Below, in pieces: positions 1 to 63,331 of a DNA stretch of 63,331 nt. The stretch is taken from contig CAJXKK010000015.1 in assembly GCA_913055615.1 (NCBI GenBank), positions 1 through 63,331 on the forward strand, read 5' to 3'. Position numbers and translations under genes: made by a program. The notes beneath the pieces are model-generated. The model searched no databases and was not told the DNA's origin. It worked only from the letters and a program-made list of their open reading frames with translations. How positions within the stretch are numbered: position 1 is the first letter of the stretch; each line of letters starts with the position of its first letter. Source of the DNA: an uncultured Ectothiorhodospiraceae bacterium. GTDB taxonomy: Bacteria > Pseudomonadota > Gammaproteobacteria > XJ16 > Halofilaceae.

Positions 1-210
1 TGAGGCGACGGCACGATCGATTTCGGCCTGACCGCCGCGCGCGACACGGGCGACGAGCGCCCCCGTCGCCGGATTGAAGTCATCGAAGGTCGCGCCGTCG
101 GCCGAATCCACGAACGCGCCATCGATGAAATGCCGGCCTTCGGGGTTCAGCGCCTCAGCACGGGCGTGCCAGTCTTTTGCGCTCAGGGAGCGTGCGTTAT
201 TGAGCCTCAT
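1..210 (-). CDS. Aldehyde dehydrogenase, N-terminal fragment (PuuC-like), runs off the window
   Basis: The first 70 codons of a minus-strand gene start at the ATG at 210 and remain open to base 1. The translation has the N-terminal pattern of NAD(P)-dependent aldehyde dehydrogenases: a segment reading RHFIDGAFVDSADGATF, then DDFNPATGALVARVARG and the start of the first helix (EIDRAVAS). The leading LSAKDWHARAEAL resembles gamma-glutamyl-gamma-aminobutyraldehyde dehydrogenase (PuuC), which acts in putrescine degradation. The family call is solid. The substrate is inferred from only the first 14 percent or so of the protein, and the catalytic Cys lies outside the window. Confidence 0.75.
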   Translation of the reverse strand, partial: MRLNNARSLSAKDWHARAEALNPEGRHFIDGAFVDSADGATFDDFNPATGALVARVARGGQAEIDRAVAS

Positions 211-910
211 GGACCAATTCACCCAATTATAGCGCCAGAACTAGATGGACTACGGGATAGTCGACATGGGATCAGTAACCAATCGACTATTGCATAGCTG
301 GAATTTCTATTGATTCTAATTTTTGTCGGCCTCTGAAACCCTATTTTGTTTGCGTGTCGATATCCTTACCGAACGAGCCTTGAGATTCTTCTACAAAACA
401 ATCGTTAAAAAAACCATCAAACGAGTTTCGCGATATACGAAAGTTGCGCGTTAACCAAAATCGCCTTATTTTTGACTTATTCCGAATACAGGCGAATGTT
501 TTGCATAATTCGCAGTGACGCTTTCGTGTATCTTACAGGGATTTTTCAGGCCAATCGGTGGCAACTTTGTAAGCGCCGACAACTCCCTTCTCCTTTCAAC
601 TGGTCAGAAAATTTAATACTTGTCGCAGTGCTCACTGGGGGCACCTATACCCCGAAACGGACTTGCGCACTTTTAAGAAGGTATTGAGACTCACCCATCA
701 AAAACTCGTAACGACCCGTTCGAATTGAGGAAACGCGGGATCGACCGAACGGTTCGCTTGTTCGGCTACTGGATCGGCAACATTCGAACGCGGTTTCCCC
801 TGGCCAAAATCCGGCGGTGTATTGCCTCGCATATACAGTCTCTGCTCGATGGCGCCAAGGCACTCGCCCGGGCGTTCACCCCGATCGTCCACCCCCAACG
901 GTGAACCGAG
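211..910. other. AT-rich intergenic stretch without a recognisable gene
   Basis: Bases around 230-700 are clearly richer in A and T than the rest of the window, with runs such as TTAAAAAAACC near 406-416. Short open frames here have no recognisable motifs and odd composition, so none is called. A TATAAT-like hexamer on the minus strand (226-231) sits 15 bases from the aldehyde dehydrogenase ATG. The composition suggests acquired or decayed DNA, but no integrase or transposase is visible. Confidence 0.5.
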
Positions 911-970
911 GCAGGTCTCACAATTCAACACCGGGGGCGTCAGGCTGAGTGTTCGAATTGGAGACTTGCC
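911..970. repeat. Palindromic hairpin element, copy A
   Basis: A 21-base arm beginning GCAGGTCTC (911-931) pairs with an arm ending GGAGACTTGC (949-970), with a few mismatches and a G-rich loop containing GGGGGCGT and GGCTGA. The same arms and the same loop words recur at 6341-6397, so this is a dispersed element and not a chance hairpin. No gene lies within it. Confidence 0.6.
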
Positions 971-1311
971 CCCATTAGCTGTTGGCGAAATTCAGGCTGC
1001 AATCGGTAAGACTGGCAAGAAATCTTGACTATCGGCTGCACGAAATCGGCACGATCAGTAACATTGTAGAATCGCATCAGGACAAGCTTCTGGAGACCTG
1101 GCACAGGCTTCGAAATCCGATCTGGCCAACTGGCAGATCTCGGGTGGGGGCTCCGGAATTCACTGGCCGGATCTCGACGAGGATTTGAGCACCGAAAGCC
1201 TGTTTCGCGGCGCGCCCGCGCCTGGTGCCCCGTCGCGAAAAGCAGGGCAAGCAACGCGCTACACCGGGCGAGTTCGATAAACGGTCCCGGGTATACCGCC
1301 GGAAACGCGAG

Positions 1312-1434
1312 ATGTTGCTCCACTATCAGCTGATCATCTACTGGAGTGACGACGACCAGGCCTTCCTGGTCGAGGTCCCCGAGCTGCCCGGCTGCATGGC
1401 CGATGGCGAGACGTATGAGGCCGCCGTCGCGAAC
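1312..1434 (+). pseudogene. hicB: Truncated HicB-type antitoxin
   Basis: From the ATG at 1312 about 41 residues match the start of HicB antitoxins: a first beta strand (HYQLIIYWSDDDQAFLVEV) followed by PELPGCMADGETYEAA. This is the partial RNase-H-like fold that neutralises HicA. Homology stops at about 1434, where the frame runs into the 3' end of the opposite-strand gene and continues as unrelated sequence to 1521. The C-terminal DNA-binding part is missing and no hicA is seen upstream. It is best read as a relic. Confidence 0.65.
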
Positions 1435-1440
1435 GGACAC

Positions 1441-2274
1441 TCAGAGAATCGTGATTCGTTGCACCTCTACCCGCCCCGGCTCGGTATACGTATCGATCAC
1501 GGCCTCGCGCTCTGCCCTTGAGGTGAGGGCCTCGCGATGGCCGGCAAGATCGAGGTCTGCCTGGTTATCCAGGCCCTCCGGATGGAGGGAAGCCAGCAAT
1601 CGGAGCCGGGTGTTCGAGGTTCCTGCATGGGGCACGCAGACGTAGAGGCCTCCGACATCCCGGCCATCGAAGCATCTGGCGAACAGGGTCGTATACGGCA
1701 ACTCGCGACGGAGAGCGCGGCCGCCCTCCCCCAGTTCGACCTGTACTTCGTGCCGGTAGAGCGTGGCGGGGCCGTCCGCGACACGAAGGCGTAGCCTGTA
1801 GGTGCCAGGACGTCCTCCGCTGGTGGTCGCCCGCCAGCGGAGGCCATCGTCCTGTGCGCTCACGGCAAAACGCTCGATACGTTGCCGGTCCGCGATCAGT
1901 GTTTCAAGAAGTACCTGGCGCTGCTGAGACGCGGCGCGCCGCTCGCGTGCCTGCTCCTCGTCCAGCCAGAGCGCACCCGTGAGCAGGAGCGCGAGCACGG
2001 GCAGGACGACCACGGCGATACGACAGAGCAGCTGGCTTGCCGGATGTCCACGATAGGCTCCCAGCGCCACCCGGAACAGTAGCCCGGCCGCGATCACACA
2101 CAGGGCCCCGATCTGCAGGATCGGCAGGTACCAGAACCGGCCCGAGCGGTCGGCCGCCTCGGCGGACCCCATGAACTCGGCAACGTACGCCCCGATGGCT
2201 GCGACACCGACCACCATCAGCAGCGCGGCCATGCAGGCGGTAAGCAGAGGGACCAGGCGAGCTCGACGTTCCAT
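1441..2274 (-). CDS. Hypothetical membrane protein with large periplasmic domain
   Basis: A 277-residue protein of unknown family. Three hydrophobic segments (about residues 8-32, 48-70 and 85-102) are followed by a short helical linker rich in Arg, Glu and Gln. The remaining C-terminal domain of about 150 residues is soluble and beta-rich, with two cysteines in RCFDGRDVGGLYVCV. That topology fits an inner-membrane protein with an exported C-terminal domain. It stands alone, and its 3' end abuts the hicB relic. No function is proposed. Confidence 0.65.
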   Translation of the reverse strand: MERRARLVPLLTACMAALLMVVGVAAIGAYVAEFMGSAEAADRSGRFWYLPILQIGALCVIAAGLLFRVALGAYRGHPASQLLCRIAVVVLPVLALLLTGALWLDEEQARERRAASQQRQVLLETLIADRQRIERFAVSAQDDGLRWRATTSGGRPGTYRLRLRVADGPATLYRHEVQVELGEGGRALRRELPYTTLFARCFDGRDVGGLYVCVPHAGTSNTRLRLLASLHPEGLDNQADLDLAGHREALTSRAEREAVIDTYTEPGRVEVQRITIL

Positions 2275-2396
2275 TATTCACCCACTGCGATATCCGGGAT
2301 CCGGTATCCGGAATCACAGTCACGATTCATCGAACGCCGGTCTGGGCTGCGCCCGGGCCTCCGGCGACCGAGGCGAACGGGGTGTCCGCGAACCGC

Positions 2397-2711
2397 TCAT
2401 TTGCCTTTGTGTATAAACAACCCCCAGATAATCAAAGCGATTCCAAGCAGAATGAATATCGAATTCACGAAAACGAACTCGAACGGATCGTTTTCAAGGG
2501 TCCATACCGTGTCGCGCGAGGCGGATGGGACCCACTCGCTGCGCTCTCTCCCGAGCATCGTTCCACTGACAAAGTTGCCGACCGCGCCGAGTATCACCCC
2601 GATACCGAACAATGGGTCGGTCAGCATTCGAATCCTGGATCGGTTCTCTTTTTTGGTGAGGAAATATATGCCCATCGAGCCCATGATCACGATGAAGGCG
2701 ACGATCTTCAT
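2397..2711 (-). CDS. Small hypothetical membrane protein
   Basis: A 104-residue protein starting at the ATG at 2711 (MKIVAFIVIMGSMGIYFL). An upstream in-frame Met at 2759 exists, but the segment between is polar and lacks a good ribosome-binding site. Three hydrophobic segments are predicted: the N-terminus, around residues 32-50 and the C-terminus (SIFILLGIALIIWGLF). No family is recognised. It follows the HupE operon in the same direction after a gap of about 240 bases, so membership in that operon is uncertain. Confidence 0.55.
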   Translation of the reverse strand: MKIVAFIVIMGSMGIYFLTKKENRSRIRMLTDPLFGIGVILGAVGNFVSGTMLGRERSEWVPSASRDTVWTLENDPFEFVFVNSIFILLGIALIIWGLFIHKGK

Positions 2712-2952
2712 TGGTTCTATCTCCCTTTTCTCTCGATCAGCCGGTTGAATCGAGATCATACCGAGTCGGCGGCGTCGCCTCCAACGAGGGACCGTGGGTC
2801 AGGTCTGCTCGTGCAGGAATACATGGCGTCGGATCCGGGTTACGGGGCGGGAACGGTCGGCCGATCTCTACGGATGGAGTTCGACATACCGCCCCCTGAA
2901 ACCCTCTCCACATTCCGGAAAGCGGGCGAAGGCCATCCATGGCCAAGGGCAT

Positions 2953-3735
2953 TCAGGGCTTCACGATTTCCGAGTACTCGCCCTTTGTCCGGAGCGTGAA
3001 AGTGACCGCGTCATCGGTCCGGTTGCGCCAGAACCAACCGTGTTTTCCGGTGAATTCCGCGACCAGCTCTCCTTGCTGGCCGGGCACTCCGCGACCCCGC
3101 TCGTACGTGGTGCTCTGCCCGCTGCCGCTCCCGTGCATATCGTGGTTCAGTTCCGCGCCATTGGACGTCCATTCGAACTCGGCCGCATCACCCTCCTCCA
3201 TGGCCAGTTTGATCTCGACGCCTTCGTCTGGCGCGAGGGTGTGACTGGTCTTATCGCGCCAACCGCTGGACGCCTCATCCCCGGCGTTAGCGGAGTCGGG
3301 CTCCGCAGAGCCCTGCGCATTTCCTTCCGCCGACTCGGTTTTCGCCGGGTCCGTTTCTCCCCCGGGCGATGCATCGAGTGCCCTCGCGATCGCCGCGACC
3401 TGGGTCTCGATTCCGTCGAGTCGGCTTGCGACGTCGGAATCGGTGGCGGCTGCCGCCTCTTCCTCGGCCGCCTCGTCGTAGAGCTGCTGCTTGATTTCGC
3501 CCATCTCCGTAAGACCCAGCCAACTCCCGACGCCGGTCGGATCCAGCCCGTACTCGGCGGGCAGCCAGGCGAAGACAAGGATCGCACCTGCGGCTGCCGC
3601 GGCGCCGACGGTCGCGCGTATCAGGCCACCCGGTGTCGCGCTGACACCGTCGATGTGCGCTTCCCCGCCCTTGCGTCGGCCATGGTGGACGGTGGACGAA
3701 GGAGCGGCCTGCGTTGATTCGTTACTCTCGGACAT
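2953..3735 (-). CDS. Single-span membrane anchor protein of the HupE operon
   Basis: A 260-residue protein with a polar N-terminus, one membrane span (about residues 38-58), an acidic coiled region rich in Ala and Glu (about 75-160), and a C-terminal beta-rich domain of about 90 residues with His and Trp (LNHDMHGSG, KHGWFWRNRTDD). It starts 16 bases after the upstream hupE-like gene and is surely co-transcribed. The C-terminal domain would face the periplasm. Proteins of this layout next to HupE-type genes are usually annotated only as transmembrane anchor proteins. The role is inferred to be metal handling or membrane organisation. Confidence 0.6.
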   Translation of the reverse strand: MSESNESTQAAPSSTVHHGRRKGGEAHIDGVSATPGGLIRATVGAAAAAGAILVFAWLPAEYGLDPTGVGSWLGLTEMGEIKQQLYDEAAEEEAAAATDSDVASRLDGIETQVAAIARALDASPGGETDPAKTESAEGNAQGSAEPDSANAGDEASSGWRDKTSHTLAPDEGVEIKLAMEEGDAAEFEWTSNGAELNHDMHGSGSGQSTTYERGRGVPGQQGELVAEFTGKHGWFWRNRTDDAVTFTLRTKGEYSEIVKP

Positions 3736-3751
3736 GATCGGTCTCCGTGAT

Positions 3752-4480
3752 TCAGGCGACGAAATAGCCGGTGATCTGCAAGCCCATGAGGGCGAATCCG
3801 GCGGTCATCATCAGGACATTGGCGGCGTAGGCCTGGCGGGCAAACGAGGGCGTTTCGCGCCAGCGGGTCATGATGACGAGGATCGCCGCGAGCGCGAGGA
3901 GCTGCCCGACTTCGACACCCACGTTGAACGCGAGCAGGTTGGGCAACAGGCCATCCGCGGCGATGTCGTACTCGGTGATCTTCGAAGCCAGGCCGAAGCC
4001 GTGGAGGAAGCCGAAAATCAGCGTGGCCGCTTTGGTCGAGGGCTGGACGCCGAACCAGAGCTGGAACGCACCCAGATTGTCGAGGGCCTTGTAGGCCACC
4101 GAAAATCCGATAATGGCGTCGATGAGATAGCTGTTGATGCCGAAGTCGAACCACACACCGGCGAGCATCGTTGTGGAGTGGCCGATGGCGAACAGCGACA
4201 CGTAGATGCCGATCTGCTTCATTCCGTAGAGGAAGAAGATGACACCGAGCAGGAACAGGATGTGATCGTATCCGGTCACCATGTGCTTGCCACCGAGATA
4301 CAGGAACGGGATGAGGTTCACCCCGGTGATTTCCCGGATATAGCCCTTGTCGCCGAGCGTTACGGCGTGGGCGAGAACGGCCTCGCCCCACAGCAGGGCG
4401 ACAGCGGCAAGGACAACGGCCGGGACGGATACGCGCGGCATCCGTGCGCGCCCGCCGGGCGCGACTGACAACCGAATCAT
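3752..4480 (-). CDS. HupE/UreJ family membrane protein
   Basis: A 242-residue integral membrane protein. After a signal-like first helix ending in AVLAHAV it shows the family signature of His/Asp in a membrane helix (MVTGYDHILFLLGV), then FAIGHSTTM and IFGFLHGFGLA, which carry the conserved His residues thought to bind metal. HupE/UreJ proteins are associated with Ni2+ or other transition-metal uptake for hydrogenase and urease, but many act elsewhere and no hydrogenase or urease is in the window. It lies between a His-rich exported protein and an anchor protein in one operon. An internal start (MPRVSVPAV, at 4438) is also possible. Confidence 0.75.
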   Translation of the reverse strand: MIRLSVAPGGRARMPRVSVPAVVLAAVALLWGEAVLAHAVTLGDKGYIREITGVNLIPFLYLGGKHMVTGYDHILFLLGVIFFLYGMKQIGIYVSLFAIGHSTTMLAGVWFDFGINSYLIDAIIGFSVAYKALDNLGAFQLWFGVQPSTKAATLIFGFLHGFGLASKITEYDIAADGLLPNLLAFNVGVEVGQLLALAAILVIMTRWRETPSFARQAYAANVLMMTAGFALMGLQITGYFVA

Positions 4481-4549
4481 TGATCGGATCCTCGAGTCTG
4501 AACGAGTTGTTCGATCGCGCCGCTGGGACGCGATCGCCGCAAACCGCGT

Positions 4550-4885
4550 TCAGCCGAGGCGTGGTGGTCGGCGCGGGCCGTCGAAGATCACGCTCTCGGG
4601 ATCGAGCGGGCCCAGGCCGCGGAGCGGACTGACGGTCGGAAAGATATCGGGCGGAAGAAGCGCGACGATTGCGCTCACCTGATGTTCGTGATCACTCGCG
4701 TCATGGTCGGTATGACCCTCATGCACACGATGGCCGGCGTGCGCGGAATGATCGACAGCGGCGACACTCGCATGCCCTGCGCCCGCGGAGGAGTGGGTTA
4801 CGCCGACAATAAACTGGGCAAGAGGGAGTGACACAAGGGCGATCACGGCCATGGTGTGGCCACCCGGGCCCAGACGCTTGCGCAT
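4550..4885 (-). CDS. Small exported histidine-rich protein
   Basis: A 111-residue protein with a hydrophobic leader (about residues 12-33) and then a His/Asp-rich stretch, HAGHRVHEGHTDHDASDHEH, typical of periplasmic metal chaperones or buffers. The tail is Pro-rich with no recognised domain. It is the first gene of the minus-strand unit leading into the HupE-like gene, 69 bases away, which supports a metal role for the whole set. Which metal (Ni, Co, Zn, Cu) cannot be told. Confidence 0.55.
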   Translation of the reverse strand: MRKRLGPGGHTMAVIALVSLPLAQFIVGVTHSSAGAGHASVAAVDHSAHAGHRVHEGHTDHDASDHEHQVSAIVALLPPDIFPTVSPLRGLGPLDPESVIFDGPRRPPRLG

Positions 4886-4914
4886 GATGACTCAGCCTAC
4901 CCTGTCGCCCACGA

Positions 4915-4947
4915 TGAGAATCGTTCCCGCTTGGGAGCGGGAATTCT
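4915..4947. promoter_or_regulatory. Inverted repeat between the HupE operon and an MFS gene
   Basis: In the divergent intergenic region TTCCCGCT (4924-4931) and AGCGGGAA (4936-4943) form a perfect 8-bp stem with a 4-base loop, flanked by AGAAT/ATTCT (4917-4921 and 4943-4947). The left flank TGAGAATCGTTC faintly resembles a Fur-type half site. It lies about 30 bases upstream of the first gene of the metal operon, a place where an operator would be expected. Confidence 0.35.
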
Positions 4948-5057
4948 TGTACGCGAATCACGGCGCGACACGCAAGCGATTTCCGCCCGGCCGGCCGTTC
5001 CCCACCGGCAGATGGCAGCCTCCGCTTGCTCAGGAACCGGACGACAGGTAGGTTCGC

Positions 5058-6317
5058 GTGGCGCGCGCCACCGCAACCGAACCCGGGTCTTCTCCGCTGA
5101 TGCTGACCGCACCATTACGCGACCGGCGTTACCGCCACCTGTTCTGCGCACAGGTGACGGCCCTTGTGGGCACCGGGCTCACGACCATCGCACTGGCCCT
5201 GCTCGCGAGCGAGCTGGCGGGCGGGCGCGCCGGGCAGGTGCTGGGAACCGCGCTTGCGATCAAGATGGTCGCCTACGTCGGTATCGCTCCGGTCGTGGGC
5301 GCGTACGCCGCGCGGTTGCCGCGGCGGGCGCTGCTGGTGACGCTCGATCTGCTGCGCGCCTCGGTTGTGCTTCTGCTGCCGTTTGTGACCGAGGTCTGGC
5401 AGATCTACGTGCTGATCTTCCTCCTGAACGCCTGTTCGGCCGGGTTCACGCCGGTGTTCCAGGCCACCATCCCGGACATCATCGAGGATGAGCGGCAGTA
5501 CACGCGGGCGCTGTCGCTGTCGCGGCTGGCCTATGATCTCGAGAACCTGCTCAGCCCGACCACTGCGGCCCTGCTGCTGGCGGTGCTGACCTTCGACGTG
5601 CTGTTCGTGCTCAACGGCCTGGCTTTCCTCGCATCGGCCGCGCTGGTGGTTTCGGTACGGCTGCCCGGGGCACGCCCCGGAGAGGCGGTACAGGGGGTAT
5701 GGCGGAAGGTCAGCTATGGCAGTCGCCTGTACCTGCAGACACCGCGCCTGCGCGGCCTGATGGGGCTGAACATGGCGGTGGCGGCGGCCGGCGCCATGCA
5801 GATCGTCAACACGGTGGTATACGTGCGCACGCAACTGGGCATGGGCGAGAGCGCCGTCGCGATCGCCTTCGCCGCGGCCGGCGGCGGCTCGATGCTGGTC
5901 GCCCTCGGGTTGCCGCGCGTGCTGGACCGGATGGCGCAACGCCCACCGATGCTCTTCGGTGGGCTGCTGATGGCCGCGAGTCTGTTCCCGGGCATGCTTG
6001 AGCCGGGCTATGGCGCGCTGCTCGCGATGTGGTTCCTGCTGGGCGCCGGCTCATCACTCGTGCTGACGCCGGCGGGCCGTCTGCTGCGGCAATCCGCACG
6101 CGAGGCGGACCGCCCCGCCCTGTTCGCCGCGCAGTTCTCGCTCTCCCACGCCTGCTGGCTGATCGCCTATCCCCTGGCCGGCTGGCTCGGTGCCGAGGTC
6201 GGGCTCGCGGAGAGTTTTACGGTGCTGGGCATCACCGCGCTGGTGTCCACGATCATCGCGGCGGTGGTGTGGCCCCGGGAGGAACCGGTCGTGACCGAAC
6301 CTGGCGAGGGCGATTGA
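5058..6317 (+). CDS. Major facilitator superfamily transporter
   Basis: A 419-residue protein with about 12 hydrophobic helices in two halves, and MFS-type features including an N-terminal motif LRDRRYRHLFCAQVTALVGTG and the intervening loop AARLPRRALLVTLDLLRAS (motif A position). The overall pattern matches the MFS_3/enterobactin-exporter-like branch, which exports siderophores, drugs or unknown small molecules. It reads from a GTG at 5058; an ATG at 5100 would remove 14 polar residues and also fits the family start. It is divergent from the HupE operon with a short shared promoter region. The substrate is unknown. Confidence 0.7.
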   Translation: MARATATEPGSSPLMLTAPLRDRRYRHLFCAQVTALVGTGLTTIALALLASELAGGRAGQVLGTALAIKMVAYVGIAPVVGAYAARLPRRALLVTLDLLRASVVLLLPFVTEVWQIYVLIFLLNACSAGFTPVFQATIPDIIEDERQYTRALSLSRLAYDLENLLSPTTAALLLAVLTFDVLFVLNGLAFLASAALVVSVRLPGARPGEAVQGVWRKVSYGSRLYLQTPRLRGLMGLNMAVAAAGAMQIVNTVVYVRTQLGMGESAVAIAFAAAGGGSMLVALGLPRVLDRMAQRPPMLFGGLLMAASLFPGMLEPGYGALLAMWFLLGAGSSLVLTPAGRLLRQSAREADRPALFAAQFSLSHACWLIAYPLAGWLGAEVGLAESFTVLGITALVSTIIAAVVWPREEPVVTEPGEGD

Positions 6318-6340
6318 GCCCCGGAAACGGGCGAACGGCA

Positions 6341-6397
6341 CCAAGTCTCACAATCCAGTACGTGGGCGTTGGCCTGAATGCTGGATTGTCAGACCGG
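6341..6397. repeat. Palindromic hairpin element, copy B
   Basis: The arm CCAAGTCTCACAATCCAG (6341-6358) pairs with CTGGATTGTCAGACCGG (6381-6397), with few mismatches. The loop contains GTGGGCGTTGGCCTGA, close to the loop of copy A at 911-970. It lies immediately after the MFS gene and has no T-tract, so it is a dispersed palindromic repeat more than a classic terminator. Confidence 0.6.
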
Positions 6398-6515
6398 CCC
6401 CGCCGCGATCGTGCCCCCCGCGATCGCAAACTGCGATCTCACACCTGTTTATTGGTGTACCCGGGTCAGGGAAACCCTGATTAAAAAGAGCCTGCCGATT
6501 GAAGAATGATGTGGA

Positions 6516-6544
6516 TCGGGCTTATAGAGCCTGTGTAAGCCCGA
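6516..6544. other. Stable hairpin at the 3' end of the CBS-domain protein gene
   Basis: TCGGGCTTA (6516-6524) and TAAGCCCGA (6536-6544) form a perfect 9-bp stem with an 11-base loop between two convergent genes. There is no run of T on either side, so it could protect mRNA ends or act in a non-classical termination; its role is not established. Confidence 0.4.
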
Positions 6545-6574
6545 CCTGCAGGACTCGCTATAAACAGGCGTTTC

Positions 6575-7615
6575 TCAGTAAGACTCGTCGCGTGGCTTGC
6601 GTTGCCCCCGAATTGCGAACAACTGGCCGAAGCGTCGGCGTCCGCGCCGTCGCGCCTCTCTGCGAAGGTCGATCTCGGCGTCGCCTTCGTCCACGATCTG
6701 CCGGCCGAGCACGGCCTCCATGAGATCCTCCAGAGTGAGAATCCCTTGCGTGCTGCCGTATTCGTCGACCACAAGCAGCATGTGGCACCGGGTCGCGACC
6801 GCCTGCTCCAGAGCGCGCAATGCGGACAGCCCTTCCGGTACCGCGCGCAGGTGACGCCGGTAATCGGCCAGCGACTTCTCACCATTGTCGCGACCATAGG
6901 CGAGGAGCAGGTCGCTGCGCAGTACGAAGCCGGTCACCCGCTCGGAATCTTCGGAATAAATCGGTATCCGGGAGTAGCGGTCGCGGTCGTGTTTGTGGAA
7001 ATAGGTCGCCACACGCATGTCTTCCGGTAACGAGAAGATGATCGTGCGTGGTGTCATCACGTCCCGAATGCAGAGATCCCGCAGTCGCACCATGTTCCGT
7101 ACCACCGCGATCTCGTGTTCCGACAGATGTCCCTCCTGTGCGGCGGCCTCCGCCAGCGCCGCGAATTCCCCACGGCTGATCCCTGCGCGGGACTGGCCAC
7201 CGGTGAGCCAGCGCGTGAGCGCTTTGGACAGCCGAACGAACGGCGCGAGGATGAAAATCAGACCGGTCACGCCAAGGGCCATCCCCGGCGCGAGCCGGCG
7301 CCAATGGTGGGCGCCCAGCGTCTTCGGGATGATCTCCGAGAGCACGAGGATGAGCAGGGTCAGAACCGCGGAGAAGACTCCCACCGCGGCACTCCCGAAT
7401 ACCACCGCCGCCTGGGCGCCGGCTCCGGCCGCCCCCATGGTGTGCGCGATGGTATTCAGCGTGAGGATCGCGGCCAGCGGCCGGTCGATATCCCGAACCA
7501 GCCCTCGAAGCATGCGACCAGCCCGCCGGCCGCTTTCCTCGAGCAGGCGAATGTAGCCGTCCGAGACGCTGAGCAGCACCGCCTCGGCAATCGAACAGAG
7601 GAACGACACGCCCAA
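6575..7615 (-). CDS. CNNM/CorC-type membrane protein with CBS pair
   Basis: A protein of at least 346 residues in the HlyC/CorC (CNNM) family. The N-terminal third has three to four helices with the signature LSEIIPKTLGAHH (about residues 93-105). Two CBS domains follow (MTPRTIIFSLPEDMRV... and the part ending VVDEYGSTQGILTLEDLMEAVLG), which in relatives bind adenine nucleotides and gate Mg2+/Co2+ efflux. The usual C-terminal CorC_HlyC domain is absent; the end is a basic tail. No ATG or GTG is available: TTG at 7615 is the nearest accepted start, yet the same frame continues upstream through another hydrophobic stretch to an ATC at 7655-7657 where relatives would start. Confidence 0.75.
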   Translation of the reverse strand: MGVSFLCSIAEAVLLSVSDGYIRLLEESGRRAGRMLRGLVRDIDRPLAAILTLNTIAHTMGAAGAGAQAAVVFGSAAVGVFSAVLTLLILVLSEIIPKTLGAHHWRRLAPGMALGVTGLIFILAPFVRLSKALTRWLTGGQSRAGISRGEFAALAEAAAQEGHLSEHEIAVVRNMVRLRDLCIRDVMTPRTIIFSLPEDMRVATYFHKHDRDRYSRIPIYSEDSERVTGFVLRSDLLLAYGRDNGEKSLADYRRHLRAVPEGLSALRALEQAVATRCHMLLVVDEYGSTQGILTLEDLMEAVLGRQIVDEGDAEIDLRREARRRGRRRFGQLFAIRGQRKPRDESY

Positions 7616-7663
7616 CGCCAGCAGGACGTAGAAGACCAGCAGGAAAGTATCCAGGATTCCCTC

Positions 7664-8091
7664 GCTTTATCAGGCGCTTGCAATTGCCCCGGGATAGCTT
7701 GCCGACGCCCGGATGCTCACGCAGTTGGTGAGTTCCTGTCGCCAGTGAGTCCGGATCAATGCGGTGCCACTGCGGCACTCGCCGCTACCCCGCCTTCATG
7801 AAACGGATAATGCCCTGGGGAAAATCAGCGTGGAACAAAATTCTACGGCAGCCCCGAAAACTCGCGTCTGCCCCATTGATCCCTCTATCAGCCCCCCGTG
7901 TTTTGCGCCTGCGTGATACCTGGCCGCGCCTTTGGTCAGCGACTTTGCCCCGCCGGGGCCTGGACCGCCCGCCCGACCCTGTTTCAGAATCAACTATGCT
8001 GCCCCGCTGTGATCTCATCTGGGGGATTTTCATGTTCCACAAACCGTAACTAGAAAATCGGGGCGGCGAGCTGTTCACCGCAAGCCCTGGT
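7664..8091. other. Intergenic stretch with no recognisable gene
   Basis: About 430 bases between two minus-strand genes. Frames here are short or composed of arginine-rich shadow sequence, and no RNA gene or repeat was recognised. It would contain the promoter for the CBS-domain membrane protein gene and the 3' flank of the nitroreductase-like gene. Confidence 0.4.
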
Positions 8092-9099
8092 TCACAGAAC
8101 AACCTCATCGATTGGACGCCGCAATGACTTTGGCATCTGCGGGCCGCGGCCGAGGCGCACGACGAGGTCGGGTCGCCGATCCTTGAGGCCCAGGTACCGG
8201 GCGAACTGCGGGCGCAGATCGGCGACTTCGACCGGCTGGTTGATGAATGCGTTCTTCAGACCCAGGGCCGTGGCCTGCAGCGCAAGGCGCTGATAGCAAC
8301 GCCCCGCCTCGATCCAGTGCGGGTGATCGCTGACCTCGGAGTGGATTACGGCGATAGCGGAGGAAGTCGCGATGTGCTTGCGGTCCCTGGCGTTCTGCCT
8401 GTCGGCGGAGAAGCCGAGGCGCATCGCAATCCGGCCCAACCACCGAGGGACTGAGGGACTGCCCATGACGGGCCCATAAAGGCCGTCGCCAGCCCGAACG
8501 GCCTCGGGAGCGCTGAACCGGATCCAGGATTGCAGCTCGCTCGCCCAGGCCGGATCGCAGAACTGGGCGTTGTTGCCGCGCACCACCCACTCGGCGATTT
8601 CAGCCATCCGGGGGCGGTCGCTGATCAGCCGAACCGACACGCCGTCACCCTCCCCCGCCGTTTGGAGTTTTCGCTGTTCATCGTCCAGCAGCGCCGTTGC
8701 GTCATACTCGCTACGGCTGCACTGGCGCGCTGGTATCGCTTCGAACAGTGGCGAACGCTGCGGCGGAGCGTGCTCGAATTGTATGCGCACGCCCGAGGTA
8801 ATCGGGTCGTAGGCGTCTGTTCCTGCCAGGCCGGCTGCGCGGGCGGCGATCAGGAGATTCTCAGTGGCGCATCCGAGGCTGGCATAAAGATGATGGTCGT
8901 CCGGGTCGACGGCCGGGCAGCGCCGGGTAAAGTCCGGGAGGATCTCGATGGCGTTTTCGCGCAGCCTGAACCGCCATGGCTGGGTGTTATGGCTGGAGGC
9001 GGCGAGCGTCGCGTAGTGAACGAGCGTGCGGTAGTCCTGCGCGGCTTCCTCTATTGGACCGGGTCGCCGGATCGCTTCGGCTTTTGCAGCGTAGTCCAT
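8092..9099 (-). CDS. Nitroreductase-fold FMN protein, Acg-like
   Basis: A 335-residue protein starting at MDYAAKAEAI (9099). The motif LAASSHNTQPWRFRL near residue 40 is the FMN-contacting start of the Acg/nitroreductase branch, and AGRCYQRLALQATALGLKNAFINQP near residue 270 is the matching C-terminal half. The length of about 330 residues fits the Acg-like double-domain group and not the shorter classical nitroreductases. Acg of Mycobacterium is thought to sequester flavin instead of reducing nitro compounds, so the substrate is uncertain. It is a monocistronic gene with a Met 15 codons upstream as an alternative start. Confidence 0.7.
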   Translation of the reverse strand: MDYAAKAEAIRRPGPIEEAAQDYRTLVHYATLAASSHNTQPWRFRLRENAIEILPDFTRRCPAVDPDDHHLYASLGCATENLLIAARAAGLAGTDAYDPITSGVRIQFEHAPPQRSPLFEAIPARQCSRSEYDATALLDDEQRKLQTAGEGDGVSVRLISDRPRMAEIAEWVVRGNNAQFCDPAWASELQSWIRFSAPEAVRAGDGLYGPVMGSPSVPRWLGRIAMRLGFSADRQNARDRKHIATSSAIAVIHSEVSDHPHWIEAGRCYQRLALQATALGLKNAFINQPVEVADLRPQFARYLGLKDRRPDLVVRLGRGPQMPKSLRRPIDEVVL

Positions 9100-9221
9100 G
9101 CGCGGCTCCGCGGAGTTCCGGGATCGAATCGTAGCGGAACACATTCCTGACCACAGTACCAGATCACCGCATCCGGGAAATCCGGGAACAGGGTCACGCA
9201 GCCAGATTCATGGGGCATTGC

Positions 9222-9776
9222 TCAGCAATCCGGGCGGGCCTGTGCATGCGCTCGCCCTCGCGGCGGTGAGATCCGGACATCCGCCTTCATCCGACCGATC
9301 AGCGGGTGGCGCGGCGCCAGCTCGAGCGCACCCCGCACGCGTTCGCTCGGGCGATGGCCACTGCTGTCCGGCTCCATGCCAATCACATCGAGCACGCGGT
9401 TGTCGGGCGTGATCCAGGCGAGCGTGAGGGGGACGGCGACGTTGCGCATGTGGAAACTCGGTCGTCGGGGCGGATCATAGACGAAATAGATGGCTTCTCC
9501 GTGGGCCGTCTGTTCGGGCACGTGCTGAAAACCCGCGGCGCGCAAACGGTCCGAATCCGCCAGCCGCACGGCGTGGGATTCACCGGCGACGGTAATACAG
9601 GCCCAGGGCATCCGGGGGAGTTTGCTCCCCGCGGCGCCGGACAGAACGGGCACGATCAGCAGCAGGATCACGCTGAGCAGAGCGCGGCTCGTCAAGAACG
9701 GCGGCGTTGGCCCTTCGGATATAGAGGGGTTACCGCGCCGCGCCGGCCCCTGGGGAATTTCACGATAGTACGGCAA
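9222..9776 (-). CDS. DUF192 family exported protein
   Basis: A 184-residue protein. A hydrophobic helix (about residues 31-48) acts as signal or anchor. The DUF192 core follows, with the hallmark HMRNVAVPLTLAWITPDNRV and the following VIGMEPDSSGHRP. DUF192 proteins are small periplasmic beta-barrel-like domains of unknown function, frequent in Proteobacteria and archaea. The polar N-terminal 30 residues may be over-extended. No partner genes are evident. Confidence 0.75.
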   Translation of the reverse strand: MPYYREIPQGPARRGNPSISEGPTPPFLTSRALLSVILLLIVPVLSGAAGSKLPRMPWACITVAGESHAVRLADSDRLRAAGFQHVPEQTAHGEAIYFVYDPPRRPSFHMRNVAVPLTLAWITPDNRVLDVIGMEPDSSGHRPSERVRGALELAPRHPLIGRMKADVRISPPRGRAHAQARPDC

Positions 9777-9888
9777 GCGCGAGTCTCCACGGTCGGACGG
9801 TCTGGTGCAGTATATTCGGGCATATTACGTTTTGTTCGGCGCCAGAGTAGCAACCAGGTGCCGCTCGTTCGTTACAGGAGGAACAGTA

Positions 9889-9927
9889 ATGCAGAACGAT
9901 CCCGCGCATACAGTCCGACGGGCTTGA
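9889..9927 (+). CDS. 12-codon small ORF with a near-perfect ribosome-binding site
   Basis: An AGGAGGA (9877-9883) sits six bases before ATG 9889, which opens a frame of only 12 residues (MQNDPAHTVRRA) ending at TGA 9925-9927. The strength of the site is unusual for noise. It lies 70 bases upstream of the zinc-ribbon gene, so it could be a leader peptide; it could equally be the start of a gene lost by deletion. Confidence 0.25.
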   Translation: MQNDPAHTVRRA

Positions 9928-9997
9928 CTGATTGCGGCGCACGGGCATCCGTGCAACCGTTTACAGACTCGGCACAACAACGAAATACGGGTGCGGT

Positions 9998-10339
9998 ATG
10001 GCGCTAGTCGAATGTCCGGATTGCGGGAAATGGATTTCGGACCAGGCCAATGAGTGCAATCAGTGCGGCCGTCCGATGGAGCCGTCCCGCACGGATGCAG
10101 AGGAATCACCGGAGCGATCGGGTTCGCCGGGCACTGAGCCGGTGAAGTCCGCGCGACAGTCCTCGAAGCTCCCGGAAGATTTCGGTAACGCCGTCGGTGG
10201 TATCGGGGCCGGTGTAGGCATTGTCGTCATCGTGCTGCACAGCCTCGCGGCGGGGCTCGTGATCGCTGGCATCGCGATCGCCGCGGGTCTGTGGATTCAG
10301 TACGGGGACTCGCCCCCCGGGAAAACGCGTGATCCGTAA
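9998..10339 (+). CDS. Zinc-ribbon membrane protein
   Basis: A 113-residue protein. The N-terminus ALVECPDCGKWISDQANECN plus QCGRPM gives a two-CxxC zinc ribbon (cysteines around residues 6, 9, 20 and 23). A polar acidic linker is followed by a hydrophobic C-terminal segment of about 35 residues rich in Gly, Ala, Val and Ile, enough for one or two membrane passes. Such proteins are common and uncharacterised. The ATG at 9998 is preferred to an upstream one because the zinc ribbon then begins directly at the N-terminus. Confidence 0.65.
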   Translation: MALVECPDCGKWISDQANECNQCGRPMEPSRTDAEESPERSGSPGTEPVKSARQSSKLPEDFGNAVGGIGAGVGIVVIVLHSLAAGLVIAGIAIAAGLWIQYGDSPPGKTRDP

Positions 10340-10387
10340 TCTCTGAAGCAGAGAAAACCGCGTTGCCGGGAGCCTGCCCTGACAGGC

Positions 10388-10624
10388 CTACTCCGTGGAC
10401 AACTGCAGATCGAAAGCGATCACTGCCTCCTCGGGCGAGGCATCGTTGCGCCACATCCATTCGGCCATGTGCGCCTCAACGGAAGGATCGACAGCGGCGT
10501 GGCGGACGTCACTGTTCCCGAGGGCCACTCGCGCCTCGCGTACGCTGCCGTAGTCGTGCAGCCCATGGCTTTCGTAGAGGGTCGCTTTGGCATTCCGGCG
10601 GGACTTGGCTTCGGCCATGGTCAT
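10388..10624 (-). CDS. Hypothetical small protein
   Basis: A 78-residue soluble protein, charged and probably helical, starting MTMAEAKSRRNAKATLYES and ending with acidic residues. No family was recognised. It converges with the zinc-ribbon gene. Coding status rests on its composition and an intact frame; an ATG 20 codons upstream is possible but less likely. Confidence 0.45.
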   Translation of the reverse strand: MTMAEAKSRRNAKATLYESHGLHDYGSVREARVALGNSDVRHAAVDPSVEAHMAEWMWRNDASPEEAVIAFDLQLSTE

Positions 10625-10938
10625 CGTCACGGCTGTACTCCCTGCTCGGTACTGTAGGCGCAGTGTAGGTCGGGCCGCGCTCACCCCGTCTGTGCGGTAA
10701 CGGACGCAGGGCGATTGTGGCGCTTTGTCGCGAAGGGGCTCACCGGCCTGCGGACCGCCTCAGCCATCCTGGCCTGTGCGGCCCACGGTGCTCATCGAAC
10801 CGCCCCGGCCTTCGAGGTTCGGGCGGCACGCTCGCAAATCAATTGCCCACAATCTATGATGGGTGTTTCCATACCGTACGCGGCGCCCCCACGCACGGTT
10901 AAACGGCTTGCGCAGAATATGATCGGGAGAGACATGAC

Positions 10939-11607
10939 ATGAGAATCAACGCGGACTTCAGCGAACCGGCCCTGGTGCACACCGAACAGGAGCCATGGGT
11001 GCCCTCGCCCATGCCGGGCGTCGATCGCCGGATGCTGGACCGGGTCGGCGAGGAAGTGGCGCGGGCGACCTCGATCGTGCGCTATGCGCCGAACAGCACG
11101 TTCTCGGCCCATACCCACGGCGGCGGCGAGGAGTTCATCGTGCTCGACGGCGTGTTCGAGGACGAGACCGGCGCCTTCCCGGCCGGGACGTACGTGCGCA
11201 ACCCGCCGGGTTCGAGCCACACACCCGGATCGACCCCGGGCTGCACCATCTTCGTCAAGCTCTGGCAATTCGCCCCGGACGACGACCTGCAGTTCCGCAA
11301 GGACATGCACGCGGAGGCACAGCGCGTGGACGACGGACGCTCGGTGGCCGTGCTGCACGAGGATGCGCGCGAGCGGGTGACGTATACCGAGGCTGCCCCC
11401 GGTGGCGCGTTCGAGGTAAGCGATCCGGGCGGTATCGAGCTGCTCGTGCTGGACGGGACGCTGTCCGACGATACGCGCACGCTGCACCGCGGTTCCTGGC
11501 TGCGCCTGCCCGACGGTATGGCCTTCTCCGGTATCTGTGGCCAGGAAGGTGCCCGCGTGTGGATGAAGACGGGACACCTGGTCGACGCGGCGGCGCCGGC
11601 GGCGTGA
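10939..11607 (+). CDS. ChrR-like cupin protein
   Basis: A 222-residue protein with a cupin fold. The first cupin motif is visible as [19 protein letters not shown] (about residues 55-73), with His-x-His and the downstream Glu as metal ligands, followed by the PPGSSH second motif (about residue 95). The C-terminal half repeats the fold more weakly. This matches the cupin domain of ChrR-type anti-sigma factors, but without the zinc-binding anti-sigma N-terminus. Its stop overlaps the GTG start of the next gene, so the cupin and the amine oxidase are translationally coupled. Confidence 0.7.
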
Positions 11608-12662
11608 GTCCGCCCTCGCGATCCGGCGTCGCCATCGTCGGCGGCGGCCTCGCCGGCCTGGCGCTCGCCGATGAGCTGGAGCGGGCCGGGATCGATTGGC
11701 ATCTGTTCGAGGCGCGCGGGCGCTGGGGCGGGCGCATGCACTCGCTCAACGTCGACGGGGCGGCCTTCGATCTCGGGCCATCCTGGTTCTGGTCCATCCA
11801 GCCGCGCATGCAGGCGCTGGCCAAGCGCCTGGGCTGCGACGTGTTCGAGCAGTACAGCCACGGGGATCTGCTCTACGAGGACAACAAGGCAACGGTCCAC
11901 CGCGAGCGGGGCTTCGCCTCGATGGCCGGTTCATTGCGCGTGGACGGCGGTATGCAGTCGCTGACCGATGCCCTCGCCGCGGGCCTGCCGGCCTCGCGGC
12001 TGCATCCGGCGACACCGGTCACGGGCGTCGACCGCCAGCGCGGCCTGCTCCTCGCCGACGGACGTCAGTGGCCCGCCGGGCACATCGTGCTCGCCATACC
12101 ACCGAGGACGGCCGCCAATCTTGCCTTCGAGCCCGAACTGGCGCCGGAGCAGATCCGCGCATTGGCGCGCGTACCTACCTGGATGGCTGGTCACGCCAAG
12201 TTCGTTGCCGTATTCGGCACGCCATTCTGGCGCGACCACGGCCTCTCCGGCGACGCCATGAGCCATGCCGGGCCGCTCGTCGAGATCCACGATGCCTCGC
12301 CTGGCAGCGGCCTCCCCGGCGCCCTGTTCGGGTTCTACGGCGTGCCGGCGGAGATACGGCGCGATAACCCCGGGCGACTCGCCGAGGCCACCATGGCGCA
12401 GCTGGAGCGCCTGTTCGGCGCCGAGGCGCGCGATCCACGCCACACGCGTGTGCAGGACTGGGCCTTCGAGCCGGAAACCGCCACACCGGACGACCGCTCC
12501 CCGCCCGCAGGCCACCCCGAATATGGGCCGCTGACCGCGCTCGAGGCTGCATGGGGCGGGTGCCTGTTGCTGGGCGGCTCGGAGACGGCCGGTGCATTCG
12601 GCGGATATATGGAAGGTGCGCTCGAACGATCGGCGGAACTGGCCGGGCATATCATCGGCTGA
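11604..12662 (+). CDS. FAD-dependent amine oxidase family protein
   Basis: A 352-residue protein starting with a GTG that overlaps the cupin stop codon. The Rossmann motif [20 protein letters not shown] (residues about 8-27) is followed by the GGRMHSL arginine motif of flavin-containing amine oxidases, and near the C-terminus by [20 protein letters not shown], the FAD-contacting end. It is shorter than true monoamine oxidases (about 450 residues). Such short forms act on amines or on unknown hydrophobic substrates. The coupling with a cupin is informative but does not reveal the substrate. Confidence 0.75.
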
Positions 12663-12751
12663 TCCGTGCGGAGGTAGTCCACCTTCCGATTCAAGGACGA
12701 GGTGAATGGGCCGGTATCGATCGGCGCCCTCCCTTGCTGGCGTGAGCCGGA

Positions 12752-13414
12752 TCACGGTCCGGGTCCATGACGCGGTAACCGTTGAGTGCCGTCACTGCTG
12801 CCCGACGGCTGCCGGCGCGGCAAGCGCCCGAGGCGCTGGCCGAGCACCCGCAGTCCCCGCACGATTTTCGGCAACAGCCAAATCAGGACCGCGATGAAGA
12901 CGCCGAGCAGGACCAGGAACAGCAAGGGAGAATGCAGCGCGATCCACAACCCGGCGATCACGGCTACGTCCTCGGCGACCGAGGCGGTCCAGTTCGAGAA
13001 TGGCTCGGGGGAGGTATTGATGAGTGCGCGGCTTCCAGCCTTCAGCGAATGGCTGCCGGCGGCCATGCCGCCACCCACGATAGCCGCCGCCAGTTCCGCG
13101 GCCGGTGCGACGTCCCCGATCGCGCCGGCGGCCAGCAGGGCGCCAGCCGGGATCCGTACGAAAGTGTGGATGGCGTCCCATCCCGTATCCACGCCGGGTG
13201 TCTTATCCGCGACGAATTCCACCATATACATCAGTGCGGCCGCGGCTATGACGAGCGGATCGGCCAGGATCTCCAGCCCGGCTGGCAGAGTCGCGTATCC
13301 CAGCCGCTCCATCAGCCCGAGCGCGAGTATGGCCGCGTAGAGGTTGATCCCGCTGGCCCAGCCGACACCGAGCGTGACGGCGATGGCGGCGGTGACGAAT
13401 TCGAAAGTCTCCAT
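12752..13414 (-). CDS. DUF4126 membrane protein
   Basis: A 220-residue protein with about five hydrophobic helices. The N-terminal region (LGVGWASGINLYAAILALGL) and the glycine-rich segment AAIVGGGMAAGSHSLKAGSRA match DUF4126 proteins, which are of unknown function. The tail is basic and polar. It is convergent with the amine oxidase and divergent from the TRIC-type channel gene. Confidence 0.7.
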   Translation of the reverse strand: METFEFVTAAIAVTLGVGWASGINLYAAILALGLMERLGYATLPAGLEILADPLVIAAAALMYMVEFVADKTPGVDTGWDAIHTFVRIPAGALLAAGAIGDVAPAAELAAAIVGGGMAAGSHSLKAGSRALINTSPEPFSNWTASVAEDVAVIAGLWIALHSPLLFLVLLGVFIAVLIWLLPKIVRGLRVLGQRLGRLPRRQPSGSSDGTQRLPRHGPGP

Positions 13415-13632
13415 GCGGCATCCCGGGGATCGTGTCGGTGATCATCCGATTATAACGCCCTGCAACCGGATTCCCGGATCACCGAACGGGACGATCGACT
13501 TGTGGCAGGAAACTGAACTGCCGCCTTCGGGGGAGACGCCTTCATGCGCCGCGTTTGCGCGAGCTTGCTCTTCCCTCTAACGTTCCGCACCGCGCCAGCG
13601 CGCCTCGACCGCGCGATACGGGAGGCGGAGAT

Positions 13633-14292
13633 ATGACCGGCATCGTCTATTGGCTCGACCTCGCGGGTGTAGCCGTATTCGCGCTATCCGGGGTAATCCT
13701 CGCCTGTCGGTCCCGCATGGACCCGTTCGGCATGCTGGCGCTCGCCGCGGTCACCGGCATCGGTGGCGGCACGTTGCGCGATCTCGTGCTCGGCGTGCAA
13801 CCCGTGTTCTGGGTAACGGACCCGACCTACCTGTGGGTGGTGTTGACCACGGTCGTACTCGCCAGTGTCGGCTTCCGTTATATCCACCGCCTCACGCGCA
13901 CGGTCCTGCCCGTGGTCGACGCGATCGGGCTCGCCCTGTTCACCGCGATCGGCACGCATAAAGCCCTCCTGCTCGATGCACCGGGCTCAGTGGCGGTAGT
14001 GATGGGGCTGTTCACCGGTGTAGCCGGCGGGGTGATCCGCGATGTCCTGGCGAACCGGGTGCCCATGGTGTTGCGGGAGGAGATCTATGCCACTGCATCG
14101 ATCGCCGGCGGCATCGCGTTCGTGGCCCTGCATGCCTTCGATACGCCGTTCACGGTTGCGATCAGTGCGACCGTGGCGATTACCCTCGCCCTGCGCCTTG
14201 CCGCAATCCGCTGGAATCTGCGCCTGCCGGTCTTCGCCTGGGTCGTGTGGACGGCTCACAGCGAAGCCTCCGGGAAAGACAGGCGGCGCTGA
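13633..14292 (+). CDS. Trimeric intracellular cation (TRIC) channel family protein
   Basis: A 219-residue protein with seven hydrophobic segments and the duplicated signature of the UPF0126/TRIC family: GIGGGTLRDLVLG (about residues 47-59) and GVAGGVIRDVLANRVP (about residues 130-145). Bacterial homologues form homotrimeric K+/Na+ channels. The start is the ATG at 13633, with GGAGGCGGAG just upstream; longer frames to 13555 are unlikely. Confidence 0.85.
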   Translation: MTGIVYWLDLAGVAVFALSGVILACRSRMDPFGMLALAAVTGIGGGTLRDLVLGVQPVFWVTDPTYLWVVLTTVVLASVGFRYIHRLTRTVLPVVDAIGLALFTAIGTHKALLLDAPGSVAVVMGLFTGVAGGVIRDVLANRVPMVLREEIYATASIAGGIAFVALHAFDTPFTVAISATVAITLALRLAAIRWNLRLPVFAWVVWTAHSEASGKDRRR

Positions 14293-14357
14293 GGCGCCCC
14301 CGCTATTTCATAACGGCGCAGGCAGTGGTCCCAGGAGCCTGTCCGGCGGCGCGCTGA

Positions 14358-15173
14358 TCAGGCGTGATGCCAGGCCTCCAGCCCACCGATCAGGTAATAG
14401 GCGCGGCTGTATCCGTGCCAGCGCAGGTACGTGGCCGCAATGAGACTGCGCATACCAAGATCGCATACGTTGACGATGCATGTGTCCGCGGGCCAGCCGA
14501 GCGTGTGTCCGGAGAAGTCCTCCAGCGCCAGCCAGTGCGCCCATGGTGGCGCCACACGGGCGCGGTCCGTACTGGATCGCACATCAATCACCGCAGGCAC
14601 GGCCCCGTCATCCACCAACCGCCACAAATCGTCCACGGTCATCCCGAGTCGCGTCGGTGGCGGCCAACCAGGCGCCGGTCGATCGCCTTTGCGCCGGTGC
14701 GGCCCGGGCGGTGTTGCCGGGCCATAGGCTTCTACAGGCGCCCGTGAGGCATCCGCGCTCGATTCGCCCACCGAGCGGGGGAGGACATCCGCGAGGGTGA
14801 GTCGGGCCAGTGCTTCGTCGGTGCGGTTGTGCAGCGCAACCGAGAGCGAGCGGACGCTATTATCGGCCGCGGTATTGGTACCCGATGCCTCGCCGGAGCC
14901 ATGCGCGCCGCGGCAGGCGGCCGCGGCGGAGACCTCATGAAGCCGGATAGCGTCGGGAGCGCGCGCCAGACAGTAGGCAGGCGGATGTTCAGCGGCCTCA
15001 CCCACCGGACACAGGAGCCCACCGGCCGCCAGGCTGGCCAGCACCGAATACGCCTCATGGGGGGCTTTTCCAAGGGCCTCGCTCAGGGAGACGGTATCCA
15101 ACACGCCGTCCCGCGCGAGCGCCGCGCGGACCATGGTCTCGACGTGATCGTGGAGCTGCGGATCGACATTCAC
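14358..15173 (-). CDS. Winged-helix plus rhodanese-domain protein
   Basis: A 271-residue protein. The first 75 residues look like a winged helix (GVLDTVSLSEALGKAPHEAY, then SVLASLAAGGLLCPVGE). The middle is a polar Pro/Arg-rich linker (about 90-175). The C-terminal 95 residues form a rhodanese domain with VPAVIDVRSSTDRA and the active-site loop NVCDLGMRSLIAA, whose Cys is intact. DNA-binding plus persulfide chemistry suggests a sulfur-responsive regulator. It is divergent from a Cys-rich MarR gene with only 93 bases between starts. Confidence 0.65.
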   Translation of the reverse strand: MNVDPQLHDHVETMVRAALARDGVLDTVSLSEALGKAPHEAYSVLASLAAGGLLCPVGEAAEHPPAYCLARAPDAIRLHEVSAAAACRGAHGSGEASGTNTAADNSVRSLSVALHNRTDEALARLTLADVLPRSVGESSADASRAPVEAYGPATPPGPHRRKGDRPAPGWPPPTRLGMTVDDLWRLVDDGAVPAVIDVRSSTDRARVAPPWAHWLALEDFSGHTLGWPADTCIVNVCDLGMRSLIAATYLRWHGYSRAYYLIGGLEAWHHA

Positions 15174-15199
15174 GGCTCCCCTCCAGAACCCGAATATGA

Positions 15200-15212
15200 T
15201 TTCGATTCGAAA
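15200..15212. promoter_or_regulatory. Palindromic operator candidate between divergent regulators
   Basis: TTTCGATTCGAAA is a 13-base palindrome (6-bp arms around a central T) in the short divergent region between the winged-helix/rhodanese gene and the marR-like gene. It sits in the most AT-rich part of that region and 55 bases upstream of the marR ATG, as expected for a MarR-type operator. Confidence 0.45.
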
Positions 15213-15266
15213 CTATATGAGCGGCACCGAATGGTCAACAGGACCTCGAGGCGCTACCATCCGGGG

Positions 15267-15851
15267 ATGCAGGAAAATGATCGCGACGCCCCACTCCAGT
15301 TGGCCTGCCTCGTCAGTCACATGGGCAGGCGCGCCGGCAGCCGCGGCGGCGATGCCGGCCTGACACCGACACAGTGGAATGCATTACGCTTCTTTGGTAA
15401 CGCCAACCGCTTCTCGCGCACGCCGTCGGCCTTCGCGAGCTTTCAGGGGACTACCCGCGGTACGGCATCGGCAACGATCAGCGCGCTCGTGCACGCCGGT
15501 TATCTCGTACGGCGAAGTTCAGGATCGGATGGACGCAGCGTCAGCCTCGAGCCCAGCGAGAGCGGCTATCGCCTGCTCGAGCAGGATCCCGAGCACGCCG
15601 TGGAACTCGCGATCAGCGAGATGACGCCGGAGCAGCGGCGCTGCCTCGCGGCTGCCGTGACCCGCATCATCACCCGCGTAGCGGAAACCGACGGCGGTCC
15701 CACCTTCGGGACCTGCCATGAGTGCCGCCATCTGAGCCGATCGGGCCTGGGTGGGGACTACCCTTATTATTGCGAACGCGAGGCGGCACCACTGGCGGCA
15801 TACGAACTGGGTGGCCTTTGTGTGCACTTCGAACCGGATACACGCGAGTGA
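15267..15851 (+). CDS. MarR family regulator with C-terminal four-cysteine motif
   Basis: A 194-residue protein. Residues about 10-140 form a MarR winged helix (LTPTQWNALRFFGNANRF, TRGTASATISALVHAGYLVRR, SDGRSVSLEPSESGYRLLEQ). The C-terminal 45 residues carry CHEC, then a Cys 16 residues later (YYC) and another 16 residues later (LCVHFEP), giving C-x2-C-x15-C-x15-C. Ordinary MarR proteins lack this tail, which could bind zinc or an Fe-S cluster. The stop overlaps the GTG start of a GGDEF protein. The ATG at 15267 is used; 15231 is possible. Confidence 0.7.
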   Translation: MQENDRDAPLQLACLVSHMGRRAGSRGGDAGLTPTQWNALRFFGNANRFSRTPSAFASFQGTTRGTASATISALVHAGYLVRRSSGSDGRSVSLEPSESGYRLLEQDPEHAVELAISEMTPEQRRCLAAAVTRIITRVAETDGGPTFGTCHECRHLSRSGLGGDYPYYCEREAAPLAAYELGGLCVHFEPDTRE

Positions 15852-17566
15852 CCGAAGCATCCCTGCACTGGCTACCCCGCGATCTCCTTGACCGGATACC
15901 CGCTGCCGTACTCGTTACCGATGCCCGCGTTGAGCCGCCGGGCCCACGCATCCTCTACGCCAACCCGGCCTGGGAAAAGATGAGCGGGTGCACCCTCGCC
16001 GAGGTCGTCGGTCAGACCCCATCGATGGTGCTGGAGAGGCCTCAGGCGGATGCGCGAACCGTGTCTCTGGACCGCCTGCGCGGCTGCCTCGAAAAGGAGC
16101 ACGGCCCCGACGGCGCGGATAACGGTCACTGTGGGAGCGGCACTTCGGCCTGGAGCATCGAGTTACTCCATGAGCCGAAGGGATCGGTCGTCGGATTCGG
16201 GTTCGTGGAGCGCGGCATCGAGCCAACCGGCCACACCGACGTCGCCAATGCGCTCGACGTAATCCGCGAACTGCAGCACCTGCTGGACCACACGCAACTG
16301 GATCTCAAAACGGCTCGACAGCAAGTGGCTTATGCCGCTATGCGGCTCGCCGGAGCCGAGGCCGCGGTCGTCGAAGAACCGGACGGGGAGGAGATGGTTT
16401 ATCGGGCGGTCGCCGGCTGCGCGGATGGGCTGGAGAACCTGCGGCTGCCGATGTACGGCAGCGCCTCCGGTTACTGTCATTCGTCGTGCGAATCCCTGCT
16501 GATCGCCGACACCCTCACCGACGAACGCGTGCCGCTGGGGGGCAAAGCGGCGGATGTCGGTTTTCGCTCTGGCATTCTGACGCCACTCGTGCACGGCGAT
16601 CGCCGCTTTGGTGTGCTCAAGGTATTTTCCGGTGTACCCGATTCGTTCGGGCGAACCGAGGGCGAATTCCTGGACATCCTGGCGGGCCTGCTTGCGGCGG
16701 TCCTATACCGGGCACGGAGCTACGAGTCCGAAGCCGAGCGACGACGTCACCTGGTGGATGCGCTGCCGATGCTCGTGGCCTATGTCGACAGCAATCGGTG
16801 CTATCGCGAAGTCAACGCCGCCTACGCGGACTGGTTCGGCCACCCCATCGGCGAAATCATCGGGCGACCCGTGCGGGAAATCGTCGGCGAATCGGCATAC
16901 GAACGGATCCGGCCGCATATCGATCATGTCCTGAATACCGGCGAGAGCGTGAGCTACGAGGAAACGATCACGTTGCCAGGCGACAGCCCAAGGGTGCTAT
17001 CCGTTGATTACGCCCCGAACCTGCATGCTGATGGCGCCGTCGCCGGTTTTTACGCGCTCGTGCGCGATGTGACCAAGGCGAGCGCCGCCGACACGGACCA
17101 CCTTACGCAGCTGCCCAACCGTAAACGATTCGAGGAAGAGGCTCAGCGCCAGCTCGAGGTAAGCCGCCGGCACGGTCGCACACTGAGCCTCATCTTCGCC
17201 GACGTCGATCACTTCAAGTGGTGGAACGATACCCTGGGTCATCAGACCGGCGACCGGATCCTGGAATCAATCGCCACACAATTGCGGGACGAGGCGCGCA
17301 ACATTGACCTGGTGGCGCGATGGGGCGGTGAGGAATTCGTCATCCTGGCCCCTGAGACGGACCTCAACGGCGCGCAAGCCCTCGCTGAGCGCATCCGCCA
17401 ACGGATCGCGGCAACCTACCAGCCGGAAGGCGAATTGGTCACGCTCAGTTTTGGCGTGGCGGAAGCACAAAGTGAAAGCCTGTCGCTGAGCAATCTGATG
17501 CGCGCCGCCGATACAGCTCTTTACGCGGCCAAGACGAGTGGACGGAACTGCGTGAAGACCGCATAG
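15848..17566 (+). CDS. PAS-GAF-PAS diguanylate cyclase
   Basis: A 572-residue protein. The order is PAS (about 15-120, ending in FGFVERG), a coiled linker, GAF (about 150-290, ILTPLVHGDRRFGVLKVF), PAS (about 300-410, YREVNAAYADWFGHPIGEI) and GGDEF (about 415-570). The catalytic GGEEF is intact at residue 493 and HLTQLPNRKRF opens the domain, so cyclic-di-GMP synthesis is expected. The GTG start overlaps the marR stop by the GTGA arrangement, so both are made from one transcript, linking redox sensing to c-di-GMP. Confidence 0.85.
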   Translation: MTEASLHWLPRDLLDRIPAAVLVTDARVEPPGPRILYANPAWEKMSGCTLAEVVGQTPSMVLERPQADARTVSLDRLRGCLEKEHGPDGADNGHCGSGTSAWSIELLHEPKGSVVGFGFVERGIEPTGHTDVANALDVIRELQHLLDHTQLDLKTARQQVAYAAMRLAGAEAAVVEEPDGEEMVYRAVAGCADGLENLRLPMYGSASGYCHSSCESLLIADTLTDERVPLGGKAADVGFRSGILTPLVHGDRRFGVLKVFSGVPDSFGRTEGEFLDILAGLLAAVLYRARSYESEAERRRHLVDALPMLVAYVDSNRCYREVNAAYADWFGHPIGEIIGRPVREIVGESAYERIRPHIDHVLNTGESVSYEETITLPGDSPRVLSVDYAPNLHADGAVAGFYALVRDVTKASAADTDHLTQLPNRKRFEEEAQRQLEVSRRHGRTLSLIFADVDHFKWWNDTLGHQTGDRILESIATQLRDEARNIDLVARWGGEEFVILAPETDLNGAQALAERIRQRIAATYQPEGELVTLSFGVAEAQSESLSLSNLMRAADTALYAAKTSGRNCVKTA

Positions 17567-17691
17567 CCTGGCGCTGGTTAGACGCCCGGGCTGTCCTGCC
17601 CCCTGACCCTCTTCAACATACCGATACCGCTCAGGGCAGCGCCGAGCCCGGCGACCGGCCCTCGCTCGTTGCGCGCCAGGGACGATTCCCG

Positions 17692-17751
17692 TTGACTCGG
17701 CTTGACCGACATCCGATACTCGCAATCTGTTATTAGATCGACCGATCTAAT
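17692..17751 (+). promoter_or_regulatory. Promoter and palindromic operator of the methanethiol oxidase operon
   Basis: TTGACT (17692-17697) and GATACT (17715-17720), spaced 17 bases apart, form a sigma-70-like promoter. Directly downstream ATTAGATCGACCGATCTAAT (17732-17751) is a 20-base palindrome with perfect 9-bp arms, placed about where transcription would begin, the classic position of a repressor operator. A TetR-type repressor is the best guess; one is encoded at the end of the cluster. Confidence 0.5.
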
Positions 17752-17845
17752 TCTGCAGCAAGAGCGGGACTCGGGCCTGATCGAACATCCGCGGGGCGGC
17801 TCCGGGGCCAAGGCCCGCCACAGTCATGGCGATGGAGAGGGACGA

Positions 17846-18439
17846 ATGCTGTACACCGACCACAGCGCTGAATATTCCGACGCCTGGGTCGACGAAATTC
17901 CTGGATCGGTCAAGACGATCGCGATGGTGGGCGCCAGCGGGGACGAGACCAAGCCCGGTAACCATGTGCTGAGGTTCCTGACAGACGCCGGTTATGAGCT
18001 GATCCGGGTCAATCCACGGCCCGATCTCACCGAGATCCGGGGACTGAAGGTATACCCATCCCTCCAACCCATCGATCGGCCGATCGACATGGTCGACGTG
18101 TTCCGCCCGTCGGAAGAGCTCGCGGGGATCGCCAGCCATGCCGTGGAGACGGGTGCCAGGGTGCGCTGGGCCCAGCTCGGTGTCCATAACGACGAGGCGG
18201 CGCGGATTGCCGAGGCCGGCGGCCTCGAGGTGGTGATGGATCGCTGCCCGAAGATCGAACTGCTGCGCGCATCCCGGGAGGCGGACCCGGACCGCAGGAC
18301 GCGGCCAATCGAGGGGAGCGGGGCCAACCTTGTCCATGCCGCCATTGGATTCAGCCGGCCAGGCGGCCCCCTGAACACTGCATGCCAGCTGGTGGGCGCC
18401 CTGCCCGCCCGGGCAAGGGAGACGATACGATATGAATGA
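17846..18439 (+). CDS. CoA-binding domain protein (YccU/COG1832 type), copy 1
   Basis: A 197-residue protein. A Rossmann-like CoA-binding domain spans residues about 18-140, with SVKTIAMVGASGDETKPGN, RVNPRPDLTEIRGLKVYPSL, DMVDVFRPSEEL and the conserved VVMDRCPKIE containing a single invariant Cys. A C-terminal extension of about 50 residues is unique to this copy. It overlaps the methanethiol oxidase start by eight bases, so translation is coupled. The family binds CoA but its reaction is unknown. A close relative follows at 20155. Confidence 0.75.
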   Translation: MLYTDHSAEYSDAWVDEIPGSVKTIAMVGASGDETKPGNHVLRFLTDAGYELIRVNPRPDLTEIRGLKVYPSLQPIDRPIDMVDVFRPSEELAGIASHAVETGARVRWAQLGVHNDEAARIAEAGGLEVVMDRCPKIELLRASREADPDRRTRPIEGSGANLVHAAIGFSRPGGPLNTACQLVGALPARARETIRYE

Positions 18440-19793
18440 AGCCGCATGTTGTTGTGGTCCGGGCTACGCGTCACCCGCCGAGGCGATGCAGGCGCCACGG
18501 GAGAACGTGCTCTACACCATCGCGATCTACACCGGTACCGGCATCCAGAAGCCGGACTACCTCTGCACGATCGACGCCGACCCGCAGAGCCCCACCTACA
18601 GCCAGGTGATCAGCCGCCTGGAGATGCCCGGGATCGGCGACGAGCTGCACCACATGGGCTGGAATGCCTGCTCCTCCTGCCATGGCGACGCCAGCAAGGA
18701 GCGGCGCTACCTGATCGTGCCGGGGGTGCGCTCGTCGAATCTGCACATCGTCGATTGCGGCGATGACCCCCGCAATCCGAAGCTGTACAAGGTCGTCGAC
18801 GGCGACGAGATCAAGCGCAAGACCAACCTGTCGGCGCCCCATACGGTGCATTGCCTGGGCTCGGACATCATCATCTCGATGCTCGGCGACGCGCTCGGCA
18901 ACGCGCCGGGCGGTTACCTGCACCTGAACGAGGACTTCGAGATCCTGGGGCGCTGGGAAGAGGGCATGGGCGACATCAAGTTCGGCTATGACTTCTGGTA
19001 CCAGCCCCGGCACAACGTCATGGTCAGCAGCGAATGGGCGGCGCCCAACACATTCATGCCCGGCTTCGACCTGGAGGAAGTGGGCCACCTCAAGTACGGG
19101 CGAGAACTGCACTTCTGGGACTTCGAGAAGAAGGAGCCCAAACAGACCTTCTATCTCGGCGAGGACGGACTGATCCCGCTCGAGGTCCGCTTCCACCACA
19201 ACCCGGACAGCACGCACGGCTTCTGCTGCGCCGCGCTGAGCTCCAACATCATCCACTGGTGGAAGGACGACGACGGCGAGTGGCAGTGGGAAAAGATCAT
19301 CGACGTGGCCAACGAGCCGCATCCTGACTGGCCGATCCCGGTGCCCGGTGTCATTTCCGACATCCTCCTGTCTATGGATGACCGCTTCCTGTACCTCAAC
19401 AACTGGCTGCACGGCGACATCCGCCAGTACGACATCTCCGATCCGCACAACCCCAGGTTGACCGGGCAGGTCTGGATGGGCGGGCTGCTCGGCAAGGCGC
19501 CCGAGGTCAACGGGGTCAAGGTCACGGGCGGGCCGCAGATGACGCAGCTGTCGCTGGACGGCACACGGATGTACGTCACTACCTCGCTGTTCTCCACCTG
19601 GGACAACCAGTTCTATCCCGAGATCCGTACCAACGGCGGCTGCATGCTGAAGGTGAACTGCGATCCCGTAAACGGAGGGATGGAGATCGACCCGGACTTC
19701 GTGGTCGATTTCGGCAACGAGCCCAATGGCCCCTCGCGCTGCCACGAGACCCGCTATCCCGGCGGCGATTGCACGAGCGATATCTGGATATGA
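18432..19793 (+). CDS. mtoX: Methanethiol oxidase (SELENBP1 family)
   Basis: A 453-residue protein of full family length. The N-terminus CCCGPGYASPAEAMQAPRE, the metal-site segments DELHHMGWNACSSCHGD and PHTVHCLGSD, GYDFWYQPRHNVMVSSEWA, IRFHHNPDSTHGF, the segment FLYLNNWLHGDIRQYDIS and the terminus YPGGDCTSDIWI all follow the selenium-binding protein/methanethiol oxidase family. Such enzymes convert methanethiol with O2 to formaldehyde, H2S and H2O2 in a copper-dependent reaction. No Sec or Tat signal is present, unlike periplasmic MtoX, so a cytoplasmic enzyme is predicted. It overlaps the genes on both sides. Confidence 0.88.
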   Translation: MNEAACCCGPGYASPAEAMQAPRENVLYTIAIYTGTGIQKPDYLCTIDADPQSPTYSQVISRLEMPGIGDELHHMGWNACSSCHGDASKERRYLIVPGVRSSNLHIVDCGDDPRNPKLYKVVDGDEIKRKTNLSAPHTVHCLGSDIIISMLGDALGNAPGGYLHLNEDFEILGRWEEGMGDIKFGYDFWYQPRHNVMVSSEWAAPNTFMPGFDLEEVGHLKYGRELHFWDFEKKEPKQTFYLGEDGLIPLEVRFHHNPDSTHGFCCAALSSNIIHWWKDDDGEWQWEKIIDVANEPHPDWPIPVPGVISDILLSMDDRFLYLNNWLHGDIRQYDISDPHNPRLTGQVWMGGLLGKAPEVNGVKVTGGPQMTQLSLDGTRMYVTTSLFSTWDNQFYPEIRTNGGCMLKVNCDPVNGGMEIDPDFVVDFGNEPNGPSRCHETRYPGGDCTSDIWI

Positions 19794-20158
19794 TGTACAC
19801 CGTTACCCTGGCCAACCGGGGCGGCGCGACCTATGAGGTCGACGACCGCAGGCCCCTGCTGGATTCCCTGCGCGAACAGGGGGTCGACCTGCCCTATGGC
19901 TGCCGCTACGGGGGCTGCATCACCTGCGCGGCCAGACTGGTCGAGGGCGAGGTGGACCAGCGGGCCCAGGTGGCGCTCAACAACCGGCAGATCAACGACG
20001 GCTACGTGGTGCTCTGCGTCGCGCGGCCGCAGTCGGATTGCACCCTGGAGATCGGGGTCGAGAGTCATTACCGACTCTATCGCAACCCCTTCCTGGATCC
20101 GCTCGCGGCGCACGAACTCAAAGCAGACATCGCCACGCCGCGGGAGAAGGACGAATGA
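19790..20158 (+). CDS. 2Fe-2S plant-type ferredoxin
   Basis: A 122-residue protein with the ferredoxin cluster motif CRYGGCITC (C-x4-C-x2-C, about residues 35-43) and a fourth Cys in YVVLCVARP about 34 residues on. That fits soluble one-electron carriers of the CDP-6-deoxy-glucose reductase or oxygenase-reductase type, without a reductase domain. Its start overlaps the methanethiol oxidase stop by 4 bases (ATGA) and its own stop overlaps the next gene the same way. Stoichiometric coupling suggests it serves the oxidase, which is not known to need a ferredoxin. Confidence 0.85.
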   Translation: MMYTVTLANRGGATYEVDDRRPLLDSLREQGVDLPYGCRYGGCITCAARLVEGEVDQRAQVALNNRQINDGYVVLCVARPQSDCTLEIGVESHYRLYRNPFLDPLAAHELKADIATPREKDE

Positions 20159-20613
20159 CATACACGAATCATGATGACGGGTATTCCGAGGAACACCTCC
20201 AGGACATCCTCAAGTCGGTCAAGACGATCGCCATGGTGGGCGCGAGCCCCGACAAGACAAAATTCAGTTACGGCGTGCTGCGCGTGCTGAGCGAGACCGG
20301 TTACGACATGATCCCCGTGAACCCGCGCCCGGATATCACCGAGATCCGCGGCCTCAAGGTATACCCCTCGCTGAGCGCGATCGACCGACCGGTCGACATG
20401 GTGGAGGTATTCCGGGCGCCGGATGAACTCCCGGCCATTGCCCGCGAGGCGGTGGAGATCGGTGCGAAGGTACTCTGGGGCCAGATCGGGGTCCGCAACG
20501 ACGAGGCCGCCCGCATTGCCGAGGATTCCGGGCTGAAGGTCGTGATGGACCGCTGCCCGAAGATCGAGCTCTTCCGCCCCTTCTGGAAACCGAAGCTGCA
20601 TCTGGGGATCTGA
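20155..20613 (+). CDS. CoA-binding domain protein (YccU/COG1832 type), copy 2
   Basis: A 152-residue protein of normal family length, starting at an ATG that overlaps the ferredoxin stop. SVKTIAMVGASPDKTKFSY, PVNPRPDITEIRGLKVYPSL, DMVEVFRAPDELPAI, LWGQIGVRNDEAARIAE and VVMDRCPKIELFRP are shared almost word for word with copy 1. The two flank the oxidase-ferredoxin pair. Tandem retention suggests a heteromer or two substrates. COG1832 has no assigned enzyme activity. Confidence 0.8.
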   Translation: MTYTNHDDGYSEEHLQDILKSVKTIAMVGASPDKTKFSYGVLRVLSETGYDMIPVNPRPDITEIRGLKVYPSLSAIDRPVDMVEVFRAPDELPAIAREAVEIGAKVLWGQIGVRNDEAARIAEDSGLKVVMDRCPKIELFRPFWKPKLHLGI

Positions 20614-20615
20614 CC

Positions 20616-21014
20616 GTGGCGCAGAAGATAACCCGGGGTGTGGAGGAGCTGCTGATCGATGCGAATGCGCGGGTCGCTACCATCCCCATTGATGAGGCAC
20701 TGACCCTCGTGGACAGCGATGATCACGTGCTGATCGATATCCGCGAGTCCGGAGAATTGCGCCGCAAGGGCAAAATCCCCGGCGCGGTCGCCTGTTCCCG
20801 CGGCATGCTGGAATTCTGGATCGATTCCGACAACCCGGATCAAAAGGCGGTTTTCGACCAGGACAAGACCTACGTTTTCTACTGCGCCACCGCCAAACGC
20901 TCGGCATTGGCGGCCCGAACCGCACAGGAAATGGGTCTCGCCCCCGTCGCCCATATCGAAGGCGGTTTTGGCGCGTGGGTCCAGGCGGGCGGACCAGTGG
21001 AACAATTGTCGTAG
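20616..21014 (+). CDS. Rhodanese-like sulfurtransferase
   Basis: A 132-residue single-domain rhodanese beginning at GTG 20616, two bases after the previous stop. Visible are TIPIDEALTLVDSDDHVLIDIRESGELR, with IPGAVACSRGML, and the active-site loop YCATAKRSALAA with its catalytic Cys (about residue 89), ending in HIEGGFGAWVQAGGP. It transfers sulfane sulfur to a thiol acceptor. Beside an enzyme that releases H2S it could capture or pass on sulfur. There is no signal peptide, so it is cytoplasmic like the oxidase. Confidence 0.82.
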   Translation: MAQKITRGVEELLIDANARVATIPIDEALTLVDSDDHVLIDIRESGELRRKGKIPGAVACSRGMLEFWIDSDNPDQKAVFDQDKTYVFYCATAKRSALAARTAQEMGLAPVAHIEGGFGAWVQAGGPVEQLS

Positions 21015-21099
21015 AGCCCCGGGTGCATGCGGCGACCTGCCACGGTAAAGAGCTTTGCCGCGGCCCCGGCAGGCATCATCTCAACTGAAGGACATCATC

Positions 21100-21918
21100 A
21101 TGCAGTCCGAAGAACTCGTCGAATCCGATGACATACTCCTGTGGGAGCAGAACAACGAGGGCGTCCTGCGCCTTACACTCAATGACGAGAAACGCCGCAA
21201 CGCCCTGTCCCTCGAGATGCTGGGTCGACTGCGCACGGCCCTCGATCAGGCCGCTGCCGAACCATCGGTCCGGGTGATCGTGCTCGCGGCGACCGGTCCC
21301 GCATTTTGTGCCGGTCACGACCTCAAGGAGATGACCCGGGCGCGCCAGGCACCGGATCGCGGCCGGGCCTTCTTCGCCGAGACGATGACCCACTGTTCCG
21401 GCGTCATGCAGGCGATCGTCAACAACCCGAAACCGGTAATCGCGGAGGTCGCCGGCGTGGCGACAGCGGCCGGCTGTCAGCTGGTGGCCAGTTGCGATCT
21501 CGCCTACGCGTCGCCGTCCGCTCGTCTCGCGACGCCCGGCGTCAATATCGGGCTGTTCTGCTCCACGCCGATGGTCGCGCTCTCGCGCAACGTCGAGAAC
21601 AAGTTCGCCATGGAAATGCTCCTGACGGGCGACCTGGTGGACGCCGAGCATGCCGCCCGGATCGGCCTGGTCAATCGGGTCGTCGGGGAGGAAGAGCTGA
21701 CCGAATACACAACCGGGATCGCGCGAAAGGTGGCCTCGAAATCCAGCATGACCCTGGAGACGGGCAAGAAGGCGTTCTACCGCCAGCGCGAGATGCCGCT
21801 CGCCGATGCCTACGAGTACACCTCGAACATCATGGTCGAAAACATGCTCAAGCGTGACGCCGAAGAAGGGATCAACGCCTTCATCGACAAGCGCGCGCCG
21901 CAATGGTCGGACCAGTAG
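21100..21918 (+). CDS. Crotonase-fold protein, ECHDC3-like, catalytic glutamates replaced
   Basis: A 272-residue enoyl-CoA hydratase/isomerase family protein. The oxyanion-hole loop AFCAGHDLKEM is present. The two glutamates of classical hydratases are not: their positions read ATAAGCQLVASCD (Gln) and LATPGVNIGLFC (no Glu). Those words, plus CSTPMVALSRNV, match the ECHDC3 subgroup. It therefore may not hydrate enoyl-CoA in the usual way. It lies 85 bases after the rhodanese and 24 before an acyl-CoA ligase, probably in the same operon. The start is ATG 21100, after AACTGAAGGACATCATC. Confidence 0.8.
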   Translation: MQSEELVESDDILLWEQNNEGVLRLTLNDEKRRNALSLEMLGRLRTALDQAAAEPSVRVIVLAATGPAFCAGHDLKEMTRARQAPDRGRAFFAETMTHCSGVMQAIVNNPKPVIAEVAGVATAAGCQLVASCDLAYASPSARLATPGVNIGLFCSTPMVALSRNVENKFAMEMLLTGDLVDAEHAARIGLVNRVVGEEELTEYTTGIARKVASKSSMTLETGKKAFYRQREMPLADAYEYTSNIMVENMLKRDAEEGINAFIDKRAPQWSDQ

Positions 21919-21942
21919 CAAGAAAAAAGGACGATCAAGGCC

Positions 21943-23568
21943 ATGGCCAATCCATTCAATACCGATCTCGACCGCAATCCGGCCAACTTCCAGCCGCTCA
22001 CGCCTCTCACCTTCCTGGAGCGCGCGGCCAGCGTCATGCCGGAACATGTGGCCATCATCCACGGGGCACTGCGTTACACGTACGCCGAGTTCTACGCCCG
22101 ATCGCGGCAGCTCGCCTCGGCGCTCGCCGGCCAGGGCATGGGTCGGGGTGACACGGTCTCGGCGTTGCTGCCGAACGTCCCGCCGATGCTGGAGGCGCAC
22201 CACGGCGTGCCGATGTGCGGGGCCGTGCTGCATGCGATCAACACCCGACTGGATGCGAACACCATCGCGTTCCAGCTCGACCATGCGGGGTCGCGGATCC
22301 TGATCGTCGACAGCGAATGGATGCCACTCGCCCGGGAGGCGCTCGAGCTCACCGAGGTCGACCCCGTCCTGATCGTATACAGCGATCCACAGGCTCCGAA
22401 TGAGAACGGGGGCCTGGCGGACGAGATCGACTATGAGGTCTTTCTGGGCCGCGGCGACCCGGACTACGAGTGGCTCATGCCCGAAGATGAATGGGACGCC
22501 ATATCGATCGGCTACACGTCCGGGACCACCGGCAATCCCAAGGGCGTGGTCTCACATCATCGCGGGGCCTATCTGCTCGCGCAGGGCAACGCCCTGATCG
22601 CCAACATGCCGCGACACGCGACGTATCTGTGGACACTGCCGATGTTCCACTGCAACGGGTGGTGCTTCCCCTGGACGATGTCGGTGGTCTTCGGCACGCA
22701 CGTCTGTCTGCGCCAGGTGCGCTCCGAACCGATCTGGAGAGCTCTCGCCGAACACCGCGTCACGCACCTGTGCGGTGCGCCGCCCGTGATGTCGCTGCTG
22801 GTCGCGACGGAGCCCGAGGTCCGGCGCGAACTGGAGCACACGGTGGAATTCTTCACCGCGGCCGCGCCGCCGCCGGAGAAGGTGCTCGCCGAGATGGAGA
22901 CAGCGGGTTTCAACGTCACGCAGCTGTACGGCCTGACCGAGACGTATGGCCCGGCGGTCGTCAACGAGTGGCATACCGAATGGGATTCGCTCGACCAGCA
23001 GGCACGTACCGCGCTCAAGGCCCGCCAGGGCGTGCGCTATACCCCGCTGGAGCGGCTCGAGGTGATGGACCCCGAGACCATGGAGGCCGTTCCGCACGAC
23101 GGTGAGACGCTCGGCGAGGTGATGTTCCGAGGCAACGTCGTGATGAAGGGCTATTTCCGCAATCGCGAAGCGACCGAGGAGGTGTTCTCCGGCGGCTGGT
23201 TCCACTCGGGCGATCTCGGCGTCGTGCACCCCGATGGCTATGTCCAGCTCAAGGATCGATCCAAGGACATCATCATCTCGGGCGGCGAGAACATCTCATC
23301 GATCGAGGTCGAAAACGCCCTGTACAAACACCCGGCGGTGGCGGTTGTCGCGGTCGTGGCGATGCCGCATGAAAAATGGGGGGAGACGCCCTGCGCCTTC
23401 ATCGAACTGGCCCGGGGCCAGAACACCTCGGAGGACGACCTTGAACAGCACTGCCGCAGTAATCTCGCGGGCTACAAGATCCCCCGGCGGTTCGTCTTTG
23501 AGGCGATCCCGCGAACCGCGACGGGGAAGATCCAGAAGAACGAACTGCGCAAGCGGGTGAGCGGTTAA
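21943..23568 (+). CDS. AMP-forming acyl-CoA ligase, DmdB-like
   Basis: A 541-residue member of the ANL superfamily with the P-loop YTSGTTGNPKGVVSHH (about residues 189-204), TQLYGLTETYGP, GWFHSGDLGVVHPDGY, the hinge LKDRSKDIIISGGENIS, and the catalytic Lys in RTATGKIQKNELR near the C-terminus. The N-terminus FQPLTPLTFLERAASVMPEH is typical of the medium-chain/3-methylmercaptopropionyl-CoA ligase (DmdB) group. In DMSP breakdown DmdB starts the route that frees methanethiol, the substrate of the oxidase upstream. Activity on another short acid is equally possible. Confidence 0.8.
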   Translation: MANPFNTDLDRNPANFQPLTPLTFLERAASVMPEHVAIIHGALRYTYAEFYARSRQLASALAGQGMGRGDTVSALLPNVPPMLEAHHGVPMCGAVLHAINTRLDANTIAFQLDHAGSRILIVDSEWMPLAREALELTEVDPVLIVYSDPQAPNENGGLADEIDYEVFLGRGDPDYEWLMPEDEWDAISIGYTSGTTGNPKGVVSHHRGAYLLAQGNALIANMPRHATYLWTLPMFHCNGWCFPWTMSVVFGTHVCLRQVRSEPIWRALAEHRVTHLCGAPPVMSLLVATEPEVRRELEHTVEFFTAAAPPPEKVLAEMETAGFNVTQLYGLTETYGPAVVNEWHTEWDSLDQQARTALKARQGVRYTPLERLEVMDPETMEAVPHDGETLGEVMFRGNVVMKGYFRNREATEEVFSGGWFHSGDLGVVHPDGYVQLKDRSKDIIISGGENISSIEVENALYKHPAVAVVAVVAMPHEKWGETPCAFIELARGQNTSEDDLEQHCRSNLAGYKIPRRFVFEAIPRTATGKIQKNELRKRVSG

Positions 23569-23571
23569 GGC

Positions 23572-24291
23572 TCAGGAAGCGGCGATCGACGACGGGTCGA
23601 CCACGACCCAGAGGCCCTCGGCCCTGGCCACCAGCGAGCCGTCCGGTGCGAATACCGCCGTCCCGCAACGGCGCTTTCGCCCGGCCCGGCTCAGGTCCCA
23701 GCCGATAACCGTCGCCTCCCCCTCCGGCCTGAGCGGGGCACGGATACTTACCGTCAGGCGGGCCAGCAACGCGGCCTCGCCCGGCGCGCAGGCGAAGTAA
23801 CCGGGGCAGTCGAGCGCCGCCCACAGGTACTCGGTCGCGACGCGGCCAGGCCCGTCGCCGAGCCCCTCGTGCAGGCTCCAGGGGGCCGCCACCATGCCCT
23901 CATGACCCTCGACCTGTTGCGGATGGATGCACAGACCGTCGAGGTGTTCCCGGTCCTTGCCGCAGACGAAGCAGGTGGAAAACGGCGCGAACTTCACCGG
24001 CCGCCCGGGCGCATCCACGGGATCGAGACCGAGACGCAGCGGCTCGGGCCTGGATGGCACTTCAAGGTCGAGTTCCGCGGCCTGCGCCCGGCCCACCAGG
24101 CGGTCATCCAGGTACATGTCCACCGCGCCCGGCGATTCGATGACGGCGATCGGCGTATCGAGCGGCGGCGGAACCTTCAGGCTGGCCGCCACATCGCCGT
24201 CGAGCCGGCGGGCCATCAGGCCACAGGTGTAACCGCCGTTAGCGCTCTGCGGCGGCCCCTTGAACCGCGAGGGGATGGTGACCGTATCCAT
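23572..24291 (-). CDS. Thioesterase-like (hotdog fold) protein
   Basis: A 239-residue protein that appears to hold two hotdog repeats. The first half has QSANGGYTCGLMARRLDG (helix start) and ends about residue 95. The second has RVATEYLWAALDCPGYFACAPGEAALLARLTVSIRAPLRPEG, a typical hotdog helix and strand. A CFVCGKD sequence between them has two cysteines. The 3' ends of this gene and the ligase gene are four bases apart, in opposite orientation. The likely role is CoA-thioester hydrolysis or binding in the same pathway. The family is assigned from the fold pattern only. Confidence 0.55.
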   Translation of the reverse strand: MDTVTIPSRFKGPPQSANGGYTCGLMARRLDGDVAASLKVPPPLDTPIAVIESPGAVDMYLDDRLVGRAQAAELDLEVPSRPEPLRLGLDPVDAPGRPVKFAPFSTCFVCGKDREHLDGLCIHPQQVEGHEGMVAAPWSLHEGLGDGPGRVATEYLWAALDCPGYFACAPGEAALLARLTVSIRAPLRPEGEATVIGWDLSRAGRKRRCGTAVFAPDGSLVARAEGLWVVVDPSSIAAS

Positions 24292-24457
24292 TTCCGGGAG
24301 CTCCAGGGTCGGGATCGGGTGTCGTTTGTATAGTGTCGGCGCAGACGGCGCAAATCGCTCCGGCGACTCGACCCAGCCACGAACGAGCGTCTGGTCTATA
24401 ACCGGTGGATCCGTCCTTGCGGGACTTGTACTGATCCATCCGCGCCGTCAGAATGAT

Positions 24458-24475
24458 TATACCGACCGTTACACT
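24458..24475. promoter_or_regulatory. Possible operator upstream of the TetR gene
   Basis: TTATACCGACCGTTACAC lies 11 bases upstream of the tetR ATG at 24487. Its centre CGACCG is identical to the centre of the methanethiol oxidase operon palindrome (17732-17751), and the outer bases share TTA, but the arms are a poor palindrome. It is offered as a weak candidate for autoregulation. Confidence 0.3.
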
Positions 24476-24486
24476 TTGGGGACATC

Positions 24487-25068
24487 ATGCGCCCGTCGAA
24501 ACGTGAGGCGGTGCTCGATACCGCCGAGCACCTGTTCTACAACGAGGGCTTCCACGCCACGGGGATCGACCGCCTGGCGTCCGAGGCCGGTGTCGTCCGC
24601 ATGACGCTGTACAACCATTTCGGCTCCAAGGACGCCCTGATCGAGGCCGTGTTGGAACGCCGCTACGCCCGGTTCCTGGACGACCTGCGCGATGCCGTGG
24701 CGCACTGCGGCCCTGAGGGTGGCATTGCGGCGCTGGCCGAGCGCCACTGCAGCTGGCTGCGTGAACGCTCGACGCACGGCTGCATCGTGATCAAGGCCAT
24801 CGGCGAGTTCGAGAGCCACAACCCGGCCATCGCCGCGCTGGGCCGCCAGCTGAAACGCCGGTTGCTGGCCCTGATCGGCGAGGCGGTCGAGCATGATACA
24901 GGGATGCACGACACCGACATGAGCGAGCAGATCCTGATGATCCTCGAGGGTGCCAACGCGCTCGTACCCGTCTTCGGTTCCGATCACGCTATTCGACACG
25001 TACACGCGCTGATCGCCCATATCCCCCCTGCGAAAACCTGGTGGACGCTTGAACACACCTGCGGGTAA
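24487..25068 (+). CDS. TetR family transcriptional regulator
   Basis: A 193-residue protein with an N-terminal TetR helix-turn-helix: KREAVLDTAEHLFYNEGF, HATGIDRLASEAGVVRMTLY, NHFGSKDALIEAVLERR. The C-terminal part is the variable ligand-binding domain with two cysteines in AHCG and GCIVIKAIGEFES. It is divergent from the thioesterase-like gene and its 3' end overlaps the following MFS gene by 20 bases, so it probably controls that exporter. Control of the methanethiol oxidase operon is suggested only by location and the CGACCG operator core. Confidence 0.85.
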   Translation: MRPSKREAVLDTAEHLFYNEGFHATGIDRLASEAGVVRMTLYNHFGSKDALIEAVLERRYARFLDDLRDAVAHCGPEGGIAALAERHCSWLRERSTHGCIVIKAIGEFESHNPAIAALGRQLKRRLLALIGEAVEHDTGMHDTDMSEQILMILEGANALVPVFGSDHAIRHVHALIAHIPPAKTWWTLEHTCG

Positions 25069-26353
25069 TCCGCGGCCGCCCGGTTCGCGGCTGAAGACGA
25101 TCTCCACGATCGGTTTTGCGGTACTCGGCGCCTGCCTGATCGCTATCAGCTACGGCCTGGCGCGCTTCGCCTTCGGCCTGTTCGTTCCGCCGATGCGGTC
25201 CGATCTGGGGCTCGGAGCGGACATGATCGGCATCATCGGCGCCGTCCCCTTTATCAGTTTCGTCATCGCCACCCTGTTCGCGCCGCTCATCACCACGCGA
25301 TTCGGTGCGCGCAACACGGCCATTCTCTCCGGCGGACTCGGCACCACGGGACTGGCGGTGATGAGTCAGGCGGAGAGTGCCCTGGTACTCAGCGGCGGGA
25401 TCTTCGCCTGCGGTGTCTGCACGGGCCTGATGATGCCGGCGCTCACCTCGGCCATGCAGGCCGTGGTGTTACGGGCGCTGCACGGGCGCGTAACCGCGGT
25501 GATGAACGCCGGCACGAGCATCGGCGTCGTCGTCGCCGTGCCGGCCGCATTGTTCCTCGTCGGCCAGTGGCGCCTCGCGTACATATCCTTCGCGATCCTG
25601 GCGGGCATAGGGATGCTCGCCGCATGGTATTTCATTCCTTCAGTGTCACGCGTACAACCGGTCGATGCCGAGCCGCCCCCGAAAATCAGCATCCTCCAGT
25701 GGACACAGCTCATTCGACTGTCGCTGTTCGCGTTCTCGATGGGTTTCATCGCTTCGGGGTACTGGATATTCGCGCCAGACCTCGTGGTCAATCTCAGTTC
25801 CCTGCCCTCCGACCAGACCGCCTGGCTCTGGCTGGCGGTGGGTGTCGCTGGCCTGTCGGGCGCCGTGATCAGTGACCTCAGCGACCGCAACGGCCCGGCT
25901 ATCGTGCATGCCCTTGCACTGGTGACGCTTTCAGCGAGTCTCGCACTGCTCGCGGCCAGCCCGGGCCAGTTGTTTCTGGCGATCATCTCGGCCATGGTGT
26001 TCGGCGTCGCCTACATGAGTCTGTCCGGGCTCTACCTGATCACGGGCATCCACCTCCTGCCCGGGCGCCCTTCGGTCGGTCCGGTGCTGCCATTCCTGGC
26101 CATTGCCCTGGGGCAGGCGGCGGGATCGCCGGCGATCGGTCTGGCCATCAAGCATCTCGATTACGGGCATGCATTCGCGCTGTTCTCGACCTTCGGGCTG
26201 TTCATCGCGCTCCTGTCGCCGCTGTATCCGCGGCATTCCGAGCACGAAGATCACGGCCCGCCGGAACAAAGCGATACCAGGGTCACAGCAGCGATCGAAC
26301 CGCCCGCCGGAGAAAGCTCGCGTCCGACAGCCGAAAGCATCGGAACGGACTGA
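25049..26353 (+). CDS. MFS transporter (YbfB/YjiJ-like)
   Basis: A 434-residue protein with 12 hydrophobic helices. The N-terminal helix ISYGLARFAFGLFVPPMRSD matches the YbfB/YjiJ branch of MFS, and the motif A-like loop is ITTRFGARNTAILSGG. The tail after the last helix (PRHSEHEDHG onwards) is polar. It begins at a TTG (25049) inside the end of tetR; no ATG or GTG is available near the first helix. The coupling to TetR suggests ligand-induced export. Confidence 0.75.
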   Translation: MNTPAGNPRPPGSRLKTISTIGFAVLGACLIAISYGLARFAFGLFVPPMRSDLGLGADMIGIIGAVPFISFVIATLFAPLITTRFGARNTAILSGGLGTTGLAVMSQAESALVLSGGIFACGVCTGLMMPALTSAMQAVVLRALHGRVTAVMNAGTSIGVVVAVPAALFLVGQWRLAYISFAILAGIGMLAAWYFIPSVSRVQPVDAEPPPKISILQWTQLIRLSLFAFSMGFIASGYWIFAPDLVVNLSSLPSDQTAWLWLAVGVAGLSGAVISDLSDRNGPAIVHALALVTLSASLALLAASPGQLFLAIISAMVFGVAYMSLSGLYLITGIHLLPGRPSVGPVLPFLAIALGQAAGSPAIGLAIKHLDYGHAFALFSTFGLFIALLSPLYPRHSEHEDHGPPEQSDTRVTAAIEPPAGESSRPTAESIGTD

Positions 26354-26398
26354 GCGACAGGTCGTCGGACTCTGACCGGAATGGCCTGCTCAACGGAG

Positions 26399-26872
26399 TC
26401 ACCAACCGACGGTGCCCGGCCCGCCCTTGAACGGTCCTTCGATGCCACTGGTGATCCAGCCACCGTAGTAGCTGCCTTCCTGTGCCCGCACGCGCTCACC
26501 GTCCACATAACAGGCATCGACGCGGCCGGCATAGAAAGAGACGTGGCCGGCAATCTCGCCCTGCGAATCAACCGGATCGGGATACGACCAGCACACGTCG
26601 GGGATGACGCCATCATCGCTGCGCAGGGACCAGTACCGGGCCCTGCCCTTGAACTCACAGAACGTCACCGTCGACGACTCGGCGAGGCGTGTCCAGTCGA
26701 CAGCCTCGGGCGGGAGGTAGAAGCATGGCGGATGACTAGTCTCCAGCAAGCGCCAGCCGCCATCCGTCTGTGCCAGCGTTCTTCCCTCATGGACGACCAG
26801 AAGGTGGCGCCTGTTCGCTTCGATCCGCGGCGGCCGCGGGTAATCCCATACGCATTCAGTCAGTTGATTCAT
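26399..26872 (-). CDS. DUF427 domain protein
   Basis: A 157-residue protein of the DUF427 family. YPRPPRIEANRRHLLVVHEG, SHPPCFYLPPEAVDWTRL and TFCEFKGRARYWSL (the CEFKG-like motif) are diagnostic, along with the end HVSFYAGRVDACYVDGERV. DUF427 proteins are small beta-rich cytoplasmic proteins without assigned function. It converges on the MFS gene and is divergent from ubiG. Confidence 0.85.
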   Translation of the reverse strand: MNQLTECVWDYPRPPRIEANRRHLLVVHEGRTLAQTDGGWRLLETSHPPCFYLPPEAVDWTRLAESSTVTFCEFKGRARYWSLRSDDGVIPDVCWSYPDPVDSQGEIAGHVSFYAGRVDACYVDGERVRAQEGSYYGGWITSGIEGPFKGGPGTVGW

Positions 26873-26991
26873 CGGGACTCCGGCATGAGTCTGAACACGA
26901 ATGACTTCGAAGCGGGCGACGCCCTGGATGATCCCGGGCCACCCGGGGGCAACCGGCTCGGCTCAGGCAGAGCCGTATCAGGGAGAAAGCA

Positions 26992-27741
26992 ATGACCCGA
27001 GACGCAACCGACCGCACCGTTGATCCGGACGAACTTTTGCGTTACCGCCGCATGGCCGAGCTGTGGTGGCAGCGCGATGGACCGCTGTGGCCGCTGCATG
27101 TACTCAACGAACTGCGCCGGGACTGGATCCGGGATCGCTTGTGCGAGGCGCTGAATCACAACCCGTACGCGTCGCGTCCGCTCGAGGGCCTGACGGTACT
27201 CGATATCGGCTGCGGGGGCGGACTGCTCAGCGAGGCGATGGCCCGCATGGGCGGGCGCGTCCATGGCGTGGACGTGGTCGAACGCAACGTCGCGGTCGCT
27301 CGCCAGCACGCCCTGCGTTCCGGTCTTGCGATCGATTATGAATGCGCGACTGCCGAGTCGCTCGCGGACCGCGGACGGACCTTTGATGTCGTTCTGAACA
27401 TGGAGGTCGTGGAACACGTTGCCGATCTCGGCGCTTTCATGGACGCCGTGAACGCGCTGGTGGAACCAGGTGGACACACGTTCGTCTCCACCCTCAACAG
27501 AAACACGGTCTCGTTCGTGGTCGGCATCATCGGTGCGGAGTATCTCTTCCGTATCCTGCCGCGCGGCACCCACCAGTGGCGTCGCTTTGTCCGGCCCGAT
27601 GAACTCGCCGCGCACCTCGCGCGCGGTGGACTCCAAATCCGCTCGCGCACGGGCGTGAAGGTCAATCCCCTGAACCGACGCATGTGGCTTTCACCGTCGA
27701 TGAGCGTGAATTACATGGTATTCGCGGACCACTACCGCTGA
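26992..27741 (+). CDS. ubiG: Ubiquinone biosynthesis O-methyltransferase
   Basis: A 249-residue SAM-dependent methyltransferase. LLRYRRMAELWWQRDGPLWPLHVLNELR is the UbiG N-terminus, VLDIGCGGGLLSEAMARMG is motif I (about residues 68-86), and VVLNMEVVEHVADLGAF and FVSTLNRNTVSFVVGIIGAEYLF complete the family signature. It catalyses both O-methylations in ubiquinone synthesis, peripheral to the inner membrane. ATG 26992 follows GGGAGAAAGCA. Confidence 0.92.
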   Translation: MTRDATDRTVDPDELLRYRRMAELWWQRDGPLWPLHVLNELRRDWIRDRLCEALNHNPYASRPLEGLTVLDIGCGGGLLSEAMARMGGRVHGVDVVERNVAVARQHALRSGLAIDYECATAESLADRGRTFDVVLNMEVVEHVADLGAFMDAVNALVEPGGHTFVSTLNRNTVSFVVGIIGAEYLFRILPRGTHQWRRFVRPDELAAHLARGGLQIRSRTGVKVNPLNRRMWLSPSMSVNYMVFADHYR

Positions 27742-27910
27742 ACGCGGAGCATGGCAAGTGGTCACGCCGGATCGGCGCTCGGCCCGGTGCGACCGGGGGG
27801 GGGATCACGCCCTTCGGCAGACGAACCACACGTTGATCGGGTCGCAAGCCGGAAGCCGCTTCTCACCCCCGGGAAAGCGCTCATCCTGCAACGGAGGGAG
27901 GAGGCCATAG

Positions 27911-27985
27911 ATGAACATGCAGGAGGAGATCCGCACGGCGATCGAGGACTTTCATAGCGGGCGCTTCGGCCAGCTGGCTGGCTGA
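27911..27985 (+). pseudogene. C-terminal relic of a pirin-like protein
   Basis: The 24 residues from 27911 include QEEIRTAIEDFHSGRFG, the usual C-terminus of pirin/quercetinase-type bicupins. The frame is closed by TAG just upstream (27908-27910) and no further pirin sequence exists before it. A run of nine G (27795-27803) lies nearby. This is the leftover 3' end of a lost gene between ubiG and the demethylase gene. Confidence 0.5.
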
Positions 27986-28045
27986 GGACCGGTCACCATG
28001 CCCGGACCGGCTGGCGGCAGCCGGGCCGGGCCAATCGCGGTCGGT

Positions 28046-30082
28046 TTAAAGATCCTTGACCAGCCGCAGGGCATCGTAAATGGCGGCATGGGTGTTGCGG
28101 GACTCGACGGCATCGCCGATGCGAAACAGCTGAAACTCGCCGTCCGGGTTGCGGATGACCTCCTGCGGCTTGCCATCGATCAGATCATCGTAGTTCACCT
28201 CGCCGCCATTGCGGGAATGCGGCTTGAGCTCGAAATAGACGTCCGCCATCGGCGTGATGCCGTAATCGACGACGACCTGATCCACCCGCCGCTCGTAATC
28301 CAGATCCAGGTAATCACTGGTGATTTTCGCGACGAGTTCGCCACCATCACGCTGCACGGATTTCAGCCGATAGGTTGGCGTGAAGGTCACATTCGGTCGC
28401 TGCAGAGAACGCATGTACGGCGTCAGATTCATAGCCATGATCTCCGCCGAAAAGGTACGGTCAGGCGTCATGATTTCAACCTGTGCCCCCGAGTCGGCGA
28501 TGATCTCCGCGGCCTGCAGGGCCGGATGATCGCCCGCATCATCGAACACCAGCACGTTGCTGCCCGGCGCCACGTGGCCATCGAGCAGATCCCAGGTATT
28601 GACCACCAGATCGTGGCCGACCTCGGGCTGATCGTCGCGGGGGTAGCCGCCGGTTGCCACGATCACGGCATCCGGTTTCTCCTGCATGACTTCTTCGGCC
28701 TCCGCCATGACGTTGTAGCGGATCTCTACACCGAGCTGCTCGCATTGCTGCAGCCGCCAGTCGATGATCCCCATCATGTCACGCCGTCGCTTGCTCTGCG
28801 CCGTGAGGCGCACCTGGCCGCCGGCATCGGTGCCGGCCTCGAGGACCACGACCTCGTGACCGCGCTCGCCGGCGACCCGGGCGGCCTCCAGACCCGCAGG
28901 ACCGGCACCGATGATCACGGTCCGGCGCTTTTCGGCGGCCTCGGGGATGGTGTGGGGCATGGTGGTTTCCCGCCCCGTGGCCGCGTTGTGGATGCAGTAG
29001 GCTTCCCCGCCCTGGTAGATGCGGTCGAGGCAGTAGTTGGCGCCGACACAGGGACGGATCTCCTCCTCGCGCCCCTGCTGGATCTTGCTCACGATGTGCG
29101 GGTCGGCCATGTGGGGACGGGTCAGGCCGACCATGTCGACCTTGCCCTCGGCGATCGCGTGCCGGGCGGTGGCGACATCCTCGATTTTGGCGGCGTGAAA
29201 GGTCGGGAAGTCGACTTCGCGCCGAATCTCGCCCACGAAATCCAGGTGCGGGGCACTGGGCATACCCTGGATGGGAATGACGTCAGTGAGCCCCGGGTCG
29301 GTGTCGATATGGCCACGGACCACGTTGAGGAAATCAACATGCCCGCTGTCTTTCAGACGCCGTGAGATCTCCATGCCGTCGTGGGCGGTAAGCCCGCCCG
29401 CCAGCATCTCATCGGCGGTGTAGCGCACGCCGACGATGAAGTCCTCGCCGACCCGCTTGCGGATCGCGCTGAGCACCTCGAAGGTGAAGCGCAGCCGGTT
29501 ATCGAGGTTGCCGCCATACGGCTCATCGAGGGTGTTGGTCAGGGGCGACCAGAACTGATCCATCAGGTGGCCATAGGCCTGCAGCTCGATACCATCGAGA
29601 CCCGCGGCATGCATGCGTTCGGCTGCATCCGCGTAATCCTCGATCACGCGCTCGATATCCCAGTCCTCGATCTGCTTCGGGAAGGCGCGGTGGGAGGCCT
29701 CGCGATTGTGTGACGGCGACAAGACAGGCAGCCAATCGCCCTTGTCCCAACGGGTGCGCCGGCCCAGATGCGTCAGCTGGATCATCACGGCGGTGCCGTG
29801 CTCGTGGCACGCATCGGTCAGTTCGCGCATCCACGGGACCACCTCGTCCTTGTAGGCGAGGATGTTGTTGAACACCGGTGCGCTGTCATTGGCAACCGAA
29901 GCGGAACCGGCCGTCATCGTCAGACCGAGCCCCGCCTTCGCACGCTCGACGTGATACTCGCGGTAGAGTTCCTTGGGCATCCCGTCCTCGGGATACGCCG
30001 GCTCGTGCGAGGTCATCATGATCCTGTTTTTCAGGGTCAGATTCTTGAGCTGATAGGGCTGCAGCAGCGGATCGTTCGACAT
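28046..30082 (-). CDS. stcD: N-methylproline demethylase (StcD-like), FMN/FAD/4Fe-4S oxidoreductase
   Basis: A 678-residue protein starting MSNDPLLQPYQLKNLTLKNR. Residues 1-370 are an old-yellow-enzyme TIM barrel (RIMMTSHEPAYPEDG, VMIQLTHLGRRTRW, LDGIELQAYGHLMDQFWSP). Then comes the cluster motif RPCVGANYCLDRIYQGGEAYC, the dinucleotide fold RTVIIGAGPAGLEAARVAGE and a C-terminal NAD(P) fold. The trimethylamine-dehydrogenase-like architecture and the sequence match StcD/dimethylglycine demethylases, which remove N-methyl groups from N-methylproline in stachydrine catabolism. A tetR gene lies just upstream in the same direction. The specificity is inferred. Confidence 0.8.
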   Translation of the reverse strand: MSNDPLLQPYQLKNLTLKNRIMMTSHEPAYPEDGMPKELYREYHVERAKAGLGLTMTAGSASVANDSAPVFNNILAYKDEVVPWMRELTDACHEHGTAVMIQLTHLGRRTRWDKGDWLPVLSPSHNREASHRAFPKQIEDWDIERVIEDYADAAERMHAAGLDGIELQAYGHLMDQFWSPLTNTLDEPYGGNLDNRLRFTFEVLSAIRKRVGEDFIVGVRYTADEMLAGGLTAHDGMEISRRLKDSGHVDFLNVVRGHIDTDPGLTDVIPIQGMPSAPHLDFVGEIRREVDFPTFHAAKIEDVATARHAIAEGKVDMVGLTRPHMADPHIVSKIQQGREEEIRPCVGANYCLDRIYQGGEAYCIHNAATGRETTMPHTIPEAAEKRRTVIIGAGPAGLEAARVAGERGHEVVVLEAGTDAGGQVRLTAQSKRRRDMMGIIDWRLQQCEQLGVEIRYNVMAEAEEVMQEKPDAVIVATGGYPRDDQPEVGHDLVVNTWDLLDGHVAPGSNVLVFDDAGDHPALQAAEIIADSGAQVEIMTPDRTFSAEIMAMNLTPYMRSLQRPNVTFTPTYRLKSVQRDGGELVAKITSDYLDLDYERRVDQVVVDYGITPMADVYFELKPHSRNGGEVNYDDLIDGKPQEVIRNPDGEFQLFRIGDAVESRNTHAAIYDALRLVKDL

Positions 30083-30151
30083 GACCGGGTCTCCAGCTTG
30101 TGGCGCAATGGACAGAGTCTGCGCGGAGGCGTACATCCATGTCAACTATAT

Positions 30152-30165
30152 GTACACCACTGTAC
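30152..30165. promoter_or_regulatory. Operator candidate upstream of the demethylase gene
   Basis: GTACACCACTGTAC has 5-bp arms (GTACA/TGTAC) and lies about 70 bases upstream of the stcD start. The same word TGTACACC recurs twice upstream of the adjacent tetR gene (30924-30954), so both are probably sites of that regulator. Confidence 0.5.
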
Positions 30166-30200
30166 GGAGCAGCGCCCGGCCTGTGCGGGGGATCATGCAC

Positions 30201-30857
30201 TCAGGGGCGTTGTTCCGTTGCGGTCGCCCTCGGCTCATAACCATGCCGGGCGTGGAAGCGTTGGAGCTCGCGGGGCTGCGGGGCGTGGCCGGTGAAGATC
30301 TCCGCGTAGTGGGGGATGCGATGCATGCGGACCTCCAGCGTCTCCCGGGTATTCATCGAGATATAGCCGATCTGGGTGAGATAGATGGTGCGGGCGCGGA
30401 CATTGGCCTCCAGGGATTCGTAGCCGTGGCGCTCGAACATGCGGCTCAACGCCTCGATGCGCGCCTCGTCGGCCGCATCGATCTCCCGGGACACCTGTGC
30501 CGACTGCAAACCCCAGCTGCGCATCGCGAATTCCAGCTGGGCGTCGAACAGCCCCGAGTCCAGCCAGCAGTCGAAGACGTTGAGCACCGCTTCAATGATG
30601 CCCTCCGAGTAGGCCCGGGTCTGCCCCACGAGGCCCTCCGTGTTCTTCTCCCGCCAGCGCTCGATCAAGGCATCAAGCAACGCCTCGCGGTCCTTGAAGA
30701 ACCAGTAGAAGCTCGTTCGTGAAACGTTGAGTCGTTTGGCCAGCGGCAGAATCCGCACACTGTCCACCCCTGACTCCAGCAACAGTTCGAACGCCGCATC
30801 AAGCCAGGCGTCGCGAGACCCCTTCCATTTGGGGTCGCGTTGCTCTCCAGACTGCAT
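30201..30857 (-). CDS. TetR family regulator of the demethylase gene
   Basis: A 218-residue protein. After a basic N-terminus the helix-turn-helix is AAFELLLESGVDSVRILPLA, KRLNVSRTSFYWFFKDREAL. The C-terminal ligand domain is of the TetR_C type found beside StcD-like genes. It precedes stcD in the same direction with 118 bases between, and matching palindromic sites lie upstream of both genes, indicating autoregulation and control of stcD. Confidence 0.85.
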   Translation of the reverse strand: MQSGEQRDPKWKGSRDAWLDAAFELLLESGVDSVRILPLAKRLNVSRTSFYWFFKDREALLDALIERWREKNTEGLVGQTRAYSEGIIEAVLNVFDCWLDSGLFDAQLEFAMRSWGLQSAQVSREIDAADEARIEALSRMFERHGYESLEANVRARTIYLTQIGYISMNTRETLEVRMHRIPHYAEIFTGHAPQPRELQRFHARHGYEPRATATEQRP

Positions 30858-30923
30858 CGGATGATCTCTTTGGTCGGGGGGGTGCCGGGCGCAGGGTGGG
30901 AAATTCCGACCTACGCAATTCAG

Positions 30924-30954
30924 TGTACACCGGTGTCCATTTTATGTACACCGG
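30924..30954. promoter_or_regulatory. Tandem operator candidates upstream of the second tetR gene
   Basis: TGTACACCGGTGTCCA (30924-30939) is a 16-base palindrome with one mismatch pair, followed by a second half site TATGTACACCGG (30943-30954). They lie 67 to 97 bases upstream of the tetR start. The shared TGTACACC word also occurs upstream of stcD. Confidence 0.55.
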
Positions 30955-30960
30955 AATGGA

Positions 30961-31458
30961 TCAACCCGTTTCGTCACGCCACCCGGGCTCAAGGCCCAGG
31001 ATCCGGCCGACGCTGTTCGCCAGCGCCTCGGCCGAGTCGGCGCTGCGGTACGGCTGACGGACCAGCGCATGGGCCTCCCCCGAGGCCAGGCGCAGGTGCG
31101 GGCGATAACACGTATCGGGACCGCGGGCGCCAGGGCGCGTCGAACGTACAATCTCGACACCCTGGATCGCGCTGCGGCATAGCCGCTCTTCCTGGTCTGT
31201 CCGCGAACGGCGCTGCCAGACACGGCGCCGCGCGATAACGAATTCGTCACCGACGATCCCGAGATCCAGCAGGTGTCGGCCGGCGAACAACTCGACGGCG
31301 GTCGCTGCGGCCAGACCGCTCGTTGCGATCACCGCGAGTGACAGTTCTCCGGACCCGGCATACAACCACAGCGCAACGCCACCGCTGAGCAACACGAGCG
31401 CCACCCGGGCACCCAGGTGGCCGACATGGATCGTCGTCATTGCCGCACTGCTGCTCAC
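30961..31458 (-). CDS. Hypothetical two-span membrane protein
   Basis: A 165-residue protein with two hydrophobic helices (about residues 18-33 and 40-57). A basic soluble domain of about 100 residues follows, with strands such as LLDLGIVGDEFVIARRRVW and IQGVEIVRSTRPG, reminiscent of bacterial PH-like domains, but no family is assigned. It lies upstream of the second tetR gene in the same direction. The exact start is uncertain; the Met at 31440 would also suit. Confidence 0.55.
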   Translation of the reverse strand: MSSSAAMTTIHVGHLGARVALVLLSGGVALWLYAGSGELSLAVIATSGLAAATAVELFAGRHLLDLGIVGDEFVIARRRVWQRRSRTDQEERLCRSAIQGVEIVRSTRPGARGPDTCYRPHLRLASGEAHALVRQPYRSADSAEALANSVGRILGLEPGWRDETG

Positions 31459-31478
31459 TGGATCACGCCGACCGGGTC

Positions 31479-31652
31479 TCAGGGTGTGATCGGCAGCATA
31501 GCAGACGCCAGCGCCGACACCCCGGGACCCGGGACATACGGCAGCAGAACACGGTGGCGCCAGCGTTCCTCGGCGAGCGGGCCGCCGCCCCGGGCGCTCA
31601 CCGTGGCGACACTGGCTATGGCGATGAGGGCGGCGAGGCGTGATCGCATCGT
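31479..31652 (-). CDS. Small exported protein, possibly truncated DUF4174
   Basis: A 57-residue frame from MRSRLAALIAIASVATVSARG, which looks like a signal peptide. Then comes LAEERWRHRVLLPYVPG, similar to the first strand of DUF4174 proteins (typically over 120 residues), after which it ends. It is either a truncated gene or a small exported protein. Longer upstream frame to 31859 is arginine-rich shadow. Confidence 0.3.
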   Translation of the reverse strand, partial: TMRSRLAALIAIASVATVSARGGGPLAEERWRHRVLLPYVPGPGVSALASAMLPITP

Positions 31653-31909
31653 TGCAAACGGGTTACGATGATACGGATCTGCGATCCGAGTCCACGGACG
31701 GTTGCGGACGGCGACCCGGGCCGCGCGGACGACCCTGCGGGCACCAACGGCCAGGCGCTCCGAGTATGTGCCCCGCAGAGCCCGCGGGCGAGTTGTCCCA
31801 CGCCCGGCGCCCGGGGAACCTGGCCGACACCGGACGGTCCACGGGGCACAGTGGGCCATTCATCGTTTTTCCCGCTTGCTCTTCAAACAACGAATCAGGA
31901 GTAAGACAT

Positions 31910-32785
31910 ATGACCGACGAGACCGGTTACACCCCGCCGCGTGTCTGGACCTGGGAGGAAGAAAGCGGCGGCACGTTCGCCAGCACCAACCGCCCGGTCG
32001 CCGGGCCGACGCATGAGCAGGAACTCCCGGTCGGCGAGCGCGCGTTCCAGCTCTATTCGCTGGCGACACCCAACGGCGTGAAGGTCACTGTCCTGTTCGA
32101 GGAATTGCTGGAGCTCGGCCATGCGGGGGCCGAGTACGATGCATGGCCGATCAGGATCGGTGATGGTAACCAGTTCGCCAGTGGTTTCGTGGCGATCAAC
32201 CCGAACTCGAAAATCCCGGCATTGGTGGACTACAGCGGCCCGCAGCCGGTCCGGGTGTTCGAGTCAGGATCCATCCTGATGCACCTTGCGGAGAAGTTCG
32301 GCGCGTTCCTGCCGGGATCGGGTCCCGAGCGCACGGAAACGCTCAACTGGCTGTTCTGGCAGATGGGCAGCGCGCCCTACGTCGGCGGCGGTTTCGGCCA
32401 TTTCTACTCGTATGCGCCGGAACCGATGAAATACCCGATCGACCGCTTCACCATGGAAACGAAACGCCAGCTCGACGTCCTCGACCGGCGGCTTGCCGAG
32501 TCATGCTTCCTGGCCGGCGACGAATACACGATCGCCGATATGGCCACATGGCCCTGGTACGGGGCCCTGGCCAAGGGTCGACTCTATGACGCCGGCGAGT
32601 TTCTGCAGGTCGACGAGTATCCGCATGTCCAGCGCTGGGCGGACGAGATCAACGCGCGCCCCGCCGTCAAGCGCGGCCGCATGGTCAACCGCACCTGGGG
32701 GCCACTGGAGAAGCAGCTGCACGAGCGCCACGACCACAGCGATTTCCTACACCGGACCGCGGATAAGCTCGAGGCGTGCGACTGA
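31910..32785 (+). CDS. yghU: Glutathione S-transferase, YghU family
   Basis: A 291-residue protein, longer than usual GSTs because of an N-terminal arm (YTPPRVWTWEEESGGTFAS, TNRPVAGPTHEQELPVG) typical of YghU/nu-class GSTs. The thioredoxin-like domain follows (FQLYSLATPNGVKVTVLFEE, NPNSKIPALVDY, VFESGSILMHLAEKFG), then the helical domain (YTIADMATWPWYG). YghU reduces disulfides and organic hydroperoxides with glutathione. ATG 31910 has AGGAG eight bases upstream. Confidence 0.88.
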   Translation: MTDETGYTPPRVWTWEEESGGTFASTNRPVAGPTHEQELPVGERAFQLYSLATPNGVKVTVLFEELLELGHAGAEYDAWPIRIGDGNQFASGFVAINPNSKIPALVDYSGPQPVRVFESGSILMHLAEKFGAFLPGSGPERTETLNWLFWQMGSAPYVGGGFGHFYSYAPEPMKYPIDRFTMETKRQLDVLDRRLAESCFLAGDEYTIADMATWPWYGALAKGRLYDAGEFLQVDEYPHVQRWADEINARPAVKRGRMVNRTWGPLEKQLHERHDHSDFLHRTADKLEACD

Positions 32786-32882
32786 ATACAGCATGCCCTG
32801 GGCCATGCGGGGGGTAACGTCGGGTCAGTAATCGAGCGCCCGCGTAAGGTGGGCGCGGCGGCAATTCGGGCACCGGCACGGG

Positions 32883-33049
32883 CTAGCAGTCTGTCCGACT
32901 TAGGGCATCGTAGCGAGGCGAGTGGGAATCGAGGCCAGATTTTCGATCATCCGAGGAGAATAGTGGTGACTATTTGACGAGGAGGATCGGGAATATGGAC
33001 CGATTCCCACTTGCCGCAGTAGATGAGCCTAAGTCCGACAGACTGCTAG
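32883..33049. mobile_element. MITE-like palindromic element of 167 bp
   Basis: The ends are inverted copies of CTAGCAGTCTGTC followed, after one mismatch, by GACTTAGG (32883-32904 and 33028-33049). The inward sequence keeps pairing imperfectly (AGTGGGAATCG on the left, CGATTCCCACT on the right) down to the centre AATAGTGGTGACTATT (32962-32977). The whole element folds into one hairpin with about 80-base arms. It has no real gene. This is the build of a non-autonomous transposable element. A target duplication was not resolved. Confidence 0.65.
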
Positions 33050-33280
33050 TCCCGGTATTCGAAATGTTCCAGCATATCGGCGATGCGGTTGAGTTGCGCG
33101 TGCCGTTTGATATCCGCGTCGATCAGTCACAAGGGGACGTGTGTCGCATGGGTCTGGTGCAGCATCTCGTCTTGCGCTTTTGAATAGCTGTCCCGGCGGG
33201 CCGGCGCTTCACCGATACGATTCAGGCAAAGCCGCGAGAAGCCATGAATCAGAGATACTCACCCGGACACGGGTAAAGGC

Positions 33281-33490
33281 TCACAAATAACGGCGGACGG
33301 ACTGCCGATAGCGGCTGTACGCGCCGTTGAAATTCCGCTTGAGATAGCGCTCTTCGGGCAGGATGACCCCGAAATGCACGATCGCGAACAGCGTCAGTAT
33401 CACGACCAGACCGGCAATGCTGTTCAGGATCAGCGCTTGGCGAAGGCATCCACGGCCGCCGGGATCGCACGTCGAGGCACCGCAATCGGA
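33281..33490 (-). pseudogene. C-terminal relic of an isoprenylcysteine/phospholipid methyltransferase family protein
   Basis: In this frame the translation ends with ALILNSIAGLVVILTLFAIV, HFGVILPEERYLKRNFNG, AYSRYRQSVRRYL and stop, the diagnostic end of PEMT/ICMT-type membrane methyltransferases. The upstream catalytic region is missing; a stop at 33491-33493 closes the frame, and the first 20 residues are not family sequence. It is the decayed end of a gene near the MITE-like element. Confidence 0.6.
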
Positions 33491-33684
33491 TCATCACGGC
33501 CCTTATTCATATTCACAAGGCAATACAACGCGCACAACAAATCACCGAACTGCGGCAACCCGGTGCGCAAGCACCCGTTTGATCGCCACTGGTGTATAAG
33601 TGCAGTATCAATGTACGGATAAGGGGATACACCGATTACTGCCAGGGGCCATACCCCGACAACGGGGAAACGGAATTGGGGTCC

Positions 33685-34107
33685 ATGAAATTCGGACTGT
33701 TCAAGACAACACGAGCCACGCATCGGCGCAAACTCGAACGCGAGGGCGAATTCGGTCTGCGGGTAACCGGCGAGAGCTACTACCAGCGCGAACTCGACGG
33801 CATCGCTTGCGGACGAACCACTGAGGGGCATGAATTCGAGAGAAAGGCCGAGATCGTGCTCGACGATCAAAACCGTCACGACCGTAAAGCCGTTCGGGTT
33901 GATATCGACGGGAAAACGGTCGGCTACCTGTCCCGCAGCGATGCGCGCCAATACCGCGAATGGCTCAGGAACCAGGGATACCCGGCGGACGTGACCATGG
34001 AATGCACCGCCCAGATAACAGGGGGCTGGGACCGGGGCCGCAAAGACCGGGGACCTTACGAGGTCCGTCTGGACCTGCCGCCACTGGATCTTTACTGGGC
34101 GGAGTGA
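33685..34107 (+). CDS. HIRAN-domain protein
   Basis: A 140-residue protein. VTGESYYQRELDGIACGRTT, VLDDQNRHDRKAVRVDIDGK and TVGYLSRSDARQYREWL follow the HIRAN domain, a DNA-end or stalled-fork binding module found alone or fused to SNF2 helicases. This stand-alone form has no helicase partner nearby. The start is ATG 33685 (MKFGLFKTT); upstream frame to 33592 is less likely. Confidence 0.7.
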   Translation: MKFGLFKTTRATHRRKLEREGEFGLRVTGESYYQRELDGIACGRTTEGHEFERKAEIVLDDQNRHDRKAVRVDIDGKTVGYLSRSDARQYREWLRNQGYPADVTMECTAQITGGWDRGRKDRGPYEVRLDLPPLDLYWAE

Positions 34108-34139
34108 ATGTACTGATCCCGGGAGCCGCCTGCCCACAC

Positions 34140-35498
34140 TCATCCGAGCGCGTCGGCGACCTGCTCGGCCGCCGCCTGTCCACTCATGTGCGCCCCGCCG
34201 CAGGTAGCGACATAGGCGCCGGCACACGCCTCTCCGGCGAAGAAGATCCGATCGGCCACGGGGGTAGCGATCTCCTCACGGGCAGAGGCCCGCCCCGGAC
34301 GGGCCGCGGAGTAGGCCCCAAGACTGAGCGGATCATCAGCCCACCCGGTGAGCGTACCCCTGACGAACAGCCGGTCGACATCGCTGCCGAACCGCTTGCG
34401 CAACTCGCCCAGCGCGAAATCGATGGCATCATCACGCCCGGCGCGTGACAGCTCCCAACCGAACTCGCCACCAACGAAGCCAACCATCAGATTGGACCCG
34501 GACGGCCAACAACTGAAAAAACAGGCCTCGGCCGGGAGCTCTTCGGATACCCGGTAGGTCAGCCACGAATCCTCGGGCAATCCGAAACGGGTATCAACGA
34601 ACTCCAGCGCGACCTTTGCCAGAAGCCCCATCGGCAGGTCATGGATCGCCTCGCGCTTGCGCTCCGGCAGCGCCGGGTGAAACCGGATGTGCTCCGCGTC
34701 GAGCACACCGGTGGATACCGTGACGATGCACGCGCGCGCCTTCAACGTGCCTTTCGAAGACTTCACCCGCACGCCGCTGCCGCCCCACTCGATCCCGGAA
34801 ACGGCCGTTCCGGTTTCGATGGGCAAATCCTTCGCCATGCGCTCGACAAGGGCTCCATACCCCTGCGCTACGTGATACGTCGGCGCCGCGTCGGCGGCAC
34901 TCCAGTAGTCAATGGTGGAGATCCCGCTGAAGTCCACGCCCATATCCATGGGCCCGATCCAGGTCTGCGCCGTAGCGGCGAAAGGGACCTCGGGCACGAC
35001 CGTCGAAGCGGGCACATCATCGCCGGCCTCGTAAGCGAACCGGATACGGTCATTGATCGTACTGAAGGCCTGCTCGTATTGCTCGTATTCGCGCTCGTCG
35101 GCCTCCCGGTCATCAACGAAAAGCGTATCAGTCGCGTTGGTGTAATCATTGAGGTCAAAGCCATAGCGCTGCACGTACTCCCTGTGCGGATTAACGTTCG
35201 CGCTCGAGAGCCAGGAGGCGCCGTGGTCGAACGGGGAACCGAATGTCCTGCTTTCCGTGAACGCGCGCCCGCCCACCCGATTCGCCGCCTCCAGCATCCG
35301 GACGGTATAGCCCTGTCCCATCAGGGCCCGCGCCGCTGCGATGCCGGCCGCCCCCGCGCCCACGATCACCACATCGGATCCCGAGCCGGCCATCAACCGA
35401 GGCGGCAACATGAGCGCGGCGCCGCCGGCCCCTACACCTCGCAGGAAATCCCTGCGGTTCCATCCCGCTCCCCGAGTCACGATCTCACCTGACGCCAT
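34140..35498 (-). CDS. Tat-exported flavin amine oxidase
   Basis: A 452-residue protein with a twin-arginine leader NRRDFLRGVGAGGAAL (residues 14-29). The FAD Rossmann motif is VVIVGAGAAGIAAARALMGQ (about 43-62), with RVGGRAFTESRT next and the C-terminal FAD motif RIFFAGEACAGAYVATCGGAHMSGQ. It is of monoamine-oxidase/polyamine-oxidase length and is predicted periplasmic. The substrate may be a polyamine or other amine. It stands 3' of the HIRAN gene, convergent with it. Confidence 0.85.
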   Translation of the reverse strand: MASGEIVTRGAGWNRRDFLRGVGAGGAALMLPPRLMAGSGSDVVIVGAGAAGIAAARALMGQGYTVRMLEAANRVGGRAFTESRTFGSPFDHGASWLSSANVNPHREYVQRYGFDLNDYTNATDTLFVDDREADEREYEQYEQAFSTINDRIRFAYEAGDDVPASTVVPEVPFAATAQTWIGPMDMGVDFSGISTIDYWSAADAAPTYHVAQGYGALVERMAKDLPIETGTAVSGIEWGGSGVRVKSSKGTLKARACIVTVSTGVLDAEHIRFHPALPERKREAIHDLPMGLLAKVALEFVDTRFGLPEDSWLTYRVSEELPAEACFFSCWPSGSNLMVGFVGGEFGWELSRAGRDDAIDFALGELRKRFGSDVDRLFVRGTLTGWADDPLSLGAYSAARPGRASAREEIATPVADRIFFAGEACAGAYVATCGGAHMSGQAAAEQVADALG

Positions 35499-35625
35499 GG
35501 ACTACCTCTATTGCTGCGATCGACTGCAGAGAGACTATAGGAAACGACGTTACAGAAAAAACCGCGCCTTATGTGCAGCGGCATGCAACTCTATCGCGCT
35601 TGCATGCGCGTAATGTGACGCGTGT

Positions 35626-36654
35626 CTATGCGCGCGGCCACGTATCGCTCAAACGATATCCCGCCGGCCAGGGATCATCCGGATCCAGCATTTGCTGGTG
35701 GGTACCCGTGACCCAGGCACGACCGCAGATCATGGGAACAATAGCCGGTCGTTCGCTCACGGTCGCCTCGGAATCGATGTGGCACGCGAAACGCGAGCCG
35801 ATGATCGATTCGCCAACGAAGGTCTGCCCGACGGCCAGTTCCCCACGGGCATAGACCACCGCCATGCGCGCGGAGCAACCGGTACCGGTTGGTGAACGAT
35901 CGAGCTTCGCCGGCTTGATGCTGACGGTGTTCCGCCCTACCAGCGCATCGCCTTCCCGTCGCAATGGATCGGTGAACTGACAAAACGAAATATGATCCCA
36001 CCCGGAGAATCCCGGGTGGGAGAACCCAAGCTGTTCGTTGGCCGCATTGGTGATCCGCGCTCCGGTCAACGCCAGTTCGCGTGCATTATCGGGATGCAGA
36101 TCCAGTCCGGCACTGGCCGCATCGACGAGCACGAAGCTGTCACCGCCATATGCGGTATCCACGCTCAGTGTCCCCAGCCCTTCCACCTCCAGCGGCGCAT
36201 CGAGGCGGTCGGCGAACGACGCGACGCTGCGTACGCGAACCCGTTCGACCTGCCCGGCCCGGCAGTCGGCCGAGACCTGCACGATCCCGCCGGGCGCCTC
36301 GAGGACCAGGCGCGTCTCGGGCTCCTGAATCGGCACGATCCCGGTTTCCAGCAGGACCGTCGCCACGCAGATACTGTTGGACCCGGACATTGGCGGCGTG
36401 TCTTCCGGTTCCATGATAATCCACCCCATATCCGCACGCGGATCTTTGGGCGGTACCAGCAGGTTCACATGGCGGAACACGCCGCCGCGGGGTTCGTTAA
36501 GCACGAAATCACGCAATTCACCGTCATGCGCGATGTGCCGCGACTGCTCCCAGAGCGTCTCACCGGGTGGCGGTGCGACGCCGCCGACGATCACGTCGCC
36601 GACCTCACCTTCCGCGTGGCAGCTGACGACATGGATAACCTTGTTGGATCGCAT
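35626..36654 (-). CDS. Proline racemase family enzyme (4-hydroxyproline epimerase or trans-3-hydroxyproline dehydratase)
   Basis: A 342-residue protein of full family length. The first catalytic position, normally Cys in MCGHG, is Ser in [13 protein letters not shown] (about residue 91). The second Cys is present in [14 protein letters not shown] (about residue 257). Ser/Cys or Thr/Cys pairs are reported for dehydratases and some epimerases, while proline racemase has Cys/Cys. [15 protein letters not shown] at the N-terminus fits. It would act on hydroxyproline stereoisomers. The gene upstream is a nucleoside phosphorylase, so context does not decide. Confidence 0.75.
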
Positions 36655-36875
36655 TCAACGTCTCCCATCTAAATGGGTTTCCGATAACAAGGACCACGGG
36701 CCCGATATGCCTGCGTTCGACGATGGCGCCCCGACTTTACACCGTGAAGATTCCGGAGCGTTCATTGAAGAGCTTGTCGGGATACGTGAAAAGTGGCGAT
36801 GGGAGAATCGCGCCAGTAATCGGGGAATCCGCCGTGAATACCGGCGACTGCATCCATGGCAGCGGGTGGGCAGTA

Positions 36876-37676
36876 TCAGACCACCCCGTCCAGTGCAAGG
36901 CGCGCACATGTGATCACCCGCAGTGTCGCCGCGACACCATCGGCTTCCCCTTTTTCGAAGTCGCCCTCGACGGCACCCATCTGATTGGTAACGTGCGCGA
37001 AACAGACAATCGGCAGATCGTTTCTCCAGGCCAGCGCATACAGTGCGGCGGCCTCCATTTCGACGGCGAGCAAACCCCGTTTCCGCATCGTCTCGATCGC
37101 CTCTTCGGTCTCGCGAAACGGGGCATCAGTCGTCCACCCGGCACCGCGTACGACATCCACCCCGGAATCCGCAAAGGCGCCGTCCAGAAGCGCGATCATC
37201 GACTGCGGTGCGGTGCTGTAAGTCGCCGGCGGGAGATAATGATAACTGGTGCCCTCATCGCGCAACGCCGATTCGATGAGAACAAAATACGGCGGCTGCT
37301 GCACCTCGAGCAATTGCCCGGCCGAGGTGACGCTGATCAACAACTGACATCCACTCGCGAACAGCTCCTCGGCGACCAGCACCGCGAACGGTGCCCCCAC
37401 GGCACAGCCGACCACACCGACGGTGGAGCCTTCATGTTCGAAGACGTGCAGGTCCGTGTGGTAACAGGCCCAGCCCGCGTGCTTCCGGGATCGGCCCTGC
37501 GTCTGCAGCCACCGCACTACGTCACCGTCCGGATCGAGCACACACAGCGCCGGGACCGATTCGCCCGTGGTCCCCTTCTGGCGACGCGCTTCGCGCAGGA
37601 GACTGTCCGGCGTAAACGCCGAGGGCGAGTCGTAGTATTTATCCGCCACGATGGGCGGCTCAGTCTCGTCGCGCAT
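36876..37676 (-). CDS. Purine/uridine phosphorylase family protein
   Basis: A 266-residue protein of the PNP/UDP phosphorylase superfamily. VGVVGCAVGAPFAVLVAEEL (about residues 82-101) is the phosphate-binding region, LISVTSAGQL follows, and RGLLAVEMEAAALYALAWRN (about residues 203-222) is the ribose/base-binding signature. It cleaves nucleosides with phosphate; the base preference is unclear. It starts at ATG 37676; the segment upstream to 37724 is arginine-rich and less likely. Confidence 0.75.
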   Translation of the reverse strand: MRDETEPPIVADKYYDSPSAFTPDSLLREARRQKGTTGESVPALCVLDPDGDVVRWLQTQGRSRKHAGWACYHTDLHVFEHEGSTVGVVGCAVGAPFAVLVAEELFASGCQLLISVTSAGQLLEVQQPPYFVLIESALRDEGTSYHYLPPATYSTAPQSMIALLDGAFADSGVDVVRGAGWTTDAPFRETEEAIETMRKRGLLAVEMEAAALYALAWRNDLPIVCFAHVTNQMGAVEGDFEKGEADGVAATLRVITCARLALDGVV

Positions 37677-37908
37677 ATCGGCTCCCGGCCAGGCTCGTCG
37701 CGGAATCCGCCGCTGCGTGCGCACGGATCATTGGGCGCCGATGGTACCAGGACACCCGCACCGATGGGCGCTGCTCGTGTTCGTCTCACGCAGGCGGCGG
37801 AAGCAGGCTCCGGGATTCAGGCCGGCGATGACGCGGGCATCACATCCCGATTCCATGCACGGCCAGCCGCGACTGGCAGTTCATGCGATCGATCCCCGAC
37901 GGCCTTAC

Positions 37909-38571
37909 TCAGGATGCAGCCCGGCACGTCACGTAGTGGATCTCGACCTCATCACCGAATTCCTCGTTCTCCGGTAGATACGGCATGGGATCCGATATCG
38001 TTATCCCGGTCAGCAGGCCCTCCCGCTCCAGCGCCGCAAGGGTGTCGCCGAAGCGACGCTCTTCGAACAGGTGATCGCGCTGTGTCAATACCATACAGCC
38101 GCCAGGCTTCAATAATCGGCGGAATTCCCGAAGGGTGGCTTCACTGTTCGGCAGGTAGGTCATGACACCGACACATACCAGACCATCATAGAGACCGTCA
38201 GCGTACGGCCATGGCAGTTGCTGCATATCGACATGCGCGAGATCGCGGTACACGCCGTATTCACGCGCGAATTCGAGCGAACGCGCCGATACATCCATAC
38301 CGTCGATCGTGGTAAAGCCGGCCGCGGCGAGCGCCCGCCCGCTCAACCCCGTGCCGCAACCCGCATCGAGGATCACCGCTCCCGGCGCCAGTTCGGCCCG
38401 CAGCCGCCCGGCTACCTGCTCCGGCGCATCATAGCGCCACTGATTGAGCGTCCGATCGTAGTCATCCGCCCAGTTGTCGTAGTACTCGGCGACGGACTCA
38501 CTGTCCCTCGGCAGGTCGCGCAGCCCCGCATGATTCGATGTATCGTCCGGATTCACGTATATGACCCCCAT
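37909..38571 (-). CDS. Class I SAM-dependent methyltransferase
   Basis: A 220-residue protein. The region SVAEYYDNWADDYDRTLNQW is followed by motif I VILDAGCGTGLSGRALAAAG (about residues 67-86), then IDGMDVSARSLEFAREYG, DMQQLPWPYADGLYDGLVCV and LKPGGCMVLTQRD. This resembles the WBSCR27-like group. Whether the substrate is a small molecule or a protein is unknown. It is divergent from rpfF, with about 340 bases between them. Confidence 0.8.
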   Translation of the reverse strand: MGVIYVNPDDTSNHAGLRDLPRDSESVAEYYDNWADDYDRTLNQWRYDAPEQVAGRLRAELAPGAVILDAGCGTGLSGRALAAAGFTTIDGMDVSARSLEFAREYGVYRDLAHVDMQQLPWPYADGLYDGLVCVGVMTYLPNSEATLREFRRLLKPGGCMVLTQRDHLFEERRFGDTLAALEREGLLTGITISDPMPYLPENEEFGDEVEIHYVTCRAAS

Positions 38572-38912
38572 CGTTTTCGAGACATGAACTCACATCTTTA
38601 CATTCCGGACCCAACATTCCGAAATCGAGAAAATCCACGACCGCAATCCGTGTAAGCGCTTATTCGGGACGCCCTGGTACACCGGCGTCCCGCCAGTGGC
38701 ACGGATGGATCAGCACCTCGGCGAGCGCGATTGACAGCCTCACCCACGGACTCGCCCTTTTCGGCCCGGTTGTGACGCGGTTTACTCCCCGGACAGCGCC
38801 TGGGTTATGCTTGCCCCGAGCGTCTCCGGTCGACCGTGCGTCGCATCGGACGGCGCGGCACCCGCTTGCCTCCCGCCGGTCCATTCAAAAAAACCCAGTA
38901 TGGAGCCTTACC
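38572..38912. promoter_or_regulatory. Divergent promoter region upstream of rpfF
   Basis: This 341-base region has no gene. A possible promoter for rpfF is TTTACT (38781-38786) with TTATGC (38805-38810), spaced 18 bases, about 100 bases before the rpfF ATG. TTGACA at 38731-38736 lacks a good -10. No strong palindrome was seen, so the regulator cannot be guessed. Confidence 0.35.
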
Positions 38913-39800
38913 ATGGATAATCTCGTCAACTTCCCGACCATCGAGCGTCTCTCCGCCGATCAGGCCACCGTCCACGTGGACCCCGAAGCCGGGGCATCGA
39001 TACTCGCGATGCATCCCAGTCCCCGGCCGAGCTTTACGCCTGGATTGCTGGCGGATATCGATCAGTGGCGTGCCTCGGTAGCCGAACTTGGCAATCGAGA
39101 AATACCGGACACCGGTCAATCGGCGATCCGCTACGCGGTGCTGACATCCGCCATGCCGGACATATTCAACTTCGGCGGCGACCTGAATCGCTTCGTCGAA
39201 CTGATCCGGGCCGGTGATCGAGACGGCCTCATGGACTATGCACTTGCGTGCATTCGTGCCACGCATTCATTCTCCTGCGGCTTCGGTGCGCCCGTGACCT
39301 CGATCGCCCTGGTGCAGGGACGTGCCCAGGGGGGGGGCTTCGAGGCCGCTCTGGCCGCGAACGTACTCATCGCCGAGCGCGGCACGCAGATGGGCTTCCC
39401 CGAGGTGCTGTTCAATCTGTTCCCGGGGATGGGCGCGTACAGCTTCCTGTCGCGAAAGATCGCACCGTCGATCGCCGAGCGCCTGATCCTCAGCGGCACA
39501 CTCTATGAGGCGGAAGATCTGTACGAGATGGGCGTAGTCGACGTGCTGGCCGAGGCCGGCGAAGGTGAACAGACGCTGCGGGCGTACATGCGGGACGCCG
39601 ACAAACACCACCATGTCCACGGCCTGATGAACCGGATACGGGCGACACACACGCGTGTGCCGTTCGAGGAACTCCGCGACATCACGGAACTGTGGGTGGA
39701 CTCGGCACTACGACTGGACGAGCGCAATATCCGAACGATGGAGCGGCTCGTGCGCGCTCAGGATCGCCGGATCGGCGAAGGGGTGCGCCAGGCCAACTGA
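38913..39800 (+). CDS. rpfF: DSF synthase RpfF (crotonase family)
   Basis: A 295-residue protein, similar in length to Xanthomonas RpfF (289). Both catalytic glutamates of RpfF are present and 20 residues apart as expected: Glu144 in AQGGGFEAALAANV and Glu164 in QMGFPEVLFNLFPGMGAYSF, a signature specific to the RpfF group. RpfF makes cis-2-unsaturated fatty acid signals from acyl-ACP. The next genes encode an RpfG-like receiver protein and an RpfC sensor. ATG 38913 is placed by homology to family starts. A run of nine G lies just before Glu144. Confidence 0.9.
   Translation: MDNLVNFPTIERLSADQATVHVDPEAGASILAMHPSPRPSFTPGLLADIDQWRASVAELGNREIPDTGQSAIRYAVLTSAMPDIFNFGGDLNRFVELIRAGDRDGLMDYALACIRATHSFSCGFGAPVTSIALVQGRAQGGGFEAALAANVLIAERGTQMGFPEVLFNLFPGMGAYSFLSRKIAPSIAERLILSGTLYEAEDLYEMGVVDVLAEAGEGEQTLRAYMRDADKHHHVHGLMNRIRATHTRVPFEELRDITELWVDSALRLDERNIRTMERLVRAQDRRIGEGVRQAN
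39329..39337 (+). repeat. Homopolymer of nine G inside rpfF
   Basis: Nine consecutive G form the codons for the GGG loop directly before catalytic Glu144. One-base slippage would frame-shift the enzyme at its active site. Only one other G9 run was noticed, at 27795-27803, in non-coding DNA. Confidence 0.6.
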
Positions 39801-39994
39801 GTCGACTCGTCCCGGATGCGGGACCGGCTGAGCCGACCGCCGATCGGCCGGCCGGTCCCACGAAAGGGCCAGTCGTCACAAATTTTGTCGCCCCCCCGAG
39901 GTTGGGAGTAATCTCTCATTGATGCAGCGGGCAGGCGCGCATCATCGGGTTCCCGGCACCCGTATTATTGCCGGCGCCGACGGATGCTTATGGC

Positions 39995-42310
39995 ATGCCG
40001 AACGTCGTAATCGTCGACGACCAAGCTACCGACCGCCACATCCTCGAGCGGATGATCCGCAATCTCGCGGACGACCTCGCGGTGCACACCTTCTGTCATG
40101 CGCAGCAGGCGCTGGCCTGGCTGGGGAATAACCAACCCGATCTGATCCTCGTCGATTACCGCATGCCCGATGTCGACGGCATGGCGTTTATCGAAGGACT
40201 GAACGACATACCTGCCTGCGCCGGTATCCCGATCGTCGTCATCACAATCGTGGATGATTCGGACCTGCGCTATCGCGCGCTCGAGGCGGGGGCGACGGAT
40301 TTCCTGACCAAGCCGCTCGATCTCCAGGAGTGCCAGGCCCGCTGCCGCAACCTGCTTACGCTGCGGCGCCAGCAGATCACCATCTCCCGGCACGCGGAGA
40401 ATCTTGCCGAGGCACGCCGCCGTACCAGCCGGGCGCTGCAGATGTTGAGTACCGGCAACCAACTGCTCGTGGGCACTCGATCCGAGCCCGAGCTGCTCCA
40501 GGGCATGTGCCGGATCATTGCCGAACAGGCCGGCTATCCATTGGTCCGCGTCGGCCTCTGGGATGACAGTGAACACCTCCACGAGGCCGCATGCGTACCG
40601 GTCGGCACGAACGTCGACCCTGTCGCCCTGTCTGGACCGAAGTTCTCGGCACTGGCCGCGAACGTGCGCGCGAGCGGCCGGCCGCGGCTGCTGAACGAGC
40701 TGGCCGACGCTCAGGGCGACGCGGCACCGTGGGTGCAACATCTCCATGCGGGCGGCTTCCGCTCTGCCAGCCTCCTGCCGATCCACATCGAGGGGCTCGT
40801 GGATGGCGTCCTCGCGGTCGCGGCACGCGATCCCGCGGCCTTCGATCAGGAGGAAACGGAACTGCTTGAGCGCACGGCCGGCAATCTGGGCTACGGCCTG
40901 GCGGCGAGACGGACACAGCGTGCCCGCGACCGGGCGGAACGCGAGTGCCGCTACCTGACGCATTTCGATCGTCTTACCGGACTGCCGAACCGCAACCGGC
41001 TGCTCCAACGGATGCGGGAACTCAACGAGTGCGAACTCCCGAGGCCGGCCGTGGCGGTGTTGGTCATCAACCTGGATCGGTTCAAGGTCGTCAACAATAC
41101 GACGGGACACGAGGCCGGTGACCAGCTCCTGCGCCATGCGGTTCAGCGATTGCAGACCGTGGTGCGATCAAGCGACCTGCTCGCCCGCCAGGCGGGCGAC
41201 GAATTCATCCTGCTGATACAGGAAATCGGTGGTGACGGGGTGCGCGACGCTGAGGACGCACTCGAGGCACGGGCCTCCCGCACCGCGCAGCGGATAATCG
41301 AGACGATGCGCCGACCGATCGAACTGGCCGGATACGAATACTATATCGGCGCCAGTGTCGGCATCAGCCGGGTGGAGGCGGGCGGCGCCGAAGACCTGTC
41401 AGCGACGCTTCGCCAGGCGGACACGGCCATGCGCCAGGCCAAGGAAGCCGGCGGCAATTCCCACGCCTTCTACCACGGCGGACTGACCGAGCGTCACACT
41501 CGGCGACTGTCCATGGAGTCCCGGCTGCGGCGCGCTATCGACCAGGACGGGTTCGTGCTGCATTACCAGCCGATCGTCGAGCTCGGCGCAGGCGCACCCG
41601 TGGGTGTCGAGGCACTGGTCCGCTGGCCCCAGGAGGACGGCTCAGTGCTCGCGCCCGATGCCTTTATCCCGCTGGCCGAGGAGACCGGTCTCATGGAACG
41701 ACTGGGCCGACTGGTGTTCGAGTCGGCGTGCCGGCAGGCGCGGGCATGGGAAGACGAAGGCCTGCGGCCGTATATGTCGGTCAACCTCTCCGTGCACCAG
41801 TTGCTGCTACCCCGTCTGCCCCACGAATTCGCGGACATCATGGCGGCCTGGGGGGCGACGCCCGAGCGTTTCGAACTGGAGGTGACCGAGAGTGTGATGA
41901 TGACCGACCCGACCCGTACCGAACATATCATCCGCACACTCCACGACCGGGGCATGGGGATCGCGCTCGACGATTTCGGGATCGGCTATTCATCGCTGAG
42001 CCGGCTCAAGCATCTCCCGATCACGACCCTCAAGATCGACAAGGAATTCGTGCTCGGTCTGTCCAGCGACCCGTCCGAGCACACCATCGTGCGCAGTATC
42101 GTGCAGTTGGCGGGCAACCTCCGCGTACGGGCCGTGGCCGAAGGCATCGAGACCGCGGAACAGCACCAGGCGCTACAGTCCATGGGCTGCCGCTACGGTC
42201 AGGGGTTCCACTTCAGCAAACCACTCCCGGCCGAGCGGATGCGGGATCTGCTGGCCACCGGGGCTGAAAAGCACCCACACTCCGTTCGTGACGGCCAGCG
42301 ATCACGATAA
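39995..42310 (+). CDS. Response regulator REC-GAF-GGDEF-EAL
   Basis: A 771-residue protein. The receiver (residues 1-120) begins PNVVIVDDQATDRHILERMI with Asp54 in ILVDYRMPDVDG and Lys in FLTKPLDL, much like RpfG. GAF spans about 145-305. GGDEF (about 325-485) has AGDEF at residue 400 and an RSSD inhibitory site five residues before it. EAL (about 505-760) has EALVRW at 539, NLSVHQL, DDFGIGYSSL, LKIDKEF and GQGFHFSKPL, so hydrolysis of c-di-GMP is expected. It sits between rpfF and rpfC, the place of RpfG, but lacks HD-GYP. Start ATG 39995; upstream frame is weak. Confidence 0.88.
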   Translation: MPNVVIVDDQATDRHILERMIRNLADDLAVHTFCHAQQALAWLGNNQPDLILVDYRMPDVDGMAFIEGLNDIPACAGIPIVVITIVDDSDLRYRALEAGATDFLTKPLDLQECQARCRNLLTLRRQQITISRHAENLAEARRRTSRALQMLSTGNQLLVGTRSEPELLQGMCRIIAEQAGYPLVRVGLWDDSEHLHEAACVPVGTNVDPVALSGPKFSALAANVRASGRPRLLNELADAQGDAAPWVQHLHAGGFRSASLLPIHIEGLVDGVLAVAARDPAAFDQEETELLERTAGNLGYGLAARRTQRARDRAERECRYLTHFDRLTGLPNRNRLLQRMRELNECELPRPAVAVLVINLDRFKVVNNTTGHEAGDQLLRHAVQRLQTVVRSSDLLARQAGDEFILLIQEIGGDGVRDAEDALEARASRTAQRIIETMRRPIELAGYEYYIGASVGISRVEAGGAEDLSATLRQADTAMRQAKEAGGNSHAFYHGGLTERHTRRLSMESRLRRAIDQDGFVLHYQPIVELGAGAPVGVEALVRWPQEDGSVLAPDAFIPLAEETGLMERLGRLVFESACRQARAWEDEGLRPYMSVNLSVHQLLLPRLPHEFADIMAAWGATPERFELEVTESVMMTDPTRTEHIIRTLHDRGMGIALDDFGIGYSSLSRLKHLPITTLKIDKEFVLGLSSDPSEHTIVRSIVQLAGNLRVRAVAEGIETAEQHQALQSMGCRYGQGFHFSKPLPAERMRDLLATGAEKHPHSVRDGQRSR

Positions 42311-42385
42311 TCGGGCACCCCGGGTACAATCCACGCTCGGCCGCGCCCGGCAGCACAATCCGCGGCACAATTTTTGCTGAAGATT

Positions 42386-42399
42386 TGATGGGCCCATCA
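42386..42399. promoter_or_regulatory. Perfect palindrome upstream of rpfC
   Basis: TGATGGGCCCATCA is a perfect 14-base palindrome 20 bases before the rpfC start, between the GGDEF-EAL gene and rpfC. It could be an operator for internal regulation of rpfC or a short translational hairpin; the sequence alone does not say. Confidence 0.4.
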
Positions 42400-42419
42400 T
42401 AAGGATTTCGATTCCCGCC

Positions 42420-44945
42420 ATGGTTACATTCGCACGACCATCGCAGCTGTTGAAACGCCGTCACGCCACGGAAGATACGGAGCGCGAGCAGGCGGTCGTG
42501 CGCCTTGGCGTCGTCACGGTAATCCTCGCGTACCTCCTGGTGTATGCGCTCTGGAATTACGGCGGCTTCACGCCCCTGATGGAACCGATCCTTATCGTCG
42601 TCGCTTTCCTCGGGCTGGCGCTCGCCTTCCTGACGAATATCGTCCTGCGTCCCGGTCAGTCCGTGATCCGCCGGGTGCTGGCCAATGTCGTGGACATCGG
42701 CGCGACCTCACTGGTCATGCTGCTGTTCGGCGAGCAAATGGGGCCGCTGTACATCCTCTACCTCTGGGTGACGATCGGTAATGGCCTGCGCTTCGGTCAG
42801 CGCTACCTCTACACGTCGATGGCCCTGTCGATCATCGGTTTCAGCGTCGTCCTGCTCGGGAACCCCTACTGGCAGGCCAATCAGATACTGGGCTGGGGCC
42901 TCATGGTCGGCCTGGTCGTGCTGCCCGCCTACTTCTCCAGTCTACTCTCGCGCGTCACGCGGGCGCGGGCGGAAGCCGAGGCTGCGAACCGCGCCAAGAG
43001 CCAGTTCCTCGCGAACATGAGCCATGAGATCCGCACACCGATGAACGGCGTGATCGGCATGGCGGACCTCCTGGCCGATACACCGCTCACACCGATGCAG
43101 CGGCGTTTCACGGATACGCTGCAGCGCTCTGCGCGCGGCCTGACGGAACTGCTGTCGCATGTCCTCGATCTCTCCCGGATAGAGGCCGGCAAGGTCCAGC
43201 CCGAGCCGGTGGACTTCGACCTGTACGCGCTGGTCAAGGACACGGCCGACATGCTCCGCCATGAGGTCGAGCGCAAGGGCCTGGAACTCGACATCCATAT
43301 CGACCCGCGCATGCCGTTCCGTGTCCGCGGGGACGAGATGCGGGTGCGCCAGATCCTGGTGAATATTGGCAGCAACGCCGTGAAATTCACCGAAAGGGGG
43401 CGCATCGATATCCGGGTCGCGCGCGTGGATCCCGGCAGCACAACGACCGCGAAGGTCAGGCTGGAGGTCGCTGATACCGGTATCGGAATGTCCGCGGAAG
43501 CCCGCGAACGGATCTTCGAGCTGTTCACCCAGGCCGACGGCTCCATCACGCGCGAATACGGCGGAACCGGCCTCGGCACGACGATCGCCAAACAGCTCAC
43601 GGAGCTGCTGGGCGGCGAAATCGGGCTCGAAAGCGAACCCGGTGTCGGCACGACTTTCCGCATCACCTTGCCCTTCTCGATAGCCGATGCGACCACGCAG
43701 CCCGAACAGATCGCCCGCGGTGGCCGGGTGTTCGTGCTCAGCCGGGACCGCCTGCTCGCACAGAGCCTGAGCGACTGGGTCCATACCTGGGGCCTGGAAT
43801 GCCGAGCGCTCGACGATATGGACGAATGCCTGCGCCGGCTGGCGGCCGGAACCAGAGACGTACGCGCGGTATTCGTCGACGAATCGCAGCTCGGCGATGG
43901 CGATCGCTTCCTCGACGAGGCCCGCATGCACAGTGAAGGAACAGGCCTGGTGCTACTGCGGCGTACGCCTGCGCACGAGCGGCGCGACGATTTCAGCAGC
44001 CGTTTCCCCGCCGAACTCGACCTCCCGACCGAGAAGCCGCTGGTGTTCAACGCGCTGTACGCGGTGCAATCCGAGCTGCCCGCGGATGACCGTGTTATCG
44101 AGCTCGCCCGCCACCGCCGGGCCCCCGATCACCGCCAGGCACGCGCGCGCATCCTGGTCGCCGACGATAACGCTACCAATCAGGAAGTCATCCGCCTGAT
44201 CGTCGAGAGCGCGGGCCATGAAGCCCGGATCGTGAGCGACGGCGAAGAGGCCCTGGACGCGCTCGAAGAGTCGACGTACGACCTGGCGCTGATCGACATG
44301 CACATGCCACACCGCAGCGGCATCGACGTGATCAAGACGTGGCGCTTCATGACGACCGCCGGGCCGGTGACACCGATGGTGCTGCTGACGGCCGACACGT
44401 CGCACGAGGCCCGGCAGGAAGCCGAGAGCGCCGGTGCGGCTGCCTGCCTGACCAAACCGGTGGGTGCACGCGACCTCACGCAGTTGCTGCGGCGGCTTCT
44501 GGACGGAGAGGCCCATACCACACCGCCGCCGGAGTCGAGGCATGAATCGCGGTCACAATCGGTGGAAGCCGCCTCGGGTCACGCCACCGAACTCGTATCG
44601 GACCGGACGCTGCAGCAGCTTGCCGGCATGGCGCGCGACCCGTCATTCCTGTCCGATCTGATCGAGAACTTCCTCAAGGACGCCGAGAAACTGATCGAGA
44701 ACCTCGAGGCGGCGGAGGCGGCGGGCGACCTCGAAGGGATCCACTATCATGCGCACGCGCTGCATGGCAGCTCGGGCAATCTTGGCGTGCGGGCGATGGC
44801 CGAGGCCGCGGCGGCGCTGCGCCACGCTGACCAGACCGATCTGCAGACGGGCACCGTACGCTACGAACTCGGCACCCTGCGCGAGCTCCTCGGCCGCACA
44901 CGGCCCGCTCTGCTGGTGCATGCCAGCGGGCAACTGCGGCGATAG
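42420..44945 (+). CDS. rpfC: Hybrid sensor kinase RpfC
   Basis: An 841-residue protein. Five or so membrane helices (about residues 28-175) include [15 protein letters not shown] and [19 protein letters not shown], characteristic of the RpfC sensor. Then come HisKA with His202 in [13 protein letters not shown], HATPase ([32 protein letters not shown]), a degenerate receiver-like stretch, a receiver with Asp626 ([13 protein letters not shown]) and an Hpt domain with His779 in [12 protein letters not shown]. This matches the order of Xanthomonas RpfC, which senses DSF and phosphorylates the RpfG-type regulator. Confidence 0.9.
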
Positions 44946-44967
44946 CCCCCGGCAACGCCGTATGGGC

Positions 44968-45190
44968 GCGGGCACCCGGCATCCGCAAGGCGATCGCGAG
45001 CAAGCTCGCTCCTACCACACCCGACAAACCGTCCCGGCAGCGCGTAGGCCGGCTTGCGACCGAAGGGAGCCAGCCGGCCTACGCGAGGTTGTGAGCCGCC
45101 GTACCGGGAGCACGCCACACAAGCGGTCATGGCATATCGCAGCCTGTAGGAGCGAGCTTGCTCGCGATCGCCTTGCCGATGCCCGGGAAC
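44968..45190. repeat. REP pair with nested hairpin (REPIN 1)
   Basis: A REP unit on the minus strand (44989-45015, core GCGAGCAAGCTCGCTCCTAC) faces its inverted copy (45146-45172, core GTAGGAGCGAGCTTGCTCGC), and homology continues a further 15-20 bases outward. Between them CGCGTAGGCCGGCT (45041-45054) and AGCCGGCCTACGCG (45072-45085) make a perfect 14-bp hairpin. The unit resembles Pseudomonas REP sequences. It lies between rpfC and the TRAP genes. Confidence 0.75.
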
Positions 45191-45268
45191 CTGTTCCTGG
45201 CTCGAGGCACGGCCACGATCGGCTACAATGCCGCCCTTTGCGCACGCCGCCCCGCAATCGAGGCCCGC

Positions 45269-45820
45269 ATGCAACCACTCCTGAAACTGAGCCGCGGGAT
45301 CGACCGATTCTCCGGCTGGATCGGACAGGCCCTGTCCTGGGTCGCGCTGGCGCTGGTCGCGCTGGGCGTGATCAACGTGGTCGGGCGTTACCTCGGCGCA
45401 CAGCTCGGGATGCAGTTGAGCAGCAATGCCCTGCTGGAGGCCCAGACCCAGGCCTTCGACCTGATGTTCCTGCTGGGGGCCTGCTATCTGCTGCGCCGCG
45501 ACGGTCATATCCGCATCGATATCATCCACGGCCGGTTGTCGGCCCGCGCGCGGGCCTGGATCGATATCGTCGGCACGATCGTGGTGCTGATCCCTTTCTG
45601 CATGCTGCTGATCTGGCTGAGCCTCGGTTACGTTGGCGACGCCTGGTCGCGGCTGGAGATGAGCCCGAATCCGGGCGGATTGCCGCTGTACCCGATCAAG
45701 ACCGTGATACCGCTCGCCTTCGGCCTTTTGCTGCTCCAGGGCGTCAGTGAACTGATCAAGCGGTTCGCGATCGTCGCCGGTCACGATACCGGCGATTCGA
45801 CGGCCCGAGGGGGCGACTGA
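45269..45820 (+). CDS. dctQ: TRAP transporter small membrane subunit (DctQ)
   Basis: A 183-residue protein with four membrane helices. LGVINVVGRYLG (first helix end), EAQTQAFDLMFLLGACYLLRRDGHIRIDI is the strong DctQ signature, and the last helix is IKTVIPLAFGLLLLQGVSEL. It pairs with the large subunit DctM, whose start overlaps its stop. The start is ATG 45269; longer frames run into the REP. The substrate is set by the DctP protein on the other strand, probably an organic or keto acid. Confidence 0.88.
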   Translation: MQPLLKLSRGIDRFSGWIGQALSWVALALVALGVINVVGRYLGAQLGMQLSSNALLEAQTQAFDLMFLLGACYLLRRDGHIRIDIIHGRLSARARAWIDIVGTIVVLIPFCMLLIWLSLGYVGDAWSRLEMSPNPGGLPLYPIKTVIPLAFGLLLLQGVSELIKRFAIVAGHDTGDSTARGGD

Positions 45821-47184
45821 TGGACGCCGTCGCCCTGGCCATGTTCCCGGTGCTGCTGTTGCTGCTCCTCACAGGCTACCCGGTCGCCTTCGCACTGGGC
45901 GGGACGGCACTGGCGTTCGCTGTTGTGTTCAGCGACCTGCTGCCCACTGCCGGGGTCGCGCTGCCATGGGAGCCGCTGTTCCGCTCCGCACGCCTGAACA
46001 TCCTGCCGCAGCGGATCTACGGCTCGATCATGGAGAACTACACGCTGGTCGCCGTGCCGTTCTTCATCTTCATGGGCGCGATACTCGAGCGCGCCGGCCT
46101 CGCGGAGGAACTGCTGCGCACCATGGGGCGGCTGTTCGGTCGCCTGCGGGGCGGGCTCGCGATCTCGGTCGTCGCCGTCGGGACGCTACTGGCCGCGGCG
46201 ACCGGGGTGATCGGGGCTTCGGTCGTCGCCATGGCCGTGCTCGCACTGCCCGTGATGCTCAAGTACGGCTACAGCGCACCGCTCGCGGCCGGGACCGTGA
46301 CCGCCTCCGGTACGCTCGGACAGATCATCCCGCCGAGCATCGTACTCATCATCCTCGGCGACCAGATGGGCGTGAACGTCGGTGACCTGTTCCTGGGCGC
46401 CCTGATTCCCGGTCTGCTGCTGAGCGGACTGTACGTGCTCTGGATCACGACCGTCGCCTGGCTGCGCCCGGCCGCCGCGCCGGCACTGCCACTCGACGAC
46501 CCCGAGTTCAATGTCGAGCGCCTCGGCAAGGCCGTCGCCCTTGGCCTGCTGCCGCCGCTCGCGCTCGTCGTCGCGGTGCTCGGGACGATCTTCTTCGGGA
46601 TCGCGACGCCCACCGAGGCCGGCGCGATGGGGGCATTCGGCGCGATCCTGCTGGCACTGCTGAAACGCCGGCTGAACCTGGCGACCCTGCGCGAATCGGC
46701 CGATACCTCCGTGCGCATGACGGCGATGGTATTTACCATCCTGGTGGGCGCGACCGCATTCGCTACGGTGTTCAGCGCGATGGGCGGGACGTGGCTGATC
46801 GAGGATCTGCTCACCGGCCTGCCGGGCGGTGCGATCGGTTTCCTCGTGTTCGTAATGCTGGCGGTGTTCCTGCTCGGCTTCTTCCTGGACTTCATCGAGA
46901 TCACGTTCATCGTGGTGCCGCTGATTACGCCCGTGGCGATATCGATGGGATTCGATCCGCTGTGGCTCGGCATCCTGATCGCGATGAATCTGCAGGCCTC
47001 GTTCCTGACGCCGCCATTCGGATTCGCCCTGTTCTACCTGCGCGGGGCGGCAACGGATACGGTGCGCACGAGCGATATCTATCGCGGCGTCATCCCGTTC
47101 ATCGGTATTCAGCTCATCGCACTGCTGATCGTGGCGCTGTTCCCGGGGCTGGTGACGTGGCTGCCGTCCGTGGCGGCGAACTGA
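45820..47184 (+). CDS. dctM: TRAP transporter large membrane subunit (DctM)
   Basis: A 454-residue protein with about 12 helices, starting in the dctQ stop. VPFFIFMGAILERAGLAEELL, GVIGASVVAMAVLALPVML, ASGTLGQIIPPSIVLIILGD (the DctM signature) and FFLDFIEITFIVVPLITPVA identify it. It forms the Na+-driven secondary transport channel with DctQ. A hydrophobic domain insertion around residues 200-220 is normal for the TakM-like type. Confidence 0.92.
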   Translation: MDAVALAMFPVLLLLLLTGYPVAFALGGTALAFAVVFSDLLPTAGVALPWEPLFRSARLNILPQRIYGSIMENYTLVAVPFFIFMGAILERAGLAEELLRTMGRLFGRLRGGLAISVVAVGTLLAAATGVIGASVVAMAVLALPVMLKYGYSAPLAAGTVTASGTLGQIIPPSIVLIILGDQMGVNVGDLFLGALIPGLLLSGLYVLWITTVAWLRPAAAPALPLDDPEFNVERLGKAVALGLLPPLALVVAVLGTIFFGIATPTEAGAMGAFGAILLALLKRRLNLATLRESADTSVRMTAMVFTILVGATAFATVFSAMGGTWLIEDLLTGLPGGAIGFLVFVMLAVFLLGFFLDFIEITFIVVPLITPVAISMGFDPLWLGILIAMNLQASFLTPPFGFALFYLRGAATDTVRTSDIYRGVIPFIGIQLIALLIVALFPGLVTWLPSVAAN

Positions 47185-47301
47185 TTGCAGCGGTGAGCGA
47201 TGTCCGGGGAAGTCTGCTGACCCGAACCCTCGTACAGGGCGTTTCGCCAGCCGGGCTAGTGATGGTTCTTCGCATTCGAGCGGAGAGCGCAACGGGATAC
47301 C

Positions 47302-47379
47302 ATCGCGAGCAAGCTCGCTCCTACAGGTCAATCCGTACCGCGTGGGCACGATTCGTGCGGGAGCGAGGTTGCTCGCGAT
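47302..47379. repeat. REP pair (REPIN 2)
   Basis: ATCGCGAGCAAGCTCGCTCC plus TAC (47302-47324) and the inverted copy GCGGGAGCGAGGTTGCTCGC plus GAT (47357-47379) form a doublet with a 32-base spacer. It lies between convergent dctM and dctP. The units are the same as in REPINs 1 and 3. Confidence 0.75.
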
Positions 47380-47402
47380 CAACGCAGGTTCATGCGTACG
47401 GT

Positions 47403-48485
47403 TCAGGCGTCGCGTTCGAGGAAGCGGCGGTAGAGGTAGGTGTTCTGGCCGTTCCAGCCCTGTACGCGCCGGCGGAAGGCATCCCATTCTTTGTAGATTC
47501 GCGCGTAGTCCTCGTTCTCCATATCCTCTTCATGCACCTCGCGCGCGCCCTCTTCCAGTGCGGCGAGCACTTCTTCGGAGAAGGTGCGCACTTCCACGCC
47601 GCTTTCGCGCAGTTCCTCCAGCGCGACGGGATTACGCGCAAGGTAGCGCCCGGCCATCCAGGTGTTCGCCTCGTAACAGCAGGCCTGAATCTGGTGTCGG
47701 ATATCCTTCGGGAAGTCGTTGAAGATCGCGCTGTTGAAGTAGAAGGCGACCATGGCACTGGGCTCGGCCCAGCTCGGCAGGTAGTAATACTTCGCCACGT
47801 CCTGCATGCCGAGGGTCTGGTCGTCGTACGGCCCGACCCACTCGGCGGCGTCGAGCGTGCCGCGATCCATGGCGGTAAAGACCTCGCCGCCCGGGAGCTG
47901 CTGGATATTGACGCCGGCCTTCGCCATCGCGCGACCGCCGTGGCCCGGGAAACGCATGCGCAGACCGCGCAGATCGTCGGGTGAGTTGATCTCTTCGTTG
48001 AACCAGCCACCTGTCTGGGCAGAGGTGTTGCCGCCGGGGAACGGGACGACGTTATCGCGCTCGCTGAGTTCGTTCCAGAGTTCCTGGCCGCCTCCGGCGG
48101 TCATCCAGGCATTCTGCTCGTCCATCGTCAAACCGAACGGCAACGCGGTGAAGAACCCGTGCGCCGGCGTCTTGCCGATGAAGTAATAGGGCGCCGTGTG
48201 GCAGCAACTGAAAGCGCCGTTCGATACCGCATCGTAGACCTCGAACGGACCGATCTCGGCACCACCCGGATGGGTCCGCACCCGCACGTCACCATCGGTC
48301 ATCTCCTCGATGCGCCGTGCGAAGTACCCGGCCGTGCCGTAGAGGTTATCCAGCGCCGAGGGCCACGATGTGACCATCTCGAGCCGGAACCGGCGGTTGT
48401 TCGCGATGACGTTCGGCGAGAACGCGGTGCTGGCGGCCGCCGCACCCCCCAGTCCGACCCCCTTGATGAATTTCCGGCGCTGCAT
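47403..48485 (-). CDS. TRAP transporter substrate-binding protein (DctP/TakP type)
   Basis: A 360-residue periplasmic protein with a twin-arginine-like leader (MQRRKFIKGVGLGGAAAAS). RLEMVTSWPSALDNLYGTAG, ARRIEEMTDGDVRVRTHPGG and LRGLRMRFPGHGGRAMAKAG with TLDAAEWVGPYDD are typical of the TakP-like branch that binds keto acids or lactate as dimers. It is convergent with dctQM, with a REP pair between, so it is probably transcribed separately from its membrane partners. Confidence 0.85.
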   Translation of the reverse strand: MQRRKFIKGVGLGGAAAASTAFSPNVIANNRRFRLEMVTSWPSALDNLYGTAGYFARRIEEMTDGDVRVRTHPGGAEIGPFEVYDAVSNGAFSCCHTAPYYFIGKTPAHGFFTALPFGLTMDEQNAWMTAGGGQELWNELSERDNVVPFPGGNTSAQTGGWFNEEINSPDDLRGLRMRFPGHGGRAMAKAGVNIQQLPGGEVFTAMDRGTLDAAEWVGPYDDQTLGMQDVAKYYYLPSWAEPSAMVAFYFNSAIFNDFPKDIRHQIQACCYEANTWMAGRYLARNPVALEELRESGVEVRTFSEEVLAALEEGAREVHEEDMENEDYARIYKEWDAFRRRVQGWNGQNTYLYRRFLERDA

Positions 48486-48690
48486 GGCTGCTCTCCCTCG
48501 TCAGTTTGCGGTTGCGGGCGACCCACCCGGATCCCGCGAGGCTACGGCGCGCGTCGGCGTGCGGCAAGCGACGGTGCAGGAAGGCAGCCGAGGCGCGCCG
48601 AGAGACTGAGGGCCCGGGGATCAGGAAGGGGAACCGCCAGGATCAAGCGGGACCGCTCATCCACCGGCATACCGGCACCCTGTCCATGGC

Positions 48691-49347
48691 TCACGTCGCG
48701 TACCAGAGCACGGCGAAGTAGTGGCAGACGGTGCCACCGACCACGAACGCGTGCCAGACCATGTGACCATACGGAATACGGTAGTCGGTGACGAAAAAGA
48801 CCACGCCCAGGGAGTATGAGAAACCACCGGCCAGCAGCCATGCCATGCCGGTGGGTGGCACCGCGGCGATCAATGGCCCCAGCGCGAACACGATCAGCCA
48901 GCCCATCACCGCGTACAGGCCAGTCGAGACCAGGGGATGGGCGATTTTGCCGAATGCCTTCAGGGCGATGCCCACGATCGCGATCGCCCATACCAACGTG
49001 AACAGCGCAGCCCCGACGGAATCGCGCAACACCCCCAGGGTGAAAGGGGTGTAGGTGCCGGCGATGAGCACAAAGATCGCGGAGTGGTCCAGGATGCAGA
49101 ACAGACGTTTCGCGCGCCCCACCGGCAACGCGTGATACACGCTGGAAGCCGAGTACATCAGAATCATCGCGGCGCAGAAAATGCTCACGCCCAGGATGGC
49201 ACCCCCATCGCCGTAGCGGGCCACCTCGAGAATCAGGAAGGGCGTGCCGATGATCGCGACCACCAGTCCAAGCGCATGACTGATGCTGTTCGCGATCTCT
49301 TCACCGAGCGTCTGTGCGCGTGCCGATGGCAGCCGTGCGGTACTCAT
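48691..49347 (-). CDS. Haemolysin III / YqfA family membrane protein
   Basis: A 218-residue protein with seven helices. EEIANSISHALGLVVAIIGTP at the start, SSVYHALPVGRAKRLFCILDHSAIFVLIAGTYTPF with conserved His/Asp, and a C-terminal YGHMVWHAFVVGGTVCHYFAV put it in the haemolysin III/PAQR superfamily, where the His and Asp bind zinc. It is likely a membrane hydrolase-like or lipid-related protein and not a toxin. Confidence 0.85.
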   Translation of the reverse strand: MSTARLPSARAQTLGEEIANSISHALGLVVAIIGTPFLILEVARYGDGGAILGVSIFCAAMILMYSASSVYHALPVGRAKRLFCILDHSAIFVLIAGTYTPFTLGVLRDSVGAALFTLVWAIAIVGIALKAFGKIAHPLVSTGLYAVMGWLIVFALGPLIAAVPPTGMAWLLAGGFSYSLGVVFFVTDYRIPYGHMVWHAFVVGGTVCHYFAVLWYAT

Positions 49348-49432
49348 CGACAGACGACCGTCTTCGGTAGATCGGGCGCAGGCGATACATCCATCATCGA
49401 TTCCCTCCAGGGCGCGGCGGGATCGCTGGCGC

Positions 49433-51142
49433 TCAGAAACTGACCGTTGTCCCCGCCACTATGGAGTAGTCGTCTTCCTGGTCGTCGTCAACGAGGGGGA
49501 AGGCCACCGTCAGATAGCTCACGGACCCGAACGAACTGCGCAGGCTGCCCAGTCGCAGGCCCAGCCCGACATCCGCGAGGGGTTTATCCCAGCGGCCATC
49601 GAGTTCGCGGATATTGCCCGCCTCGAGATACGCGGTATAACCCACCTGGATCGTGTCGAACAGTACGGTGTCGCTCACGTAGCGGTCCTCCAGGTGGAGC
49701 AGCCAACGGCGATCGCCGACCCGGAACCGGTCCGGATACGCAAGCATCCCTTCGAAACCGCCCAGATAGAGCTCATCTTCGGGGTCGGCGTTATCCCGTG
49801 CGTCATACTCGCCGTGGACGACGATCGTATTGTGTTCGCTGGTGCGGTGGTAGTAGTCCGCGGCGATCGAGCGATACCAGGCCTCCTCGCCGCTGTCATC
49901 GCGGTAGCGGCCGGAAAGGTCCAGTCGTGTCAATAACAGATTGCGCGAGCCGACGGGCAGACCGTGATCGATGTCGATATCGAAGAACCACGGGTTATCG
50001 CTGCTCGCCCCATCCACGTAGCGCCCCCCCGTCACGCGGCTGCGCAAACCAAGCCCGAAGTCTTCGTTCTTGCCGATGCTGCGCAGATTCCGGAAGGTAC
50101 GGAAGCGGGTGCTGAACCGCTCCAGCGACAGATACGGCCCCTGCAATCGCCGGTCGATGAGTTCGGGCGGCGGCCGCAATCCGGGCGTCTGCTCCTGCAG
50201 TGCACCATATTCCGCATAATCGCGCTGCCAGCCGAGACCGACCCGCCAGCCGCCCCGGCTCCCGAGCGAGACCAGTCGGCGGAGTTCGATATTGGCCTCC
50301 TGGATTTCCGTCTCGGTTTCGAAAGCGGTCCTGCCCGCGACCTCGAAACCGAGCTCGCTGTCCGAATCGTCGATCCCCGCCCTGAAACCCCATAACTGGT
50401 CGACGCGACGGAACGGATAGCCGATCGACACGGCATCGCCGCGACCATCGGAGAGTTCGCTGTGGCTGAGACCGAGCGTCCACGGCGTCCCGAACAGTGA
50501 CGGATCCTCGTAACCGAACTCGAGCGTCGTGCGCTCGCTGTCGTCGCTCCAGTCCAGCAGCACACCCTTGCCGGTCCCGAAGAAGTTTTCGTCCTGGAAT
50601 CCGACCGAGCTCTCCGATTCGCCGCCCGCGGACCCGAACCCCACGTCGAGCTGCAGCGTCCAGGCGTCCCGCACGCGCACCTCGGCCGCGACCCGGTCGC
50701 CATCACAGCCCTCCGGAAGGATGCGGGCGTCGGTGAAGAACGGCTGCCTGCGCAGGATGCGTTCGGCCTCGTAGATCCGTTCCGCCGTCACCGGCTCGCC
50801 GGGTTCGACCGTGAGCAGGTCGCGCACGGCATCCCGGTCGGTTCTCACATGCAGGGAATTGGCCACGCTCTGGAACCAGGCGAGATCCGAGCCCACGTAC
50901 ACGTCCCTCACCTCGATACGCAGCTCACCAAGGCGGTAGCCCTCGGCCTCGAGGCGTTGCCACTCGCGCTGCCCGGGCCAGTCTTCCCTGCCCGTGTCGT
51001 CCGCTACCGGACAGGCGTCGACGGCCCCGGGCTCCGGGCTCTGGGCAAGGGCCATCGCGGGTAACACCGCCAGAACACCGGCCAGTACCGGCATCATCAT
51101 GCAGCGAGCCCGACGGATCTTGTTGCGTCGAGGGTTCAGCAA
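49433..51142 (-). CDS. BamA/TamA-like outer membrane beta-barrel protein with POTRA
   Basis: A 569-residue protein with a signal peptide ending about AMALA (residue 33). A short POTRA-like region follows (LGELRIEVRDVYV... LLTVEPGEPVTAERIYEAERILRRQPFFTDARIL), perhaps one domain and a bit, then a barrel of about 16 strands and a C-terminal Phe (TVSF). It lacks the long POTRA array of BamA (5) and is closer to small Omp85/patatin-less barrel proteins. Two Cys in the early mature part may pair. A later ATG in the MMM cluster could be the start. Confidence 0.75.
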   Translation of the reverse strand: MLNPRRNKIRRARCMMMPVLAGVLAVLPAMALAQSPEPGAVDACPVADDTGREDWPGQREWQRLEAEGYRLGELRIEVRDVYVGSDLAWFQSVANSLHVRTDRDAVRDLLTVEPGEPVTAERIYEAERILRRQPFFTDARILPEGCDGDRVAAEVRVRDAWTLQLDVGFGSAGGESESSVGFQDENFFGTGKGVLLDWSDDSERTTLEFGYEDPSLFGTPWTLGLSHSELSDGRGDAVSIGYPFRRVDQLWGFRAGIDDSDSELGFEVAGRTAFETETEIQEANIELRRLVSLGSRGGWRVGLGWQRDYAEYGALQEQTPGLRPPPELIDRRLQGPYLSLERFSTRFRTFRNLRSIGKNEDFGLGLRSRVTGGRYVDGASSDNPWFFDIDIDHGLPVGSRNLLLTRLDLSGRYRDDSGEEAWYRSIAADYYHRTSEHNTIVVHGEYDARDNADPEDELYLGGFEGMLAYPDRFRVGDRRWLLHLEDRYVSDTVLFDTIQVGYTAYLEAGNIRELDGRWDKPLADVGLGLRLGSLRSSFGSVSYLTVAFPLVDDDQEDDYSIVAGTTVSF

Positions 51143-51339
51143 TCGCTCCGGAGACCGGCGAATGGAATATGCATGATTCTACGGAATCGACCGCCGGATG
51201 GGCACGCCACCCTATGCTCCCGTCACGCCGCAGCCCCCTTCTCTGCCAGCGCCCGCAATGCGATCCTGTACAGGAGCCGCTCGCCGGACCGACCGGATCC
51301 GCCTGGTGGGCCATCGATTCAATCCCCGGGGATTCGCAA

Positions 51340-53244
51340 ATGGAAGCCGAGCTGCTCGAGATCCGCCAGCACATGGGGCGTTTCACGCCATTCGACCGGA
51401 TCTCGGACGATCTGCTCGACTCGGTCGTCGAGCACATCGAGGTGGCCTACTATCGCGCCGGCAGCGACATCATCGAACTGGACCAGCCGGTTCATCACCT
51501 CGGTTACGTACGCAGCGGCGCAGTCGAGATCTACAGCCGCAGCGGCAGCCTGTACGACCGCCTGGGTGAGGGCGGAATTTTCGGGCATTTCAGCCTTGCC
51601 CGCGGGCAACGGGTCCGGTTCTCCGCCAAGGCGCTCGAAGACAGCCTGATCTACTTCATACCGCAGGCCCAGTTCAAGGCGCTGTGCGAAGCCGACAGCT
51701 ATTTCGCCGATTTCGTCGACCTCGGAAGGCCCCGGCTCGAAGCGGCGGTCGAGGCGCAGCGCAAGAACAACGAGATGATGGTCACGCGGATCCGGAAACT
51801 GGTCACGCAGCCGCCGCTGCGGGTCGAGAGCACCGCGTCGATCCAGGAGACCGCCCGGCTCATCACCGAGGCCCAGGCGAGCGCGGCGCTGGTCGTCGAT
51901 CGCAGCGCCGTGGATTCGCGCTTCACCTATATCGACCCCGAGGGTGAGCCCTGGCGGGTACTCGGGATTATCACCGACAGCGATTTCCGCAAGCGGGTCG
52001 TTGCCAGGGGACTCCCGCCGGAGACCCCGGTCGGCGAGATCGCGGGTGACCGTTTCGTCTCGATCCAGTCGGATGAATCGGTCCAGGAAGCGATGCTGTG
52101 CATGCTCCGCAACGGCGTGCACCACCTGCCCGTCATGCATCGTCGTCAGCCACTCGGGATCGTGCACCTGTCCAGCATCATCCGGTACGAGACCAAGAGC
52201 AGCGTCTACCTGGTCGACAATATCTACTCGCAGACCGAGGTCGCCGGGCTTGCGGCCCTCATGCCCGAGGTGCGGAGCACGCTCGTGCGTATGGTCGAGG
52301 ACAACGCCGACTCCCGCATGATCGGCAGCGCGCTCTCGACCATCGGGCGGAGCGTCACCCGGCGGCTGCTCGAACTGGCCGAGCAGGAACTCGGACCACC
52401 GCCGGTGCCCTACTGTTTCATGATCATGGGCTCGATGGCCCGCGACGAACAGAGCCTGGTCAGCGATCAGGACAACGCCCTGGTACTCGGCGATGACTTC
52501 AACCGCAGCGAGCACGATGCGTACTTCCTTGCTCTGGCCCAATACGTCAGCGATGGTCTCGACGCCTGCGGCTACCCCTATTGCAAGGGCGACATCATGG
52601 CCACCAATCCGCGCTGGCGGCAGCCAGTGTCGGCATGGAAGGCCTACTTCCGCAGCTGGATCGACAAACCGACCCCGGAGGCGCTGCTGCACAGCTCCGT
52701 GTTCTTCGACCTGGACAGCGTCTACGGCGATAACCGCCTGGTGGAGACGCTGCAGGACCTGATCGCGGAGAAGGCGCCGAAGAATGAGCTCTTCCTGGCC
52801 GCGATGGGGCGCAACGCGCTCGGCCGGACGCCGCCACTGGGTTTCTTCCGGAACTTCGTGATGGAGAAGGACGGCCAGCAAAACAACACGATCGATCTCA
52901 AGCGCCGCGGTCTCGCGCCGATGACCGACCTGATCCGTATCCATGCATTGGCCTGCGGCTCGCGCGCACAGAACTCCTTCGCCCGCCTGGATGATATCGG
53001 CCAGAGCCAGCTGCTCGGCCCCGGTGTCGAGGGCAAACTGCGGGCCGCGATGGAGTTCCTGGCGATCACCCGGTTGCGCCACCAGGTGATCGACATCGAG
53101 CAGGGCCGCGCCCCCGACAACCGCGTGGAGCCCGACAACGTCCCGGATTCGGAACGCTACAACCTCCGGGATGCCTTCCAGGTGCTCAGTAACGCACAGA
53201 AATTCCTCAGGTTCCGCTACCCGCTCCCGGCCCGGACGGAATAA
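51340..53244 (+). CDS. cNMP-binding/CBS/DUF294 nucleotidyltransferase-like protein
   Basis: A 634-residue protein. It has a Crp-like cyclic-nucleotide domain (about residues 20-130), two CBS domains (about 160-290), then DUF294 with the nucleotidyltransferase-type motif MGSMARDEQSLVSDQDNALV (about 365-384), and a DUF294 C-terminal domain (about 480-620). These proteins are sensors usually found beside acetate metabolism genes (acs, actP), here absent. The start ATG 51340 follows a long upstream frame of low quality. It is followed by a DnaQ-like exonuclease 3 bases later. Confidence 0.85.
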   Translation: MEAELLEIRQHMGRFTPFDRISDDLLDSVVEHIEVAYYRAGSDIIELDQPVHHLGYVRSGAVEIYSRSGSLYDRLGEGGIFGHFSLARGQRVRFSAKALEDSLIYFIPQAQFKALCEADSYFADFVDLGRPRLEAAVEAQRKNNEMMVTRIRKLVTQPPLRVESTASIQETARLITEAQASAALVVDRSAVDSRFTYIDPEGEPWRVLGIITDSDFRKRVVARGLPPETPVGEIAGDRFVSIQSDESVQEAMLCMLRNGVHHLPVMHRRQPLGIVHLSSIIRYETKSSVYLVDNIYSQTEVAGLAALMPEVRSTLVRMVEDNADSRMIGSALSTIGRSVTRRLLELAEQELGPPPVPYCFMIMGSMARDEQSLVSDQDNALVLGDDFNRSEHDAYFLALAQYVSDGLDACGYPYCKGDIMATNPRWRQPVSAWKAYFRSWIDKPTPEALLHSSVFFDLDSVYGDNRLVETLQDLIAEKAPKNELFLAAMGRNALGRTPPLGFFRNFVMEKDGQQNNTIDLKRRGLAPMTDLIRIHALACGSRAQNSFARLDDIGQSQLLGPGVEGKLRAAMEFLAITRLRHQVIDIEQGRAPDNRVEPDNVPDSERYNLRDAFQVLSNAQKFLRFRYPLPARTE

Positions 53245-53247
53245 GGC

Positions 53248-53970
53248 ATGCGTCTGGGCTCCCGCCGGGTCGACAAGTATGAGCAGTGGCAGCGCTACAT
53301 GGCCGAACGCGCCGGGAGCGCCGAATCACCGGCACTGAGGCGGTTCTATGACGCCGCACCGCCCCCCGCCGACAGCGCCATCGCCGACGCGCCGCTGTTG
53401 GCGCTCGATATCGAGACCACCGGCCTTGACCCGCGGCGCGACGCGATCGTCAGTATCGGTCTGGTGCCGTTCAGCACCCGACGCATCCACCTCGCCCAGC
53501 GCCGTTACTGGATTATCCACCCGCAGTGCCCGCTCAACAGCCGCTCGGTCACCCTGCACCACATCACCCATACCGACATCGAACAGGCGCCGCGTTTCAG
53601 TGCGATCCTGCCGGAACTGCTGGATGCGATGGCCGGTCATTTGCCGGTCGTCCACTACCGTGCGATCGAACGCTCGTTCCTGGACCGGGCCGTGAGGGAC
53701 GCGGTCGGGGAGCCTTTCGCGTTCCCGACGATCGACACCATGGAAGTCGAGGCACGGCGCTGCCGCTCCAGTCTCTGGTCGCGCTGGAGGCGGTGGCTTG
53801 GCGCCCCCCCTGACTCCATTCGCCTCCACGACAGCCGTGCCCGTTACCACCTGCCGTACTATCAGGCCCATCACGCACTCGTGGATGCCCTCGCCACGGC
53901 CGAACTCCTGCAGGCGCAGATCGCGACGCATTTCGGGGCGGAGACGCCGGTGTACCGGCTGTGCCAGTGA
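53248..53970 (+). CDS. DnaQ-like 3'-5' exonuclease
   Basis: A 240-residue DEDDh exonuclease. LLALDIETTGLDPRRDAIVS (about residue 50) has Asp and Glu of motif I, PVVHYRAIERSFLDRAV is motif II, and YYQAHHALVDALATAELL is motif III with His and Asp. N-terminal 45 residues are basic and helical. It is in one operon with the cNMP/CBS/DUF294 protein, a pairing seen widely, and probably degrades small nucleic acids or nucleotides. Confidence 0.85.
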   Translation: MRLGSRRVDKYEQWQRYMAERAGSAESPALRRFYDAAPPPADSAIADAPLLALDIETTGLDPRRDAIVSIGLVPFSTRRIHLAQRRYWIIHPQCPLNSRSVTLHHITHTDIEQAPRFSAILPELLDAMAGHLPVVHYRAIERSFLDRAVRDAVGEPFAFPTIDTMEVEARRCRSSLWSRWRRWLGAPPDSIRLHDSRARYHLPYYQAHHALVDALATAELLQAQIATHFGAETPVYRLCQ

Positions 53971-54152
53971 CCACATGCGGCCCGATCGAGCGCGGCCAGA
54001 GACGAGGGCGAACCGATCTCGGCGCGAACACCCGCGAATTTCGGGTAAACCCGCGGAGTGGACAGGCGCGACCGGAATCTCCATGCTACGGACGGCCCGC
54101 ATACAGGGCGCGCGGCTCAATAATGCCCGCAGTAATCGACAAGGGGATGAAT

Positions 54153-54587
54153 ATGTTCAAAAAAATCATGGTTCCGGTCGATCTCGCGCACAAGGACGCG
54201 ATCGAACCGGCTGTGACGGCGGCATCCGACCTTGCGCGCCATTACGGTGCGGAGGTCTGCTACGTCGGTGTGACCGCCACCACGCCGGGCTCCGTGGCAC
54301 GTACCCCGGAGGAATATCAGCAGAAACTCGATGCCTTTGCCCAACAGCAGAGCCAACAGCACCATGGGCAGGCGGTATCCGCACGCGCGATCACGTCACC
54401 GGACCCGGTGGTCGATCTCAATGATGTGCTGGTCAAGGCGATCAAAGACACGGGGGCTGACCTGGTCGTGATGGCCACCCACCTGCCACGCCATCTCGAC
54501 GCGGTGCTGCCCGCACACGGCGGCGAGGTTGCGACCCACACCGATGCATCGGTATTCCTCATACGGCCGTCCGAAGGCAAGCGCTGA
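54153..54587 (+). CDS. Universal stress protein A family
   Basis: A 144-residue protein starting FKKIMVPVDLAHKDAIEPAV; AAGGGG lies six bases upstream of ATG 54153. Visible features include the end region LVVMATHLPRHLDAVLPAHGGEVATHTDASVFLIR. The usual G-2x-G-9x-G(S/T) ATP-binding pattern is weak, suggesting the non-ATP-binding class. It lies 56 bases upstream of the BCCT gene, as USP genes often do beside osmolyte transporters in halophiles. Confidence 0.85.
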   Translation: MFKKIMVPVDLAHKDAIEPAVTAASDLARHYGAEVCYVGVTATTPGSVARTPEEYQQKLDAFAQQQSQQHHGQAVSARAITSPDPVVDLNDVLVKAIKDTGADLVVMATHLPRHLDAVLPAHGGEVATHTDASVFLIRPSEGKR

Positions 54588-54643
54588 AGGCGGGCGATCC
54601 GACAGGAAAACACAAATGCAGTGCAGCCAATGGGACCTAAACC

Positions 54644-56311
54644 ATGACTGAGCAATCCAATAACGGAAACACTCCGGGCTCGAGCGAGGAGAAGGTTGGC
54701 GTACCCGCTCCCGAGGGCCCGGCGAACCTGATCGATACGGATTACGTGATCGGTCAGGACAACATTGCCACCCGCAAATACGGGGTCGACCTTGACCTGC
54801 ACGGCAAGGTCTTCGGCATCTCCTCGCTCGTCATCGTACTGTTCGTGCTGATCACGCTCGCCCTTCCGGAGACGGTCGAGCCGATGTTCAACGGCATCCG
54901 TACGTACATGACCGACAAGTTCGCGTGGTTCTTCCTGTTCTCCGCGAACATCTTCGTCGTCCTCGCCCTGGTCCTGATCTTCACGCCCCTGGCGCGCGTG
55001 CGGCTCGGGGGGCAGCACGCAAGGCCGGACTTCAGCACCACCGGCTGGTTCGCCATGCTTTTCGCCGCCGGCATGGGCATCGGCCTGATGTTCTACGGCG
55101 TGTCGGAGCCGCTGACCCATTACAGCACGTCCATGGGCGGTACCTCGATGGAGGACGGCGTACGTACCGACTGGGCACCACTCGGCGCGGCCGAGGGCGA
55201 TCAGGCGGCGGCGCAGCGACTCGGCTTTGCCGCGACGATCTACCACTGGGGTCTGCACCCATGGGCGATCTATGCGATCGTCGCACTGGCACTGGCCCTG
55301 TTCTCGTTCAACAAGGGCCTGCCGCTGACCATGCGGTCGATCTTCTACCCGATCCTGGGGGAGAACGTCTGGCGCTGGCCGGGCGACGTGATCGACATCC
55401 TGGCGGTGTTCGCGACTCTGTTTGGCCTGGTCACCTCGCTGGGGATCGGTGCCAATCAGGCGAGTGCGGGGCTTGACTTCCTGTTCGGGATACCATCGAC
55501 CGACGTCACCATGGTGTTGCTGATCATCGGCATCACGCTCGTGGCACTCGCGTCCGTGTTGCTGGGTGTCGACAAGGGTGTGCAGCGCCTGTCACAGCTC
55601 AACATGGGCCTCGCGGGCCTGCTGCTGCTGTTCGTCATCATTGTCGGGCCGACGATGCTGATCTTCACGGGCTTCTTCAAGAACCTGTGGAGCTATGCCG
55701 CCGAGCTGCCGGAGTTCATGAACCCCTTCGGCCGTGAAGATACCAACTTCATGGGTGGCTGGACCGCGTTCTACTGGGCCTGGTGGATCTCCTGGTCGCC
55801 GTTTGTCGGCATGTTCATCGCGCGTGTCAGCCGCGGCCGTACGGTGCGCGAGTTCCTGATCGCGGTGCTGCTCGTGCCGACCATCATTTCGGTTCTGTGG
55901 ATGACCGCGCTTGGCGGCACCGCGATCGATCAGGTGGTGAACAAGGGCATCACCAGCGTCCAGGACGCGGCCCTTGAGCTGCAGCTGTTCGAGATGCTGT
56001 CGCAGTTGCCGCTGACCATGATTACCTCGTTCGTGGGCATCGTGCTGGTAATCGTGTTCTTCATCACCTCCTCCGACTCGGGCTCGCTCGTGATCGACTC
56101 GATCACCTCCGGTGGCAAGGTGGATGCGCCTACCTCCCAGCGCATTTTCTGGGTGCTGATCGAGGGCGCATTGGCGATCGCCCTGCTCCTCGGTGGCGGT
56201 CTGGCCGCGCTGCAGGCCATGGCGATCTCCACGGGCCTGCCGTTCACGATCGTGCTCCTGTTCGGATGCTATGCCATCATCCGGGGGCTCATGGACGAAC
56301 CCAGGGGCTGA
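54644..56311 (+). CDS. BCCT family transporter (betaine/choline/carnitine)
   Basis: A 555-residue protein with 12 helices. FAAGMGIGLMFYGVSEPLTH (glycine-rich motif), WGLHPWAIYAIVALALALFS and AFYWAWWISWSPFVGMFIARVSRGRTVRE are the BCCT signature with the Trp box that binds quaternary amines. It takes up glycine betaine, choline or proline betaine with Na+ or H+. Its C-terminal tail is short, so it lacks the long osmosensory tail of BetP. The N-terminal 40 residues are polar and cytoplasmic. A strong terminator follows. Confidence 0.9.
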   Translation: MTEQSNNGNTPGSSEEKVGVPAPEGPANLIDTDYVIGQDNIATRKYGVDLDLHGKVFGISSLVIVLFVLITLALPETVEPMFNGIRTYMTDKFAWFFLFSANIFVVLALVLIFTPLARVRLGGQHARPDFSTTGWFAMLFAAGMGIGLMFYGVSEPLTHYSTSMGGTSMEDGVRTDWAPLGAAEGDQAAAQRLGFAATIYHWGLHPWAIYAIVALALALFSFNKGLPLTMRSIFYPILGENVWRWPGDVIDILAVFATLFGLVTSLGIGANQASAGLDFLFGIPSTDVTMVLLIIGITLVALASVLLGVDKGVQRLSQLNMGLAGLLLLFVIIVGPTMLIFTGFFKNLWSYAAELPEFMNPFGREDTNFMGGWTAFYWAWWISWSPFVGMFIARVSRGRTVREFLIAVLLVPTIISVLWMTALGGTAIDQVVNKGITSVQDAALELQLFEMLSQLPLTMITSFVGIVLVIVFFITSSDSGSLVIDSITSGGKVDAPTSQRIFWVLIEGALAIALLLGGGLAALQAMAISTGLPFTIVLLFGCYAIIRGLMDEPRG

Positions 56312-56335
56312 CCTCCCGGGTCGGCTCGCACTGAC

Positions 56336-56368
56336 AAAGGGCGGCCCTTCGGGGCCGCCTTTTTTTTG
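56336..56368 (+). terminator. Rho-independent terminator after the BCCT gene
   Basis: GGGCGGCCC (56339-56347) and GGGCCGCCT (56352-56360) pair as a strong stem around a TTCG loop, followed by eight T. It is 25 bases after the BCCT stop and is the clearest terminator in the window. Confidence 0.9.
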
Positions 56369-56409
56369 TCCTTCGCAAACGCTCGCAGTTGCACACCAGC
56401 GCGGCGTTG

Positions 56410-56491
56410 ATCGCGAGCAGGCTCGCTCCTACAGGCCCCGGCACGCCATCAGCGCTTGTCTTGAGAGGTCAGGAACGAGCCTGCTCGCGAT
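56410..56491. repeat. REP pair (REPIN 3)
   Basis: ATCGCGAGCAGGCTCGCTCC plus TAC (56410-56432) and the inverted AGGAACGAGCCTGCTCGCGA plus T (56471-56491) form a doublet with a 38-base spacer. It lies between the BCCT terminator and the GMC oxidoreductase gene. One base in each core differs from REPIN 1 (AGCAGG for AGCAAG) and the two changes are complementary, which keeps the stem paired. Confidence 0.75.
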
Positions 56492-56662
56492 CGCTTGAGG
56501 GCCTCTCCCCCGATCAACCGCGGCGCACGTTTCCCCGATGAATTCACGGACAACTAGCCGGGACTGACCTCGCCAGGCGTGTGTGATACACCACGGTCTG
56601 CGGGCCATGCACACACGGCCGGTAACCGCCCGCACCAGGACCAGCAGAAACGGGGAGAAGCG

Positions 56663-58279
56663 ATGCACGACCGCGGCGAGTACGACTACATCATTGTCGG
56701 CGGCGGCGCCGCCGGCTGCGTTCTGGCCAACCGCCTGTCCGCGGATCCCGACGTCTCGGTCCTGCTGCTGGAGGCCGGCAACGACGAACGCTGGATCTGG
56801 ACCCGGATCCCGGTGGGCTACCTCTACTGCATCAACAACCCGCGCACGGACTGGTGTTATCGCACCGAGCCGGAGCCCGGCCTCAACGACCGCTCGATCG
56901 TCTACGCGCGCGGCAAGGGGCTGGGCGGCAGCACCCTGATCAACGCGATGCTGAGCCTCCGTGGTCAGGCGCGGGACTACGACGAATGGGCCCGGATGAC
57001 CGGCGATCCGCAGTGGCGCTGGGAGAACGTCCTGCCGCTTTTTCGCGGCGTTGAGGATTACTGGAACGGGCCGTCGGAGATGCACGGCGCGGGCGGTGAG
57101 TGGCGGGTGGAGCAACAGCGTCTGAGCTGGACCATTCTCGACCGATTTGCCGACGCCGCCACCGAGGCCGGTATCCCGAAGACCGGGGATTTCAACACCG
57201 GCGACAACACGGGCGTCAGCCGTTTCGAGGTCAACCAGCGACACGGCACCCGCTGGAGCTCGATGCGCGGTTTCCTGGATCCGATCCGCCACCGCTCGAA
57301 CCTGACCGTGATCACCGGCGCGCTCACCGACCGCCTGCGGATCGAAGGCCGCAGCGTCACGGGCGTCGAATTCCGGGCCGATGGCGAGCGCTGTATTGCC
57401 CGCAGCCGGATCGAGACGGTGCTGGCGGCGGGGGCCATCGGCTCACCGGCGATCCTGCAGCGCTCCGGCGTCGGCGACCAGGCGCTGCTGCAGGACCGGG
57501 GCATCCCGGTGGCGCTGCACGCACCCGATGTGGGCGCCAATCTGCAGGATCACCTGCAGCTGCGCTGCATCTATCGGGTGCAGGGGGTCACCACGCTCAA
57601 TCAGCAGATGCGCAGCCTGCCGGCAAAGGCAAAGATGGCGCTGGACTATGCCCTGTTCCGTCGCGGACCACTGAGTATGGCACCGAGCCAGCTGGGCCTG
57701 TTCGCCCGTTCCGCCGACGACGTAGAGACCCCCGACCTCGAATATCACGTCCAGCCGCTGTCACTGGACAAGTTCGGGGATCCGCTGCATCCATTCCCGG
57801 CGTTCACCGCGAGCGTGGCGGATGTCCGCCCGGAATCGCGCGGCAGCGTCACCATCGCCGACCGCGACCCGGCCAGCGCGCCGCGTATCGCGCCGTGTTA
57901 CCTGAGCACCGACGGCGACCGCCGCAGAGCGGCACGGGCCATCCGCCTGACGCGTCGCATCATCGAGCAACCATCGTTGGCCCCCTATCACCCGCAGGAA
58001 TACCTGCCCGGCCCCGACTGCCAGAGCGATGAAGAACTGGCCCATGCCGCGGGCGACATCGGCACCACGATCTTTCACCCGGTTGGCACCTGCCGTATGG
58101 GGGCGGACGACGACCCCGACGCGGTAACTGACAGCCAGCTGCGTGTCCGCGGGCTCGACGGCGTGCGTTTGGTAGACGCCTCGATCATGCCGACCATCAC
58201 CTCCGGCAATACCTGTACGCCCACGATCATGATCGCCGAACGCGGTGCGGCCCTGATCCGGCAAAGCCGCGCAAACTGA
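56663..58279 (+). CDS. GMC oxidoreductase (choline/alcohol dehydrogenase-like)
   Basis: A 538-residue FAD enzyme. YDYIIVGGGAAGCVLANRLS (FAD motif, residues 7-26), ARGKGLGGSTLINAMLSLRG, AAGAIGSPAILQRSGVGD and the C-terminal HPVGTCRMG with SIMPTITSGNTCTPTIMIAE carry the two GMC signatures and active-site His. Relatives oxidise choline to betaine aldehyde or aliphatic alcohols. The neighbouring BCCT gene favours an osmolyte role, but no betB is present. ATG 56663 follows GGGGAGAAGCG. Confidence 0.85.
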   Translation: MHDRGEYDYIIVGGGAAGCVLANRLSADPDVSVLLLEAGNDERWIWTRIPVGYLYCINNPRTDWCYRTEPEPGLNDRSIVYARGKGLGGSTLINAMLSLRGQARDYDEWARMTGDPQWRWENVLPLFRGVEDYWNGPSEMHGAGGEWRVEQQRLSWTILDRFADAATEAGIPKTGDFNTGDNTGVSRFEVNQRHGTRWSSMRGFLDPIRHRSNLTVITGALTDRLRIEGRSVTGVEFRADGERCIARSRIETVLAAGAIGSPAILQRSGVGDQALLQDRGIPVALHAPDVGANLQDHLQLRCIYRVQGVTTLNQQMRSLPAKAKMALDYALFRRGPLSMAPSQLGLFARSADDVETPDLEYHVQPLSLDKFGDPLHPFPAFTASVADVRPESRGSVTIADRDPASAPRIAPCYLSTDGDRRRAARAIRLTRRIIEQPSLAPYHPQEYLPGPDCQSDEELAHAAGDIGTTIFHPVGTCRMGADDDPDAVTDSQLRVRGLDGVRLVDASIMPTITSGNTCTPTIMIAERGAALIRQSRAN

Positions 58280-58531
58280 AGACACTGCCCGGCATCCCAT
58301 AGGAGATCCCGATGCCGGGTCACGGGGTGGCGCAGCAGGGGCCGTCGCGGAGCGTGTCGAAACGCCCGGGCGGGCGGAAACACGGGACCGGCCTGATTGC
58401 GGGCTGCTGCAGGCCTTGTATTTCGCCCACCCCATGTTCGGGCGCGAATACCTCAAACGGGCTACACGCCAGTGCGTGAGTCCCTCAGGCGGTTGCCGCA
58501 CAACGCCGGTGAGGGACCCGAGCGGGCCCTG
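58280..58531. other. Intergenic region between convergent genes
   Basis: About 250 bases with no recognised gene, terminator or repeat. Open frames here are arginine-rich shadows. Nothing more can be supported. Confidence 0.4.
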
Positions 58532-59005
58532 TCAATTCGCCTCGGCCGAAGCCACCTCGCTGTCGTGCGCGGCGAGTCGGTCACGCGCATGCTCGGCGGC
58601 CGCCGCCGAGAAGACGTCGGGGTGGCGAAGCACCGCGTGCTCCCACGCGTAGTCGATCAGTCCGGCATCCGCGAGCCCGGTCAGTTGCACCGGCATCTCC
58701 GCTTTTGTGGCGAAATGCTCGGTGGCCCGGACCAGGCCGCGGCGGCGGATCGTCTGTCGGAGGCCGGTCGCGGAGCGGCCGAGCACGTACTCATAGGCCG
58801 ACAGCGATTCCCACAGCTCGCGCGCGAGCGCGTCGTCCTCATCCGCCTTGCCAGCGTGATCATCAGCGCTCAACCGGATCCAGCGCTGGCGCGCCTGCAC
58901 GGCAAGGTCATCGCGGCTGCGATCAGTCGCGTTGCGCTCGAAAATCCGGCATTCCTTCGGTGTCGCGAGTCGCTGCACCCGCGCATCGCATTGCTCATCC
59001 ATCAT
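58532..59005 (-). CDS. Hypothetical soluble protein
   Basis: A 157-residue protein, acidic, Ala-rich and mostly helical, with KECRIFERNATDRSRDDLAV near residue 17 and ARELWESLSAYEYVLG in the middle. No family was recognised. There is no signal or membrane segment. It lies downstream of the GNAT gene in the same direction with about 200 bases between. Confidence 0.5.
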   Translation of the reverse strand: MMDEQCDARVQRLATPKECRIFERNATDRSRDDLAVQARQRWIRLSADDHAGKADEDDALARELWESLSAYEYVLGRSATGLRQTIRRRGLVRATEHFATKAEMPVQLTGLADAGLIDYAWEHAVLRHPDVFSAAAAEHARDRLAAHDSEVASAEAN

Positions 59006-59212
59006 CGACTCCCGGCATCAGTGCCTGCTACCAGTATGGACCGATCCGCGATCCGTTGTCCGGATTTCGGAGGCAGCGGCCAGGATATCCGCCGACAGCG
59101 TAGCCGAGACACGGATCCGGACCCTGTGTCCAATGAACCGGACGCGCCGATATCCGCGCCGGATATGGACCGCAGCGGCCGCGCTACCACGCCGCAGCCG
59201 GGGCAGCCGGCG

Positions 59213-59818
59213 CTATTCCGGAATGATGACGTGCGGCCCAGCGTCGCGCGGCAGCAGGCCCCGCAGGCGTGGATCATGGACCCACTCGACCTCCTGGTCA
59301 TAGACCTGGAAGCCGAAGTGCCGGTACACCTCCAGGGCGCGCGGATGATCCTCCGTGCAGGTATGCAGCCAAATCCGGTCGACCCCCGGGCCGGCGGCCT
59401 CATGCAGCAGCGTGCGCAGCAGGAAACCGCCCAACCCGCCGCCGATCCGGTCCGGCAACAGCCCGAAGTACTCGACTTTGACTTCACCCGGTTTTGAACG
59501 CTCGAACTCGCCCAGACCGGCGACCTCGCCATCGGCCCACAGGCGCCAGATCCCGTAGTCGTGCGAGCGGATCAGGCGCTCGATCCCTTCGCGCCCGACA
59601 TCCAGCCGCCCATGCCACAGCCACGGATCGCCGACGCGGCGGAAAAGTGCGAGGTATTCGTCGACATCGGGGTCGCACCAGCGCTGCGCCATCACGCCCG
59701 CACGCGGCGGTTCCGGCGCCGGTATCGGCCCCGCGGGGCGCATCTGCAGGTAGGTGACGACCGACCGGTAGCGGCCGCTCGAAGGGTCCATATCACGTTC
59801 CTGGTCAGGGGCACTCAT
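59213..59818 (-). CDS. GNAT family N-acetyltransferase
   Basis: A 201-residue protein with the GNAT acetyl-CoA site LLPDRIGGGLGGFLLRTLLH (about residues 119-138) and the strand-helix DRIWLHTCTEDHPRALEVYRHFGFQVYDQE after it. The N-terminal 25 residues are probably over-extended; the Met at 59791 is possible. The substrate is unknown. Confidence 0.75.
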   Translation of the reverse strand: MSAPDQERDMDPSSGRYRSVVTYLQMRPAGPIPAPEPPRAGVMAQRWCDPDVDEYLALFRRVGDPWLWHGRLDVGREGIERLIRSHDYGIWRLWADGEVAGLGEFERSKPGEVKVEYFGLLPDRIGGGLGGFLLRTLLHEAAGPGVDRIWLHTCTEDHPRALEVYRHFGFQVYDQEVEWVHDPRLRGLLPRDAGPHVIIPE

Positions 59819-59949
59819 GGCTGCTCCGCGTGTCGAAGGTCGGCAACATACCCGTTTTCACCAACGGCTTTCCAGGGGTCTTGCCCGGTAACCGTTCACA
59901 GGCGCACACACTCGACGCGGGTCGGGAATGAGTTGTATTGCCCGCATGG

Positions 59950-59993
59950 ATATGCATATGCCAAATCGATCTGGAAATACGGGTTCTTATAAC
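59950..59993 (+). promoter_or_regulatory. Promoter region of the sulfurtransferase operon
   Basis: ATATGCATAT (59950-59959) is a perfect 10-base palindrome followed 28 bases later by a TATAAC hexamer (59988-59993), in an AT-rich stretch 60-100 bases before the sulfurtransferase ATG. It could be an operator or just promoter DNA. Confidence 0.35.
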
Positions 59994-60052
59994 AATGATG
60001 CGTCCTTACCATCACTCGCGTCGCTGAACCTGCATCCACAGTCGGAGTTCCC

Positions 60053-61009
60053 ATGTTTCGATCAATGCTCATCACCATGTTGGTGCTGCTCCTGACCCTC
60101 CCCCTGGGCGCGCACGCGCGGGAACTCGCGCCGCTGGTCTCAACCGACTGGCTGGCCGACAACCGCGGCGGGGGCGATCTCGTCATACTCGATATCCGCA
60201 ATGCCATCGATGGCGGCAACCGCGAGACGTTCGAGGCGGGGCATATCCCGGGCGCCGTGTACAGCAGCTACACCCAGGCCGGATGGCGGCAGAAGGAAGG
60301 CGACGTGCCCGGCAAGCTGCCGCCGGTGGAGGACCTCGAACACCTGATCGGTTCGCTCGGCATCGGCAACGACACCGATGTGGTTATCGTCCCGGCCGGC
60401 GTCGGCGCGACCGATTTCGGCAGTGCGGCCCGCGTGTACTGGACGTTCAGGGTCCTCGGCCACGACGACGTCGCCATCCTCAACGGCGGTCATCGCGCCT
60501 GGGTCGAGGCCGGCAAAGACGTAGCGACTGGCTGGAATACGCCCGCAAGCGTGGAGTTCGAGGCCGATTTCCGGCCCGAACTGATCGCCGATACGGACGA
60601 GGTCGAGCAGGCCCGTGATGCGGGCGTCCAGCTCGTCGACAATCGCCCGGTCAAACAGTATCAGGGCGAGAGCAAGCATTCGGCGGCGCGGGCGTCGGGT
60701 ACGATCCCGGATTCCATCAACCTCCAGCAGGGGCAGCTGGTGCAGGACGGCACGGCGTTCGTGGTCGACCGTGAGAGGCTCCGGGCACTGATGGACCAGG
60801 CCGGCATCAGCGGTGATGGCGAGACCATCACGTTCTGCAATACCGGCCACTGGGCGGCCACCGGCTGGTTCACCTTGAGCGAACTCGCCGGGCTGGACAA
60901 CGTGGCCCTGTACGACGGCTCCATGACCGAATGGTCCCAGGACGAAAACCGCCCACTGCAGACCGCGAGCAGCGGCCTCGGTGTCGTCTACAACTGGCTT
61001 TTCGACTGA
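60053..61009 (+). CDS. Periplasmic thiosulfate sulfurtransferase (two rhodanese domains)
   Basis: A 318-residue protein with a signal peptide (about residues 1-23, ending AHA). The N-terminal rhodanese domain (about 27-150) is inactive at its loop (VPAGVGATDFGSAARV, no Cys). The C-terminal domain (about 165-295) has the active-site loop TFCNTGHWAATGW with Cys. This is the SseA/ThtR layout, here exported. It is followed by a YeeE transporter 15 bases later, so sulfane sulfur from thiosulfate is probably handled at the membrane. Confidence 0.85.
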   Translation: MFRSMLITMLVLLLTLPLGAHARELAPLVSTDWLADNRGGGDLVILDIRNAIDGGNRETFEAGHIPGAVYSSYTQAGWRQKEGDVPGKLPPVEDLEHLIGSLGIGNDTDVVIVPAGVGATDFGSAARVYWTFRVLGHDDVAILNGGHRAWVEAGKDVATGWNTPASVEFEADFRPELIADTDEVEQARDAGVQLVDNRPVKQYQGESKHSAARASGTIPDSINLQQGQLVQDGTAFVVDRERLRALMDQAGISGDGETITFCNTGHWAATGWFTLSELAGLDNVALYDGSMTEWSQDENRPLQTASSGLGVVYNWLFD

Positions 61010-61024
61010 TCACGGCAACGCGCG

Positions 61025-62248
61025 ATGGCAACCACGACTGAAGCAATGGCGCACACCTCCTCGACGGCGGCGGAACCACGCCGCGCGGATCGTTTCGTGG
61101 TCACAACGGCCCTGACGGCGGCCGCCGTGCTGGCGGCGCTGATCGCGCTCGAGACGGCGCCGTTCCTGGTGGCGCTGTTCTTCGTCGGCGGAGTGCTCGG
61201 CATCGGGCTCTATCACGGGGCCTTCGGCTTTACCGGCGGCTGGCGGCGCTTCGTGGTCCATGGTCGTGGGTCCGCGCTGCGTGCGCAGCTCGCGCTGCTG
61301 GCGCTGGCGACCGTACTGATCGTGCCGGTGCTGGTATTCGCCGCAGACGCCGGCCTGAGCGGCGCGCTGGCGCCGGTCGGGGTATCGCTGCTGGTCGGGG
61401 CGTTCCTGTTCGGTTTCGGCATGCAGCTGGGCGGCGGCTGCGGCTCCGGCACCCTGTTTACCGTCGGCGCCGGCAATATCCGCATGATGCTGACACTGGT
61501 GTTTTTCGTTGTCGGCAGCGTGCTCGGCACCCTGCATCTGCCCTGGTGGCTGGACCGCCCCGGGTTCGACCCCGTCAATCTCGCGGGCGGGCTCGGCGCC
61601 GGCGGGGCGATCGCGTTGACGCTCGCGCTCTGCGCCGGGCTCGCGTGGTGGGTCACGCGGATCGAACGCCGCCGCCATGGCGACGTCGAACGGCGCCTGC
61701 TCGCGGGCCCGGAAGGCGGCGTGTTCAGCAGCCTGTTCAAGGGCCCGTGGCCGTTGATCTGGGCCGTGGTCGTGCTCGCCGTCGGCAACCTGGCGGTGCT
61801 GCTGCTGGCTGGCCATCCCTGGGGCATCACCTTCGCCTTCGGCCTGTGGGGCGCGAAGCTCCTGCAGGCCGTCGGTGTCGACATGGGCCAGTTCGAGTTC
61901 TGGAGCTGGGATTACCCGGCCATGGCGCTGGCCGACAGCGTGCTCGTGAACGTGACCTCGGTCACCAATTTCGGACTGCTGGTCGGCGCGATGCTGGCGG
62001 CCGGCCTCGCCGGGCGCTTCAACCGCGCCAGCCAGGGGCGGATCCCGCCGCGCTCGCTGCTCGCCGCCGCGATCGGTGGCCTGGCGATGGGCTACGGTGC
62101 GCGCCTCGCGTTCGGCTGCAACATCGGCGCGATGTTTTCCGGGATCGCCTCCGCGAGTCTCCATGGCTGGATCTGGTTCGCCGCCGCCTGGGTGGGCTCA
62201 CTGATCGCCATCCGGCTGCGTCCGCGCTTCTCCCTGTCGAACGATTGA
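61025..62248 (+). CDS. YeeE/YedE (TsuA-type) sulfur transport protein
   Basis: A 407-residue protein with about nine to ten helices. The duplicated family motifs are FGFGMQLGGGCGSGTLFTVG (about residues 123-142) and YGARLAFGCNIGAMFSGIAS (about residues 358-377), each with the conserved Cys that moves thiosulfate through TsuA. It is the middle gene of a sulfurtransferase-YeeE-small protein operon. The usual partner TusA-like protein (TsuB) is not here. Confidence 0.88.
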   Translation: MATTTEAMAHTSSTAAEPRRADRFVVTTALTAAAVLAALIALETAPFLVALFFVGGVLGIGLYHGAFGFTGGWRRFVVHGRGSALRAQLALLALATVLIVPVLVFAADAGLSGALAPVGVSLLVGAFLFGFGMQLGGGCGSGTLFTVGAGNIRMMLTLVFFVVGSVLGTLHLPWWLDRPGFDPVNLAGGLGAGGAIALTLALCAGLAWWVTRIERRRHGDVERRLLAGPEGGVFSSLFKGPWPLIWAVVVLAVGNLAVLLLAGHPWGITFAFGLWGAKLLQAVGVDMGQFEFWSWDYPAMALADSVLVNVTSVTNFGLLVGAMLAAGLAGRFNRASQGRIPPRSLLAAAIGGLAMGYGARLAFGCNIGAMFSGIASASLHGWIWFAAAWVGSLIAIRLRPRFSLSND

Positions 62249-62249
62249 G

Positions 62250-62468
62250 ATGGGCGCCAACCGTACCTACAGCCGTGCGCGCCTGGCGATCACCCTGCTG
62301 GTGATCGGCGGCTTTATCCTCGCGGACCACTTCGCCAGTCCCACCTTCCGGCGGAACATGGGCGAAGGCGGTTTCGAGACCACACTGTCCCAGCGCGAGA
62401 GCCAGGCCGATGCCTGTGCGCCCTGCGGCGCACCCTGCCCGTCGGATCAGAACAACGCCGCCGACTGA
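62250..62468 (+). CDS. Small membrane-anchored Cys-rich protein
   Basis: A 72-residue protein starting two bases after the YeeE stop. A hydrophobic helix (about residues 9-27) is followed by a polar tail ending ADACAPCGAPCPSDQ, with a C-x2-C-x3-C arrangement. The tail may bind metal or accept sulfane sulfur next to the transporter. The family is not recognised. Confidence 0.6.
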   Translation: MGANRTYSRARLAITLLVIGGFILADHFASPTFRRNMGEGGFETTLSQRESQADACAPCGAPCPSDQNNAAD

Positions 62469-62492
62469 TCGACGCCTGGCGCAAGGCCGAGC

Positions 62493-63182
62493 TTACCCGC
62501 CGTCCACCTCGATGAGTTCGGCCATCGCCTCGAGTACGGCGCGCAGATCCGCCGAAATGGTATTGAGCCGCTCGGGCGGCGTGCGACCAGGCCAGAGGTC
62601 GACGAAGCGCTGATGGCTGTCTACCAGTTCCGCAGAGCGGGCCTCATCGGACATCGGTAACAGCCCCTCGAACGTATCCAGCAGGCGCTCACCATGGCGC
62701 GCATAGACCCGGGAGACGCACCAGGCGAGTTGATCGACGACCTCCCCCTCATCTTCGACCGCGGCCTCGAACTGGCGCACCGCGCGCTCCGACATCGCCA
62801 GCAAGACCTGACCCTGGAAGCCCGCATCCTCACGCAGGGACGGCTCGACCTCGCGCTGGGTTCGGCGGATCGCCATGCGCGTGGTCGCATACAGGTCCTG
62901 AACATCGATCAGGGAATCCGTCTCGCGAGCGGCGTCGGCGAGATCCTCGATCCGCTCAGCGACACGTTCCAGCCCCCGGTCGATCAGAGAATCGCGCACC
63001 TCGGGCAGGTGCGCCTCGGCCGGGGCAATGAAATGCGCCTTGCCGGCATCGCGATCACCGACGCGATAGAACTCGCGTCCGAGCCGCATCTGGGCGCGCA
63101 TGAGCATCAGCTCCACGTAGAAACGCCGGGGCTCATCCTCCGCCCCGAGAGCGGTCTGTTCGCCTTCGATCACGCGCAGCAC
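62493..63182 (-). CDS. Hypothetical protein, N-terminus unclear
   Basis: A 229-residue, acidic, helical protein of unknown family. VLRVIEGEQTALGAEDEPRR forms the start and there is no signal or membrane segment. The assigned GTG at 63182 lies inside a long inverted repeat (63166-63231), and the frame stays open further upstream, so the true start is uncertain. It is convergent with the YeeE operon. Confidence 0.45.
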   Translation of the reverse strand: MLRVIEGEQTALGAEDEPRRFYVELMLMRAQMRLGREFYRVGDRDAGKAHFIAPAEAHLPEVRDSLIDRGLERVAERIEDLADAARETDSLIDVQDLYATTRMAIRRTQREVEPSLREDAGFQGQVLLAMSERAVRQFEAAVEDEGEVVDQLAWCVSRVYARHGERLLDTFEGLLPMSDEARSAELVDSHQRFVDLWPGRTPPERLNTISADLRAVLEAMAELIEVDGG

Positions 63183-63231
63183 GGCATCGCCGTCCGGATC
63201 GGGGCGGCGATGCCGTGCTGCGCGTGATCGA
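63166..63231. repeat. Long perfect inverted repeat at the window edge
   Basis: A 26-base arm (63166-63191, starting TCGATCACGCGCAGCACGGC) is exactly inverted at 63206-63231, around a 14-base centre; with one mismatch the pairing continues about nine more bases on each side. It is far longer than any other palindrome seen and interrupts two frames. Confidence 0.85.
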
Positions 63232-63331
63232 CGGCGAACAGGAAATTGGCGCGTAGCGCGACACAGCCGAGCAGCATCAACAGGGTCTGGAAACCCACGG
63301 TCGGTGAGAGGCCGACGAACACACCGACCGC
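63170..63331 (-). pseudogene. Partial DUF2062-like protein, broken at the palindrome
   Basis: Reading from 63331 on the minus strand gives AVGVFVGLSPTVGFQTLLML, LGCVALRANFLFAV, matching the conserved first helix of DUF2062 membrane proteins. The family pattern then stops, and the frame runs through the inverted repeat (DHAQHGIAAPIRTAMPCCA) to a stop. The expected following motif is absent. Either the gene is truncated there or the sequence is rearranged; the gene extends past the window. Confidence 0.5.

Follow-up and report, generated by a model that had tools for sequence, protein, structure and literature searches.

Organisation of the locus

The locus lies in a 63,331-nucleotide stretch of DNA (the window) and consists of three genes, here called the trio: one for a rhodanese fusion protein, a divergent one for a MarR-family regulator, and a diguanylate cyclase gene that overlaps the end of marR. 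Sequence reading and Pfam bore out the gene layout described in the initial annotation, i.e. the divergent rhodanese/marR pair, the spacing of the Cys residues, the stop-start overlap and a palindrome between the starts. The features are:

14251–17687: lineage-specific segment that contains the whole trio; about 85 bp stand in its place in G002, a genome of the same genus
14358–15173, minus strand: rhodanese fusion; putative N-terminal winged helix, linker of about 100 residues modelled with low confidence, C-terminal rhodanese domain with CDLGMR loop
15199–15213: operator ATTTCGATTCGAAAC in the divergent promoter region, with core palindrome TTTCGATTCGAAA at 15200–15212
15243–15257: weak candidate for a second, degenerate operator at a distance of 44 bp; matrix score -10.7, ranking about 49th in the window
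15267–15851, plus strand: MarR-family regulator of the four-Cys-tail subfamily; start codon ATG 15267 preferred, ATG 15231 possible
15714–15821, plus strand: codons of the four-Cys tail, C162-x2-C165-x15-C181-x15-C197
15848–17566, plus strand: PAS-GAF-PAS-GGDEF diguanylate cyclase, overlapping marR by the four nucleotides GTGA

The rhodanese domain of the fusion protein scores 36.3 bits against the Pfam Rhodanese model (cut-off, 22.2), and direct reading shows its active loop, C-D-L-G-M-R, to be intact, including the active-site Cys. This part of the proposed winged helix-rhodanese fusion stands; the winged helix fared less well. The N-terminus gives a sub-threshold TrmB match (E = 0.11), and a single-sequence model of low confidence (mean pLDDT 37) has the order helix-helix-helix-strand-strand at this end, which gives no more than a hint of a winged helix. 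GlpE and Thermus TT1651 (PDB 1wv9) share the rhodanese domain and the CxxGxR active loop with the window protein, but they are single-domain rhodaneses, whereas the window rhodanese is joined by a long linker to a putative N-terminal DNA-binding domain. No full-length homologue of the fusion was found in 143 relatives, 349 genomes of the phylum or a plasmid collection. The protein is a presumed sulfurtransferase that possibly also binds DNA.

The cyclase matches the Pfam GGDEF model with 157.6 bits. Its catalytic GGEEF motif and the inhibitory RxxD motif five residues upstream (RNID) are both intact by direct reading. The TGA stop codon of marR (15849–15851) overlaps the GTG start codon of the cyclase gene at 15848; this makes co-translation likely, and the two genes look like one translationally coupled unit.

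A MarR subfamily with a four-cysteine tail

The window MarR matches the Pfam families MarR_2 (39.7 bits; cut-off, 27) and MarR (26.7 bits; cut-off, 24.6). AlphaFold2 predicts a MarR fold (pLDDT 87.8), and the best matches of this model in the PDB are all MarR proteins, e.g. MepR (4l9j_A; Z = 13.4, r.m.s. deviation of 3.1 over 135 residues); the match list is filled by the MarR core and hardly probes the tail. The protein reaches no curated NCBIfam model at cut-off, its only matches being Rv0880 (30.3 of the 220 needed) and FabT (22.9 of 200). In Pfam and PDB profile searches, the four-Cys tail matched neither a known metal-binding family nor a solved structure convincingly. A HiPIP-like tail had been prompted by the Cys spacing, and was dropped as neither kind of search backed it.

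When the window MarR was used as query over 143 relatives, matches were found in 12 genomes, its own included. The four Cys are common to all ten aligned sequences (the window protein and nine matches among relatives). We ran a profile made from these ten sequences over 369 genomes of the class. All members with at least 88.8 bits that became loci carry the tail, whereas the four checked members below 63 bits lack it; five tails of the high-scoring loci were read by hand, and the copy in G311 is frameshifted just before the tail. When 84,980 species genomes were scanned with a pattern for the DNA-binding helix, which excludes the tail, 374 relatives came up. In the best 80 of these 374 relatives and the window protein, the four Cys of the tail never vary (81 of 81 sequences). 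The best 80 were ranked by full-length similarity to the query, which may have favoured sequences with the tail to some extent; the score gap in the class-wide profile speaks against such selection as the full cause of the invariance. The only invariant Cys columns in the 81-row alignment are those of the tail, and no core Cys is found among the invariant or nearly invariant columns. The initial annotation had named a Cys tail that is neither conserved among relatives nor able to bind metal or react with persulfide as the point that would speak against its sensor proposal; as far as conservation goes, the proposal withstood this check.

Judged from these alignments, MarR proteins with the four-Cys tail are a discrete subfamily, which is spread over Pseudomonadota, Nitrospirota, Nitrospinota, Acidobacteriota and Planctomycetota. 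In the tree, the window MarR groups with plasmid-borne genes (support 100/99), but its branch is long (1.07). Since, in addition, its closest relatives are just 43–44% identical, the window MarR may respond to another signal than the main subfamily does.

The subfamily is apparently undescribed so far. In a search confined to an open-access library, we found no description of a four-Cys-tail MarR class or of its operator, and nothing relevant on the Cys motif or on a link between MarR and cytochrome P460. OsbR of Chromobacterium was ruled out as a described member, as it has two Cys, at positions 55 and 133. Known Cys-based sensors of redox state or sulfane sulfur in the family include OhrR, MexR, MgrA and E. 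coli MarR (PMC11211675). They resemble the window MarR in having the MarR fold, a palindromic operator and Cys as the presumed sensor. However, they use core Cys that are not conserved here, whereas the invariant Cys of the four-Cys subfamily are in a C-terminal extension. Zinc sites in the MarR core are formed by E24, H42, H108 and H112 in AdcR, and by Cys28 and Thr43 in LdtR (PMC11211675). The likeness of the window MarR to these zinc-binding proteins is a possible metal site, but in the tail rather than the core, and the protein matches neither the AdcR nor the LdtR NCBIfam model at E = 0.001. In that review, core residues serve the sensors of sulfane sulfur, of oxidants and of zinc alike.

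A conserved operator between the divergent genes

The core palindrome TTTCGATTCGAAA occurs once in the window. By shuffling, the palindrome alone is mildly unlikely (0.77 chance matches expected within two mismatches); what makes it significant is that the subfamily conserves it, not these odds. A dyad search upstream of the subfamily genes, with no motif named beforehand, repeatedly recovered the same palindrome. The subfamily consensus, GTWTCGANTCGAWAC, differs from ATTTCGATTCGAAAC at one position. In 75 of 81 loci, a copy with at most two mismatches precedes marR, compared to 0/81 for downstream stretches, 2/81 for coding stretches and 0 or 1 for each of five shuffles. Exact operators were searched for in 20 whole genomes, 16 with a subfamily gene and four without. 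They are present in nine of the 16 carriers, where every copy is at the marR locus by coordinates, and absent from all four genomes without the subfamily. The genome from which the window comes has four near-matches to the operator, of which the site at 15199 is the sole intergenic one, the other three being inside open reading frames. A weight matrix trained without the window gives the window site a score of 34.0, close to the median score in training (35.1); the next best score in the 63 kb is 10.8. By its conservation, the palindrome that the initial annotation had placed between the divergent starts is the operator of a dedicated local MarR regulator. The operator indicates the target of the subfamily wherever a copy turns up, so that the subfamily is directly testable.

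Paired operator sites 45–57 bp apart are common in relatives. The candidate second operator at 15243 was rejected because its matrix score is too weak. Two of the four plasmid-borne relatives have no operator within three mismatches. The marR copy of G311 (L074) has two exact operators in its promoter despite the frameshift, which is due to either mutation or an assembly error.

Origin of the segment

Nucleotide homology to G002 (blastn) stops at 14250 and restarts at 17688. G002 lacks the trio, but its two flanking membrane-protein genes and oxidase operon follow each other as in the window, at protein identities of 64–97%. The GC content at third codon positions is 0.73–0.75 in the trio genes, below the 0.78–0.89 of the flanking genes. 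Short repeats inside the segment look like chance, and no mobile element is marked. The segment was probably gained horizontally; on the basis of three genomes of the genus, gain in this genome is a simpler reading than loss in G002, which is possible. The initial annotation had suggested a search for conservation of the trio, and this turned out negative: full-length homologues of the rhodanese fusion are missing from the relatives, phylum genomes and plasmids searched, homologues of the cyclase occur without this MarR protein, and the MarR protein mostly faces other genes.

Divergent partners and neighbours in relatives

The gene facing marR varies by lineage and may encode cytochrome P460, a CPVC thioredoxin-like protein, a redoxin, protoglobin or others. 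In alphaproteobacteria it is an RpoH-like sigma factor, and in betaproteobacteria a decarboxylase of the Orn/DAP/Arg type. One locus has an NnrS gene 3' of marR. The nearest relatives of the window MarR are plasmid-borne, in Polaromonas, Octadecabacter, Leisingera and Bradyrhizobium. On the Octadecabacter plasmid (L221:3974-7048), the four-Cys marR overlaps a gene for an Mrp/NUBPL Fe-S carrier, which is followed by a NifU/Nfu-DUF6522 gene; in Bradyrhizobium, a ferredoxin gene, FdxA, is located 3' of marR. These partner genes suggest an NO, redox or Fe-S stress signal, and the heme and thiol genes that recur among them (cytochrome P460, protoglobin, NnrS, redoxin) hint at one common signal. A search for cytochrome P460 in the genome of the window gave no match, yet control genomes were equally silent, so that this is no sign of absence. 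In about 25 loci (e.g. L160:4929-5672), the four-Cys marR faces a gene for an exported-looking protein without a Pfam match, often beside the gene for the CPVC thioredoxin-like protein.

A candidate redox or metal switch

Four invariant Cys are most naturally read as a metal, Fe-S or redox sensor. We consider it reasonably probable that the locus is a local, autoregulated divergent redox/metal switch. It would act on the rhodanese gene and on the marR-cyclase unit itself, from a segment probably acquired horizontally. A MarR dimer bound to ATTTCGATTCGAAAC between the start codons would repress the rhodanese gene and the marR-cyclase unit; some MarR proteins activate. A change at the four-Cys tail would free the MarR protein, either when an Fe-S cluster or Zn bound there is lost or damaged, or when the thiols are modified directly. 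The trigger at the tail may be a redox, NO or sulfur signal. Derepression would allow the rhodanese protein and the PAS-GAF-PAS cyclase to be made, with c-di-GMP as a presumed output. By analogy with the relatives, the rhodanese gene is presumed to be the main target, and the cyclase would be a co-translated second output.

The place of the cyclase in this scheme can be questioned. Full-length homologues of its PAS-GAF-PAS sensor region, 41–42% identical (L209, L218, L210), exist in genomes without this MarR protein, two in G002 and one in G091, and G333, whose MarR is 44% identical, has no cyclase downstream. The cyclase could be a passenger, a chance arrival from a family of paralogous cyclases, with the MarR protein mattering for the divergent gene only. 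The GTGA overlap speaks against this and we find it somewhat unlikely.

The tail might also be a structural Zn site that serves stability only, with an ordinary small-molecule ligand bound in the pocket of the MarR protein. Sub-threshold matches to zinc ribbons fit such a role (DZR_2 in 6 of 37 members, best E = 7.9e-4; zf-FPG_IleRS on the window tail, E = 0.11), and the short hairpin plus helix predicted for the tail of the window MarR model is compatible with a small Zn site. However, a structural site leaves the recurrent heme and thiol redox partners and the Fe-S assembly genes beside near relatives unexplained, and we regard it as unlikely.

Within the redox/metal switch that we prefer, a more specific version is doubtful in our judgement: that the subfamily consists of Fe-S MarR repressors sensing NO or related redox stress via a tail cluster, each with one exchangeable divergent target, and that here a rewired output leads to a sulfurtransferase and c-di-GMP. 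NsrR and IscR, of the Rrf2 family, are Fe-S regulators of NO and redox stress. The likeness consists in a Cys-ligated sensor proposed for NO and redox genes, as four-Cys MarR relatives face P460 or protoglobin genes or adjoin NnrS; however, NsrR and IscR belong to a DNA-binding family unrelated to MarR, and an Fe-S cluster in four-Cys MarR proteins is hypothetical. If the tail holds such a cluster, the MarR family would gain a Cys-tail cluster sensor.

The adjacent oxidase operon

Three features of the oxidase region lie downstream of the trio, all of them outside the switch:

17692–17720, plus strand: promoter of the oxidase operon found by a scan, TTGACT-17-GATACT, with the same hexamers in G002
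17732–17751: perfect 20-bp palindrome ATTAGATCGACCGATCTAAT, just after the oxidase promoter
24487–25068, plus strand: TetR-like gene that closes the oxidase region, assigned to TetR by reading only; 84.5% identical in the syntenic G002

The initial annotation had taken the position of the trio directly upstream of the oxidase operon as a sign of control. This did not hold up, as the oxidase region is complete in G002, where the trio is missing, and a promoter, a palindrome and a TetR gene belong to the operon itself. The palindrome ATTAGATCGACCGATCTAAT is unique in the window (0 expected) and a probable TetR operator; a similar, less regular motif is found upstream of the TetR-like gene in both the window and G002. 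The TetR-like gene probably regulates the oxidase operon. No MarR operator is present in the oxidase promoter region, where the best matrix score is -14.9, versus 34.0 at the window site. MarR control of the operon was rejected on account of the lack of an operator there and of the situation in G002; as far as the sequences tell, the trio adjoins the oxidase operon without being its control unit. On the same grounds it is improbable that a persulfide or sulfide sensor joins the rhodanese protein, c-di-GMP and the methanethiol-oxidase operon in one sulfur response: the rhodanese gene does adjoin a Cys-rich regulator, the neighbouring operon has a second rhodanese, and several MarR proteins detect sulfane sulfur by Cys thiols (PMC11211675), but those sensors use one to three reactive Cys at other positions, and the trio is not conserved elsewhere. 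In our preferred reading of a local switch, the segment would have landed beside a methanethiol-oxidase-like operon with its own promoter and, probably, its own TetR regulator. Two adjacent control units in the window, merged by proximity alone, are now told apart.

The operon encodes an SBP56 protein (18432–19793) and also has two CoA-binding proteins, a ferredoxin and a rhodanese. The SBP56 protein scores 156.9 bits against the MtoX NCBIfam equivalog, under the cut-off of 650, and 693.7 bits against the SBP56 family. It is 88% identical in G053, a genome of another family, which suggests transfer.
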